35,160 bases of DNA. It comes from an uncultured Clostridia bacterium (GTDB lineage Bacteria > Bacillota > Clostridia > Oscillospirales > Oscillospiraceae). Under the pieces are notes generated by a model. It had not been told where the DNA came from. It was given only the letters and a program-made list of their open reading frames with translations, and did no database searches. The stretch covers positions 1-35,160 of the forward strand of contig CANAZG010000022.1 in NCBI GenBank assembly GCA_947365965.1, read 5' to 3'. A program made the position numbers and the translations under genes. Shown piece after piece: positions 1-35,160 of the stretch; the first letter of the stretch is position 1, and every line of letters begins with the position of its first letter.

Positions 1-297
1 GATGTCCTTGTGGGTGGACTCCAGGTTCACCACCACGGTCCGCTTCTCCTTGAGGTGGTCCGCGATCTCGCTGGCGTTCTCAAACCGCTCCGGCTTGACC
101 AGAACCACTTTCAGCTGGGTGGTGGCGTGGATATTGACCACCTTGCCCCGGCGGCTGTCCACCACGCCCCGGTCCATACCCCTGGGCCTCTCCTCAACGA
201 CAAAGGGAGACTCCTGCTCGTCAAAGCCCTCATCGTAATCGTCGTCCTCGTCACTGATGGGACTGATGATCCGCTTAATATTTTCCATCCAGCTCAT
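1..297 (-). CDS. sepF: Cell division protein SepF (C-terminal part outside window)
   Basis: SepF binds FtsZ and the membrane and helps form the division septum in Gram-positive bacteria. The visible 99 residues begin MSWMENIKRIIS, which fits the amphipathic membrane-targeting helix of the family. An acidic linker (about residues 15-30) follows, then the start of the globular domain with VVNIHATTQLKVVLVKPERF and EIADHLKEKRTVVVNLE, both typical of SepF. The start is ATG at 297, with GGAGG 8 bases upstream. The gene lies 23 bp after the YggS-family gene, the same neighbourhood as ylmE-sepF (ylmF) in Bacillus and Clostridia, so cotranscription is likely. The reading frame runs off the left edge, so the end of the domain is not seen. 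Confidence 0.95.
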   Translation of the reverse strand, partial: MSWMENIKRIISPISDEDDDYDEGFDEQESPFVVEERPRGMDRGVVDSRRGKVVNIHATTQLKVVLVKPERFENASEIADHLKEKRTVVVNLESTHKDI

Positions 298-320
298 TGT
301 GGAAACCTCCCAAATTGTCT

Positions 321-1016
321 TTAGTGGTACTGTCTATGACCAAAGATGGCCGATCCCACCCGGACCACAGTGGCCCCGGCGGCAATGGCGTCCTCAAAAT
401 CGTCACTCATGCCCATGGACAGATAAGTAAATCCATTATCGTACAAATTCCGGCTTATGTCAACATAGAGACGGGCAATTTTTGCGAAAAAAGGCAAATT
501 TCCGTGGGGCTCCCTCTGGATGGGGGGGATGGTCATAAGGCCCCGAACCCTGATATTCTCCAGGGTTTTCGCCCGCTCTGCGGCCTCGCACACCGCCTCG
601 GGGGCAAAGCCGCTCTTGCTCTCCTCCCCGCCCACATTCACCTCCAGAAGCACCTCCTGGACCAGCTCCCGCCGCTCCGCCTGCCGCTGGATCTCCTCCA
701 GCAGGGGCCAGGAGCCCACGGAGTGGATGAGGGAGACAGCGCCCACCACCTGGCGGACCTTGTTGCGCTGGAGGTGTCCGATAAAGTGGAGGGGCGCGCC
801 GTCGTAGGCGTGCTGGCCCAGCTTCTCCGTCATCTCCTGGACCCGATTCTCCCCCAGCGCGTCGATGCCCCCGGCGATGGCCGCCCGGCAGGCCTCCGCG
901 CCGTTCATCTTGCTGGCGCCCACCAGGAGGATCTCCCCCGGGTCCCTGCCCGCCGCCTCCGCCGCCGCAGTCATGCGGCCGCGGATGGCGCGGATGTTTT
1001 CCGCGATGCTGTTCAT
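321..1016 (-). CDS. YggS/YlmE-family pyridoxal-phosphate homeostasis protein
   Basis: This is a 231-residue cytoplasmic protein of the alanine-racemase-fold YggS/PLPBP family. Members bind pyridoxal 5'-phosphate and balance vitamin B6 pools without a known catalytic reaction. Family motifs are clear: ILLVGASKMNGAEACRAAI contains the lysine (about residue 36) expected to form the Schiff base; LGENRVQEMTEK, HFIGHLQRNKV and RGLMTIPP follow. Near the end SMGMSDDFEDAI and VRVGSAIFG fit the phosphate-binding C-terminal region. Length is normal. The ATG overlaps the stop codon of the upstream HlyD-like gene as ATGA, which suggests translational coupling, and sepF follows 23 bp later. Confidence 0.95.
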   Translation of the reverse strand: MNSIAENIRAIRGRMTAAAEAAGRDPGEILLVGASKMNGAEACRAAIAGGIDALGENRVQEMTEKLGQHAYDGAPLHFIGHLQRNKVRQVVGAVSLIHSVGSWPLLEEIQRQAERRELVQEVLLEVNVGGEESKSGFAPEAVCEAAERAKTLENIRVRGLMTIPPIQREPHGNLPFFAKIARLYVDISRNLYDNGFTYLSMGMSDDFEDAIAAGATVVRVGSAIFGHRQYH

Positions 1017-2314
1017 CGTATCACCTTCCCGTCGTATAGATCCGCCGCAGCGGTAATCACCTCGTCCCCCGCCCGCAGGCGGCGGCTCTCCTTGGTCTGC
1101 TCCGAGGTGTACTTGCCCAAGGCCTCCTCATCCGGGGCCACCAGGATGTACTCATCCTCCTGCCAGAGGACCTTCACCGGCTTGGACCGGGCCTTCTCCC
1201 CCCACAGGCAGTACACGCATGTCAGATTCTGGGTTATGGGGTTGCCGCTGCTGTCCAGCAGGGGCTTGCCGTCCTCATCCGTCAGGGGCTGGGCGTTCAC
1301 CCGCACAGCGGAGCGGGGCACCCGGATGCCGTCGTAGCTCTCGAAGATGATCTGGGCATTCTGGAGCCGCAGGAGGGTGGTCAGCTGGAGATATCGCTCC
1401 GAGGCGAGCACCACCACCCGCCGCCCGTCCTCCTCCGCGCTGACATAGGCCACCTCCATGGCCATGTCCCGGTCCAGGCCCTTCTGAAAGCGGAGGGTGA
1501 GGGTATCCCCCGGCTGCATCCGGCCCACGTCCTCCTCACGCATCATGGTCACAAAGGACCAGCCGGTACCGTACACCAGCCGGCCCACGCCGGCCGCTCC
1601 GGCCTCCGGGGTGATGGCCCGGTAGCTGGAGGGGGTGAGCCTCAGGATGTTCTCCCGGTTGAGCACGCTCTCGTACCCGTCCACCAGACTGGAGAAGAGG
1701 CCCGCCCTGGGGGCGGTGACCCGGGCGGTGCCGGGATCCGCCGAGGCGGCCAGGGCGCTGATGCGCTCCGTCAGCGCGGCGGAGGCGGCGTCCAGGCCCT
1801 CGGCGCCGGAGTAGGCGTAGCTGCGCTTGAGCACGGCGGTGCGCAGGGCGGCGCTCTGGTCCCCGGCGGCGGCGAGGCCGCCGCCGGACATGGACTGGCG
1901 CACGGCGATGAGCGCGCCGGTGATCTCGTCGTCCAGGCGCACGCTTGTCCGGGATCCGGCGGCCAGGGCGCTGGCGTACTCCAGCTGCTGGGCCTGCTCC
2001 TGAAGGGAGCGCAGGGCGTTGGCGTCCTGGAGAGCCTGGGCGCTCTGGTAGATCTGGGCCACAGTGCCCCCGGCGCTGACCCGCTCCCCCTCTCTCCGGC
2101 TGGAGTAGACCAGATCTCCGCCTCCCGGCAGCACCTCCTCGTCCCGGACCACGTAGCCGGAGACGGTGACCGCCCGCTCCCCCACAAAGCTGTAGGCCAG
2201 GGTGGTGGTATAGGGGTCTGTGAAATAGGAGGCGGCGCTGAAGCCGAAGTAGATAATGACAGCCAGAAAGACGGCCGCCATGGCCAGCTTGGTGGCGAGG
2301 GTGCTGTTTTTCAT
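1013..2314 (-). CDS. HlyD-family membrane-anchored adaptor-like protein
   Basis: I start this 433-residue protein at the ATG at 2314 (MKNSTLATK), which has AAGGAGA about 11 bases upstream. The frame stays open further upstream, but that stretch lies in the repeat element and reads as unlikely protein. Residues 8-30 form one membrane segment. An extracytoplasmic region follows: SGYVVRDEEVLP and VYSSRREGERVSAGGTVAQIY look like a barrel-sandwich (lipoyl-like) half, then there is an Ala/Gln-rich helical region, and then beta-rich segments. This matches HlyD-like proteins that in clostridia stand next to yggS and sepF. No ABC or RND partner is adjacent, so a transport role is unproven; an envelope or division role would fit the neighbours (inference). 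Confidence 0.8.
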   Translation of the reverse strand: MKNSTLATKLAMAAVFLAVIIYFGFSAASYFTDPYTTTLAYSFVGERAVTVSGYVVRDEEVLPGGGDLVYSSRREGERVSAGGTVAQIYQSAQALQDANALRSLQEQAQQLEYASALAAGSRTSVRLDDEITGALIAVRQSMSGGGLAAAGDQSAALRTAVLKRSYAYSGAEGLDAASAALTERISALAASADPGTARVTAPRAGLFSSLVDGYESVLNRENILRLTPSSYRAITPEAGAAGVGRLVYGTGWSFVTMMREEDVGRMQPGDTLTLRFQKGLDRDMAMEVAYVSAEEDGRRVVVLASERYLQLTTLLRLQNAQIIFESYDGIRVPRSAVRVNAQPLTDEDGKPLLDSSGNPITQNLTCVYCLWGEKARSKPVKVLWQEDEYILVAPDEEALGKYTSEQTKESRRLRAGDEVITAAADLYDGKVIR

Positions 2315-2358
2315 ATGTATTGGTCTCCTTGGGAGCGGGGCTTGTGTTTCCAGGGGAC

Positions 2359-2522
2359 TAGGGCTTATCTGATAATTGGCGATATGCCCAACAGCAAGGA
2401 ATTTTTTTGCCAGACAAGGCAAATTTTCGCAGGCATACTGTCGTATGACAAGAAAATTTAACGCAGTATGGCGGAAAAAGGCCTGCTGTTTGGGCGTGTT
2501 GACAATTTTCAAACATGCCCTA
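2359..2522. mobile_element. 164-bp MITE-like imperfect palindrome with about 43-bp terminal inverted repeats
   Basis: The stretch begins TAGGGCTTATCTGATAATT and ends with the reverse complement of TAGGGCATGTTTGAAAATT. The outer 43 bases of each end pair with about ten mismatches, including GCCCAACAGCA at 2387 against GCCCAAACAGCA on the other strand. The inner part also folds on itself (CATACTG near 2434 against CAGTATG near 2464), so the whole element is one long palindrome. It is visibly AT-richer than its neighbours and encodes nothing convincing. Both ends sit in CTAG, so TA or CTAG may be the target. The last 31 bases recur at 19131-19161. No transposase is in the window. Confidence 0.8.
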
Positions 2523-2756
2523 GAGGGTGTCCTCCCACTCGGTCAGGTCCACGCTCCTGCTGGGGCTGACGGTGGAGATGGCGTGCTTGTAGATCAGGTT
2601 CTGCTTGCCCTCGGCGGTGAGGACCACGGTGAAGGCGTCAAAGCCGGTGATGGTGCCCCGCATCTGGAAGCCGTTGACCAGAAACACGGTCACCTGGGTC
2701 TCGGTCCGCCGGGCGGATGCCAGGAACACATCCTGAAGGTTAGGGGATTTTGCCAT
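2520..2756 (-). CDS. hfq: RNA chaperone Hfq
   Basis: Hfq is a hexameric Sm-like protein that binds small RNAs and A/U-rich messages. The 78 residues contain the Sm1 region ([40 protein letters not shown]) and the hallmark Sm2 motif [15 protein letters not shown]. The length matches the short Firmicutes type with almost no C-terminal tail. The start ATG at 2756 has GAGAGGT about 9 bases upstream. miaA lies immediately upstream, the classic miaA-hfq pair. The stop codon TAG (2522-2520) is formed inside the terminal inverted repeat of the element at 2359-2522, so the insertion lies exactly at, and probably redefined, the 3' end of the gene. Confidence 0.97.
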
Positions 2757-2794
2757 AGTTGTTCTACCTCTCTTTCATTGGTGAGGGGCATTGC

Positions 2795-2829
2795 CCCAGG
2801 GTCCCGGCCGTACCGGCGCGGGCCCTGGG
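2795..2829 (-). other. Intercistronic stem-loop between miaA and hfq
   Basis: CCCAGGG at 2795 pairs with CCCTGGG ending at 2829, continuing inward through CCCG/CGGG with one bulge. It occupies most of the 74-bp gap between the miaA stop and the hfq start. There is no U-run on the minus strand, so it looks like an RNA stability or processing hairpin rather than a terminator. Confidence 0.5.
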
Positions 2830-2830
2830 C

Positions 2831-3775
2831 CTATTGTAGTCCCTGGGCGGTGAGGATTTCTGTCACAATTTGGAGAGCTGCCTGAAAATCCCTCTTTTTT
2901 TCCCAGTAAATCCAGCGGATGTCCTGATTTCGCCGCAGCCAGGTCAGCTGCCGCTTGGCGTACTGCCGGGACCGGCGCTTCACCAGCTCCACAGCCTCCT
3001 CCAGGGCGCACTGCCCGTCCAGGGCGGCGAGGAGCTCCTTGTAGCCGATGGCCTGGAAGGCGGTGGCGGAGCGTGGCGTCCCCGCATCCAGCAGCGAGCG
3101 GACCTCCTCCAGAAGCCCGGCGGCCAGCATTCCGTCCACCCGCCGGTCGATCAGCTCCCGCATGTCCGCCCGGTCCCGAAAGGCCAGGCCGATGTACACG
3201 GGGACATACCTGGGGGGCTGCTCCCGGCTCTCCCGATCGTGCTGGGAGATGGTCTGTCCGGTCTCCCGGTAGACTTCCAGGGCCCGGAGGATCCGCTTGT
3301 GGTCCGCCGGGTGGAGCCGCCGGGCCGCCTCCGGGTCCACCCGGGCCAGCTCCTCCAGCAGCGGCCCGATCCCCTCCTCCTCCAGCTGACGCTGGAGGGC
3401 ATGGCGGACCGCGCCGCCGGCGCTGCCGGGGGCAAAGCTCCGGCCTGCGATGATGGCGTCCAGGTAGAGCCCCGTACCGCCGGCCAATACGGGAAGTTTA
3501 TTTCTTGATAAAATATCCTGTATGCACTCATCCGCCGCCGCCGTAAACCGGGCGGCGGACCAGCTCTCCGCCGGGTCCGCCACCGCCACCATATGGTGGG
3601 GGATTCCCTCCATCTCCTGGGGGATGGGCGCGGCGGTGCCGATGGTCATGCCCCGGTAGATCTGCATAGAATCTACGCTGACCACCTCGCCGTTGAATTG
3701 TTGGGCCGTCAGCACGGCCAGCCGGGTCTTTCCGCAGGCCGTGGGGCCGACGATACAGGGGAGGATGGGAGGCAT
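2831..3775 (-). CDS. miaA: tRNA dimethylallyltransferase MiaA
   Basis: MiaA transfers a dimethylallyl group to N6 of adenosine-37 in tRNAs that read UNN codons. The 314-residue protein opens with the P-loop CIVGPTACGKTRLA (about residues 7-20), then VVSVDSMQIYRGMTIGTA with the catalytic-region aspartate, HHMVAVADPAESWSAARF, and PVLAGGTGLYLDAII, all diagnostic. The C-terminal part has YKELLAALDG and RRSRQYAKRQLTWLRR, the usual tRNA-binding basic stretch. The start ATG at 3775 is preceded by AAAAGGAG. It sits between mutL and hfq, the conserved order in many bacteria. Confidence 0.97.
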   Translation of the reverse strand: MPPILPCIVGPTACGKTRLAVLTAQQFNGEVVSVDSMQIYRGMTIGTAAPIPQEMEGIPHHMVAVADPAESWSAARFTAAADECIQDILSRNKLPVLAGGTGLYLDAIIAGRSFAPGSAGGAVRHALQRQLEEEGIGPLLEELARVDPEAARRLHPADHKRILRALEVYRETGQTISQHDRESREQPPRYVPVYIGLAFRDRADMRELIDRRVDGMLAAGLLEEVRSLLDAGTPRSATAFQAIGYKELLAALDGQCALEEAVELVKRRSRQYAKRQLTWLRRNQDIRWIYWEKKRDFQAALQIVTEILTAQGLQ

Positions 3776-3828
3776 GGCTTCTCCTTTTACGCAGTCGTTT
3801 CTATGGAGGCGGCCCCAGGGACTGTGGG

Positions 3829-3870
3829 CCCCAGGGACTGCCGCAAGGATACGGACTCGTCCATCAAAAG
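3829..3870 (-). repeat. 3'-flank repeat, copy 1 (after mutL)
   Basis: On the plus strand this reads CCCCAGGGACTGCCG, then CAAGGATACGGAC and ends CAAAAG. A second copy with the same block order lies at 7390-7430. Here it lies 16 bp beyond the mutL stop. Its first 12 bases are also duplicated just to the left (3813-3824), and a GC-rich pairing (GGCCC/GGGCC) sits there. Function is unknown. Confidence 0.55.
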
Positions 3871-3886
3871 AATATATTGTCCTATT

Positions 3887-5857
3887 CTACGCCCTTTTGA
3901 ACATTTTTTCAATCTCATATTTTGACAATTTCACCTTCACCGGCCTCCCGTGGGGGCAAAACTGGACCTCCCCGCTCTGTACCTTGTCAATCAGGGCCCG
4001 CAGCTCCGCGGGGTCGCTCCTCCAGCCCCCCTTGATGGAGGCCTTGCAGGCCATGGTGTGAAGCATGGCGTCCCGGGCGGCGGCGGGGTCCGCCCCGCCG
4101 GAGAGGAGCTTGTCCGCCAGCTCCTCCAGGGTCTCCCGGATGCGCCCGGTCTCCAGGTCCGCCGGCGCGGCCCGCACCACGATGCACCCCGCGCCGAAGT
4201 CCTCGGCCTCAAAGCCAAACTCCTCCAGCAGGGGCAGGTTCTCCAGCAGCGCCGCGTACTGCTCCCGGGCCAGCTCCACCGCCGCCGGGGCCAGCAGCCG
4301 CTGGCCCATGATGGGCTCCGCCCCCGCCTTCATCCGGTCAAAGTTGATCCTCTCGTGGGCCGCGTGCTTGTCAATGAGCCACACGTCCTCCCCGTCCTCG
4401 GCGATGATATACGTGTGGAGCACCTCCCCGGCAAACCGCCAGGGCGCGGGCTTCTCCGCCGCCAGAACCGTCTGTTCCGGCGGTTGGGACGCAGGCTCTG
4501 GTATGGGCTGGGGCGCGGGGGGGATGGGCGAGGGCTCCGGGGCCGGCGCCCGGTCCACAGCCCTGTCCAGAGGCGCAGGCCGCTCCTGGGCCGGCGGACG
4601 GTGACTCATGGGTACGGCCTGATCCAGGGGCAGCGCCCGCTCCTGGGGAGCCGGGGGCCTCTGCCGGGGCGGCCGGGCCCCGTCCCGGAAGGTGAGGCGG
4701 CCCGGGGACTGCCCCGTCTCCCGCTCCCGGAAGGTCTTGGCGTCCATGGTCTGGTAGAAGTCCCCCCGGGCGGCGGCGGCCAGCGCCTTGGGGGCGGCGG
4801 GCGGGGGCGTCTCCTGCCGGGGCTCCCCGGGGGACCGCCCCTGGCCGCCGGGAAGAGAGGCGGTCCCGCCGGCCCGGTCCAGAGCGTCCTTGACCGCATG
4901 GTGGACGGCGGAGAACACGGTCCGCTCGCTGACAAACTTCACCACCGTCTTGGCCGGGTGGACGTTCACGTCCACCTGGTGGAGAGGCAGGTCGATATGG
5001 AGCACGCACCCGGGGAACTTCCCCTTCATCTGCCGGTTGGCGTAGGCCTCCTCCAGGGCGGCGGTGAGCAGGGCGGACTTGATGGTCCGGCCGCAACAGA
5101 AAAAGGTCTGCATGGCCCGGGTGCCCCGTCCGGCCAGGGGCTCGGTGACAAAGCCCCGGACCCCCACGCCCTCGCCGCCTCCGTCCACCTCCGTCAGGCG
5201 CAGGGCGAACTCCCGGCCCCTGGCGGCGTAGATGGCGGAGAGGAGCTTGCCGTCCCCCGGCGTGTGGAGCTCCTCCCTGCCGTCCCGTATGTAGCGGATA
5301 GACACCTCCGGGCGGCTCAGGGCCAGCTGGCCCAGCATGGCCGCCACAGCGGAGGCCTCGGCGCTGTCGGTTTTCATGAATTTCAGCCGGGCAGGGGTGT
5401 TGTAGAAGAGCTGGCGCACCACCATGGTGGTGCCCTCCGGGCACCCCGCCTCCTCCACGGAGCCCGGCGCGCCCCCTTCCAGGGTCAGGGAGGCCCCCAT
5501 GGGGTCCCCCTTCCGGCGGGTGAGCACCTCCAGGCGGCTGACGGCGGAGATGGCAGCCAGGGCCTCCCCTCGGAAGCCCAGGGTGCCGATGGCGGCCAGA
5601 TCCCCGGCCTGACGGAGCTTGCTGGTGGCGTGGCGGAGGAAGGCGGTAGGCAGCTCCTCCGGCGCGATGCCGCAGCCGTTGTCGGTGACACGGATGAGGG
5701 CCATGCCGCCGTTCTGGATCTCCACCACCAGGGCGGACGCGCCCGCGTCGATGGCGTTCTCCACCAGCTCCTTGACCACGCTGGCGGGCCGCTCCACCAC
5801 CTCGCCGGCGGCGATCAGGTCCGCCACGTGGGGGGACAGCTGCTGAATATGGGGCAT
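3887..5857 (-). CDS. mutL: DNA mismatch repair protein MutL
   Basis: MutL couples MutS mismatch recognition to strand removal. The 656-residue protein starts at ATG 5857, with AAAGGAGGG about 8 bases upstream; the frame is open upstream, but that overlaps the next gene. The N-terminal GHKL ATPase carries ELVENAIDAGA, VTDNGCGI and GTLGFRGEAL. A Pro/Ala-rich linker of about 130 residues follows. The C-terminal domain has DKHAAHERINFD (D496 onward), a variant of the endonuclease motif DQHA(X)2E(X)4E with Lys for Gln, plus ACKASIKGG and CPHGRPV (about 634-640). These mark a nicking MutL of the non-MutH type. miaA lies 111 bp downstream. Confidence 0.97.
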   Translation of the reverse strand: MPHIQQLSPHVADLIAAGEVVERPASVVKELVENAIDAGASALVVEIQNGGMALIRVTDNGCGIAPEELPTAFLRHATSKLRQAGDLAAIGTLGFRGEALAAISAVSRLEVLTRRKGDPMGASLTLEGGAPGSVEEAGCPEGTTMVVRQLFYNTPARLKFMKTDSAEASAVAAMLGQLALSRPEVSIRYIRDGREELHTPGDGKLLSAIYAARGREFALRLTEVDGGGEGVGVRGFVTEPLAGRGTRAMQTFFCCGRTIKSALLTAALEEAYANRQMKGKFPGCVLHIDLPLHQVDVNVHPAKTVVKFVSERTVFSAVHHAVKDALDRAGGTASLPGGQGRSPGEPRQETPPPAAPKALAAAARGDFYQTMDAKTFRERETGQSPGRLTFRDGARPPRQRPPAPQERALPLDQAVPMSHRPPAQERPAPLDRAVDRAPAPEPSPIPPAPQPIPEPASQPPEQTVLAAEKPAPWRFAGEVLHTYIIAEDGEDVWLIDKHAAHERINFDRMKAGAEPIMGQRLLAPAAVELAREQYAALLENLPLLEEFGFEAEDFGAGCIVVRAAPADLETGRIRETLEELADKLLSGGADPAAARDAMLHTMACKASIKGGWRSDPAELRALIDKVQSGEVQFCPHGRPVKVKLSKYEIEKMFKRA

Positions 5858-5892
5858 AGCGCCCTCCTTTCCCTGTCTGGACAGGCTGGTTA

Positions 5893-6348
5893 TCAATCGT
5901 CGGGACCGTAGTGACGGACAATATAGAGGTGGGTCCCGGTAAAGAGGCCGGCAAAGACGGCCAGGACCCAGTGGCGCAGGAGGGCCGCCTGGAGGAGGAA
6001 CACCCCGCAGGGGATCAGCGCCAGAGTCAGGGCCAGCTTCCGCCCCGGCCCCTTGACGGCATAGAGGACCCAGCAGACGTAGTAGGCCGCCAGCAGCAGC
6101 GCCATGCCGATCACCCAGACAGCCACCTCCTCCAGGGCGTAGAAGCCGAACTCCCCGCCCGGTACGCCCAGGGGGACCGCCATGAAGATCATGGAGCCGA
6201 ACCGTCCAATCTGCTCCAGGGCGTTGATGGCCCGGTTGGGGCTGGAGATGCCGGCGCTTCCCCGCCGGAGGGCGTAATAGAGGATATTGGGGAGCAGAAG
6301 CAGGACCACGATCCCGGCGCTCCACAGGTTAAAAAGACTGTATACCAT
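5893..6348 (-). CDS. Small multi-pass membrane protein, function unknown
   Basis: This 151-residue protein has four predicted hydrophobic segments: about residues 8-25 (AGIVVLLLLPNILYYAL), 50-62, 76-97 (VAVWVIGMALLLAAYYVCWV) and 104-140. Short polar loops include RRGSAGISSPNRAINALEQIG after the first helix. I recognise no family. The start ATG at 6348 has GAGGGA about 8 bases upstream and lies 12 bp after the stop of the metallo-hydrolase gene; mutL follows 35 bp later, so all three are probably cotranscribed. Similar small membrane genes beside hydrolases are common, but no specific role can be claimed. Confidence 0.8.
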   Translation of the reverse strand: MVYSLFNLWSAGIVVLLLLPNILYYALRRGSAGISSPNRAINALEQIGRFGSMIFMAVPLGVPGGEFGFYALEEVAVWVIGMALLLAAYYVCWVLYAVKGPGRKLALTLALIPCGVFLLQAALLRHWVLAVFAGLFTGTHLYIVRHYGPDD

Positions 6349-6360
6349 GTCAAATCCCTC

Positions 6361-7122
6361 TTAAATCCAGATATCGAAGTCGCCGTAGTCGAACTGCCCG
6401 CCGCCGTGGTGGAGGAGACCCCGGGCCGCCAGGGAGCGGAACGCGTCCCGGATCCGGACCAGGATTTCCGACTGAATATCCAGGCTGTGGTGGCCCGGGA
6501 ACACCCGGTTGACCGGCAGCGCCACCACCCGCTCTACAGAGGCGAGGTAGGCCGCCGGGTCCGTGGAGGGGTAGCTGGAGAACAGCGTCCCCTGATAGAT
6601 CAGATCGCCGGTGAAGAGGTACCCCCGCGCCCGCTCAAAGAAGCACATGTGGCCCGGGGAGTGGCCCGGCGTGTGGAGGACCTCAATCTGCCGGCCGCCC
6701 AGGTCGATGATATCGCCGTCCTCCAGCAGCCGGGCGGGCGCGCCCTGGAAGACCCGGTAGTTTTCAACATGAAAGTCCGGCGGCGGGTCGCAGTTTCTGA
6801 GGACCATCTCCCGGACCTGCTCCGGCGTGCGGGGGAAGCTGCCCTGGAGCCAGGGGAGCTCCGCCCGGTGGGCGTAAAACTCCGGGAAATGCCGGTGGCC
6901 GCCGATGTGGTCCCAGTGGACGTGGGTGGCTGCCGCCGCCACAGGCCGATCCGTCAGCGCCTTCACCGGGGCGCTGATATCGCAGATGCCCAGGCCGGTG
7001 TCAATCAGAAGGGATTTCTCCTGACCCTGGAGGAGGTAACAGTGGGTCTCCTCAAAGTGGCGGTACTCGCTGATGATGTATGTATTCTGGTCTATTGTGT
7101 CGATGGTGAACCAGTTGTCCAT
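6361..7122 (-). CDS. Metallo-beta-lactamase-fold hydrolase
   Basis: A 253-residue cytoplasmic hydrolase of the glyoxalase-II/MBL superfamily. LLIDTGLGICD gives the first conserved aspartate; THVHWDHIGGH (around residue 80) is the HxHxDH motif that binds two metal ions. HTPGHSPGHMCF (around 155) gives the third metal histidine region, FTGDLIYQG the bridging aspartate, and VFPGHH the last histidine. All metal ligands are present, so an active thioesterase or lactonase-like enzyme is likely; the substrate is unknown. I chose ATG at 7122 because AAAAAGGAG lies about 9 bases upstream; a longer open frame extends into a hairpin-rich spacer. Confidence 0.9.
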   Translation of the reverse strand: MDNWFTIDTIDQNTYIISEYRHFEETHCYLLQGQEKSLLIDTGLGICDISAPVKALTDRPVAAAATHVHWDHIGGHRHFPEFYAHRAELPWLQGSFPRTPEQVREMVLRNCDPPPDFHVENYRVFQGAPARLLEDGDIIDLGGRQIEVLHTPGHSPGHMCFFERARGYLFTGDLIYQGTLFSSYPSTDPAAYLASVERVVALPVNRVFPGHHSLDIQSEILVRIRDAFRSLAARGLLHHGGGQFDYGDFDIWI

Positions 7123-7389
7123 GATTTGTATCTCCTTTTTGACAGAGTGCCTATCTGGTCGCTTGTCCCGGGGCCTGCGCGGCCCCGGACCCCGCGGGTA
7201 CTTTTTGTGCAGACAAAAAGTACCCAAAAAGCTGCTGGACCTACGGTCCAGACCCCCTTATTTATTACGGGGGTTATTTTTTGCGCTACGAGCTGTCAGG
7301 CGAAGCCTCTCCCCATCTGCTATGGGCCGTTGTGCTGCGGTGCCTTTGAAGGACACTTTCTCAGCAGAGATTGCCGGGGGCGGCGTTAG
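7123..7389. repeat. Hairpin-dense intergenic spacer (five stem-loops)
   Basis: The 308-bp gap between the hydrolase and CPBP genes is packed with perfect inverted repeats. CCGGGGCC 7168-7175 pairs with 7181-7188. GGGTACTTTTTGT 7196-7208 pairs with 7213-7225 (loop GCAG) and is followed by CAAAAAGCTGC. CTGGACC 7235-7241 pairs with 7245-7251. ACCCCC 7252-7257 pairs with 7269-7274, followed on the plus strand by TATTTTTT, like a terminator. CCGGGGGC 7374-7381 pairs with 7389-7396. No coding frame is convincing. The second hairpin resembles the TGAA-loop repeats at 17471 and 22473. Confidence 0.65.
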
Positions 7390-7430
7390 CCCCCGGGACT
7401 GCCGTCAAGATACGCACAATCCCCCAAAAG
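7390..7430 (-). repeat. 3'-flank repeat, copy 2 (after the CPBP gene)
   Basis: On the plus strand this reads CCCCCGGGACTGCCG, then TCAAGATACGCAC and ends CAAAAG. It matches the copy at 3829-3870 block by block. It abuts the stop codon of the CPBP gene directly, and a perfect 8-bp GC hairpin overlaps its left end. Confidence 0.55.
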
Positions 7431-8138
7431 CTATAGGAACCTGACCACCGCCAGCCCATTGACCACCCCGTGGAGAATCACACTCCCCCACAGGGAGCCG
7501 GATCTCTCATAGGTCCACGCCATCACCGCGCCGGGAACCAGATACTGAACCATCAGCAGCAGATAGGTCAGATCCCCCCTGACGGCGGCGAACTGCCACA
7601 CATGGAGAAGCGCAAACAGCAGGCAGGAGACCAGATACGCCAGCCCCCGGTGGACCTCCCGCAGGTTCCCAAACACGTACCCCCGGAAAAGGGTCTCCTC
7701 CACCACCGGCGCCAGGACCACCACAATAAGAATGGTGGTTCTGGGCGCGTCCACCATCCGCCCCACGATGGCCTCGTCGTTGAGATTGACCTGTCCCTCC
7801 AGCACCAGTCCCAGCAGGCGGCTGCAAATTTCGTTGAGCCCGTAGAAGGCCACCAGTCCCAGCCCCGCCGAGGCCAGCACGCCCCCGGGCCGGTCCAGAA
7901 ACGTCCGGGTGGTCCGCCCCAGGTAGCCCCAGAACACGATCACCACCAGGGCGAACACCACGTAGTAGTAGATGGCGTTTCGCACACTCTCCCCCAGGCT
8001 TACCCCCAGCAGCCGCTCCAGCAGATCCATCGCCGGCCCGGACACCCAGGGCAGCACCGCCAGATACAGCGCCAGCGCCGCGCCTCCCAGGGCCTTCTCC
8101 CTGCCGCTCATGCCGGCAGATACTCCTCTCCTTGCCAT
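7431..8138 (-). CDS. CPBP-family intramembrane glutamic endopeptidase (CAAX-type)
   Basis: A 235-residue integral membrane protein with about seven hydrophobic segments. The conserved motifs of the CPBP (Abi/CAAX) protease family are all present in the second half: APVVEETLFRGYVFGNL (motif 1, EExxxR), LLFALLHVWQF (motif 2, FxxxH) and SVILHGVVNGLAVV (motif 3, HxxxN). These form the intramembrane active site. Family members process prenylated or secreted peptides or act in bacteriocin immunity; no bacteriocin gene is nearby, so the substrate is unknown. ATG 8138 has AGGAGG 6-7 bases upstream, and the gene follows mutS by 20 bp. Confidence 0.92.
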   Translation of the reverse strand: MARRGVSAGMSGREKALGGAALALYLAVLPWVSGPAMDLLERLLGVSLGESVRNAIYYYVVFALVVIVFWGYLGRTTRTFLDRPGGVLASAGLGLVAFYGLNEICSRLLGLVLEGQVNLNDEAIVGRMVDAPRTTILIVVVLAPVVEETLFRGYVFGNLREVHRGLAYLVSCLLFALLHVWQFAAVRGDLTYLLLMVQYLVPGAVMAWTYERSGSLWGSVILHGVVNGLAVVRFL

Positions 8139-8158
8139 AGCCGCCTCCTGTCAGAAGC

Positions 8159-10759
8159 CTATTTCAGCTTCTCCTTTAATTCGTATAACAGCCCCAGGGC
8201 CTCCATGGGCGTGAGCACATTGGGCTCCGTCCGGCGCAGCCGGTCAATGACCTCCGCCTCCCCCATGGCCTCCAGGGACACCTGCTCCTCCCTGGGCGCG
8301 GCCAGCAGGGGGGCCGGACGCCCGGACTGGCTCTCCAGGTCCTTCAGAATGGCCCGGGCCTTTCGGACCACCGCCTCCGGCAGTCCCGCCAGCTTGGCCA
8401 CCTCAATGCCGTAGCTCCGGTCCGCCCCGCCGGGCAGGATCTTGCGCAGGAAGATCAGCTCCTCCCCCCGGCTGCGGATGGCGATGTTGTAGTTGCTCAC
8501 CCCGGGCAGGGAGCTCTCCAGCTCCGTCAGCTCGTGGTAGTGGGTGGCGAACAGGGTCTTGGCCCCCAGCTTCTTCCGGTCCGCGCAGTGCTCCAGCACC
8601 GCCTGGGCGATGCTCATGCCGTCAAAGGTGCTGGTGCCCCGGCCGATCTCGTCCAGAACAAGGAGGCTCCGGCTGGTGGCGTGGCGGAGAATGTCCGCTA
8701 CCTCCGTCATCTCCACCATGAAGGTGGACTGGCCGGCGCTGAGGTCGTCGCTGGCCCCGATGCGGGTGAAGATCCGGTCCACCGCGCCGATCCTAGCGGA
8801 CCGGGCCGGAACAAAGGAGCCCACCTGGGCCATGAGGACGATGAGGGCCACCTGCCGCATATAGGTGGACTTGCCGGCCATATTGGGTCCGGTGATAATG
8901 GCCACCCGGTTCTCCTGCTCCCCCATGAAGGTGTCGTTGGGCACAAAGAGGCTCCCCTTCAGCACCCGCTCCACCACCGGGTGGCGGCCCTCGCAGATCT
9001 CAATGCCGCCCCCCTCGTCCACTGTCGGACAGCAGTAGCTGTTCTTCACCGCCACGGCGGCAAAGGAGCACAGGGTGTCCAGCTCCGCGATCACCGCCGC
9101 CGCGGCCTGAATACGGCCCATCTCCCCGGCCACCTGCTCCCGCAGCTTGGTGAAGAGCTCGAACTCCAATGCCACCACCCGGTCGCTGGCCGTGAGGATG
9201 GTGCTCTCCAGCTCCTTGAGCTCCTGGGTGATGAACCGCTCGCAGTTGGCCAGGGTCTGCTTGCGGATGTACTCCGCCGGCACCTGGTCGTAGTAGCTCC
9301 GGCTGACCTCGATATAGTAGCCGAATACCTTATTGTACCCCACTTTCAGGCTCTTGATGCCCGTTTTTTCCCGCTCCCGGGCCTCCACCTCGGCGATGAC
9401 CCCCCGGCCGCCGGTGAGGACGTGGTGGAGCTTGTCCACCTCCTGGTCGTAGCCCGGCCGGATGAAGCCCCCCTCCCGGACCGAGAAGGGCGGCTCGTCT
9501 ACAATGGCCCGGCACAGCAGCGCATGCACGTCCTCCAGCGTCTCCAGCCGCCCGGCCAGCTCCCCCAGCCGTCCGGCGGCAAAGGGGGCCAGACACTCCT
9601 TCAGGCGGGGCAGCTTCTCCAGGGCGGAGCGGAGGCTGGCCATGTCCCGGCCGCCGGCGCTGCCGTAGACCACCCGGCCGATGAGCCGTTCCATGTCGCC
9701 GATGCCGGTCAGAGCCACGATCAGCTCCTCCCGGCCCACCGTGTCCCGGGTCAGGGCCTCCACGGCGTTCAGGCGGCGCTGGATAGCCGCCACGTTCAGC
9801 AGCGGGCGCTCCAGCCAGGACCGCAGCAGCCGGCCCCCCATGGCGGTCTTGGTCCGGTCCAGCACCCACAGCAGGCTCCCCCGCTTCTCCTTGCCCCGCA
9901 TGGTGGCGGTGAGCTCCAGGTTCCGCCGGGCGTTCAGATCCAGCTCCATGAACCGGCCCTGCTCGTAGTACTCCAGGTCGCTGATGTGGCTTAAATCGGT
10001 CTTCTGGGTCTCGTAGAGGTAGCTGAGGAGCCCCCCCAGGGCCATCACGGCGGCGGGATTGGCCTTGGGCAGCCGGGCGGCCGCCTCCCGGCCGTACTGC
10101 TTTTCCGCCATCCGCTCCGCCTCCTCCAGGCGGAAGGGCCGGTCCCCCCGGTTCTCCGCCCGGCAGCGGAACTTCTCCCGCAGCGTCTCCACCAGGGCCC
10201 GCTCTCCCCAGGCGCACTCGCTGAGCACCGCCTCCACCGGGCTGAAGCGGCCCAGCTCGTTCATCACGTGCTCCACGCGCTCTGGGCCGGTGAAGGCGGT
10301 CACGTGGGTCTTGCCGGTGGTGATGTCGCAGAAGCACAGCCCCGCCCGCTCCTGGTCCAGGTAGACGCCGCAGATGTAGTTGGACTGGCTCCCCTCCAGC
10401 ATGGACGCGTCCACCGTGCCCGGGGTGACCACCCGGATGATGTCCCGCTTCACCAGTCCCTTGGCGGCGGCGGGGTCCTCGGTCTGCTCGCAGATGGCCA
10501 CCTTGTAGCCCTTGGCGATGAGCCGGGAGATGTAGCCGTCGCAGGAGTGGTAGGGCACACCGCACATGGGGGTCCGCTCCTCCTCGCTCTTGCCCCTGTC
10601 CCGGGTGGTCAGGGTGAGATCCAGCTCCCGGCTGGCCAGCAGGGCGTCCTCGTTGAACATCTCGTAGAAGTCGCCCAGACGGAAGAAGAGGATGGCGTCC
10701 TTGTTCTGCTCCTTCATCTGGAGATACTGCTGCATCATGGGGGTGGTCTCTGACGGCAT
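8159..10759 (-). CDS. mutS: DNA mismatch repair protein MutS
   Basis: MutS recognises mispairs and small loops. The 866-residue protein shows the mismatch-binding motif GDFYEMF near residue 35 (the Phe-x-Glu wedge), TPMCGVPYHS, the connector and lever domains, and the C-terminal ABC-type ATPase with Walker A TGPNMAGKSTYMRQ and Walker B VLDEIGRGTSTFDG, then LFATHYHELTEL. The start ATG at 10759 has AGAGGA about 8 bases upstream. Upstream codons are open but run into the promoter region. The likely promoter (-35 at 10846-10841) gives a leader of about 50 nt. The gene starts a minus-strand run that also carries mutL, miaA and hfq. Confidence 0.97.
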   Translation of the reverse strand: MPSETTPMMQQYLQMKEQNKDAILFFRLGDFYEMFNEDALLASRELDLTLTTRDRGKSEEERTPMCGVPYHSCDGYISRLIAKGYKVAICEQTEDPAAAKGLVKRDIIRVVTPGTVDASMLEGSQSNYICGVYLDQERAGLCFCDITTGKTHVTAFTGPERVEHVMNELGRFSPVEAVLSECAWGERALVETLREKFRCRAENRGDRPFRLEEAERMAEKQYGREAAARLPKANPAAVMALGGLLSYLYETQKTDLSHISDLEYYEQGRFMELDLNARRNLELTATMRGKEKRGSLLWVLDRTKTAMGGRLLRSWLERPLLNVAAIQRRLNAVEALTRDTVGREELIVALTGIGDMERLIGRVVYGSAGGRDMASLRSALEKLPRLKECLAPFAAGRLGELAGRLETLEDVHALLCRAIVDEPPFSVREGGFIRPGYDQEVDKLHHVLTGGRGVIAEVEAREREKTGIKSLKVGYNKVFGYYIEVSRSYYDQVPAEYIRKQTLANCERFITQELKELESTILTASDRVVALEFELFTKLREQVAGEMGRIQAAAAVIAELDTLCSFAAVAVKNSYCCPTVDEGGGIEICEGRHPVVERVLKGSLFVPNDTFMGEQENRVAIITGPNMAGKSTYMRQVALIVLMAQVGSFVPARSARIGAVDRIFTRIGASDDLSAGQSTFMVEMTEVADILRHATSRSLLVLDEIGRGTSTFDGMSIAQAVLEHCADRKKLGAKTLFATHYHELTELESSLPGVSNYNIAIRSRGEELIFLRKILPGGADRSYGIEVAKLAGLPEAVVRKARAILKDLESQSGRPAPLLAAPREEQVSLEAMGEAEVIDRLRRTEPNVLTPMEALGLLYELKEKLK

Positions 10760-10792
10760 GGCTCGTTCCTCTTTTCTTTTGTATCCGCCGCC

Positions 10793-10821
10793 TTGACAGC
10801 GGGCTCTGATTGGCTTATAAT
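10793..10821 (+). promoter_or_regulatory. Consensus sigma-A promoter of the structured RNA
   Basis: TTGACA at 10793-10798 and TATAAT at 10816-10821 are separated by exactly 17 bases, so both hexamers match the consensus fully. The predicted start is near G10829, which is also the first base of the closing stem of the RNA. The -10 box overlaps that of the opposing mutS promoter. Confidence 0.88.
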
Positions 10822-10846
10822 AATGAACGGAAGGGCAAGCTGTCAA
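10817..10846 (-). promoter_or_regulatory. Divergent mutS promoter sharing the -10 region
   Basis: On the minus strand TTGACA lies at 10846-10841 and TATTAT at 10822-10817, with an 18-base spacer. The -10 hexamer overlaps five of six positions of the plus-strand -10. Polymerase can therefore occupy only one direction at a time. Confidence 0.65.
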
Positions 10847-11059
10847 TCAGCGGTTCAGCCCAGGTCTAGTGTTTGAGTTTCCGAGGAAACCGTCACCGTG
10901 CCGGGTGGCGGTTTCTACGTTTTACGACAATCGTTACCGTATAGGCTCCGATATGGAACGTAATCCGCATCAGCCTCACCTCCCTCCGGAGGATGTAGCC
11001 AAACCGCCGACCGTAAATTACAGCATTGCCCTTCCGGCCCCCAGCCGGGGGCATTTTTT
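10829..11059 (+). ncRNA. Structured small RNA of about 230 nt, family not identified
   Basis: A consensus promoter lies directly upstream and an intrinsic terminator at the end. The first 15 bases (10829-10843) pair with 11020-11035 over almost their whole length, closing the molecule. Inside, GCGGTT 10850-10855 can pair with AACCGC 11002-11007. Three hairpins follow: a 12-bp one at 10886-10915 (one G-U, loop GTGCCG), one at 10932-10960 (CCGTAT/ATATGG plus CGTT/AACG), and CCTCC/GGAGG at 10979-10992. No convincing open frame with a ribosome site is seen. Size and layout invite comparison with 6S RNA and the raiA motif, but I cannot match either from memory. Confidence 0.75.
11037..11059 (+). 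terminator. Intrinsic terminator of the structured RNA
   Basis: GCCCCC (11037-11042), loop AGCC, GGGGGC (11047-11052), then A and six T. It follows the closing stem of the RNA directly. Confidence 0.88.
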
Positions 11060-11120
11060 ATTATATCCGCTCTGTTGAATTTTGTCAATTATTGAAAAAC
11101 ACAGAACAATCCCCTCTGTT

Positions 11121-11169
11121 CCGCTCCCTGGCTGGCGCTCCGAACCGGAGGAAGCGGCGGCTCTTTTTT
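11121..11169 (+). terminator. Possible second terminator-like hairpin before the MATE promoter
   Basis: CCGCT 11121-11125 can pair with AGCGG 11153-11157, with an inner CTCCG/CGGAG stem (11139-11151), followed after five bases by six T (11164-11169). The gap before the T-run weakens the case. It would insulate the MATE operon from readthrough. Confidence 0.4.
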
Positions 11170-11177
11170 GTCAAAGC

Positions 11178-11206
11178 TTGACAAGCCCCGGGTTTACGGG
11201 TAGAAT
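11178..11206 (+). promoter_or_regulatory. Sigma-A promoter of the MATE-MarR operon
   Basis: TTGACA at 11178-11183, a 17-base spacer and TAGAAT at 11201-11206. The predicted start is near 11213, inside the operator-like repeats. Confidence 0.82.
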
Positions 11207-11208
11207 AC

Positions 11209-11250
11209 GTATCGTATGCAACAGTTCCATATGCGACAATTCAACGATAC
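11209..11250 (+). promoter_or_regulatory. Operator-like repeats at the MATE-MarR transcription start
   Basis: GTATCG 11209-11214 and CGATAC 11245-11250 form an inverted pair around the start. Between them GTATGCAACA (11214-11223) and ATATGCGACA (11229-11238) are near-identical direct repeats 15 bp apart. The MarR-type gene at the end of the operon is the obvious candidate binder (inference). Confidence 0.5.
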
Positions 11251-11263
11251 GGAGGATACGCCC

Positions 11264-12670
11264 ATGGCAGAAGCCGGACAGTCCAGGCAGGACCGCAGGC
11301 AGGACATGATGCTCGCGGACCCCCTGCCCAAGGTCATCACCCGGATGGCGGTGCCGTCCATCATCTCCTTTCTCATCACGTCCATCTACAGTCTGGCGGA
11401 CACCTACTTCGTCAGCTCCCTGGGCACCAACGCCACCGCCGCCGTCAGCGTCAACGCCTCCCTGGACCAGATCATCATGATGGCCGGGTCCATGCTGGCT
11501 GTGGGCGCGGCCAGCTACATCGCCCGGCTCCTGGGGGCCCGGCGGGAGGACAAGGCCAACAGCGTCCTGTCCACGGCCTTCATCATCGCCGTGGGCTTCG
11601 GGCTGCTGGTGACCCTGATCGGCACCGCCTTCATGACCCCAATGGTCCGCCTGCTGGGGGCCACGGAGACCTGTGAGCAGTACGCCGTCGATTACGCCAC
11701 CTACGTGGTGCTGGTGGCCCCTTTCATGGCCGCCAGCTTTGTGATGAACCAGTGCCTGCGGGCGGAGGGCAGCGCCATGCTGTCCATGATCGGCATGGGC
11801 TTCGGCGGCCTGCTCAACTGCGTGCTGGACCCCATCTTCATCTTTGCCCTGGATCTGGGGGTGGCGGGGGCCTCCATGGCCACAGCCATCTCCAAGCTGG
11901 TCAGCTTCTCCATCCTCATCTTCCCCTACCTCACCCGCCGCAGCACCCTGCGCATCTCCCCCCGTTCCTTCCGCTGCGGGGACAGCATCCTCTACCAGAT
12001 CGTCACCGTGGGCTCCTCCTCCATGTTCCGCTCCGGGCTGGCCGTGGTGTCGGCCATTGTGCTCAACAACATCGCCGGCGGCATCTCCGACTCCGTGCTG
12101 GCGGGCATCGGCGTGTCCAACAAGATCATGATGTTCCCCTTTGGCATCATTCTGGGCTTTGGCACCGGGTTCCAGCCGGTGGCGGGGTTCAACTGGGGAG
12201 CCCGGCGCTATGACCGGGTCATGGACAGCTACCGCTTCGCCGCCCGCACAGCCATTATCGGCGCCTCTGTCATGGGGGCCCTGCTGTCCCTCTTCGCCGG
12301 GGGGCTCATCACCCTCTTTGCCACAGACGACGCCTCCATGCGGGAGATCGGGGCCCTGTGCATCCGCCTGCAATGTCTGGCCCTGCCGGTTCACAGCTGG
12401 GTGGCGGTGGTGAACATGCTGTGCGCGGGCCTGGGCAACGCCAAGGGCGCCCTGCTGCTGTCCACCTCCCGCCAGGGCACCTGCTTCCTGCCCATTGTCT
12501 ACCCCATGACCTACCTCTGGGGGGCGGTGGGCGCGGCCTCGGTGCAGGCGGCGGCGGACATTCTGAGTCTCGCCCTGGCCCTGCCCCTTATCCGCTCCGT
12601 CAAGGCCCAGATCAGCCGGGCGGCCCTGGCCGCCGGGGAGGGCCAGCCGGGTCTGTCCGGCGAGGTGTGA
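11264..12670 (+). CDS. MATE-family multidrug efflux transporter
   Basis: A 468-residue polytopic membrane protein with about 12 hydrophobic helices, the layout of MATE exporters, which expel cationic drugs in exchange for Na+ or H+. Typical stretches include ITRMAVPSIISFLITSIYSL with ADTYFVSSLG in the first helices, ASYIARLLGARR after helix 2, and GFGTGFQPVAGFNWGARR in the second half, the repeat of the same loop. I start at ATG 11264 because GGAGGA lies about 8 bases upstream; an in-frame ATG at 11216 sits on the predicted transcription start. The MarR-type regulator follows after 3 bp, so the pair is probably an autoregulated drug-responsive operon. Confidence 0.93.
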   Translation: MAEAGQSRQDRRQDMMLADPLPKVITRMAVPSIISFLITSIYSLADTYFVSSLGTNATAAVSVNASLDQIIMMAGSMLAVGAASYIARLLGARREDKANSVLSTAFIIAVGFGLLVTLIGTAFMTPMVRLLGATETCEQYAVDYATYVVLVAPFMAASFVMNQCLRAEGSAMLSMIGMGFGGLLNCVLDPIFIFALDLGVAGASMATAISKLVSFSILIFPYLTRRSTLRISPRSFRCGDSILYQIVTVGSSSMFRSGLAVVSAIVLNNIAGGISDSVLAGIGVSNKIMMFPFGIILGFGTGFQPVAGFNWGARRYDRVMDSYRFAARTAIIGASVMGALLSLFAGGLITLFATDDASMREIGALCIRLQCLALPVHSWVAVVNMLCAGLGNAKGALLLSTSRQGTCFLPIVYPMTYLWGAVGAASVQAAADILSLALALPLIRSVKAQISRAALAAGEGQPGLSGEV

Positions 12671-12673
12671 GAG

Positions 12674-13096
12674 ATGACGGATCCTGTTCTCTCCAGCCTT
12701 GTGCGCATCAACCGCCAGCGAATCCTGGACCTCCGCCGCCGTCTGGCCCCCTGGGGCTATCTGGGGGTGATGCACCTGATCGTGCTCTACGTTCGCCGCC
12801 ACCCCGGGGCCCGGCAGGAGGACGTGGCCTGCTTCTACGCCGTGGACAAGACCAGCGTGGCCCGGGACGCCCGCCGCCTGGAGGACATGGGCCACCTGCG
12901 CCGGGAGGTGGACCCGGACAACCGGCGGCAGTACCAGCTCTACCTCACCGACGCGGGCCAGAACATGCTCCCCCTGCTGGAGGAGGCCCATCAGGCCTTC
13001 TCCGCCAAGCTGAGCGCCGGCATATCCGATGAGGACTGGCAGACCCTCCAGACCCTGCTGCGGCGGCTGGAGGAGAACAGCTGCCCCGAGGGGTGA
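12674..13096 (+). CDS. MarR-family transcriptional regulator
   Basis: A 140-residue winged-helix protein. LGVMHLIVLYVRRHPGARQEDV leads into the recognition helix region VDKTSVARDARRLEDMGHLRR, then the wing VDPDNRRQYQLYLTDAG, the typical MarR signature, and C-terminal dimerisation helices. Such proteins bind palindromes at their own promoter and release on binding phenolic or drug-like ligands. It starts 3 bp after the MATE stop, with GAGGTG just upstream, and a hairpin follows at 13121. The operator-like repeats at 11209-11250 are the likely target (inference). Confidence 0.93.
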   Translation: MTDPVLSSLVRINRQRILDLRRRLAPWGYLGVMHLIVLYVRRHPGARQEDVACFYAVDKTSVARDARRLEDMGHLRREVDPDNRRQYQLYLTDAGQNMLPLLEEAHQAFSAKLSAGISDEDWQTLQTLLRRLEENSCPEG

Positions 13097-13120
13097 GGAG
13101 AAAGAAACGCACAGATTGAA

Positions 13121-13146
13121 ACGGCGCGGCAATTCTGCCGCGCCGT
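13121..13146. terminator. Perfect 11-bp hairpin after the marR-type gene
   Basis: ACGGCGCGGCA (13121-13131), loop ATTC, TGCCGCGCCGT (13136-13146). It lies in the convergent gap between the MarR-type gene and the SGNH hydrolase gene and is a likely shared terminator, although the T-tract is poor on both strands. Confidence 0.6.
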
Positions 13147-13201
13147 CAGTCTGTCAAACATTTTATCGAAAAAGGTCTCCCTTGGCTGCGGCCCTGCGCC
13201 T

Positions 13202-13855
13202 CTAGCCAAGCAGCCCCGGCACGGCCTCCGCCAGACGCTGGGCCAGCTGGGCGTGGCCCCGGCGGGTCAGGTGCATGCCGTCCAGGCGGTTGAACTCGCA
13301 CCCGTCGGCGTCCAGGAAGTGGGCCCCGGTCAGCTCCGCGGTCTTCCGATAGAAGGCGGGCAGCTCTCGGGATTTCTCCAGGCAGCCCCGGCCCATGGGC
13401 AGGCCGCACTCGCTGCTCTCCATCTCCGGCAGGATGGGCGGCGGGCAGACGATGAGGATGTTGGGCTTCCCCGCGCCCCAGCAGTCCACGCTCTGGGCCT
13501 TGCGCACCAGCCGCTCCATGCCGATGCCGATGCAGGAAGCGTTGACCCCCAACCGCTCCTTTGTGTCGTTGGTGCCCAGCATGATAATCAGCAGGTCAAT
13601 GATCTCGTGGCTCTTGAGCAGGGAGTAGATGACGCTCAGCGCATCCATGCTCTCGTGGAGGGGGTCCGGAAACACGGTGGTCCGGCCCGAGAGGCCCTCC
13701 TCCGTCACCAGATATCCCTCCCCCAGGGCCTTCTGAAGCAGGCACGTCCACCGCTCGTCCTCGTTGAACCGGGCCACGCTGTCCGCGCAGTCGCTGGGGT
13801 CCGCGCAGTAGCCGTGGGTGTTGGAATCGCCCAGACACAAAATATGCTTTTTCAC
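13202..13855 (-). CDS. SGNH/GDSL-family hydrolase (arylesterase-like)
   Basis: A 217-residue esterase of the SGNH superfamily. Block I CLGDSNTHGY places the nucleophile at Ser11; EGLSGRTTVF resembles the block II region; IIMLGTNDTKERLG is block III (GTND); and LDGMHLTRRGH near the end is block V with the catalytic Asp-x-x-His. This pattern is closest to the arylesterase/TAP-like branch that deacylates small esters. No signal peptide is seen, so it should be cytoplasmic. The start ATG at 13855 has AAAGGAG about 8 bases upstream. It is divergent from the sialic-acid-type operon; sialic acids carry O-acetyl groups, so an O-acetylesterase role is possible but only a guess. Confidence 0.9.
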   Translation of the reverse strand: MKKHILCLGDSNTHGYCADPSDCADSVARFNEDERWTCLLQKALGEGYLVTEEGLSGRTTVFPDPLHESMDALSVIYSLLKSHEIIDLLIIMLGTNDTKERLGVNASCIGIGMERLVRKAQSVDCWGAGKPNILIVCPPPILPEMESSECGLPMGRGCLEKSRELPAFYRKTAELTGAHFLDADGCEFNRLDGMHLTRRGHAQLAQRLAEAVPGLLG

Positions 13856-13899
13856 GATAAAACAACTCCTTTCCGCGTTGGCGGTTTCTCATCCCCTGT

Positions 13900-13928
13900 A
13901 GGCTAACAGTTTTTGATGGAATCGTCAA
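13900..13928 (-). promoter_or_regulatory. Possible promoter of the SGNH hydrolase gene
   Basis: On the minus strand TTGACG 13928-13923, a 17-base spacer and TAGCCT 13905-13900. The -10 match is weak. Confidence 0.35.
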
Positions 13929-14041
13929 GGCCGGGAATCGAATTCCCCGGGAAATCAGAGAATCAAATCGCCCAAAAATCGAAATAATTTTTGTGTAATC
14001 CCATAAATTTGGAAAAAATCCTGAAAACCTTTTGATTACTA

Positions 14042-14070
14042 TTGACAAGCGGCGGAATTTCTTGTACAAT
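14042..14070 (+). promoter_or_regulatory. Sigma-A promoter of the sialic-acid-type operon
   Basis: TTGACA 14042-14047, a 17-base spacer and TACAAT 14065-14070. The AT-rich DNA just upstream (13960-14040) holds several ATCGAAAT/AATCAAATCG-like blocks that could be regulator sites. A small hairpin (CCTGC/GCGGG near 14083) followed by ATTTTTT lies in the leader and might attenuate. Confidence 0.82.
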
Positions 14071-14128
14071 TTCAACAGCAATGTCCTGCTCTGCGGGGCT
14101 ATTTTTTGCTATTGAGAAGGAGGATATT

Positions 14129-15517
14129 ATGAAGAAGTTTCTTGCACTGCTTCTGGCCATGACCATGGTCATGGCCCTGGTCGCCTGCGGAGGCGACCCC
14201 AAGCCCACCGAGCCCACCCCCCCGCCGGCGGATACCCAGCAGCCGGCGGACCCCAAGCCCGCTGATCCCGAGCCCGCTCCCGCTCCTGCCGGCGCCAGCG
14301 AGATCACCCTGTGGACCTACCCCATCGGCGACTGGGGCACTGAGGCCACCGTCAAGACCCTGACCGACGCCTTCACCGCCGAGACCGGCATTGCCGTGAA
14401 GGTGGAGTATCTGGCCTACGCCGACGGCGACGACAAGGTCAACACCGCCATCACCGCCAAGGGCACCCCGGACCTCATCATGGAGGGTCCTGAGCGTCTG
14501 GTGGCCAACTGGGGCGCCAACGGCTACCTGGTTGACCTGAAGGACATGTTTGACGACACCGACATGGCCGAGATCAACGCCGTCAACGAGGGCGTTATGA
14601 ACGCCTGCACCCACACCAACGGCGCCATCTACGAGTACCCCTTGGTCATGACCGCCCACTGCATGGCCGTCAATCTGGACGCCTTCAAGGAGGCCGGCGC
14701 TGACCAGTACCTGAATCTGGACACCCACACCTGGACCACCGACGACTTCATCAAGGCCGTTGAGGCCCTGTACGGCCACTACAACGCCACCGTGGGCGCT
14801 GTCTTCTGCGCCGGCCAGGGCGGCGACCAGGGCACCCGCGCTCTGGTGAACAACCTATACGGCGGAACCTTCACCAACGCCGAGCACACCCAGTACACTT
14901 GGGACGATCCCCTGAACATCCAGGCCCTGGAGCAGCTCAAGAGCATGAACGGCATTGAGTTTGACGCCTCCCTGGCCGGCGGCGACGAGATCGCCAAGTT
15001 CTACCAGGGCGCTCTGAAGATGGCCTTCTGCTGGAACATTGCCCAGCAGCTGGATCCCAACGGCGCCAAGACCGGCGAGGAGAAGACCGTCACCGGCGAG
15101 CAGATCGCCTTCATGAGCTTCCCCTCCCAGGACGGCAATTCCAAGCTTCAGGGCGGCATTTGGGGCTTCGGCATCTTCGATAACGGCGATCAGGCCCGCA
15201 TTGACGCCGCCAAGCAGTTCATCAAGTTCATGTGCGACAGCGCCCACACTGTAGACGCAGTGAAGGCCGCCCGCTATTTCGCGGTGCGCAACTCCGCCGA
15301 GGGCACCGATCTCTCCACCATCTGGGCTGACAACGCCATCATGAACGAGTACACCAAGCTCATGCCCTTCCTGGGCGACTACTACCAGGTCACCACCGGC
15401 TGGGCCGGCGCCCGCACCGAGTGGTGGAACATGCTCCAGGAGGTTGGCGCTGGCAACGACATTGCCCAGTCCGTAGCCAACCACGTGGCTGCGGCCAACA
15501 CCGCCGCCGCTGGCTAA
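14129..15517 (+). CDS. ABC transporter sugar-binding lipoprotein (probable sialic acid uptake)
   Basis: A 462-residue extracellular solute-binding protein of the CUT1 type. Residues 1-20 are a lipoprotein signal (MKKFLALLLAMTMVMALVAC) with lipobox LVAC and the acylated Cys20. A Pro/Thr/Ala-rich linker runs to about residue 55, then the binding fold begins with ITLWTYPIGDWG. KGTPDLIMEGPERLVANWG, YEYPLVMTAHCMAVN and QGALKMAFCWN fit the family. The start at 14129 has GAAGGAGG about 8 bases upstream. Two permeases, a YhcH-family gene and N-acetylneuraminate lyase follow, so a sialic acid is the likely ligand (inference from context, as in streptococcal and Ruminococcus gnavus Sat systems). Confidence 0.9.
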   Translation: MKKFLALLLAMTMVMALVACGGDPKPTEPTPPPADTQQPADPKPADPEPAPAPAGASEITLWTYPIGDWGTEATVKTLTDAFTAETGIAVKVEYLAYADGDDKVNTAITAKGTPDLIMEGPERLVANWGANGYLVDLKDMFDDTDMAEINAVNEGVMNACTHTNGAIYEYPLVMTAHCMAVNLDAFKEAGADQYLNLDTHTWTTDDFIKAVEALYGHYNATVGAVFCAGQGGDQGTRALVNNLYGGTFTNAEHTQYTWDDPLNIQALEQLKSMNGIEFDASLAGGDEIAKFYQGALKMAFCWNIAQQLDPNGAKTGEEKTVTGEQIAFMSFPSQDGNSKLQGGIWGFGIFDNGDQARIDAAKQFIKFMCDSAHTVDAVKAARYFAVRNSAEGTDLSTIWADNAIMNEYTKLMPFLGDYYQVTTGWAGARTEWWNMLQEVGAGNDIAQSVANHVAAANTAAAG

Positions 15518-15549
15518 TTGAACAACGCGTAGCAATACTGAACGGGTTT

Positions 15550-15593
15550 GCGCGCCCCCACCCCGCCAGCGCGGGGAGGGGGCGCGCGTTTTT
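15550..15593 (+). terminator. Strong intra-operon terminator after the binding-protein gene
   Basis: GCGCGCCCCC pairs with GGGGGCGCGC around an inner CCCCGC/GCGGGG stem, followed by GTTTTT. It lies between the binding-protein gene and the permeases and should make the binding protein more abundant than the membrane subunits. Confidence 0.9.
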
Positions 15594-15645
15594 CCCCGAT
15601 TTCCCCAAAACGAGAGAGGTTTGACTGAGAAAGGGGTGTCCCATT

Positions 15646-16569
15646 TTGGCCAATTCATCCAAGACGAGCATGAGCCGGGCCCTCCAGCGGCGCGAGAACA
15701 TCGCTGGCTACCTGTTTATGCTGCCCAGCCTGATCTTCTTCCTGGGCTTCGTCATCATCCCCATGTTCATCTGCATCATCACCAGCCTGACCAACACCAA
15801 CATGCACGATCCCGGCATGTTCGGCGGCTTCATCGGCCTGACCAACTTTGCCAATCTATTTAAGGACGAGGTGTTCCTCAAGGGACTGAAAAACACCTTT
15901 GTCATCGTGATTGTCAGCGTTCCCACCGTCTGCGCCTTCTCCCTGTGGGTCTCCTCGGCCATCTACAAGCTGAAGGGGCCTCTGCTCTCCGCCTTCCGCT
16001 GCATCTTCTATCTGCCTGTTGTCACCGGCTCCGTGGCCGTGACGGTGGTGTGGAAGTGGATGTATGACAACTACAGCGGCATTCTCAACGGCGTGCTCAC
16101 CGGCACGGGCATCCTGGAGAAGGGCGTCAACTGGCTGGGCGATCCCAAGACGGCCCTGTGGTGCATCATCCTCATTCTGTTCACCACCTCCGTGGGCCAG
16201 CCCATTGTGCTCTACGTCTCCGCCCTGGGCAACGTGGACCAGACCCTGGTGGAGGCGGCCCAGGTGGACGGGGCCACGGATCTCCAGGTGTTCTGGAAGA
16301 TCAAGTGGGCCCAGATGATGCCCACCACCCTGTATATCCTGGTTATCACCACCATCAACTCCTTCCAGTGCTTCGCCCTGATCCAGCTGCTGACCCAGGG
16401 CGGACCCAACCACTCCACGGACACGGTGATGTACTACATCTATTACACCGCGTTCAAGCTCACCGAGCAGGCCGGCCACTTCGGCTACGCCAACGCCATG
16501 GGCGTGGTGCTGGCCATCTTTATCGGTGCGCTGTCCGCCATCCAGTTCAAGCTGGCCAAAGAAAAGTAA
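15646..16569 (+). CDS. ABC transporter permease, MalF/UgpA type
   Basis: A 307-residue inner-membrane subunit with six hydrophobic helices, the first at about residues 20-45. The cytoplasmic EAA loop is VEAAQVDGATDLQVFWKI, the contact site for the ATPase. I use the TTG at 15646, which has AAAGGGGTG about 10 bases upstream; the ATG at 15670 is in frame but has no ribosome site. The second permease follows 11 bp later. No ATP-binding subunit is encoded in the window, so a shared MsmK/MalK-like ATPase elsewhere is expected, as known for other CUT1 systems in Firmicutes. Confidence 0.92.
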   Translation: MANSSKTSMSRALQRRENIAGYLFMLPSLIFFLGFVIIPMFICIITSLTNTNMHDPGMFGGFIGLTNFANLFKDEVFLKGLKNTFVIVIVSVPTVCAFSLWVSSAIYKLKGPLLSAFRCIFYLPVVTGSVAVTVVWKWMYDNYSGILNGVLTGTGILEKGVNWLGDPKTALWCIILILFTTSVGQPIVLYVSALGNVDQTLVEAAQVDGATDLQVFWKIKWAQMMPTTLYILVITTINSFQCFALIQLLTQGGPNHSTDTVMYYIYYTAFKLTEQAGHFGYANAMGVVLAIFIGALSAIQFKLAKEK

Positions 16570-16580
16570 GGGGTGCGAGT

Positions 16581-17465
16581 ATGAAAATCGAAAATCCGCG
16601 CAGCCGCGCATACCGAATTTTTTCCCTGATACTGCTGATTATCCTGGCCTTCCTGTTCCTCTTCCCCCTGTACTGGATCATCACCGGCGCTTTCAAGCCC
16701 GCCCAGGACATCTACAATCCAAAGCCGGTTTGGTGGCCCACGGACTGGGTGATTAACAACTTCAGCAATCTTTTCACCAAGCGTACCGCGCCTCTGTTCT
16801 CCATCTTCGGCATGGAGGGCCCCACGGCCCCGGCGGCCTTCCGGTGGCTTATCAACACGGTGTTCATGTCTGTCATGGCCATGATCCTCACCTGTATCAC
16901 CGCAGCCATGGCGGGCTACGCCCTGGCTAAGAAGCGGTTCGCCGGCCGGGCCATCATCTTCTCCCTGATCGTGTGCGCCATGGCCCTGCCCAAGCAGGTC
17001 ATCCTGATCCCCCTGCTCAAGGAGATGTCGGCCCTGAAGCTGTACGACAGCCTCTGGGCGGTGATCTTCCCCACCGTGGGCTGGCCCTTTGGCGTGTTCC
17101 TGATGAAGCAGTTCTCCGAGAGCATTCCCGGAGAGATTCTGGAGGCCACCCGCATCGACGGGGCCAGCGAGGCCAAGACCTTTATAACTGTGGTGCTGCC
17201 CATGGTCAAGCCGGGCATCGGCGCTCTGGCTATCTTCACTTTCATCAACTCCTGGAACGACTACTTCATGCAGCTGGTCATGCTGCCCAGCGGCAACAAC
17301 TTCACCATGCCTCTGGGTATTGCCTCCCTCCAGGCGGAAACCAGTATCGACATGGGTCTGCTGATGGCGGGCGCGGCCCTAGCCTCTGTGCCGATTATCG
17401 TCGTGTTCCTGATGTTCCAGAAGTACTTCACCCAGGGCATCACCATGGGCGCGGTGAAGGGCTAG
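16581..17465 (+). CDS. ABC transporter permease, MalG/UgpE type
   Basis: A 294-residue partner permease starting at ATG 16581, with a weak ribosome site (AAGGGGTGCGAG). The first helix spans about residues 12-33 (SLILLIILAFLFLFPLYWII). The EAA loop EATRIDGASEAKTFITVVLP is textbook, and the end (FLMFQKYFTQGITMGAVKG) is the typical MalG-family C-terminus. Together with the preceding permease it forms the membrane channel for the binding protein upstream. A TGAA-loop hairpin repeat fills the gap to the YhcH-family gene. Confidence 0.95.
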   Translation: MKIENPRSRAYRIFSLILLIILAFLFLFPLYWIITGAFKPAQDIYNPKPVWWPTDWVINNFSNLFTKRTAPLFSIFGMEGPTAPAAFRWLINTVFMSVMAMILTCITAAMAGYALAKKRFAGRAIIFSLIVCAMALPKQVILIPLLKEMSALKLYDSLWAVIFPTVGWPFGVFLMKQFSESIPGEILEATRIDGASEAKTFITVVLPMVKPGIGALAIFTFINSWNDYFMQLVMLPSGNNFTMPLGIASLQAETSIDMGLLMAGAALASVPIIVVFLMFQKYFTQGITMGAVKG

Positions 17466-17470
17466 TTATC

Positions 17471-17516
17471 ATTCTTTTCTTTGTGAACAAAGAAAAGAAT
17501 CAAAAGAAAAACTTTA
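17471..17516 (+). repeat. TGAA-loop palindromic repeat with CTTTA tail
   Basis: ATTCTTTTCTTTG (17471-17483), loop TGAA, then the perfect complement to 17500. The tail CAAAAGAAAAACTTTA follows. Relatives with other stem sequences but the same loop or tail are at 19077-19101, 22473-22516 and, inverted, 22590-22616. Here it lies inside the operon between the second permease and the YhcH-family gene. Confidence 0.7.
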
Positions 17517-17537
17517 ATCCCGCGAGGAATTTGAATT

Positions 17538-17999
17538 ATGATCTATGCCAAGAACACCGACGCGCTGACCTATCGGGGCATCCACCCCAACCTGGACATG
17601 GCCCTGGAGCGGATCAACGACCAGTTTCTCTCCGGCGTGGGCTATGAGCGGCAGGAGATCAAGGGGGGCGACGTGTACGCCACCCGCTTTACCTATGAGA
17701 CTGTGCCGGCGGAGGAGAGCTTCTTTGAGGCCCACAGGAACTATCTGGACATCCACATCATGCTCTCCGGGTCCGAGGGGGTGGAGATCGCCCCGCCGGC
17801 GGACCTGACGGAGTTTGACCGGGTGGAGGCCAACGACTTCTACGCCTACCGGGGCCAGGGCCAGTACAAGCTGGTCCTCTCCCCGGGGGACTTCCTGGTG
17901 GTGTTCCCCAACGACGCCCACCGGATCAAGATGCAGGTCAGCGGCCCGGAGACGGTAACCAAGGCCGTCTTCAAAGTGAGAATAAAAGAAAGCGAGTGA
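17538..17999 (+). CDS. YhcH/YjgK/YiaL-family protein (sialic-acid-associated sugar anomerase type)
   Basis: A 153-residue cupin-like cytoplasmic protein. EAHRNYLDIHIMLSGSEGVE carries the conserved histidines of the metal site, and SPGDFLVVFPNDAHRIKM the third; KAVFKVRI near the end is also typical. The family includes E. coli YhcH (NanQ), reported to speed anomerisation of sialic acid, and the beta-subunit-like EbgC. The gene sits directly before the lyase and overlaps it by 4 bases, so a role in presenting the right sialic acid anomer to the lyase is likely. Start ATG 17538 has GAGGAA about 9 bases upstream. Confidence 0.9.
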   Translation: MIYAKNTDALTYRGIHPNLDMALERINDQFLSGVGYERQEIKGGDVYATRFTYETVPAEESFFEAHRNYLDIHIMLSGSEGVEIAPPADLTEFDRVEANDFYAYRGQGQYKLVLSPGDFLVVFPNDAHRIKMQVSGPETVTKAVFKVRIKESE

Positions 18000-18916
18000 G
18001 AGTAAGAGTGAAGGATATTGCCAAGTATCAGGGGATCATCCCCGCATTTTACGCCTGCTATGACAAGGACGGGCAGGTCAGCGCCCCGGCGGTCCAGGCC
18101 CTGGCCAAGTACCTGCTGGACAAGGGGGTCAAAGGCCTCTATGTGGGCGGCTCCTCCGGCGAGTGCATCTACCAGAGCGTGGCGGAGCGGAAGCAGACCC
18201 TGGAGAGCGTGATGGAGGTGGTCAAGGGCAAGCTGACCGTCATCGCCCACGTGGCCTGCAACAACACCGCCGACAGCCGGGAGCTGGCCGCCCACGCGGA
18301 GAGCCTGGGCGTGGACGCTGTCGCCGCCATTCCGCCCATCTACTTCCACCTGCCCCCCAGCGCCATTGCCAAGTACTGGAACGACATCTCCGACGCCGCC
18401 CCCAACACGGACTTCATCATCTACAACATCCCCCAGCTGGCCGGCGTGGCCCTGACCGTGCCCCTGCTCCAGGAGATGCTGAAAAATCCCCGGGTGGTGG
18501 GGGTGAAGAACTCCTCCATGCCTGTCCAGGACATCCAGATGTGGCGGGACGAGGGGGCCGTTGTGTTCAACGGGCCTGACGAGCAGCTCCTCTCTGGTCT
18601 GGCCGCCGGCGCGGCGGGCGGCATCGGCGGGACCTACGCCGCCATGCCGGAGCTGTACATGGAGATCGTCAAGTGCTTCCAGGCCGGCCAGCTGGAGAAG
18701 GGCCGGGAGATCCAGAACGAGTGCTGCCGCATTATCTACAAGATGTGCTCCGCCCAGGGCAACATGTACGCGGTCATCAAGGAGATCATCCGCCTCCAGG
18801 GCGGTCCCGACGTGGGCGGCGTGCGCGCACCCCTGCTGAACCTGATGGAGAGCGACCGGGCCGTAACCGCCCAGGCCGCCCAGATGATCGCGGACGCCAT
18901 TGCCAAGTACTGCTGA
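17996..18916 (+). CDS. nanA: N-acetylneuraminate lyase (DapA superfamily)
   Basis: A 306-residue TIM-barrel aldolase that splits N-acetylneuraminate into N-acetylmannosamine and pyruvate. YVGGSSGECIYQS (about 49-61) is the carboxylate-binding GGSTGE-type motif; IIYNIPQLAGV places the catalytic Tyr at 143, and VVGVKNSS the Schiff-base Lys at 171. GGIGGTYAAMPELY follows as in sialic acid lyases rather than DapA. I use GTG 17996, overlapping the preceding stop as GTGA; a second in-frame GTG at 18008 is possible because neither has a clear ribosome site. nanE and nanK are not adjacent. Confidence 0.9.
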   Translation: MRVRVKDIAKYQGIIPAFYACYDKDGQVSAPAVQALAKYLLDKGVKGLYVGGSSGECIYQSVAERKQTLESVMEVVKGKLTVIAHVACNNTADSRELAAHAESLGVDAVAAIPPIYFHLPPSAIAKYWNDISDAAPNTDFIIYNIPQLAGVALTVPLLQEMLKNPRVVGVKNSSMPVQDIQMWRDEGAVVFNGPDEQLLSGLAAGAAGGIGGTYAAMPELYMEIVKCFQAGQLEKGREIQNECCRIIYKMCSAQGNMYAVIKEIIRLQGGPDVGGVRAPLLNLMESDRAVTAQAAQMIADAIAKYC

Positions 18917-18919
18917 GTC

Positions 18920-18956
18920 CCTCTTTTTCTCCAAAAAAAGCAAAAGAGGCGTTTTT
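18920..18956 (+). terminator. Probable terminator of the sialic-acid-type operon
   Basis: CCTCTTTT (18920-18927) pairs with AAAAGAGG (18942-18949), followed by CG and five T. The stem is AT-rich. It also forms the left part of composite repeat 1. Confidence 0.55.
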
Positions 18957-19101
18957 GTAAAGAATAAAGCGTACAGAGAGCGCTTTAGCGGCTGATTCCT
19001 GGGGCCGCCGGCAGTCTGAGAGCAGCTGCCGGCGGTCCGCTGGATTGGCTGTATGCCTCAGTTTCTCTTCTTGACGCGTTTTCTCTGTGAACAGAGAAAC
19101 G
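18957..19101. repeat. Composite hairpin repeat 1 (left of the M13-nagB block)
   Basis: Within the 382-bp gap before the M13 gene the order is: CTTTAGCGG block (18983-18991), a 13-bp inverted repeat built on CCGCCGGCAG/CTGCCGGCGG (19002-19014 with 19026-19038), then a TGAA-loop hairpin (19077-19087 with 19092-19101). The same parts in the same order occur at 22473-22620. No gene is seen here. Confidence 0.6.
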
Positions 19102-19128
19102 TATGATGACCGCCCCAGCTGCGCAGAC

Positions 19129-19161
19129 TAGGGCGTGTTGACAATTTTCAAACATGCCCTA
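19129..19161. repeat. Solo terminal repeat of the MITE-like element
   Basis: This 33-bp imperfect palindrome is TAGGGC at one end and GCCCTA at the other. Positions 19131-19161 are identical to the last 31 bases of the element at 2359-2522. It is preceded by GACTAGGGC, as is the full copy. It includes TTGACA (19139-19144) pointing toward the M13 gene. Confidence 0.7.
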
Positions 19162-19217
19162 TGTGGAACAGAGAGAGAGCCTGTCGGTAAATTTAAGAAA
19201 TCCTTAAAAGAATCCTG

Positions 19218-19246
19218 TTGCGCGCCGGGGATGCCCGTGGTAAAAT
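19218..19246 (+). promoter_or_regulatory. Probable promoter of the M13 peptidase gene
   Basis: TTGCGC 19218-19223, a 17-base spacer and TAAAAT 19241-19246, giving a leader of about 45 nt. Confidence 0.55.
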
Positions 19247-19298
19247 CCTTAATTGGAATCCGCGCTGCGGACCCGACTTAACAAGGAGGATACCCACC

Positions 19299-21629
19299 AT
19301 GAAACACAATATTCTCAGTAAGATTCTGGCGCTGGCGCTGGTCTGCGTGATAGCGGCCGGCTCCGCGCCTGCGGCTTTTGCCTCGGATGCTGAGCTCACC
19401 CGGGCCGAAGCCGCAGACATGCTCGTCTCCGCCGGAGATGACTACGGCTCCTCCCGGGAGCCGGTCCTCCAGGGCGGCCGGGAGGACGAGGCCGTCACCC
19501 GGATCGAGGTCCTGGCCATGCTCCAGCGGGCCTTCGGCGAGCTGGCCGCCCCCAAGGGGGACAGCGCCCGCTGGGCTGTGGACGCCTCCGCCTTTGACGA
19601 CGTGCCCAACTGGGCCAAGACCCAGCTGAAAAATGTTCTGGACGCGGGCGTCGCCGCTCCCAATGCTGAGGGGAACCTGGGTCCCAAGGATACGGTGAGC
19701 CGTCAGGAGCTGGAAAATCTGATCGGCCACGTCTACGCCCTGGAGGGCTCCAATCTGAAGGATGACTTCTACGCCAGCGTGAACAAGGAGTGGCTGGAGA
19801 GCACCCAGATCCCTGCCGGCAGGGCCATGACCGGCACCCTCTACGAGGTCATGGACGCCACAGACGAGCAGCTGGACAAGCTCATCAAGGATATCGTCGC
19901 CAGCAATCCGGCGGCCGGCTCCCCGGAGCAGAAGATCAAGACCCTCTATGAGAACTTTCTGGACTGGGACGCCCGGAACGAGGCGGGCATCACCCCCATC
20001 CAGCCCTACCTGGACATGGTTGACGGCGCGGAGGATCTGGACGCCCTGATGGAGGTCAGCAATCAGCTGGCCGCAGAGACCGGCGTCTGTCTCCTCTACT
20101 TCGCCCCCACCCAGAGCGTGGAGGACAGCGCGGAGAAGGTGCTGCTCTTCGGGGCCCTGGGCTCCAGCCTCACCAAGGAGTTCTACGCCATGGCGGGCGT
20201 GGAGGATGTCTTTGCTGTATATGTGGACACCCTCTTCCAGCTGGGCGGCGCCTCTGAGGAGGAGGCTGCGGCCATGACCGAGACCTACGTGGCCATGGAC
20301 AAGGCCCTGGCGGAGAGCCGCATGTCCCAGGAGGAGCAGGCCGAAATCTCCAAGATTTTCAACACCATGACCGCCAAGGAGCTGGCGGAGCTGTTCCCCA
20401 ACGTGGATCTGGACGCCATTCTTGCCGCTCAGAGCTTCCATGGCGAGGACAGCTATCTGGTCATGGACAAGGGTCTGCTGGAGAAGAGCGCGGAATACCT
20501 CACTGAGGAGCACCTGGAGGAGCTGAAGCTCTATCTGCGGCTGATGTTCCTCTCCGAGTTTGGAAAGACCCTGAATCGTGAGTTCACAACGGCCTCCGAG
20601 GCCTACAACGCCGCCCTCATGGGCGTGGAGGGCACTCTCAGCGATGAGGAGCAGGCCTCCAACGCGGTGCAGCTCCGTCTGCCCGACTACCTGGGCCGGG
20701 CCTATGTGGAGGAGTACTTCTCCAGCGAGGCCAAGGCGGACGTGGAGGAGATGATCCAGGAGATGCTGGAGGTCTACGCCCAGCGGATCGAGAACCTGAC
20801 CTGGATGAGCGAGGCCACCAAGGCCAAGGCCATTGAGAAGCTGGAGGCCATCACGGTGAACGTGGGCTACCCCGACCAGTGGGACGATCTCTACGACGAT
20901 GTGGAGTTCCGCTCCGTGGAGGAGGGCGGCAGCTACTTTGAGAACGTCCTCGCCATGGGCAAGGCCGCCATGGCCGAGCTGGCGGCGGAGCAGGACGAGC
21001 CGGTGGAGCGGAACAAATGGCTCATGAGCGCCTACACGGTCAACGCCTACTACTCCCCCCAGAACAACTCCATCAACTTCCCCGCCGGCATCCTCCAGGC
21101 CCCCCTCTACGATGTGGAGGCGGACCGCACGGAGAATCTGGGCGGCATCGGCTACGTGATCGCCCACGAGATCACCCATGCCTTTGACAACAACGGCGCC
21201 ACCTTTGACGCCCAAGGCAACCAGAGCAGCTGGTGGAACGAGGAGGATTACGCGGCCTTCCAGGAGCTGTGCCAGCAGGTCATCGACTTCTACGACGGCG
21301 TGGAGGTGGTCCCCGGCATCGCCTGCAACGGTGCGCTGACCATCAGCGAGAACGTGGCGGACCTGGGGGCCCTGGCCTGCATCACCGATATCGAGAGCCA
21401 GGAGGAGGAGCCCGACTACCAGACCCTCTACCGCACTGCCGCCCGCACCTGGCGCGGTACCGGCAGCCGGGAGATGCGCTCCTATTCGGCCCTGATGGAC
21501 GTACACGCCCCCGACAAGCTCCGGGGGAACCGGGCCCTCCAGAGCCTGGATACGTTCTACGAGGCCTTTGACATCCAGCCCGGGGACGGCATGTACCTGC
21601 CCCAGGAGGCTCGGGTGCAGATCTGGTAA
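19299..21629 (+). CDS. Secreted M13 (neprilysin/PepO) metallopeptidase with SLH-like domain
   Basis: A 776-residue protein starting at ATG 19299, with AAGGAGGA about 9 bases upstream. Residues 1-29 are a Sec signal peptide (cleavage near AAFA-SD). Residues about 50-145 look like S-layer-homology units (TRIEVLAMLQRAFGEL, FDDVPNWAKTQLKNVLDAGV, GPKDTVSRQELENLI), suggesting attachment to the cell wall. The M13 domain follows from DDFYASVNKEWL. Zinc site: HEITHAFD (H623, E624, H627) and ENVADLGAL (E684); NAYYSPQNNSINFPAGIL and the VQIW C-terminus are typical of neprilysin-like enzymes. It should cleave peptides outside the cell. M13 plus SLH-like repeats is an uncommon combination. Confidence 0.93.
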   Translation: MKHNILSKILALALVCVIAAGSAPAAFASDAELTRAEAADMLVSAGDDYGSSREPVLQGGREDEAVTRIEVLAMLQRAFGELAAPKGDSARWAVDASAFDDVPNWAKTQLKNVLDAGVAAPNAEGNLGPKDTVSRQELENLIGHVYALEGSNLKDDFYASVNKEWLESTQIPAGRAMTGTLYEVMDATDEQLDKLIKDIVASNPAAGSPEQKIKTLYENFLDWDARNEAGITPIQPYLDMVDGAEDLDALMEVSNQLAAETGVCLLYFAPTQSVEDSAEKVLLFGALGSSLTKEFYAMAGVEDVFAVYVDTLFQLGGASEEEAAAMTETYVAMDKALAESRMSQEEQAEISKIFNTMTAKELAELFPNVDLDAILAAQSFHGEDSYLVMDKGLLEKSAEYLTEEHLEELKLYLRLMFLSEFGKTLNREFTTASEAYNAALMGVEGTLSDEEQASNAVQLRLPDYLGRAYVEEYFSSEAKADVEEMIQEMLEVYAQRIENLTWMSEATKAKAIEKLEAITVNVGYPDQWDDLYDDVEFRSVEEGGSYFENVLAMGKAAMAELAAEQDEPVERNKWLMSAYTVNAYYSPQNNSINFPAGILQAPLYDVEADRTENLGGIGYVIAHEITHAFDNNGATFDAQGNQSSWWNEEDYAAFQELCQQVIDFYDGVEVVPGIACNGALTISENVADLGALACITDIESQEEEPDYQTLYRTAARTWRGTGSREMRSYSALMDVHAPDKLRGNRALQSLDTFYEAFDIQPGDGMYLPQEARVQIW

Positions 21630-21659
21630 GAAATTCCATCAACGAATCCATTATAACCA

Positions 21660-21688
21660 CAGGCGGCTCCGCACTCCGGGGCCGCCTG
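21660..21688 (+). other. Stem-loop between the M13 gene and nagB
   Basis: CAGGCGGC (21660-21667) pairs with GCCGCCTG (21681-21688), loop 13 nt. There is no T-run, so termination is doubtful. It may instead protect the mRNA or structure the nagB leader. Confidence 0.4.
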
Positions 21689-21713
21689 AGAGAGCAAAAG
21701 GAGGAAATATGCT

Positions 21714-22439
21714 ATGAGAATTTACATCACCGAGGACTATCAGGCCATGAGCCGCAAGGCGGCCCACATCATCGCCGCCCAGGTGAACCTGAACCCCGCC
21801 TGCGTGCTGGGTCTGGCCACGGGCTCCACGCCCATCGGCATGTACAAGCAGCTCATCGAGTGGTACAAGGCCGGGGATCTGGACTTCTCCCAGGTGAAGA
21901 GCGTGAACCTGGATGAGTACGCCGGTCTCGCGCCCACTCACGACCAGAGCTACCGCTACTTCATGCAGACCAACCTCTTTGACCACGTCAACATTGATTC
22001 CGCCAACACCAACGTGCCCAACGGTCTGGCGGCGGATCCGGCGGCGGAGTGCCAGCGTTACGAGCAGGTGATCCGGGACCTGGGCGGCATTGACGTGCAG
22101 GTGCTGGGCATGGGCCACAACGGCCACATCGGCTTCAACGAGCCTGCGGACGCCTTTGAGCTGGACACCCATGTGGTGGACCTCCAGGAGAGCACCATCA
22201 ACGCTAACGCCCGCTTCTTCGCCTCCCGGGACGACGTGCCCCGTCAGGCCATGACCATGGGCATCAAGTCCATCATGCAGGCCCGCCAGATCCTGGTGGT
22301 GGTCAGCGGCGAGGACAAGGCAGACATTGTGAAGGCCGCCTTCACCGGCCCTGTCACCCCCCATGTTCCCGCCTCCATCCTCCAGATGCACCCCAATGTT
22401 GTCCTGGTGGGCGACAAGGCGGCCATGAGCAAGCTGTAA
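21714..22439 (+). CDS. nagB: Glucosamine-6-phosphate deaminase NagB
   Basis: NagB converts glucosamine-6-phosphate to fructose-6-phosphate and ammonia, the last step of amino-sugar and sialic acid use. The 241 residues include GLATGSTPIGMYKQLIE (phosphate-binding loop), VNLDEYAGL with the catalytic aspartate, and VLGMGHNGHIGFNEP with the catalytic histidine; TMGIKSIMQARQILVVVSG is also typical. Length is normal. The AGGAGG site lies about 10 bases before ATG 21714; a tiny ATG-CTA-TGA frame lies between them. It sits 3 kb from the nan genes, separated by the M13 gene, but a role in the same pathway is likely. Confidence 0.96.
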   Translation: MRIYITEDYQAMSRKAAHIIAAQVNLNPACVLGLATGSTPIGMYKQLIEWYKAGDLDFSQVKSVNLDEYAGLAPTHDQSYRYFMQTNLFDHVNIDSANTNVPNGLAADPAAECQRYEQVIRDLGGIDVQVLGMGHNGHIGFNEPADAFELDTHVVDLQESTINANARFFASRDDVPRQAMTMGIKSIMQARQILVVVSGEDKADIVKAAFTGPVTPHVPASILQMHPNVVLVGDKAAMSKL

Positions 22440-22472
22440 TTGACTTCTTTCTCTTTCGAAGCAAAAAGAATT

Positions 22473-22620
22473 GTTCCTTTTTCTTGAAAGAAAAAGGAAC
22501 CGAAAAAGAACTTTAGCGGTTAGCAACTGACTGCCGGCAGTCTATCGGTTCTGTTTCGATAGACTGCCGGCAGTCCGCATGACACCCTCTAAAGTTTTTT
22601 CTTTTGTTCACAAAAGAAAA
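22473..22620. repeat. Composite hairpin repeat 2 (right of the M13-nagB block)
   Basis: It fills the 195-bp convergent gap between nagB and the DUF5655 gene. GTTCCTTTTTCTT (22473-22485) pairs with 22488-22500, TGAA at the tip; then CGAAAAAGAACTTTAGCGG. Next comes a perfect 19-bp inverted repeat (22529-22547 with 22557-22575) built on GACTGCCGGCAGTC. Then, inverted, CTAAAG and a TGAA-loop hairpin (22590-22616). The two ends mirror each other, so the whole is a nested palindrome. It could act as a bidirectional terminator. Confidence 0.7.
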
Positions 22621-22634
22621 GAAGAGAAAAAATC

Positions 22635-23015
22635 TCACCTCTTGCTCTCGGCAAAGGAGGCGGCCTCCCGGACCCAGTCCATAAGCTCATCGTCGATCTC
22701 CGCCGGAGAGGCGATGAGCAGGTGGTGGGTCCAGCGGCCGGGGTAGGGCTCCGATACCTTGTCCACCCGGGGGGAGTCCAGGCGGCGGTGCAGGCCCAGG
22801 GTCACGGTGATGTAGTCCTCCGGCCGGTCCTTGGCCCGCCGGGCAGGGAGGAAGGAGGCGCAGCCGAACTGGCGGCGGTTGGCGAAGGTGATCTGGGTTT
22901 TCTGTACCTTCACCGTCACATCGTCCAGCTCCGAGAGAATGCGGTCCTCCAGGGCCTCGTACAGGGGCAGCGCCCCGGGGCGCTTGTCAAAAAAGAACAG
23001 TATATCCGGTCCCAT
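22635..23015 (-). CDS. DUF5655-domain protein
   Basis: A 126-residue cytoplasmic protein. VTVKVQKTQITFANRRQFGC followed by DYITVTLGLHRRLDSPRV and YPGRWTHHLLIASPAEIDDEL matches my memory of the DUF5655 family, whose function is unknown; it also occurs as a domain fused to nuclease-like proteins. It starts at ATG 23015 with AGGAGA about 9 bases upstream, 9 bp after the HtrA-type protease stop, so it is probably the last gene of the regulator-kinase-protease operon. Confidence 0.85.
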   Translation of the reverse strand: MGPDILFFFDKRPGALPLYEALEDRILSELDDVTVKVQKTQITFANRRQFGCASFLPARRAKDRPEDYITVTLGLHRRLDSPRVDKVSEPYPGRWTHHLLIASPAEIDDELMDWVREAASFAESKR

Positions 23016-23024
23016 GGCTTTCTC

Positions 23025-24371
23025 CTACTGCTCCGCCATCATGTCCATCATGAGATCCAGGTACTCCCCGTTCCGGTACACCCGGATGGGCACCTGATCC
23101 CCCACAGAGAGATCCCGGCGGATGGCGAGAATCTGCTCCGTGCTGGTGACCCGCTGGTTGTTGAAGGCCACCACATAGTCCCCCTCCCGCAGGCCGGCCA
23201 GATCCCCGGTGAGCCCCTCAAACACCTCCTCCACCCGGAGGGCGCTGGCGCCATCGGGCAGGGTTTCGGGGATGCGGGAGATGCTCACCCCCAGAACAGG
23301 CTGCGGCTGGAGCTGGCCGAAGGCAATGAGCTCATTGACCCAGCGCAGGGCCAGACTGGAGGGCACGGCGAAGCCCAGGCCCTCGATGGTGTCGTACTCG
23401 CTCATCATCTTGATGGTGTTCACCCCCACCACCTGACCGTACTGGTTGATAAGGGGGCCGCCGGAGTTGCCGGAGTTGAGGGCGGCGGTGGTCTGGATAA
23501 GGGTCATGGTCACCCCGTCCACGTCCACATCCCGGTTGATGGCGGAGACAATGCCGCTGGTCAGGGTGTTGCGCAGCTCCACCCCCAGGGGATTGCCGAT
23601 GGCATAGGCCGGGTCCCCCACCTGGAGGTCGTCGCTGACCCCGAATTGGGCCGCAGGCAGGTCCTTTCCGCTGACCTTCAGCACCGCCAGATCCACGTCC
23701 TCGTCGCAGCCCACCAAGCGGGCGTCATAGCTGGTGTCCACGCCGTAACTGTCCGTAATCAACACCGTGCAGGCGCTGCACCCCTCAATGACATGGCTGT
23801 TGGTGAGCACGTAGCCGTCCTCGCTGAAGATGATGCCCGTACCCACGCTCCGGTAGTTCCCCTGGTGACCCAGCACGGTCACCGTGGAGGGGGTGACCTG
23901 CTCGTAGATCTCCGACGGGCTCAGCGCCGGCAGGTCTCCGGCGGGGACCAGACTGAGCCGGTAGGGGCCGCCGGTGGGATAGCGGCGGATCGTGGTCTCC
24001 TTTTTCGTTGTCTCCTGGTCAAAGTAGTAGTAGTCCCCCTCCGGGGGGCCGTAGCGGTAGTCGTCCGGCTCCTGGCTTTCCTCGGGGAGGGCCCAGCCGT
24101 ACTGGCTCACATACCAGATCCCCGTGCCCAGGCACACCAGGGCCACCAGCAGGGACACGCCCACAAAGAGGCGCACCCCCCACCGGCCCTTTCTCTCTCT
24201 CTCCGGCGGGCTCTCCCTCCGGGGCGGGGCCTGCTCCCCCTGAAAGGGATCCCGCATACAGGGCGGCAGCTCCCGCTCATAGCGCAGGATCACCGGCTGG
24301 GCCAGATTTTCCTGCTGGCGGTAGGTGAGCACCACCTCCAGGTCCTCCCGGCGAGTCAGATTGTCACACAC
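23025..24371 (-). CDS. Membrane-anchored HtrA/DegP-type serine protease with PDZ domain
   Basis: A 448-residue protein: a long cytoplasmic N-terminal part (1-63), one membrane helix (about 65-88), a linker with many Tyr and Asp, then the trypsin-like domain. Catalytic triad: His193 in LTNSHVIEG, Asp227 in DEDVDLAVLK, Ser303 in NSGNSGGPL. A PDZ domain covers about 350-445 (GVSISRI, LAGLREGDYVVAFNNQRV). Such proteases remove misfolded extracytoplasmic proteins. The start is GTG 24371, overlapping the kinase stop by 8 bases, with GGGGGG upstream. Proximity to a two-component pair suggests an envelope stress module like CssRS-HtrA or CiaRH-HtrA (inference). Confidence 0.93.
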   Translation of the reverse strand: MCDNLTRREDLEVVLTYRQQENLAQPVILRYERELPPCMRDPFQGEQAPPRRESPPERERKGRWGVRLFVGVSLLVALVCLGTGIWYVSQYGWALPEESQEPDDYRYGPPEGDYYYFDQETTKKETTIRRYPTGGPYRLSLVPAGDLPALSPSEIYEQVTPSTVTVLGHQGNYRSVGTGIIFSEDGYVLTNSHVIEGCSACTVLITDSYGVDTSYDARLVGCDEDVDLAVLKVSGKDLPAAQFGVSDDLQVGDPAYAIGNPLGVELRNTLTSGIVSAINRDVDVDGVTMTLIQTTAALNSGNSGGPLINQYGQVVGVNTIKMMSEYDTIEGLGFAVPSSLALRWVNELIAFGQLQPQPVLGVSISRIPETLPDGASALRVEEVFEGLTGDLAGLREGDYVVAFNNQRVTSTEQILAIRRDLSVGDQVPIRVYRNGEYLDLMMDMMAEQ

Positions 24372-25827
24372 TCTTTGTCCCCCCTTTTTCTTCGGCCAGC
24401 TGGACGGTGAAGGAGAAGGTGGTCACCCCGTCCTGGCTGGCGGCGGTGATCTTCTCCCGGTGCTGCTCCAGAATGGTGCGCACGATATACAGTCCCAGGC
24501 CCACCCCGTCCTTGTCCTCGCTGCGGGACTTGTCGGACTTGTGGAACCGCTCGAACAGCAGCGGAAGCTCCTCCGGCGGAATGGTCTGCCCGGTGTTGCG
24601 CACCGTAACCAGAGCCTTTTCCCCCCGCTTCTCCAGGCCCAGGAAGAGGGTGCTGCCCTGGACGGCGAACTTGGCCGCGTTCTCCAGGAGGTTGTAGACC
24701 ACCTGGGTGAGCAGATCGTTGTCCCCCAGCACGATCACCGGATCCTCGGGAATCTCCACGTCCACGTCCAGCCCCCGGGCGGTGATCTTTTTCTCCATGC
24801 TCACCAGCACCCGCCGCATGGACTCGGAGAGGTCGAAGGCCGTCTTCTGCTTGATGAGGTCCAGGCTCTGGAGCTGGCTCACGTCCAGCATCCGCCGCAC
24901 CAGACGGCTCAGCCGCCGGCTCTCGGCGGAGATGATGGAGAGGTACTGCCGCTCCTCCTCCGGGGAAATGACTCCGTCCAGAATGCCGTCGGCGTAGCCG
25001 GCAATGGTGGTCATGGGGGTCTTCAGCTCGTGGGAGATGTTGGCAATGAACTCCCGGCGCTGCTGCTCGGTCTTTTGCAGGGAGTCCGCCATGGCGTTGA
25101 AGGCGTCGATGAGCTCGCCGGTCTCGTCGTCCCGGCCCGTGTTGTGGACCCGGGCGTCAAAGTTGCCGTCCGCGAAGCGCCGGGCTGCGGCGGCCATATC
25201 CCGGATGGGCTTGGTCTGCTGCATGGCGGTGGTGGCGGAGGCCACAAAGGCGATGAGGAGCACGGTGATGGCGGTCATGCCGAAGATGCCCATGAAGGCG
25301 CCCCACATTTCCGTCATGGCGTTGGGCTCGGCCATGGCCATGATGGGACCCACCACGGAGCCGCTCTCGGCCTTGCGGGCGGGAAGGGCCACCACGAAGC
25401 GGGGCTTCTCGTAGATGCCCAGGTCCGTGACCCCGGCGTAGACCTCCCCGCGGACCAGACGGCCGTTGATCTCCTCCGGCAGGGGGAGCTCCAGGGTCTC
25501 CAGGGTCTGATCTGTGGTGATGAACTGATTCAGGCCGGGGAGGATGATGATGAAGTCGGTGCCGCTCATCTTCTCGGCCACGGTGAGGATGTCCTTCATC
25601 TCCCGGCGGGTCTGGTCCCAGGAGTGGAGGAGGGAGGGATCGTCATAGGCAGTCACCGCCAGCTGCGCAATGGCCTCCACCTTGTCCTCCAGCTCGCCCC
25701 GCTTCTCACTCATGATATAGCTGTATGTGAGGGCGAAGAAGGAGGCCCCCAGCAGCACCAGGGTCAGGGCCACCATGCCCACGGTGACCGTAAAGGTGCG
25801 CCAATAGATGCCTTTGAATCTGCTCAT
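24364..25827 (-). CDS. Sensor histidine kinase (HAMP-HisKA-HATPase)
   Basis: A 487-residue membrane kinase. Helix 1 spans about residues 13-37; an extracellular sensor of about 135 residues follows; helix 2 spans about 176-200. HAMP is about 202-255 (QTKPIRDMAAAARRFADGNF). HisKA has the H-box NISHELKTPMTTIAGYADG with phosphoacceptor His266. The ATPase has LLTQVVYNLLENAAKFA (N box), DGVGLGLYIVRTILEQH (G1) and TTFSFTVQL. All catalytic motifs are intact. The gene lies 71 bp after the response regulator and overlaps the protease, so the three form one operon. The signal is not evident from sequence. Confidence 0.95.
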   Translation of the reverse strand: MSRFKGIYWRTFTVTVGMVALTLVLLGASFFALTYSYIMSEKRGELEDKVEAIAQLAVTAYDDPSLLHSWDQTRREMKDILTVAEKMSGTDFIIILPGLNQFITTDQTLETLELPLPEEINGRLVRGEVYAGVTDLGIYEKPRFVVALPARKAESGSVVGPIMAMAEPNAMTEMWGAFMGIFGMTAITVLLIAFVASATTAMQQTKPIRDMAAAARRFADGNFDARVHNTGRDDETGELIDAFNAMADSLQKTEQQRREFIANISHELKTPMTTIAGYADGILDGVISPEEERQYLSIISAESRRLSRLVRRMLDVSQLQSLDLIKQKTAFDLSESMRRVLVSMEKKITARGLDVDVEIPEDPVIVLGDNDLLTQVVYNLLENAAKFAVQGSTLFLGLEKRGEKALVTVRNTGQTIPPEELPLLFERFHKSDKSRSEDKDGVGLGLYIVRTILEQHREKITAASQDGVTTFSFTVQLAEEKGGTKSV

Positions 25828-25898
25828 CGCGGTTCCTTTCTGATCGGATGGCGGCCTGCCGGCGGCCCCGGGGGATGCGGCGCTTTTGGGCGGAGCGC

Positions 25899-26585
25899 CT
25901 ATTTTCCCGCCACCTCGAATTTATACCCCACGCCCCAGACGGTTTTCAGGGCCCACTGGGGGGACACGTTCTCCACCTTCTCCCGCAGCCGCTTGATATG
26001 AACATCCACGGTGCGGCTGTCGCCGAAGTAGTCAAACCCCCAGACCTCGTCCAGGAGCTGATTTCTGGTGTACACCCGGTTGGGGGTGGAGGCCAGATGG
26101 TAGAGCAGCTCCAGCTCCTTGGGGGGCGTGTCCACCTTCTTCCCGTCCACGGTGAGCTCATAGGAGTCCAGGTTGATCTCCAGCTTGTCAAACACCAGCC
26201 GCTTGCGGGTGTCCTCGGGGATCTCCGTGCGCCGCAGCACGGCGTTGATGCGGGCAATGAGCTCCTTCATCTCAAAGGGCTTGACAATGTAGTCGTCCGC
26301 CCCCATCTCCAGGCCCTGGATGCGGTCAAAGACCTCGCTCTTGGCGGTAATCATGATAATCGGGGTCCGGCTGGTCTCCCGGATCTTGCCGCACACGGCC
26401 CAGCCGTCCATCACCGGCAGCATCAAATCCAGCAGCACCATGTCCGGCTGCATGGCCCGGAAGGCCTCCACCGCGCTGCCGCCGTCAAAGACGGCCTGGA
26501 TCTCAAAGCCCTCCTTCTCCAGATACATCCGGATCAGATCGGAGATATTGTGGTCGTCCTCCACCACGAGAATCTTTCTTGCCAT
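25899..26585 (-). CDS. OmpR/PhoB-family response regulator
   Basis: A 228-residue regulator. Receiver domain: VVEDDHN acidic pocket (D10, D11), phosphoacceptor Asp53 in VLLDLMLP, ITAK, and Lys102 in YIVKPFEMKEL. The C-terminal winged helix shows TPPKELELLYHLASTPNRVYTR, LLDEVWGFDYFGDSRTVDVH and WALKTVWGVGYKFEV. Start ATG 26585 with GGAGGA about 9 bases upstream is preferred over an in-frame ATG ten codons earlier. The partner kinase is next. Tandem TATAAT boxes with poor -35 matches upstream fit activator-dependent control, possibly by the regulator itself (inference). Confidence 0.95.
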   Translation of the reverse strand: MARKILVVEDDHNISDLIRMYLEKEGFEIQAVFDGGSAVEAFRAMQPDMVLLDLMLPVMDGWAVCGKIRETSRTPIIMITAKSEVFDRIQGLEMGADDYIVKPFEMKELIARINAVLRRTEIPEDTRKRLVFDKLEINLDSYELTVDGKKVDTPPKELELLYHLASTPNRVYTRNQLLDEVWGFDYFGDSRTVDVHIKRLREKVENVSPQWALKTVWGVGYKFEVAGK

Positions 26586-26644
26586 AGGCTTCCTCCCGCC
26601 CCGCAGCGGCAGCATACGGGGACTTCAATGTGGTAATCACCCCA

Positions 26645-26669
26645 ATTATACCCCAAAAGGGGAATTATA
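26645..26669 (-). promoter_or_regulatory. Tandem TATAAT boxes upstream of the response regulator
   Basis: On the minus strand TATAAT occurs at 26669-26664 and 26650-26645, separated by the palindrome CCCCTTTTGGGG. Neither has a good -35 hexamer at 16-18 bases, which would suit an activator-dependent promoter. Confidence 0.4.
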
Positions 26670-26686
26670 CTTGAACTTTCTGTAAA

Positions 26687-27799
26687 TTAGGCGGTCAGCC
26701 GCCAGGCGCTGAGCCGGTAGCCCCCGGCGTCCAGATCCTCCAGAAGGGCCTCCAGGCCCCCCAGGCCGCTCCCATCGCCCCCCAGGCCCACCGCCACGTC
26801 CTCCCGGTACCGGCTGATGGACCGCAGAAGGGCGGCGGCCTGACCGGCCCGGTCCAGGTCCCCGGAGGCGGCGATCTGGGCCGTCACCCGGACACAGCCC
26901 AGCTGGGAGAGGAGATCCTCCGCCTCGTCCCCGCACCACACCAGCTCCAGCCAGGAGCAGGCGGCCTGCCACAGGAGCTCCCGGGCCCGGATGATCTCCT
27001 CCTCCATCTCCGCCTCCGTCTCCCCCAGGGGCTGGAGGGCCACGCCGTGGCCCCCGGCCACCAGGGCCCGGACCAGATCCGCCTGCTCCATCTCCTGGGC
27101 CGTGAGCAGGAAGGTGGCCTGCCGGTCCCCCAGGCGGTCCAGAAGCGCCAATGTCTCCTCCGGGGACTGGCTGTCGATGATGAGATAGATCTTCTGTCCC
27201 TCCGCCGCCAGGGGGGGATCCTCGGTCTGGGACGGTCCGCCGCCGGGTCCCTCCTCGGCGGCGGTGACCGCCCGCTCATACTCGCTGTAGCGGGTCCGCA
27301 TCTGGCTGGCCGCGTCCACGAACTCCCGGTCCGTCAGCACGGCGCTGGCGCTGGTGACCCGGATAAGGGGCACGATATCCGTCTCCGTCTTGCTCCAGCG
27401 CAGGCCGAAGCGGCTGCACACCAGGGGCAGGGGGAAGAAGATCACGCCGCCCCGCTCGATGGCGTAGCCGTTGTAGGAGTTGCCGTAGCGGTCCGTGGTG
27501 GTCTGGGCTTCCAGGTCAAAGCGGAGGTCGATCTTGGCGTTGTAGAGCATGGCCTGATTGGCGTTGTAGATGCGGGCGTAGTTCACCCCCAGGTCTGTGC
27601 CCTCGAAGAGGCGGCTGGACACGTACCACACCCCGCCGTAGAGAAAGGGCATGGTCTCGCTGTTCAGCTCCAGCAGCTGCTCGTTGACTGCGGTAAAATA
27701 GACCCCTGAGAGCACCGCGCGTCCCTCTTGGGGCCCCAGCCCCAGGGCCAGGAGCAGAACCAGGAACCAGGCCGCCAAGCGGCGTTTCCAGCGCTTCAT
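26687..27799 (-). CDS. Secreted protein with degenerate polysaccharide-deacetylase-like domain
   Basis: A 370-residue protein with a signal peptide (MKRWKRRLAAWFLVLLLALG, cleavage near residue 28). Residues about 30-160 resemble the copper-amine-oxidase N-terminal/stalk type of wall-associated domain (AVNEQLLELNSETMPFLYGGVWYVSSRLF). Residues about 200-365 follow the NodB deacetylase plan: KIYLIIDSQSPEETLALLDRL, RQATFLLTAQEM, LVRALVAGGHGVALQPLG. The catalytic Asp-Asp (TFDDG) reads IDSQ, and the metal histidines (HTxxH) read LQPLG, so it is probably a catalytically dead fold, perhaps glycan-binding. It precedes the two-component operon. The assignment of the fold is by pattern only. Confidence 0.75.
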   Translation of the reverse strand: MKRWKRRLAAWFLVLLLALGLGPQEGRAVLSGVYFTAVNEQLLELNSETMPFLYGGVWYVSSRLFEGTDLGVNYARIYNANQAMLYNAKIDLRFDLEAQTTTDRYGNSYNGYAIERGGVIFFPLPLVCSRFGLRWSKTETDIVPLIRVTSASAVLTDREFVDAASQMRTRYSEYERAVTAAEEGPGGGPSQTEDPPLAAEGQKIYLIIDSQSPEETLALLDRLGDRQATFLLTAQEMEQADLVRALVAGGHGVALQPLGETEAEMEEEIIRARELLWQAACSWLELVWCGDEAEDLLSQLGCVRVTAQIAASGDLDRAGQAAALLRSISRYREDVAVGLGGDGSGLGGLEALLEDLDAGGYRLSAWRLTA

Positions 27800-27833
27800 A
27801 CCGTCCCTCCAGAAAAATCAGAAGTAAGAACCC

Positions 27834-27893
27834 GCACGCACAAGGGCCGTCCCGGCGGGAGACAGCCCCGCCGGCATCCCCCGGTGTGCATAC
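27834..27893 (-). promoter_or_regulatory. Structured 5' leader of the deacetylase-like gene
   Basis: In the minus-strand RNA, GUAUGCACA (27893-27885) pairs with UGUGCGUGC (27842-27834) over 9 bp, two of them G-U. Inside, an 8-bp GC hairpin CCGGCGGG/CCCGCCGG occupies 27874-27852. The wobble pairs form only in the minus-strand transcript, which supports an RNA role. It ends about 35 bases before the start codon. No known riboswitch class was recognised. Confidence 0.5.
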
Positions 27894-27920
27894 AGATTCT
27901 GAGAAAAAAGTCTTTCCCGC

Positions 27921-27947
27921 AGTGTATCACAAGATGCTGTTTGTCAA
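27921..27947 (-). promoter_or_regulatory. Possible promoter of the deacetylase-like gene
   Basis: On the minus strand TTGACA 27947-27942 and an extended -10 TGATACACT (TACACT at 27926-27921). The 15-base spacer is short. The predicted start lies just before the structured leader. A stem-loop (GGGGG/CCCCC plus TTTCA/TGAAA, 27948-27978) lies immediately upstream and may end transcripts from the HExxH gene. Confidence 0.45.
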
Positions 27948-28026
27948 GGGGGCTTTCACCCAAAAGATGAAATCCCCCGACAAACCGGAAACCGTCTGCT
28001 TTTTCCTGTGCCAAAATCAAGGAAGC

Positions 28027-28962
28027 TCAGGATTGGCGGTATTTTGCCGCCATTTCTTGACAGCTCTCTGCAAAAAGTGACTGGGCAGCTGTCTGCACCG
28101 TCTCAACAGGGATTTCAACCAGTCTGCCGCGGTCTCTTTTTTGACGTATCTCAAATTCTCTTACAATGCGTTCAGCGGACAGTCCATGCCCGTTGTCTGC
28201 TCTTGTTGTGTCGGCCTGACCCAAGAAACGCTCCAGCATCCTCCGTTCTCGGGAATAAATCAGCTCCACCAGCTTGGCCCGGTATTCCAGCTCCTCGTTT
28301 GTAATGCCCTTATAATGGGTCTGGTCCATGGCATGCTGGGCCTCGTGCTTCAGGAGGGACACTTGGAAATTCTCTGATTCCAGATCATAGGCAGTTCTGA
28401 CACAGTGAATCAAACCGTCGCCGTTGGACCATCCGCCGGTACCTGTTTCACCGAAGGAAATGTAATCCAGCCAGCTTTTCATGATGAACCCGTCCAGAAA
28501 TTTAACAGCATAGTCCTGCGTGCCCTCCGGCAGCTCCACCTTGTAGCGCCTCAGTTCCTCGTCCTTCCATATATAGGGACCGTAATACCCGCTGGTTCGT
28601 CCCATCAGGGCGTGGAAGGACTTCTGACGGAACGCGTCCCCGGCCATTTCCTCCAATTTGTCCAGCGAAAAATCGGACACAGTCTGGAACAGTTCTGCCA
28701 GCCGTTCCCGCAGCCGCTGGGCGGCCTCCTCAGCAGAGAGCTCCAGATAAAAGACATCCCGGTAATACTTCTGATAGACCAGGAGAATCTCGTTCAGCTC
28801 CGCATCTGCATCATAAGTCAGGTAGTGCTCTTTTTGAAACAAAGCCACGCCCTTTTCATAGAGCGCCGCCGTCTCCGGGAACTGCTCCCAATACGTCATT
28901 GCTGCCCGAAGGTTCCCCTTTACCAGCATCCCGCGCAGGGTATCCTTCTCAAATTTCTCCAT
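28027..28962 (-). CDS. HExxH-motif protein, putative zinc metallopeptidase, family unknown
   Basis: A 311-residue soluble protein with no signal peptide or membrane segment. The only functional mark is LLKHEAQHAMDQ (H206, E207, H210), a zincin motif; Glu224/Glu225 in the following helix (TNEELEYRAKLVE) could be the third ligand. The N-terminal half is helical and charged. I start at ATG 28962, with TTTGGAGA about 10 bases upstream and a good promoter at 29028-29000; an in-frame ATG 22 codons earlier lies on the promoter. Base composition is clearly more AT-rich than that of the neighbours, and the gene stands alone, so horizontal gain is possible. I do not recognise the family. Confidence 0.8.
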   Translation of the reverse strand: MEKFEKDTLRGMLVKGNLRAAMTYWEQFPETAALYEKGVALFQKEHYLTYDADAELNEILLVYQKYYRDVFYLELSAEEAAQRLRERLAELFQTVSDFSLDKLEEMAGDAFRQKSFHALMGRTSGYYGPYIWKDEELRRYKVELPEGTQDYAVKFLDGFIMKSWLDYISFGETGTGGWSNGDGLIHCVRTAYDLESENFQVSLLKHEAQHAMDQTHYKGITNEELEYRAKLVELIYSRERRMLERFLGQADTTRADNGHGLSAERIVREFEIRQKRDRGRLVEIPVETVQTAAQSLFAESCQEMAAKYRQS

Positions 28963-28999
28963 AGCACAAATTCTCCAAATCCGCATTTGCCATGAGCCA

Positions 29000-29028
29000 A
29001 GTATACCATCAATACGGAGGACATTCAA
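29000..29028 (-). promoter_or_regulatory. Promoter of the HExxH gene
   Basis: On the minus strand TTGAAT 29028-29023, a 17-base spacer and TATACT 29005-29000. Confidence 0.65.
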
Positions 29029-29112
29029 CCCTCATTTGCGGGGCAGGCATTGCTCACCCCTACAGGAGGCCACGTTTTTGAGAGGATGGATTTCCCCCGG
29101 GATTTCCTCGGC

Positions 29113-29715
29113 TCAGCCATCCCCTGCCGTCTCCGCCGCCAGGGCAAAAAACTCCTCCCGGGTGTACAGCACGTTCACCGCCTCCAGCAGGGCGTTGGTG
29201 CTCATCCGCTGCGGCAGCCTGAGCCGACGCAGAAGAGCCTCCCGCTTTGCGCCGCTGTTGGGCGCGCCGGTAAGGCCCAGCTGGTAGAAGTCCGCCTTGG
29301 TGACGCCCCGGCGCTCCGCCGCCGGGCCGGCCTCCTCCTCGAAGGTGGCCCCCGCCCGCTCCAGGGCCTGGAGCAGCACTGCGGGGCCCATGCCCTCCAC
29401 CCCCAGCTTCCCCTCCCGGCCCGGGGCGGACTTCCGCCGCTCCTTGCCGTACACGTCGGGGATGTAGGCCTGCTTGAGCCGGTCTTTGGGGATGGCCCCC
29501 TTGAGGAAATTCCGGATGACGAATCCCGCCCCGTCGCTGTCTGTGAGCAGGATCAGGCCCCGCTCCTCCGCCAGCCGCCGCAGAAGGGCCAGCCGCTCCC
29601 TGTCGTTGAAGACGCCGAATCCCCGGGTCTCCACCACGGTGGCGTCCACCACCTGCCGCAGGGCGTTCTTGTCGTACCGGCCCTCCACCACGATCACCTC
29701 ACGGACCCGCCGCAT
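29113..29715 (-). CDS. rnmV: Ribonuclease M5-type Toprim protein (DUF4093 type)
   Basis: RNase M5 matures 5S rRNA in Firmicutes. The 200-residue protein begins with a Toprim domain: EVIVVEGRYDKNAL with the catalytic glutamate, FGVFNDRERLALL, and LILLTDSDGAG with the DxD metal site. IPDVYGKERRKS and GVEGMGPAVLLQALERAG follow, as in clostridial M5/DUF4093 proteins, and a C-terminal helical part ends in LLEAVNVLYTREEF. Start ATG 29715 has AAGGAGGAG about 8 bases upstream. It follows holA by 32 bp and closes the comEC operon. The gene symbol is by homology class; ksgA, its usual Bacillus partner, is not here. Confidence 0.88.
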   Translation of the reverse strand: MRRVREVIVVEGRYDKNALRQVVDATVVETRGFGVFNDRERLALLRRLAEERGLILLTDSDGAGFVIRNFLKGAIPKDRLKQAYIPDVYGKERRKSAPGREGKLGVEGMGPAVLLQALERAGATFEEEAGPAAERRGVTKADFYQLGLTGAPNSGAKREALLRRLRLPQRMSTNALLEAVNVLYTREEFFALAAETAGDG

Positions 29716-29747
29716 GTCTACTCCTCCTTGCTGTGCAGTTCTCACCA

Positions 29748-30806
29748 TCAGTCCACGGCTGTCTTGGCCAGCTCCATGAGCAGCAGCTTCAGCTCTCCGG
29801 CTCCGTCCGCGCCGCTCACGCTCTTGATCCGCAGATCCGTCTCGCAGCACCGCCGCACCGCCCGGGCGCACCAGGCCCGGCTCACCCGGCGGGCGTTGTC
29901 CAGCAGGAGCTTGGCCGGATAGTCCGAGCGCATGTTCCACTGCTCCATGAGCCAGTACCGATCCCTGCCGGTATCCAGGGCGATCCGGGCGCTGTGGAGG
30001 CGGCGCAGCTCCCCGCCCATGAGGCTCAGGAGCATAAAGGGCTCCTGCTGCAAGGTAAGCAGCTGTCCCAGCAGCTCCGCCGCCCGGTCAAACTCCCCCT
30101 TGGACACCGCCCGGGTCATGTCGTACACCTGGGCCTCCACCACCGGCGAGGCCACCGCGTCGATGTCCTTCACAGTGATCCGCTCCCCCTGGGCGTAAGC
30201 GGCGATTTTGGCGATCTCCGGGATCAGCTGGTTCATGAGGGAGCCGCAGGTGAAGAGCAGGTGCTCCGCCGTGGGAACGTCAATGGTGTGGCCTGTGGCC
30301 TTCAGGCGGCGGGCCACCCAGCCCATCAGCTGGTTCTGGTTCAAGGGCTGGAATTTCACCTCCCGCACATGCCCGGAGAGGGCCGCGTACAGCTTTTTAT
30401 AGGTCTTGTTGGGCTTGTACTCCAGAAGGTCGTACACCAGCACCAGACAGCAGTAGGGGGGCAGGTCCTCCAGCAGGGCGATGAGCCCTTTGCGCTGCTC
30501 CTCCGGCAGCTTGTACACGTCGTAGTCCACCACCTGCACCATGGTCCGCTCCGCCATCATGGGCATGGCCTCCACGGCCTCCGTCAGAGCCTGGACCGTC
30601 AGGCCCTTGCCCTCCAGCTTATGGAAGTTAAAGGCCTCGAACCCCTCCGGCACCAGCTGGCGGCGGATCTCCGACAGGCAGAACTCCCGCAGGTAGCTCT
30701 CCTCGCCGTAGAAGAGGTAGGCCGGGGCCAGGGTCCCCGCCGCCATGTCGGCGCGGAGCTGGGTATAGGCCGCGCCCTCGTTCTGACTGCTCTTTTTCAC
30801 CGCCAT
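29748..30806 (-). CDS. holA: DNA polymerase III delta subunit HolA
   Basis: Delta is the clamp-loader subunit that opens the sliding clamp. The 352-residue protein shows the family pattern: APAYLFYGEESYLREFCLSEIRRQL at the start, FHKLEGKGLTVQALTEAVEAMPM, RTMVQVVDYDVYKL, VLVYDLLEYKPNK, a middle domain with LLFTCGSLMNQLIPEIAKIAAYA, and the C-terminal oligomerisation helices. In many Firmicutes holA follows comEC; here two restriction-modification genes lie between them. ATG 30806 is 4 bp after the methyltransferase stop and has AGGGATAAGG upstream, so translation is probably coupled. Confidence 0.95.
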   Translation of the reverse strand: MAVKKSSQNEGAAYTQLRADMAAGTLAPAYLFYGEESYLREFCLSEIRRQLVPEGFEAFNFHKLEGKGLTVQALTEAVEAMPMMAERTMVQVVDYDVYKLPEEQRKGLIALLEDLPPYCCLVLVYDLLEYKPNKTYKKLYAALSGHVREVKFQPLNQNQLMGWVARRLKATGHTIDVPTAEHLLFTCGSLMNQLIPEIAKIAAYAQGERITVKDIDAVASPVVEAQVYDMTRAVSKGEFDRAAELLGQLLTLQQEPFMLLSLMGGELRRLHSARIALDTGRDRYWLMEQWNMRSDYPAKLLLDNARRVSRAWCARAVRRCCETDLRIKSVSGADGAGELKLLLMELAKTAVD

Positions 30807-30810
30807 GGCC

Positions 30811-31470
30811 TTATCCCTCCGTCCTTGACGCCACCGTGTGGTTGGCGTAGGTGCTCCAGGTGGGCTCGTAGTCCGCCGTGGCCTGATTGCCCCACAGGTC
30901 CCAGCCTGGCCGGCTGCCCCGGGCGAAGAGCTCCAGAAAGGGGGCGGGGGAGCACCGCTCGATAAGGCCGATGAACTCGTCCGGCTTCCGGGAGTGCTCC
31001 CGCTTGATGGCCCGGATGAGATTCACCTGGCTCCGCCCCGGGTCCAGGGTCCGGTTCTTCTCCCCCCGTATGCCGAAGAGGAGGATCTCTGTCACATTCC
31101 GGAAGTAGAACCCCACCCCCCGGCCGTCGGGCATGCCGTCCTTGCGGACCTTCTCCCAGATGATGTTGGTCTTGTACTCGAATCCCCAGGCCTCCATCAC
31201 CTCCAGGCCCTGGGGCAGCAGGGCGTTGGGCACCCAGAGGTAGAGGTGGCTCTTCTCGTCCGCCGCCTCGGCCACGGGCAGACGGCAGATCTCCGGCACG
31301 GTCATGGTGCTGTAGCGGCTCAGCCGCTTGTGCTCCGGGGCCACCTTGCCGGTCCGGTTCTGGAACTGCCAGGGCGGGTCCGCGTAGATGGTCCTGTACC
31401 GCTTTCCCGCCGTAAAGGCCCGGAAATCCGCAATGGTCCGCTCCAGCTCGGTCATCTTTGTGTTCTCCAT
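30811..31470 (-). CDS. MT-A70-family N6-adenine DNA methyltransferase
   Basis: A 219-residue methyltransferase. YRTIYADPPWQF has the catalytic DPPW at 31-34. STMTVPEICRLPV, HLYLWVPNALLPQGLEVMEAWGFEYKTNIIWEK and FRNVTEILLFGIRG are the usual MT-A70 blocks, and ELFARGSRPGWDLWGNQ is the SAM-binding end. The family includes eukaryotic METTL3 and bacterial modification enzymes such as M.MunI. It follows the BglII/BstYI-type endonuclease gene by 3 bp, so it should protect the same site by methylating adenine. There is no separate target-recognition domain, which suits a short palindromic site. Confidence 0.92.
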   Translation of the reverse strand: MENTKMTELERTIADFRAFTAGKRYRTIYADPPWQFQNRTGKVAPEHKRLSRYSTMTVPEICRLPVAEAADEKSHLYLWVPNALLPQGLEVMEAWGFEYKTNIIWEKVRKDGMPDGRGVGFYFRNVTEILLFGIRGEKNRTLDPGRSQVNLIRAIKREHSRKPDEFIGLIERCSPAPFLELFARGSRPGWDLWGNQATADYEPTWSTYANHTVASRTEG

Positions 31471-31473
31471 AGC

Positions 31474-32136
31474 TTAATACCCTTCTATGCAAGGCTTTCT
31501 GATCCCCACGGCCAGAATGGGGCAGCCCCCGTTCCGCCTGGACTTCAGCCGGTACTCCAGCTTCCCCATCCAGGTGGTGCTGGCCCCGTACTTGGCCATG
31601 AGGGGCTTGCCCGTCCGGTCCGTCACTTCCCGGAACACGTCGTTGAGCTCCTGGGACCGGGTCACGATGACCCCCACCTCGATGATGCCGCAGTCAAAAT
31701 AGGTCCGCATGGCCAGCAGGTCCCGGTCAAAGGTCTGGTCCTTGCTGTTCCACTCCAGGTCAAAGGCCACCCCGCCCTTGATAAAGTCGATGTTGTGCCC
31801 GTCAATATAGCCCTCAATGACCATCTGCTCGCAGGGGTTCTGGGCGAACCGCCCCCGCTGGCTGGCCCGCCGGGGGTACATGTTCACCACCAGATCCCCG
31901 GTGATCCGGATCTCCCGCCAGCCCAGGGGGTAGAGCACGTCGTCAAATTTCTTGGGAATGGCGGTCTCGTTGCCCCCGGCGGCCCGGAGATCATCCAGGG
32001 AGATGGCGAACCGCTCCAGGGCGTTCTGGAGCTCGTCCCACTCCCCGGGAAAGGCCTCCCCCAGAATCTCCAGGGCGTGGCCGTAGCTGTAAAACTCGAA
32101 TTTCTCCAGGAGATTCTCCCGGACATATGCCGTCAT
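31474..32136 (-). CDS. BglII/BstYI-family type II restriction endonuclease
   Basis: A 220-residue nuclease. The core IDFIKGGVAFDLEWNSKDQTFDRDL with acidic residues D117 and E128 and the EWNSKD block, followed by YFDCGIIEVGVIVTR, is the signature of the BglII/BstYI family, known to cut AGATCT or RGATCY. A GATC-centred site is therefore likely here, but the exact sequence cannot be read from the protein. The length is close to BglII (223) and BstYI. Its ATG overlaps the comEC stop as ATGA, and the methyltransferase follows. Base composition resembles the host, so this is not a recent arrival. Confidence 0.92.
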   Translation of the reverse strand: MTAYVRENLLEKFEFYSYGHALEILGEAFPGEWDELQNALERFAISLDDLRAAGGNETAIPKKFDDVLYPLGWREIRITGDLVVNMYPRRASQRGRFAQNPCEQMVIEGYIDGHNIDFIKGGVAFDLEWNSKDQTFDRDLLAMRTYFDCGIIEVGVIVTRSQELNDVFREVTDRTGKPLMAKYGASTTWMGKLEYRLKSRRNGGCPILAVGIRKPCIEGY

Positions 32137-34349
32137 TTTGTCTCCCCCTTCCTGTGGACCCGGATGAGAATGTTTCCCTGCCGGTCCGTGCGGTACAGGT
32201 CCATGCCCGCGCCGGCCATGCGGCCCATGGCCTCCTCTGTAGGGTGGCCGAAGGCGTTGGGCCCTACGCTGATGACGCCCACCTCCGGCCGGGTTCCATC
32301 CAGCAGGGCCTGGGAGGTGGCGTACTTGCTGCCGTGGTGCCCCGCCAGCAGGACCTCCAAGTCCGGCAGGGGGTAGGTCTCCAGGAGGACCGCCTCGGTG
32401 GCGCTGTCCATGTCCCCGGTGATGAGCAGGTCAAATTCCCCCAGGGAGCACAGAACCGTGAGCCCCTCCTCGTTGGTCTCTCCGGCGGCCACCGGCGGAT
32501 ACAAGGTCAGCGTCCCCGGGCCCAGGTCCGTCCGGCTTGGCTCCTCCACATATTCCACCGCCACGCCCCGTTCCCGGGCCAGCGCCAGCAGGTCCTCGGC
32601 ATCCTCCTCCGGGTCTGTCCGGGGCAGCAGGAGCCGCTCTGCGGGGATCTGCTCCAGCAGGGAGGGGATGCCCCCGGCGTGGTCCTTATGGCAGTGGGTC
32701 AGGACCACCGCGTCCAGGGCGGTCCAGCCGTAGGTCTCCATGGCCGCGGCCACCGCGTCTCCGGCCCGCTCCGGGCTGCTGAGGCTGCCGCAGTCCACCA
32801 GGACCGTGCGCTCTCCGGCGTGGAGCAGCGCCGCCGCACCCTGGCCCACGTCCACCACCACTGCCGTGAGGGCGTCGTTTTTCACCGTCATCCGGGGCAG
32901 GGCCCGGGCCGCCTCCAGGCTCACCAGGGCCAGCAGGGCGGCCAGGACATATCCCCGCCCTCCGGGCCGTCCCAGCAGGCACACGCCCAGCAGTCCGTAG
33001 ACCAGCACCAGCCACATGGCCGCCGCCGGCGTGCTGAACCGGACGCTGTGTCCGGGGATCCGGCACAAAAGCTCCGCCGTCCACAGCACGTACCGGGCCA
33101 GAGCCGCCGGCAGGACCGCCAGCGGCGCGGCGGCCGGCAGGAATGCGCACAGGGCTGTGACTATCAAACCCAGGGCGAAGAGCGCCGGGGCCATCCACAG
33201 CACCAGGAGGCTGGACAGGGGAGAGACCAGGGACAGGGTTCCGAAGTAGGCTGCGCTCAGGGGCGCGGTAAACAGGGACACCCCGGCGCTGGCAGCCAGG
33301 GTCGCCCGGACAAACCGCCGGAGCCCTCCCGGCCGGCTCCCCATGGCCCGGTAGATCCGGGGCGACAGGGTCAGCAGCCCCGCCACAGCGGCAAAGGAGA
33401 GCTGGAAGCTCACCGAGGCGATGGCAAAGGGGTTTCCAAGGAGGATCACCAGGGCGGCGGCGGACAGGGAGGTGGGAGCGTCCGCCTCCCGGCCCACCAG
33501 CGGGGCCAGCAGAGCCAGACCCACCATCACGCAGGAGCGGACCACCGACGGGGTGGCTCCGGCCATGAGCATGTACACCAGCAGCGCCGGGTATCCCATC
33601 AGGGCCGTGAGCCGCTGGCGGCGGAGAGTCAGAATACCCAGCAGGGCGATGAGGAAGCCGCAGTGGAGGCCGGACACGGCGGTCAGGTGCATGAGCCCCG
33701 CCTCCGAGAGCTGCCGCTGGCTCAGGCTGTCCAGTCCGTCCCGCTCCCCGGTGAGCATGGCCAGGAGAAGGCCCCGCTCCGGCTGCCCATAGACCTCCCC
33801 GGCGGCCATCCGCAGACCCCGGGCCATCCGCTGGGGCAGGTACCGGAGTCCTCCGCCGGGCTCCGCCTCCAGCTCGCCCCGGCCGTACAGGCGCAGAAAG
33901 ACGCCCCGGGAGGTGAAATAGGCGCTCTCCTCTCCGCCCAGAACCTGGGCGCTTTGATATTTCACATCGGCGGCGGCCCGGTCCCCCGGCTCCAGATCCA
34001 GCAGCTCCCGGCCGCCGTAGTACACCGCCCGGCCCAAAAGGCCCTGGACCCGGACCTGACAGCGAGCCCCGAAGTCCGTCTCCTCCGGGTACCCGGTCAG
34101 CTCCATCACCGCACTCCCCTCCGTGCCCGCCAGCTGCCGGGCGGGGGCCTGGACCAGGGCGGCGTAGCCGGTGAACCAGAGAAGCCCCGCCGCCAGCCCG
34201 GCGGCCCCGATGCGCACCCTCGCCGATGGGGTCAGCCCCACCAGCAGAGCGGCCAGCGCCGCCCACAGCCGCCAGGACTCCGGCAGCAGGTAGCAGCACA
34301 GGGCGCATCCGGCGGCGAAGGGCAGGGCAAACACCGTCAATCTCCGCAT
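32133..34349 (-). CDS. comEC: DNA uptake channel protein ComEC/Rec2
   Basis: ComEC forms the membrane channel for single-stranded DNA during natural transformation. The 738-residue protein has N-terminal helices (about 5-60), an extracellular domain (about 70-165), the competence domain (about 190-470: ERGLLLAMLTGERDGL, GLMHLTAVSGLHCGFLIALLG, GATPSVVRSCVMVGL, FQLSFAAVAGLL) and a C-terminal metallo-beta-lactamase domain (VVVDVGQGAAALLHAG, DAVVLTHCHKDHAGG, LLITGDMDSATE, LLAGHHGSKYA). All metal ligands are present, so it looks complete. It starts 5 bp after an XRE regulator gene and overlaps the endonuclease gene by 4 bases. Confidence 0.96.
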   Translation of the reverse strand: MRRLTVFALPFAAGCALCCYLLPESWRLWAALAALLVGLTPSARVRIGAAGLAAGLLWFTGYAALVQAPARQLAGTEGSAVMELTGYPEETDFGARCQVRVQGLLGRAVYYGGRELLDLEPGDRAAADVKYQSAQVLGGEESAYFTSRGVFLRLYGRGELEAEPGGGLRYLPQRMARGLRMAAGEVYGQPERGLLLAMLTGERDGLDSLSQRQLSEAGLMHLTAVSGLHCGFLIALLGILTLRRQRLTALMGYPALLVYMLMAGATPSVVRSCVMVGLALLAPLVGREADAPTSLSAAALVILLGNPFAIASVSFQLSFAAVAGLLTLSPRIYRAMGSRPGGLRRFVRATLAASAGVSLFTAPLSAAYFGTLSLVSPLSSLLVLWMAPALFALGLIVTALCAFLPAAAPLAVLPAALARYVLWTAELLCRIPGHSVRFSTPAAAMWLVLVYGLLGVCLLGRPGGRGYVLAALLALVSLEAARALPRMTVKNDALTAVVVDVGQGAAALLHAGERTVLVDCGSLSSPERAGDAVAAAMETYGWTALDAVVLTHCHKDHAGGIPSLLEQIPAERLLLPRTDPEEDAEDLLALARERGVAVEYVEEPSRTDLGPGTLTLYPPVAAGETNEEGLTVLCSLGEFDLLITGDMDSATEAVLLETYPLPDLEVLLAGHHGSKYATSQALLDGTRPEVGVISVGPNAFGHPTEEAMGRMAGAGMDLYRTDRQGNILIRVHRKGETK

Positions 34350-34354
34350 GGCGG

Positions 34355-34570
34355 CTATTTGGTGGGATCCATCCGGTCCGTGCGGCCAAGGATGTAGTCG
34401 GTGCTGGTGTGGTAGAGGTCCGCCAGACGGATGAGGGCCCAGACGGGGATCTCCCGGATGCCCCGCTCATACCGCCCGTAGACCTCCTTATTCATGCACA
34501 GGTATTCCGCCACGTCCTTCTGGTGAAGATCGTGGTCATATCGCAAATCAGCTATGCGCGGGAATTTCAT
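34355..34570 (-). CDS. Small XRE-family regulator heading the comEC operon
   Basis: A 71-residue single helix-turn-helix protein: RIADLRYDHDLHQKDVAEYLCMNKEVYGRYERGIREIPVWAL matches HTH_3, and LADLYHTSTDYILGRTD is the usual end of Cro/CI-like regulators in clostridia. There is no sensor or dimerisation domain. I start at ATG 34570, with AGAGGTGAC about 6 bases upstream. comEC follows after 5 bp, so it controls, or is made with, the comEC operon. CATTCGG-centred palindromes lie in its leader (34592-34638), the likely self-binding sites (inference). Confidence 0.92.
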   Translation of the reverse strand: MKFPRIADLRYDHDLHQKDVAEYLCMNKEVYGRYERGIREIPVWALIRLADLYHTSTDYILGRTDRMDPTK

Positions 34571-34591
34571 GGGCGTCACCTCTGTAAAAAT

Positions 34592-34638
34592 CCTACCATT
34601 CGGTAGTCTTTCGCAGGGCATAACCTATCATTCGGTTG
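34592..34638 (-). promoter_or_regulatory. Operator-like palindromes before the comEC operon
   Basis: CCTACCATTCGGTAG (34592-34606) contains the perfect inverted repeat CTACC/GGTAG. CCTATCATTCGGTTG (34624-34638) repeats it, with AACC/GGTT arms (34623-34637). Centres are 32 bp apart, about three helical turns. A related TATCATT follows at 34686, opposed by ATGATA near 34666. The spacing and symmetry suit a small XRE dimer. Confidence 0.6.
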
Positions 34639-34775
34639 GCCATGCAGGCATTTTGCCGCAGGGGTATGATATCTGTTTTACAGGGTATCATTTTACCGGG
34701 AAAAAGTCAAATCCAACAAAACGGTTTTCCCCTCCAGGCTCTCCGCGCCCCATATCCTCCCAAAAGAAAAATTTT

Positions 34776-34808
34776 AGGTCAAATTCACCCTAAATATAAT
34801 AGGTCAAA
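34776..34808 (+). promoter_or_regulatory. Promoter and AGGTCAAA operator pair of the second XRE gene
   Basis: TATAAT (34795-34800) has a weak -35 (TTTTAG 34772-34777, spacer 17). AGGTCAAA occurs at 34776-34783 and 34801-34808, exactly bracketing the -10 box, with GTCAAA again at 34706. Binding there would block polymerase. Confidence 0.6.
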
Positions 34809-34833
34809 CTGACATACTACTCTCGGTGATTGT

Positions 34834-35076
34834 ATGAGCAGATTAAGGCAGCTGCGAAAAGAGCGCGGCTATACCCAAGTGAAAATGCAGATGCTGACGG
34901 GCATTGACCAGAGCGACTACTCCAAGCTGGAGACCGGGAAGCGCTACTTTACCTATGAGCAGCTGCGCCGGGTGGCCCTGGCCCTGGACACCAGCATGGA
35001 CTATCTGGCGGGGCTCACCGATGAAAAGCGGCCCTATCCCCGCACCTCCGGTCCCGGCAGAAAGGAGCGGCTGTGA
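34834..35076 (+). CDS. Small XRE-family regulator heading the comF gene
   Basis: An 80-residue single-domain regulator: LRQLRKERGYTQVKMQMLTGIDQSDYSKLETGKRYFTYEQL is a canonical HTH_3, and LALDTSMDYLAGLTDEKRPY the typical end. It is divergent from the XRE gene of the comEC operon and only distantly similar to it. The stop overlaps the GTG start of comF as GTGA, so the two are translated together. The ribosome site is weak (CGGTGAT just before ATG 34834). AGGTCAAA repeats around its promoter are candidate self-regulatory sites (inference). Confidence 0.92.
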   Translation: MSRLRQLRKERGYTQVKMQMLTGIDQSDYSKLETGKRYFTYEQLRRVALALDTSMDYLAGLTDEKRPYPRTSGPGRKERL

Positions 35077-35160
35077 ACATTCTTCTTGATCTCCTCTTTC
35101 CGCCCCGGTGCGCCTTCTGCGGCGCTCTCACAGACCGGCCGGGCGTGTGCCCGGACTGCC
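35073..35160 (+). CDS. comF: ComF-family protein, N-terminal zinc finger (runs off the right edge)
   Basis: From GTG 35073 the frame reads MNILLDLLFPPRCAFCGALT followed by DRPGVCPDC. The hydrophobic start and the paired CxxC knuckles are the zinc-finger opening of ComF/ComFC proteins; the phosphoribosyltransferase domain would follow outside the window. AAAGGAG lies about 7 bases before the GTG. ComF supports natural transformation, and its place beside comEC strengthens the call. Only 29 codons are visible. Confidence 0.85.
   Translation, partial: MNILLDLLFPPRCAFCGALTDRPGVCPDC

Follow-up and report, generated by a model that had tools for sequence, protein, structure and literature searches.

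The window, that is, the whole stretch of 35,160 nucleotides that was analysed, is contig C22 of a metagenome-assembled genome (G000, here called the home genome) that measures 3.39 Mb in 230 contigs and is 76.6% complete. Near one end of it, the competence genes comEC and comF are transcribed away from each other, and each is headed by a small gene for an XRE-type regulator, here named XRE-A and XRE-B. Upon re-checking of the gene calls, both small XRE genes and the divergent comEC and comF halves proved real, and the 263-bp divergent region described in the initial annotation is the distance from the start codon of XRE-A to that of XRE-B. The features of the locus are as follows.

29748-30806, minus strand: holA (DNA polymerase III delta), downstream of the endonuclease/methyltransferase pair
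30811-31470, minus strand: MT-A70 DNA methyltransferase gene (PF05063, E 1.1e-31; PADLOC MTase_II)
31474-32136, minus strand: BglII-type restriction endonuclease gene (PF09195, E 4.4e-41)
32133-34349, minus strand: comEC, 738 amino acids, with Competence and metallo-beta-lactamase domains
34355-34570, minus strand: XRE-A, 71 amino acids, HTH-only, first gene of the comEC operon
34593-34606, minus strand: proximal candidate A operator, CTACCGAATGGTAG, 14/14 to the A pattern
34625-34638, minus strand: distal candidate A operator, CAACCGAATGATAG, 12/14 to the A pattern
34775-34793, plus strand: distal candidate B operator, TAGGTCAAATTCACCCTAA, kept upstream of XRE-B orthologues
34800-34818, plus strand: proximal candidate B operator, TAGGTCAAACTGACATACT, 13/19 to the B pattern
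34834-35076, plus strand: XRE-B, 80 amino acids, HTH-only, first gene of the comF operon
35073-35160, plus strand: 5' end of comF, starting inside the XRE-B stop, with the rest on contig C4

Each regulator gene is coupled to its competence gene as tightly as had been annotated: by their coordinates, 5 bp separate XRE-A from comEC, and the GTG start of comF at 35073 lies within the XRE-B stop in a GTGA overlap. XRE-A matches the profile PF01381 (E 4.3e-08) and XRE-B matches PF12844 (E 8.2e-14); the Pfam matches of both are to HTH families exclusively, and no sensor domain was seen in them. The start of XRE-A was placed at the ATG at 34570, as a longer alternative from 34621 would traverse the proximal A operator. 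ComEC is well supported by PF03772 (E 1e-50). The comF gene runs off the contig end, and contig C4 opens with the same 55 bases, so that joining the two yields a complete protein of 217 amino acids, which matches TIGR00201 comF with an E value of 2.2e-26 but at 93 bits, below the curated cut-off of 233.55, and also matches PF00156. The next gene after comF in the home genome belongs to the MreB family. On the comEC side, the start of the endonuclease gene overlaps the comEC stop, which places it in the same operon as judged by position, and the MT-A70 methyltransferase is likely the partner of this endonuclease. In most of 80 named comEC loci, holA follows immediately after comEC.

The CATTCGG palindromes noted on the comEC side are real, and copies of them sit inside both A dyads, which in the window are spaced 32 bp apart with the distal copy farther upstream. 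Among the 80 named comEC loci, 29 have a small XRE gene ending no more than 150 bp from the comEC start, and 51 do not. The XRE-led loci belong to the genus of the window (12 loci), its sister genus (one locus, G029) and others (16 loci, from Oscillibacter, Flavonifractor, Intestinimonas, Pseudoflavonifractor and Ca. Galloscillospira); 12 of the 29 are from the same genomes as the genus tally given below. With A and B consensus patterns that were built from part of the loci later scored, an A dyad matching at 12 or more of 14 positions was found 15 to 24 nt before the XRE start in 19 of the 29 XRE-led loci and, with up to 400 bp searched, in one of the 51 loci without XRE. In the 29 named loci plus the window, 30 in all, the best second A site is exactly 32 bp away in 24 cases; the other six comprise two at 33 bp, a tie at 32 bp (L163) and three with the site elsewhere (L132, L134 and L198). 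At a distance of 32 bp upstream from the proximal A site, the loci match at 7.73 of 10 positions on average, compared with 3.36 over 46 distances and 4.4 at the next best distance. In three loci (L181, L182 and L144), TCC instead of ACC opens the A core in the proximal and distal copies alike. Two loci, L132 and L134, have an XRE gene before comEC, and no A operator was found there.

The AGGTCAA direct repeats on the comF side are likewise real and are contained in two 19-mers 25 bp apart, the second of which ends 15 nt ahead of the XRE-B ATG. This pair occurs at exactly 25 bp upstream of 10 of 13 XRE-B genes, including the one in the window, and is missing in G003, G010 and G016, where XRE-B lies directly behind another XRE gene. 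A genome of another family (G043) keeps the B layout, and XRE-B there follows an M18 aminopeptidase gene, not comF. A weak B-like match at 34703 (14/19) scores above the proximal B site (13/19) and, judged by its letters, may be a third, weak B site. The TATAAT at 34795-34800 between the B repeats had been taken for the comF -10 box. This assignment did not hold, as the box is not kept in relatives. Their sequence differs at this point, and most of them share CATAAT or CATACT at the 3' terminus of the second B repeat. Promoter-like matches in the region are at chance level, with one found and 0.6 expected. In another genome (G012, contig C67, locus L246), a B-type operator with one mismatch precedes an XRE gene near comF that is clearly a different one, which looks as though the regulator had been exchanged and the B site kept.

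The initial annotation proposed to look in related genomes for both regulator-gene pairs and their repeats, and both pairs do recur. Of the 22 genus genomes with a readable comEC start, 14, among them the home genome, have XRE-A as the gene immediately before comEC. The remaining eight of these genomes and 51 of the 80 named loci have no XRE leader at comEC, and XRE-A is therefore dispensable. For comF, 20 of 25 genus genomes have one or more small XRE genes in the same orientation no farther than about 1 kb upstream; XRE-B itself is found upstream of comF in 12 of the 25 (the copy in G001 is cut short) and touches comF in the home genome and G023 only. The finding named beforehand as a refutation, that relatives carry comEC and comF without these regulators, thus applies in part, since comF is often preceded by a different one.

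Where XRE-B is present, it is well conserved, with 81 to 90% identity over 71 to 76 of its 80 residues in ten other genus genomes and 84% over 50 residues in G001; ComF is less conserved within the genus (54 to 68% over near full-length matches). An Arc-like ribbon-helix-helix protein of 64 to 66 amino acids overlaps comF in place of an XRE in G007 and G022, and in G014 such a protein is encoded alongside an XRE (loci L109, L104 and L103, respectively); the G022 copy matches PF03869 with an E value of 4.5e-4, at the family cut-off. This protein, with its different DNA-binding fold, occupies the slot of the touching XRE at comF. Neither type of leader was seen before comF in G006 and G024, and the contig of G004 ends too early upstream of comF. 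Going by these gene neighborhoods, species differ in the leader they have at comF, and the exchange extends even to a ribbon-helix-helix protein. Two sites 24 to 25 bp apart precede the comF leaders of type C in four of five rows and those of type D in two of seven; type D rows are thus mostly without paired sites, and the two-site layout is not universal at comF.

Each repeat family goes with its own regulator, A with XRE-comEC loci and B with XRE-B loci. The home genome contains a single match to the A pattern with at most one mismatch, which is the proximal A site in the window, and a single match to the B pattern with at most three mismatches, which is the distal B site in the window; both counts apply to a 76.6% complete assembly and to strict patterns, which degenerate sites could escape. 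Over 60 genomes, the A pattern gave 28 matches, compared with 39 for the reversed control. Eight distinct sites lie before XRE-comEC, and the other matches, which have no convincing small XRE gene within 1.5 kb (a weak one at L217), look like background. As the strict pattern recovers only eight of the 15 known XRE-comEC loci in these genomes (14 of the genus, home included, plus G029), weaker targets elsewhere could escape it. The B pattern with at most two mismatches gave 14 matches, of which 10 lie before XRE-B; the others are in G012 before the different XRE near comF, in G013 and G035 with no small XRE nearby, and in G046.

Gene order, coupling, the two-site layout with its fixed spacing, recurrence, the single strict matches and the grouping of the comEC regulators described below can all be read from the sequence. 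We consider it probable that XRE-A and XRE-B are HTH-only autoregulators, each dedicated to the operon it leads, and that they form two independent circuits. XRE-A would serve a co-transcribed comEC operon, with the endonuclease gene, the methyltransferase gene and holA behind it, and XRE-B would serve comF. Each regulator would bind its own operator, present twice in its leader region, and would regulate mainly its own operon. Since 32 bp correspond to about three helical turns, two dimers of XRE-A would sit on the same face of the DNA at the A sites. The most likely outcome would be autorepression rather than activation, by which operon output is held low and constant, and the operon would be released once the regulator is lost, diluted or degraded by proteolysis. 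Autoregulation is the simplest mechanism for a regulator with no sensing domain that is encoded first and close in the operon behind a private two-site operator; as promoters were not convincingly located, the sign of regulation is taken from the layout alone.

C proteins of type II restriction-modification systems are small autoregulators that use two operators and first activate, then repress. A timer of this kind is a rather unlikely alternative for the XRE genes at comEC and comF: at a low level, the XRE would fill one site and activate, and at a high level it would also fill the second and repress, so that ComEC or ComF would appear as a delayed pulse. Several features fit it, namely a small HTH-only protein encoded by a gene touching the effector gene, two operators that are unequal in their match to the A or B pattern, and a comEC operon that in the window also holds an endonuclease and a methyltransferase. 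Moreover, the controller protein C.AhdI is the nearest solved structure to XRE-B by sequence (E 4.6e-4). However, this match is weak, the A and B spacings differ from each other, and activation would depend on where the promoter lies relative to the two sites.

The head-to-head order of comEC and comF was found in the home genome only. In the 24 other genus genomes, about 1 kb or more was read beside comEC, beside comF or beside both, and the respective other gene did not appear; in 21 of the 24 the two genes are on different contigs. Similarly, comF was not found in the flanks of the 80 named comEC loci, which extend up to 6 kb and, for 73 of the 80, include 1 kb or more of upstream sequence. 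A DNA search with the region matched its two halves apart or a single half, and nothing in G017 and G021. The upstream neighbors of the comEC and comF operons vary from species to species, in a comparison that left out the G023 locus with its cut comF; the mreB-like gene after comF and holA after comEC are kept in most loci read. A conserved upstream neighbor that could prove an ancestral gene order was sought in the relatives, and none was found. Taken from these comparisons, the head-to-head order appears to be either a rearrangement, so far of this genome alone, or an assembly error. That the juxtaposition is a chimera of the metagenome assembly seems a minor possibility. The arrangement is unique, the genome is in 230 contigs and a contig break falls inside comF, but similarity to genomes of a single genus extends to both halves, the upstream neighbors vary among relatives anyway, and more than 300 bp separate the break (35106-35160) from the segment that is dissimilar to relatives (about 34642-34771). 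With two independent circuits, the back-to-back position would be the product of a rearrangement.

It is highly improbable that the A inverted repeat acts as an RNA hairpin, i.e., an attenuator or translational control element, upstream of the ribosome-binding site. The sequence CTACCGAATGGTAG followed by GATTTTT scores as terminator-like, but the scan expects 0.4 such hits by chance, so we rejected this reading as weak. Furthermore, the A repeat is present as two copies that have a core in common and are exactly 32 bp apart, it is found together with the XRE, and in some loci its proximal and distal copies show the same changed base. Least credible of all is the mutual or bistable comEC/comF switch that had been proposed to act through the 263 bp that the two genes share: they are transcribed divergently, both operator families lie within one region, and the B-like match at 34703 lies between the A and B sets, but the arrangement occurs in one of 25 genus genomes and in none of the 80 named comEC loci, so that the divergent pair is not kept in relatives as in CI/Cro-type switches, strong matches within the 263 bp lie beside their own regulator (A matches of at least 12/14 only beside XRE-A), and the A and B halves retain their own operators when apart.

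A role of the two regulators in a wider competence program is not apparent either. No small XRE gene was seen in the fetched stretches upstream of dprA (21 loci), comEA (15 loci) or PF00437 ATPase genes (13 loci), a survey in which L330 has a partial dprA, the gene itself is uncalled in L369 and L368 has an XRE downstream only. This suggests that XRE-A and XRE-B are probably not competence master regulators, for which the same operator would be expected before several com genes, a situation not found at the level of the strict patterns. A competence regulon was considered unlikely given the single strict operator matches and the lack of XRE genes before other com genes. A PF00437 match above the cut-off is absent in 12 of 25 genus genomes, including the 97% complete G011, and DNA uptake itself is therefore only putative here. 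The idea of a competence-specific system is likewise not supported, as similar leaders also precede genes for tRNA ligases as well as pyrE, whiA and trmFO.

Small XRE genes, single or in tandem, lie upstream of trmFO in the home genome, G011 and G008, with one to four genes per locus:

L390 (home genome), 3372-4479: trmFO-linked XRE
L391 (G011), 5208-5447: trmFO-linked XRE
L392 (G008), 5648-6200: trmFO-linked XRE

Perfect palindromes, such as CCGGTTATAGTATAACCGG, precede these genes in G011 and G008 and are not clearly present in the home genome. In hand-picked stretches, with distances of 22 to 232 bp, small XRE genes were also seen ahead of whiA, alaS, pyrE, fchA-like and EF-G-like genes in the home genome (L428, L429, L430, L432 and L433) and ahead of gltX and alaS in G011 (L446 and L450), often as tandem pairs. 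The EF-G-like gene, which also resembles those for Tet-protection proteins, is below resistance cut-offs. Before 27 other XRE genes, palindromes reached a p_shuf of 0.04 or less in eight cases and not in the other 19, so a dyad is no general rule. By eye, a TGTCAA box together with the palindrome in L452, L391 and other loci reads on the opposite strand as TTGACA-N17-TATAAT-like divergent promoters.

To judge from a tree of 115 of 120 candidate XREs (three were left out for unknown residues or length, two as duplicates), leaders seem to group largely by partner gene. The tree is based on 76 columns and a quick method with SH-aLRT support only and resolves little, yet the comEC label requires three changes on it, compared with 27.6 in shuffles. 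All 31 comEC-linked rows fall within one group of 34, and a single clade was not rejected (p-AU 0.73). Of the seven trmFO rows, six are together, and the three alaS rows lie close, with two others, while whiA, pyrE and gltX rows are partly mixed with others. XRE-A and XRE-B would then belong to a larger group of small XRE leaders, each dedicated to one gene. We tentatively put forward, as a reading with somewhat less than even support, a one-gene-one-regulator layer of perhaps dozens of HTH-only XRE leaders with private two-site operators that would be long tied to core genes (comEC, trmFO, alaS, gltX, pyrE, whiA and the fchA-like gene), and in which the slot at comF would be kept while its regulator is replaced.

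The BglII-type endonuclease and MT-A70 methyltransferase genes sit between comEC and holA (30811-32136, minus strand). The same pair was found in one of the 80 named comEC loci, 73 of which have at least 1.4 kb of downstream sequence; in this locus (L137), which also has XRE-A, the two are 82 and 84% identical to those in the window. If transcribed together with the gene for the DNA channel, restriction genes could be of use in handling incoming DNA. Oscillospiraceae are a major group of gut Clostridia, and among titles and abstract openings in the literature we found none on the control of comEC or comF in this family. Named regulators and candidate operators are now available for both genes. 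The competence-switch story falls on comparison with relatives, and the pattern that remains is one of partner-dedicated putative autoregulators before unrelated core genes, with the type of regulator swapped at comF.

Among known systems, C proteins such as C.AhdI share several traits with XRE-A and XRE-B. They too are small, HTH-only XRE-type proteins (around 80 amino acids, compared with 71 and 80 here) whose genes lie directly upstream of the gene served, and they have two operator copies in their own leader, as predicted here with candidate operators at 32 bp for A and 25 bp for B. However, C proteins control an endonuclease, whereas XRE-A and XRE-B serve comEC or comF; the endonuclease gene is third in the comEC operon instead of directly behind the regulator gene, neither operator nor spacing is the same for A and B, and the sequence relation is weak. 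Because the gene served is not an endonuclease, XRE-A and XRE-B are not members of the C-protein class.

Immunity repressors of phages and integrative elements (ICEBs1 Xre type, CI) belong to the same broad HTH families, and the ICEBs1 Xre regulator is the nearest solved structure to XRE-A by sequence (E 3.3e-6). In contrast to these repressors, XRE-A and XRE-B have a single HTH domain and XRE-A has a long association with comEC. Next to the two genes, nothing from a phage or ICE was noticed. Phage XREs are up to 59% identical to XRE-A, and a phage origin was set aside with phage relatives at or below this value. A type II toxin-antitoxin system with a HigA-like XRE antitoxin was also rejected, since the adjoining genes are comEC and comF and not a toxin gene.

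ComK, sigma-H/ComX and ComRS are competence regulators of Firmicutes that act on the late competence genes of their hosts, in trans and on many com genes. Unlike these, XRE-A and XRE-B each have a single strict operator match in the home genome, and the fetched stretches show no small XRE leader at dprA or comEA. Finally, PMC10688885 describes radiated XRE paralogues with host functions in Caulobacter and its phage phiCbK, which act on a shared set of genes and are able to interact physically. The XREs described here differ in that each is apparently tied to one operon.
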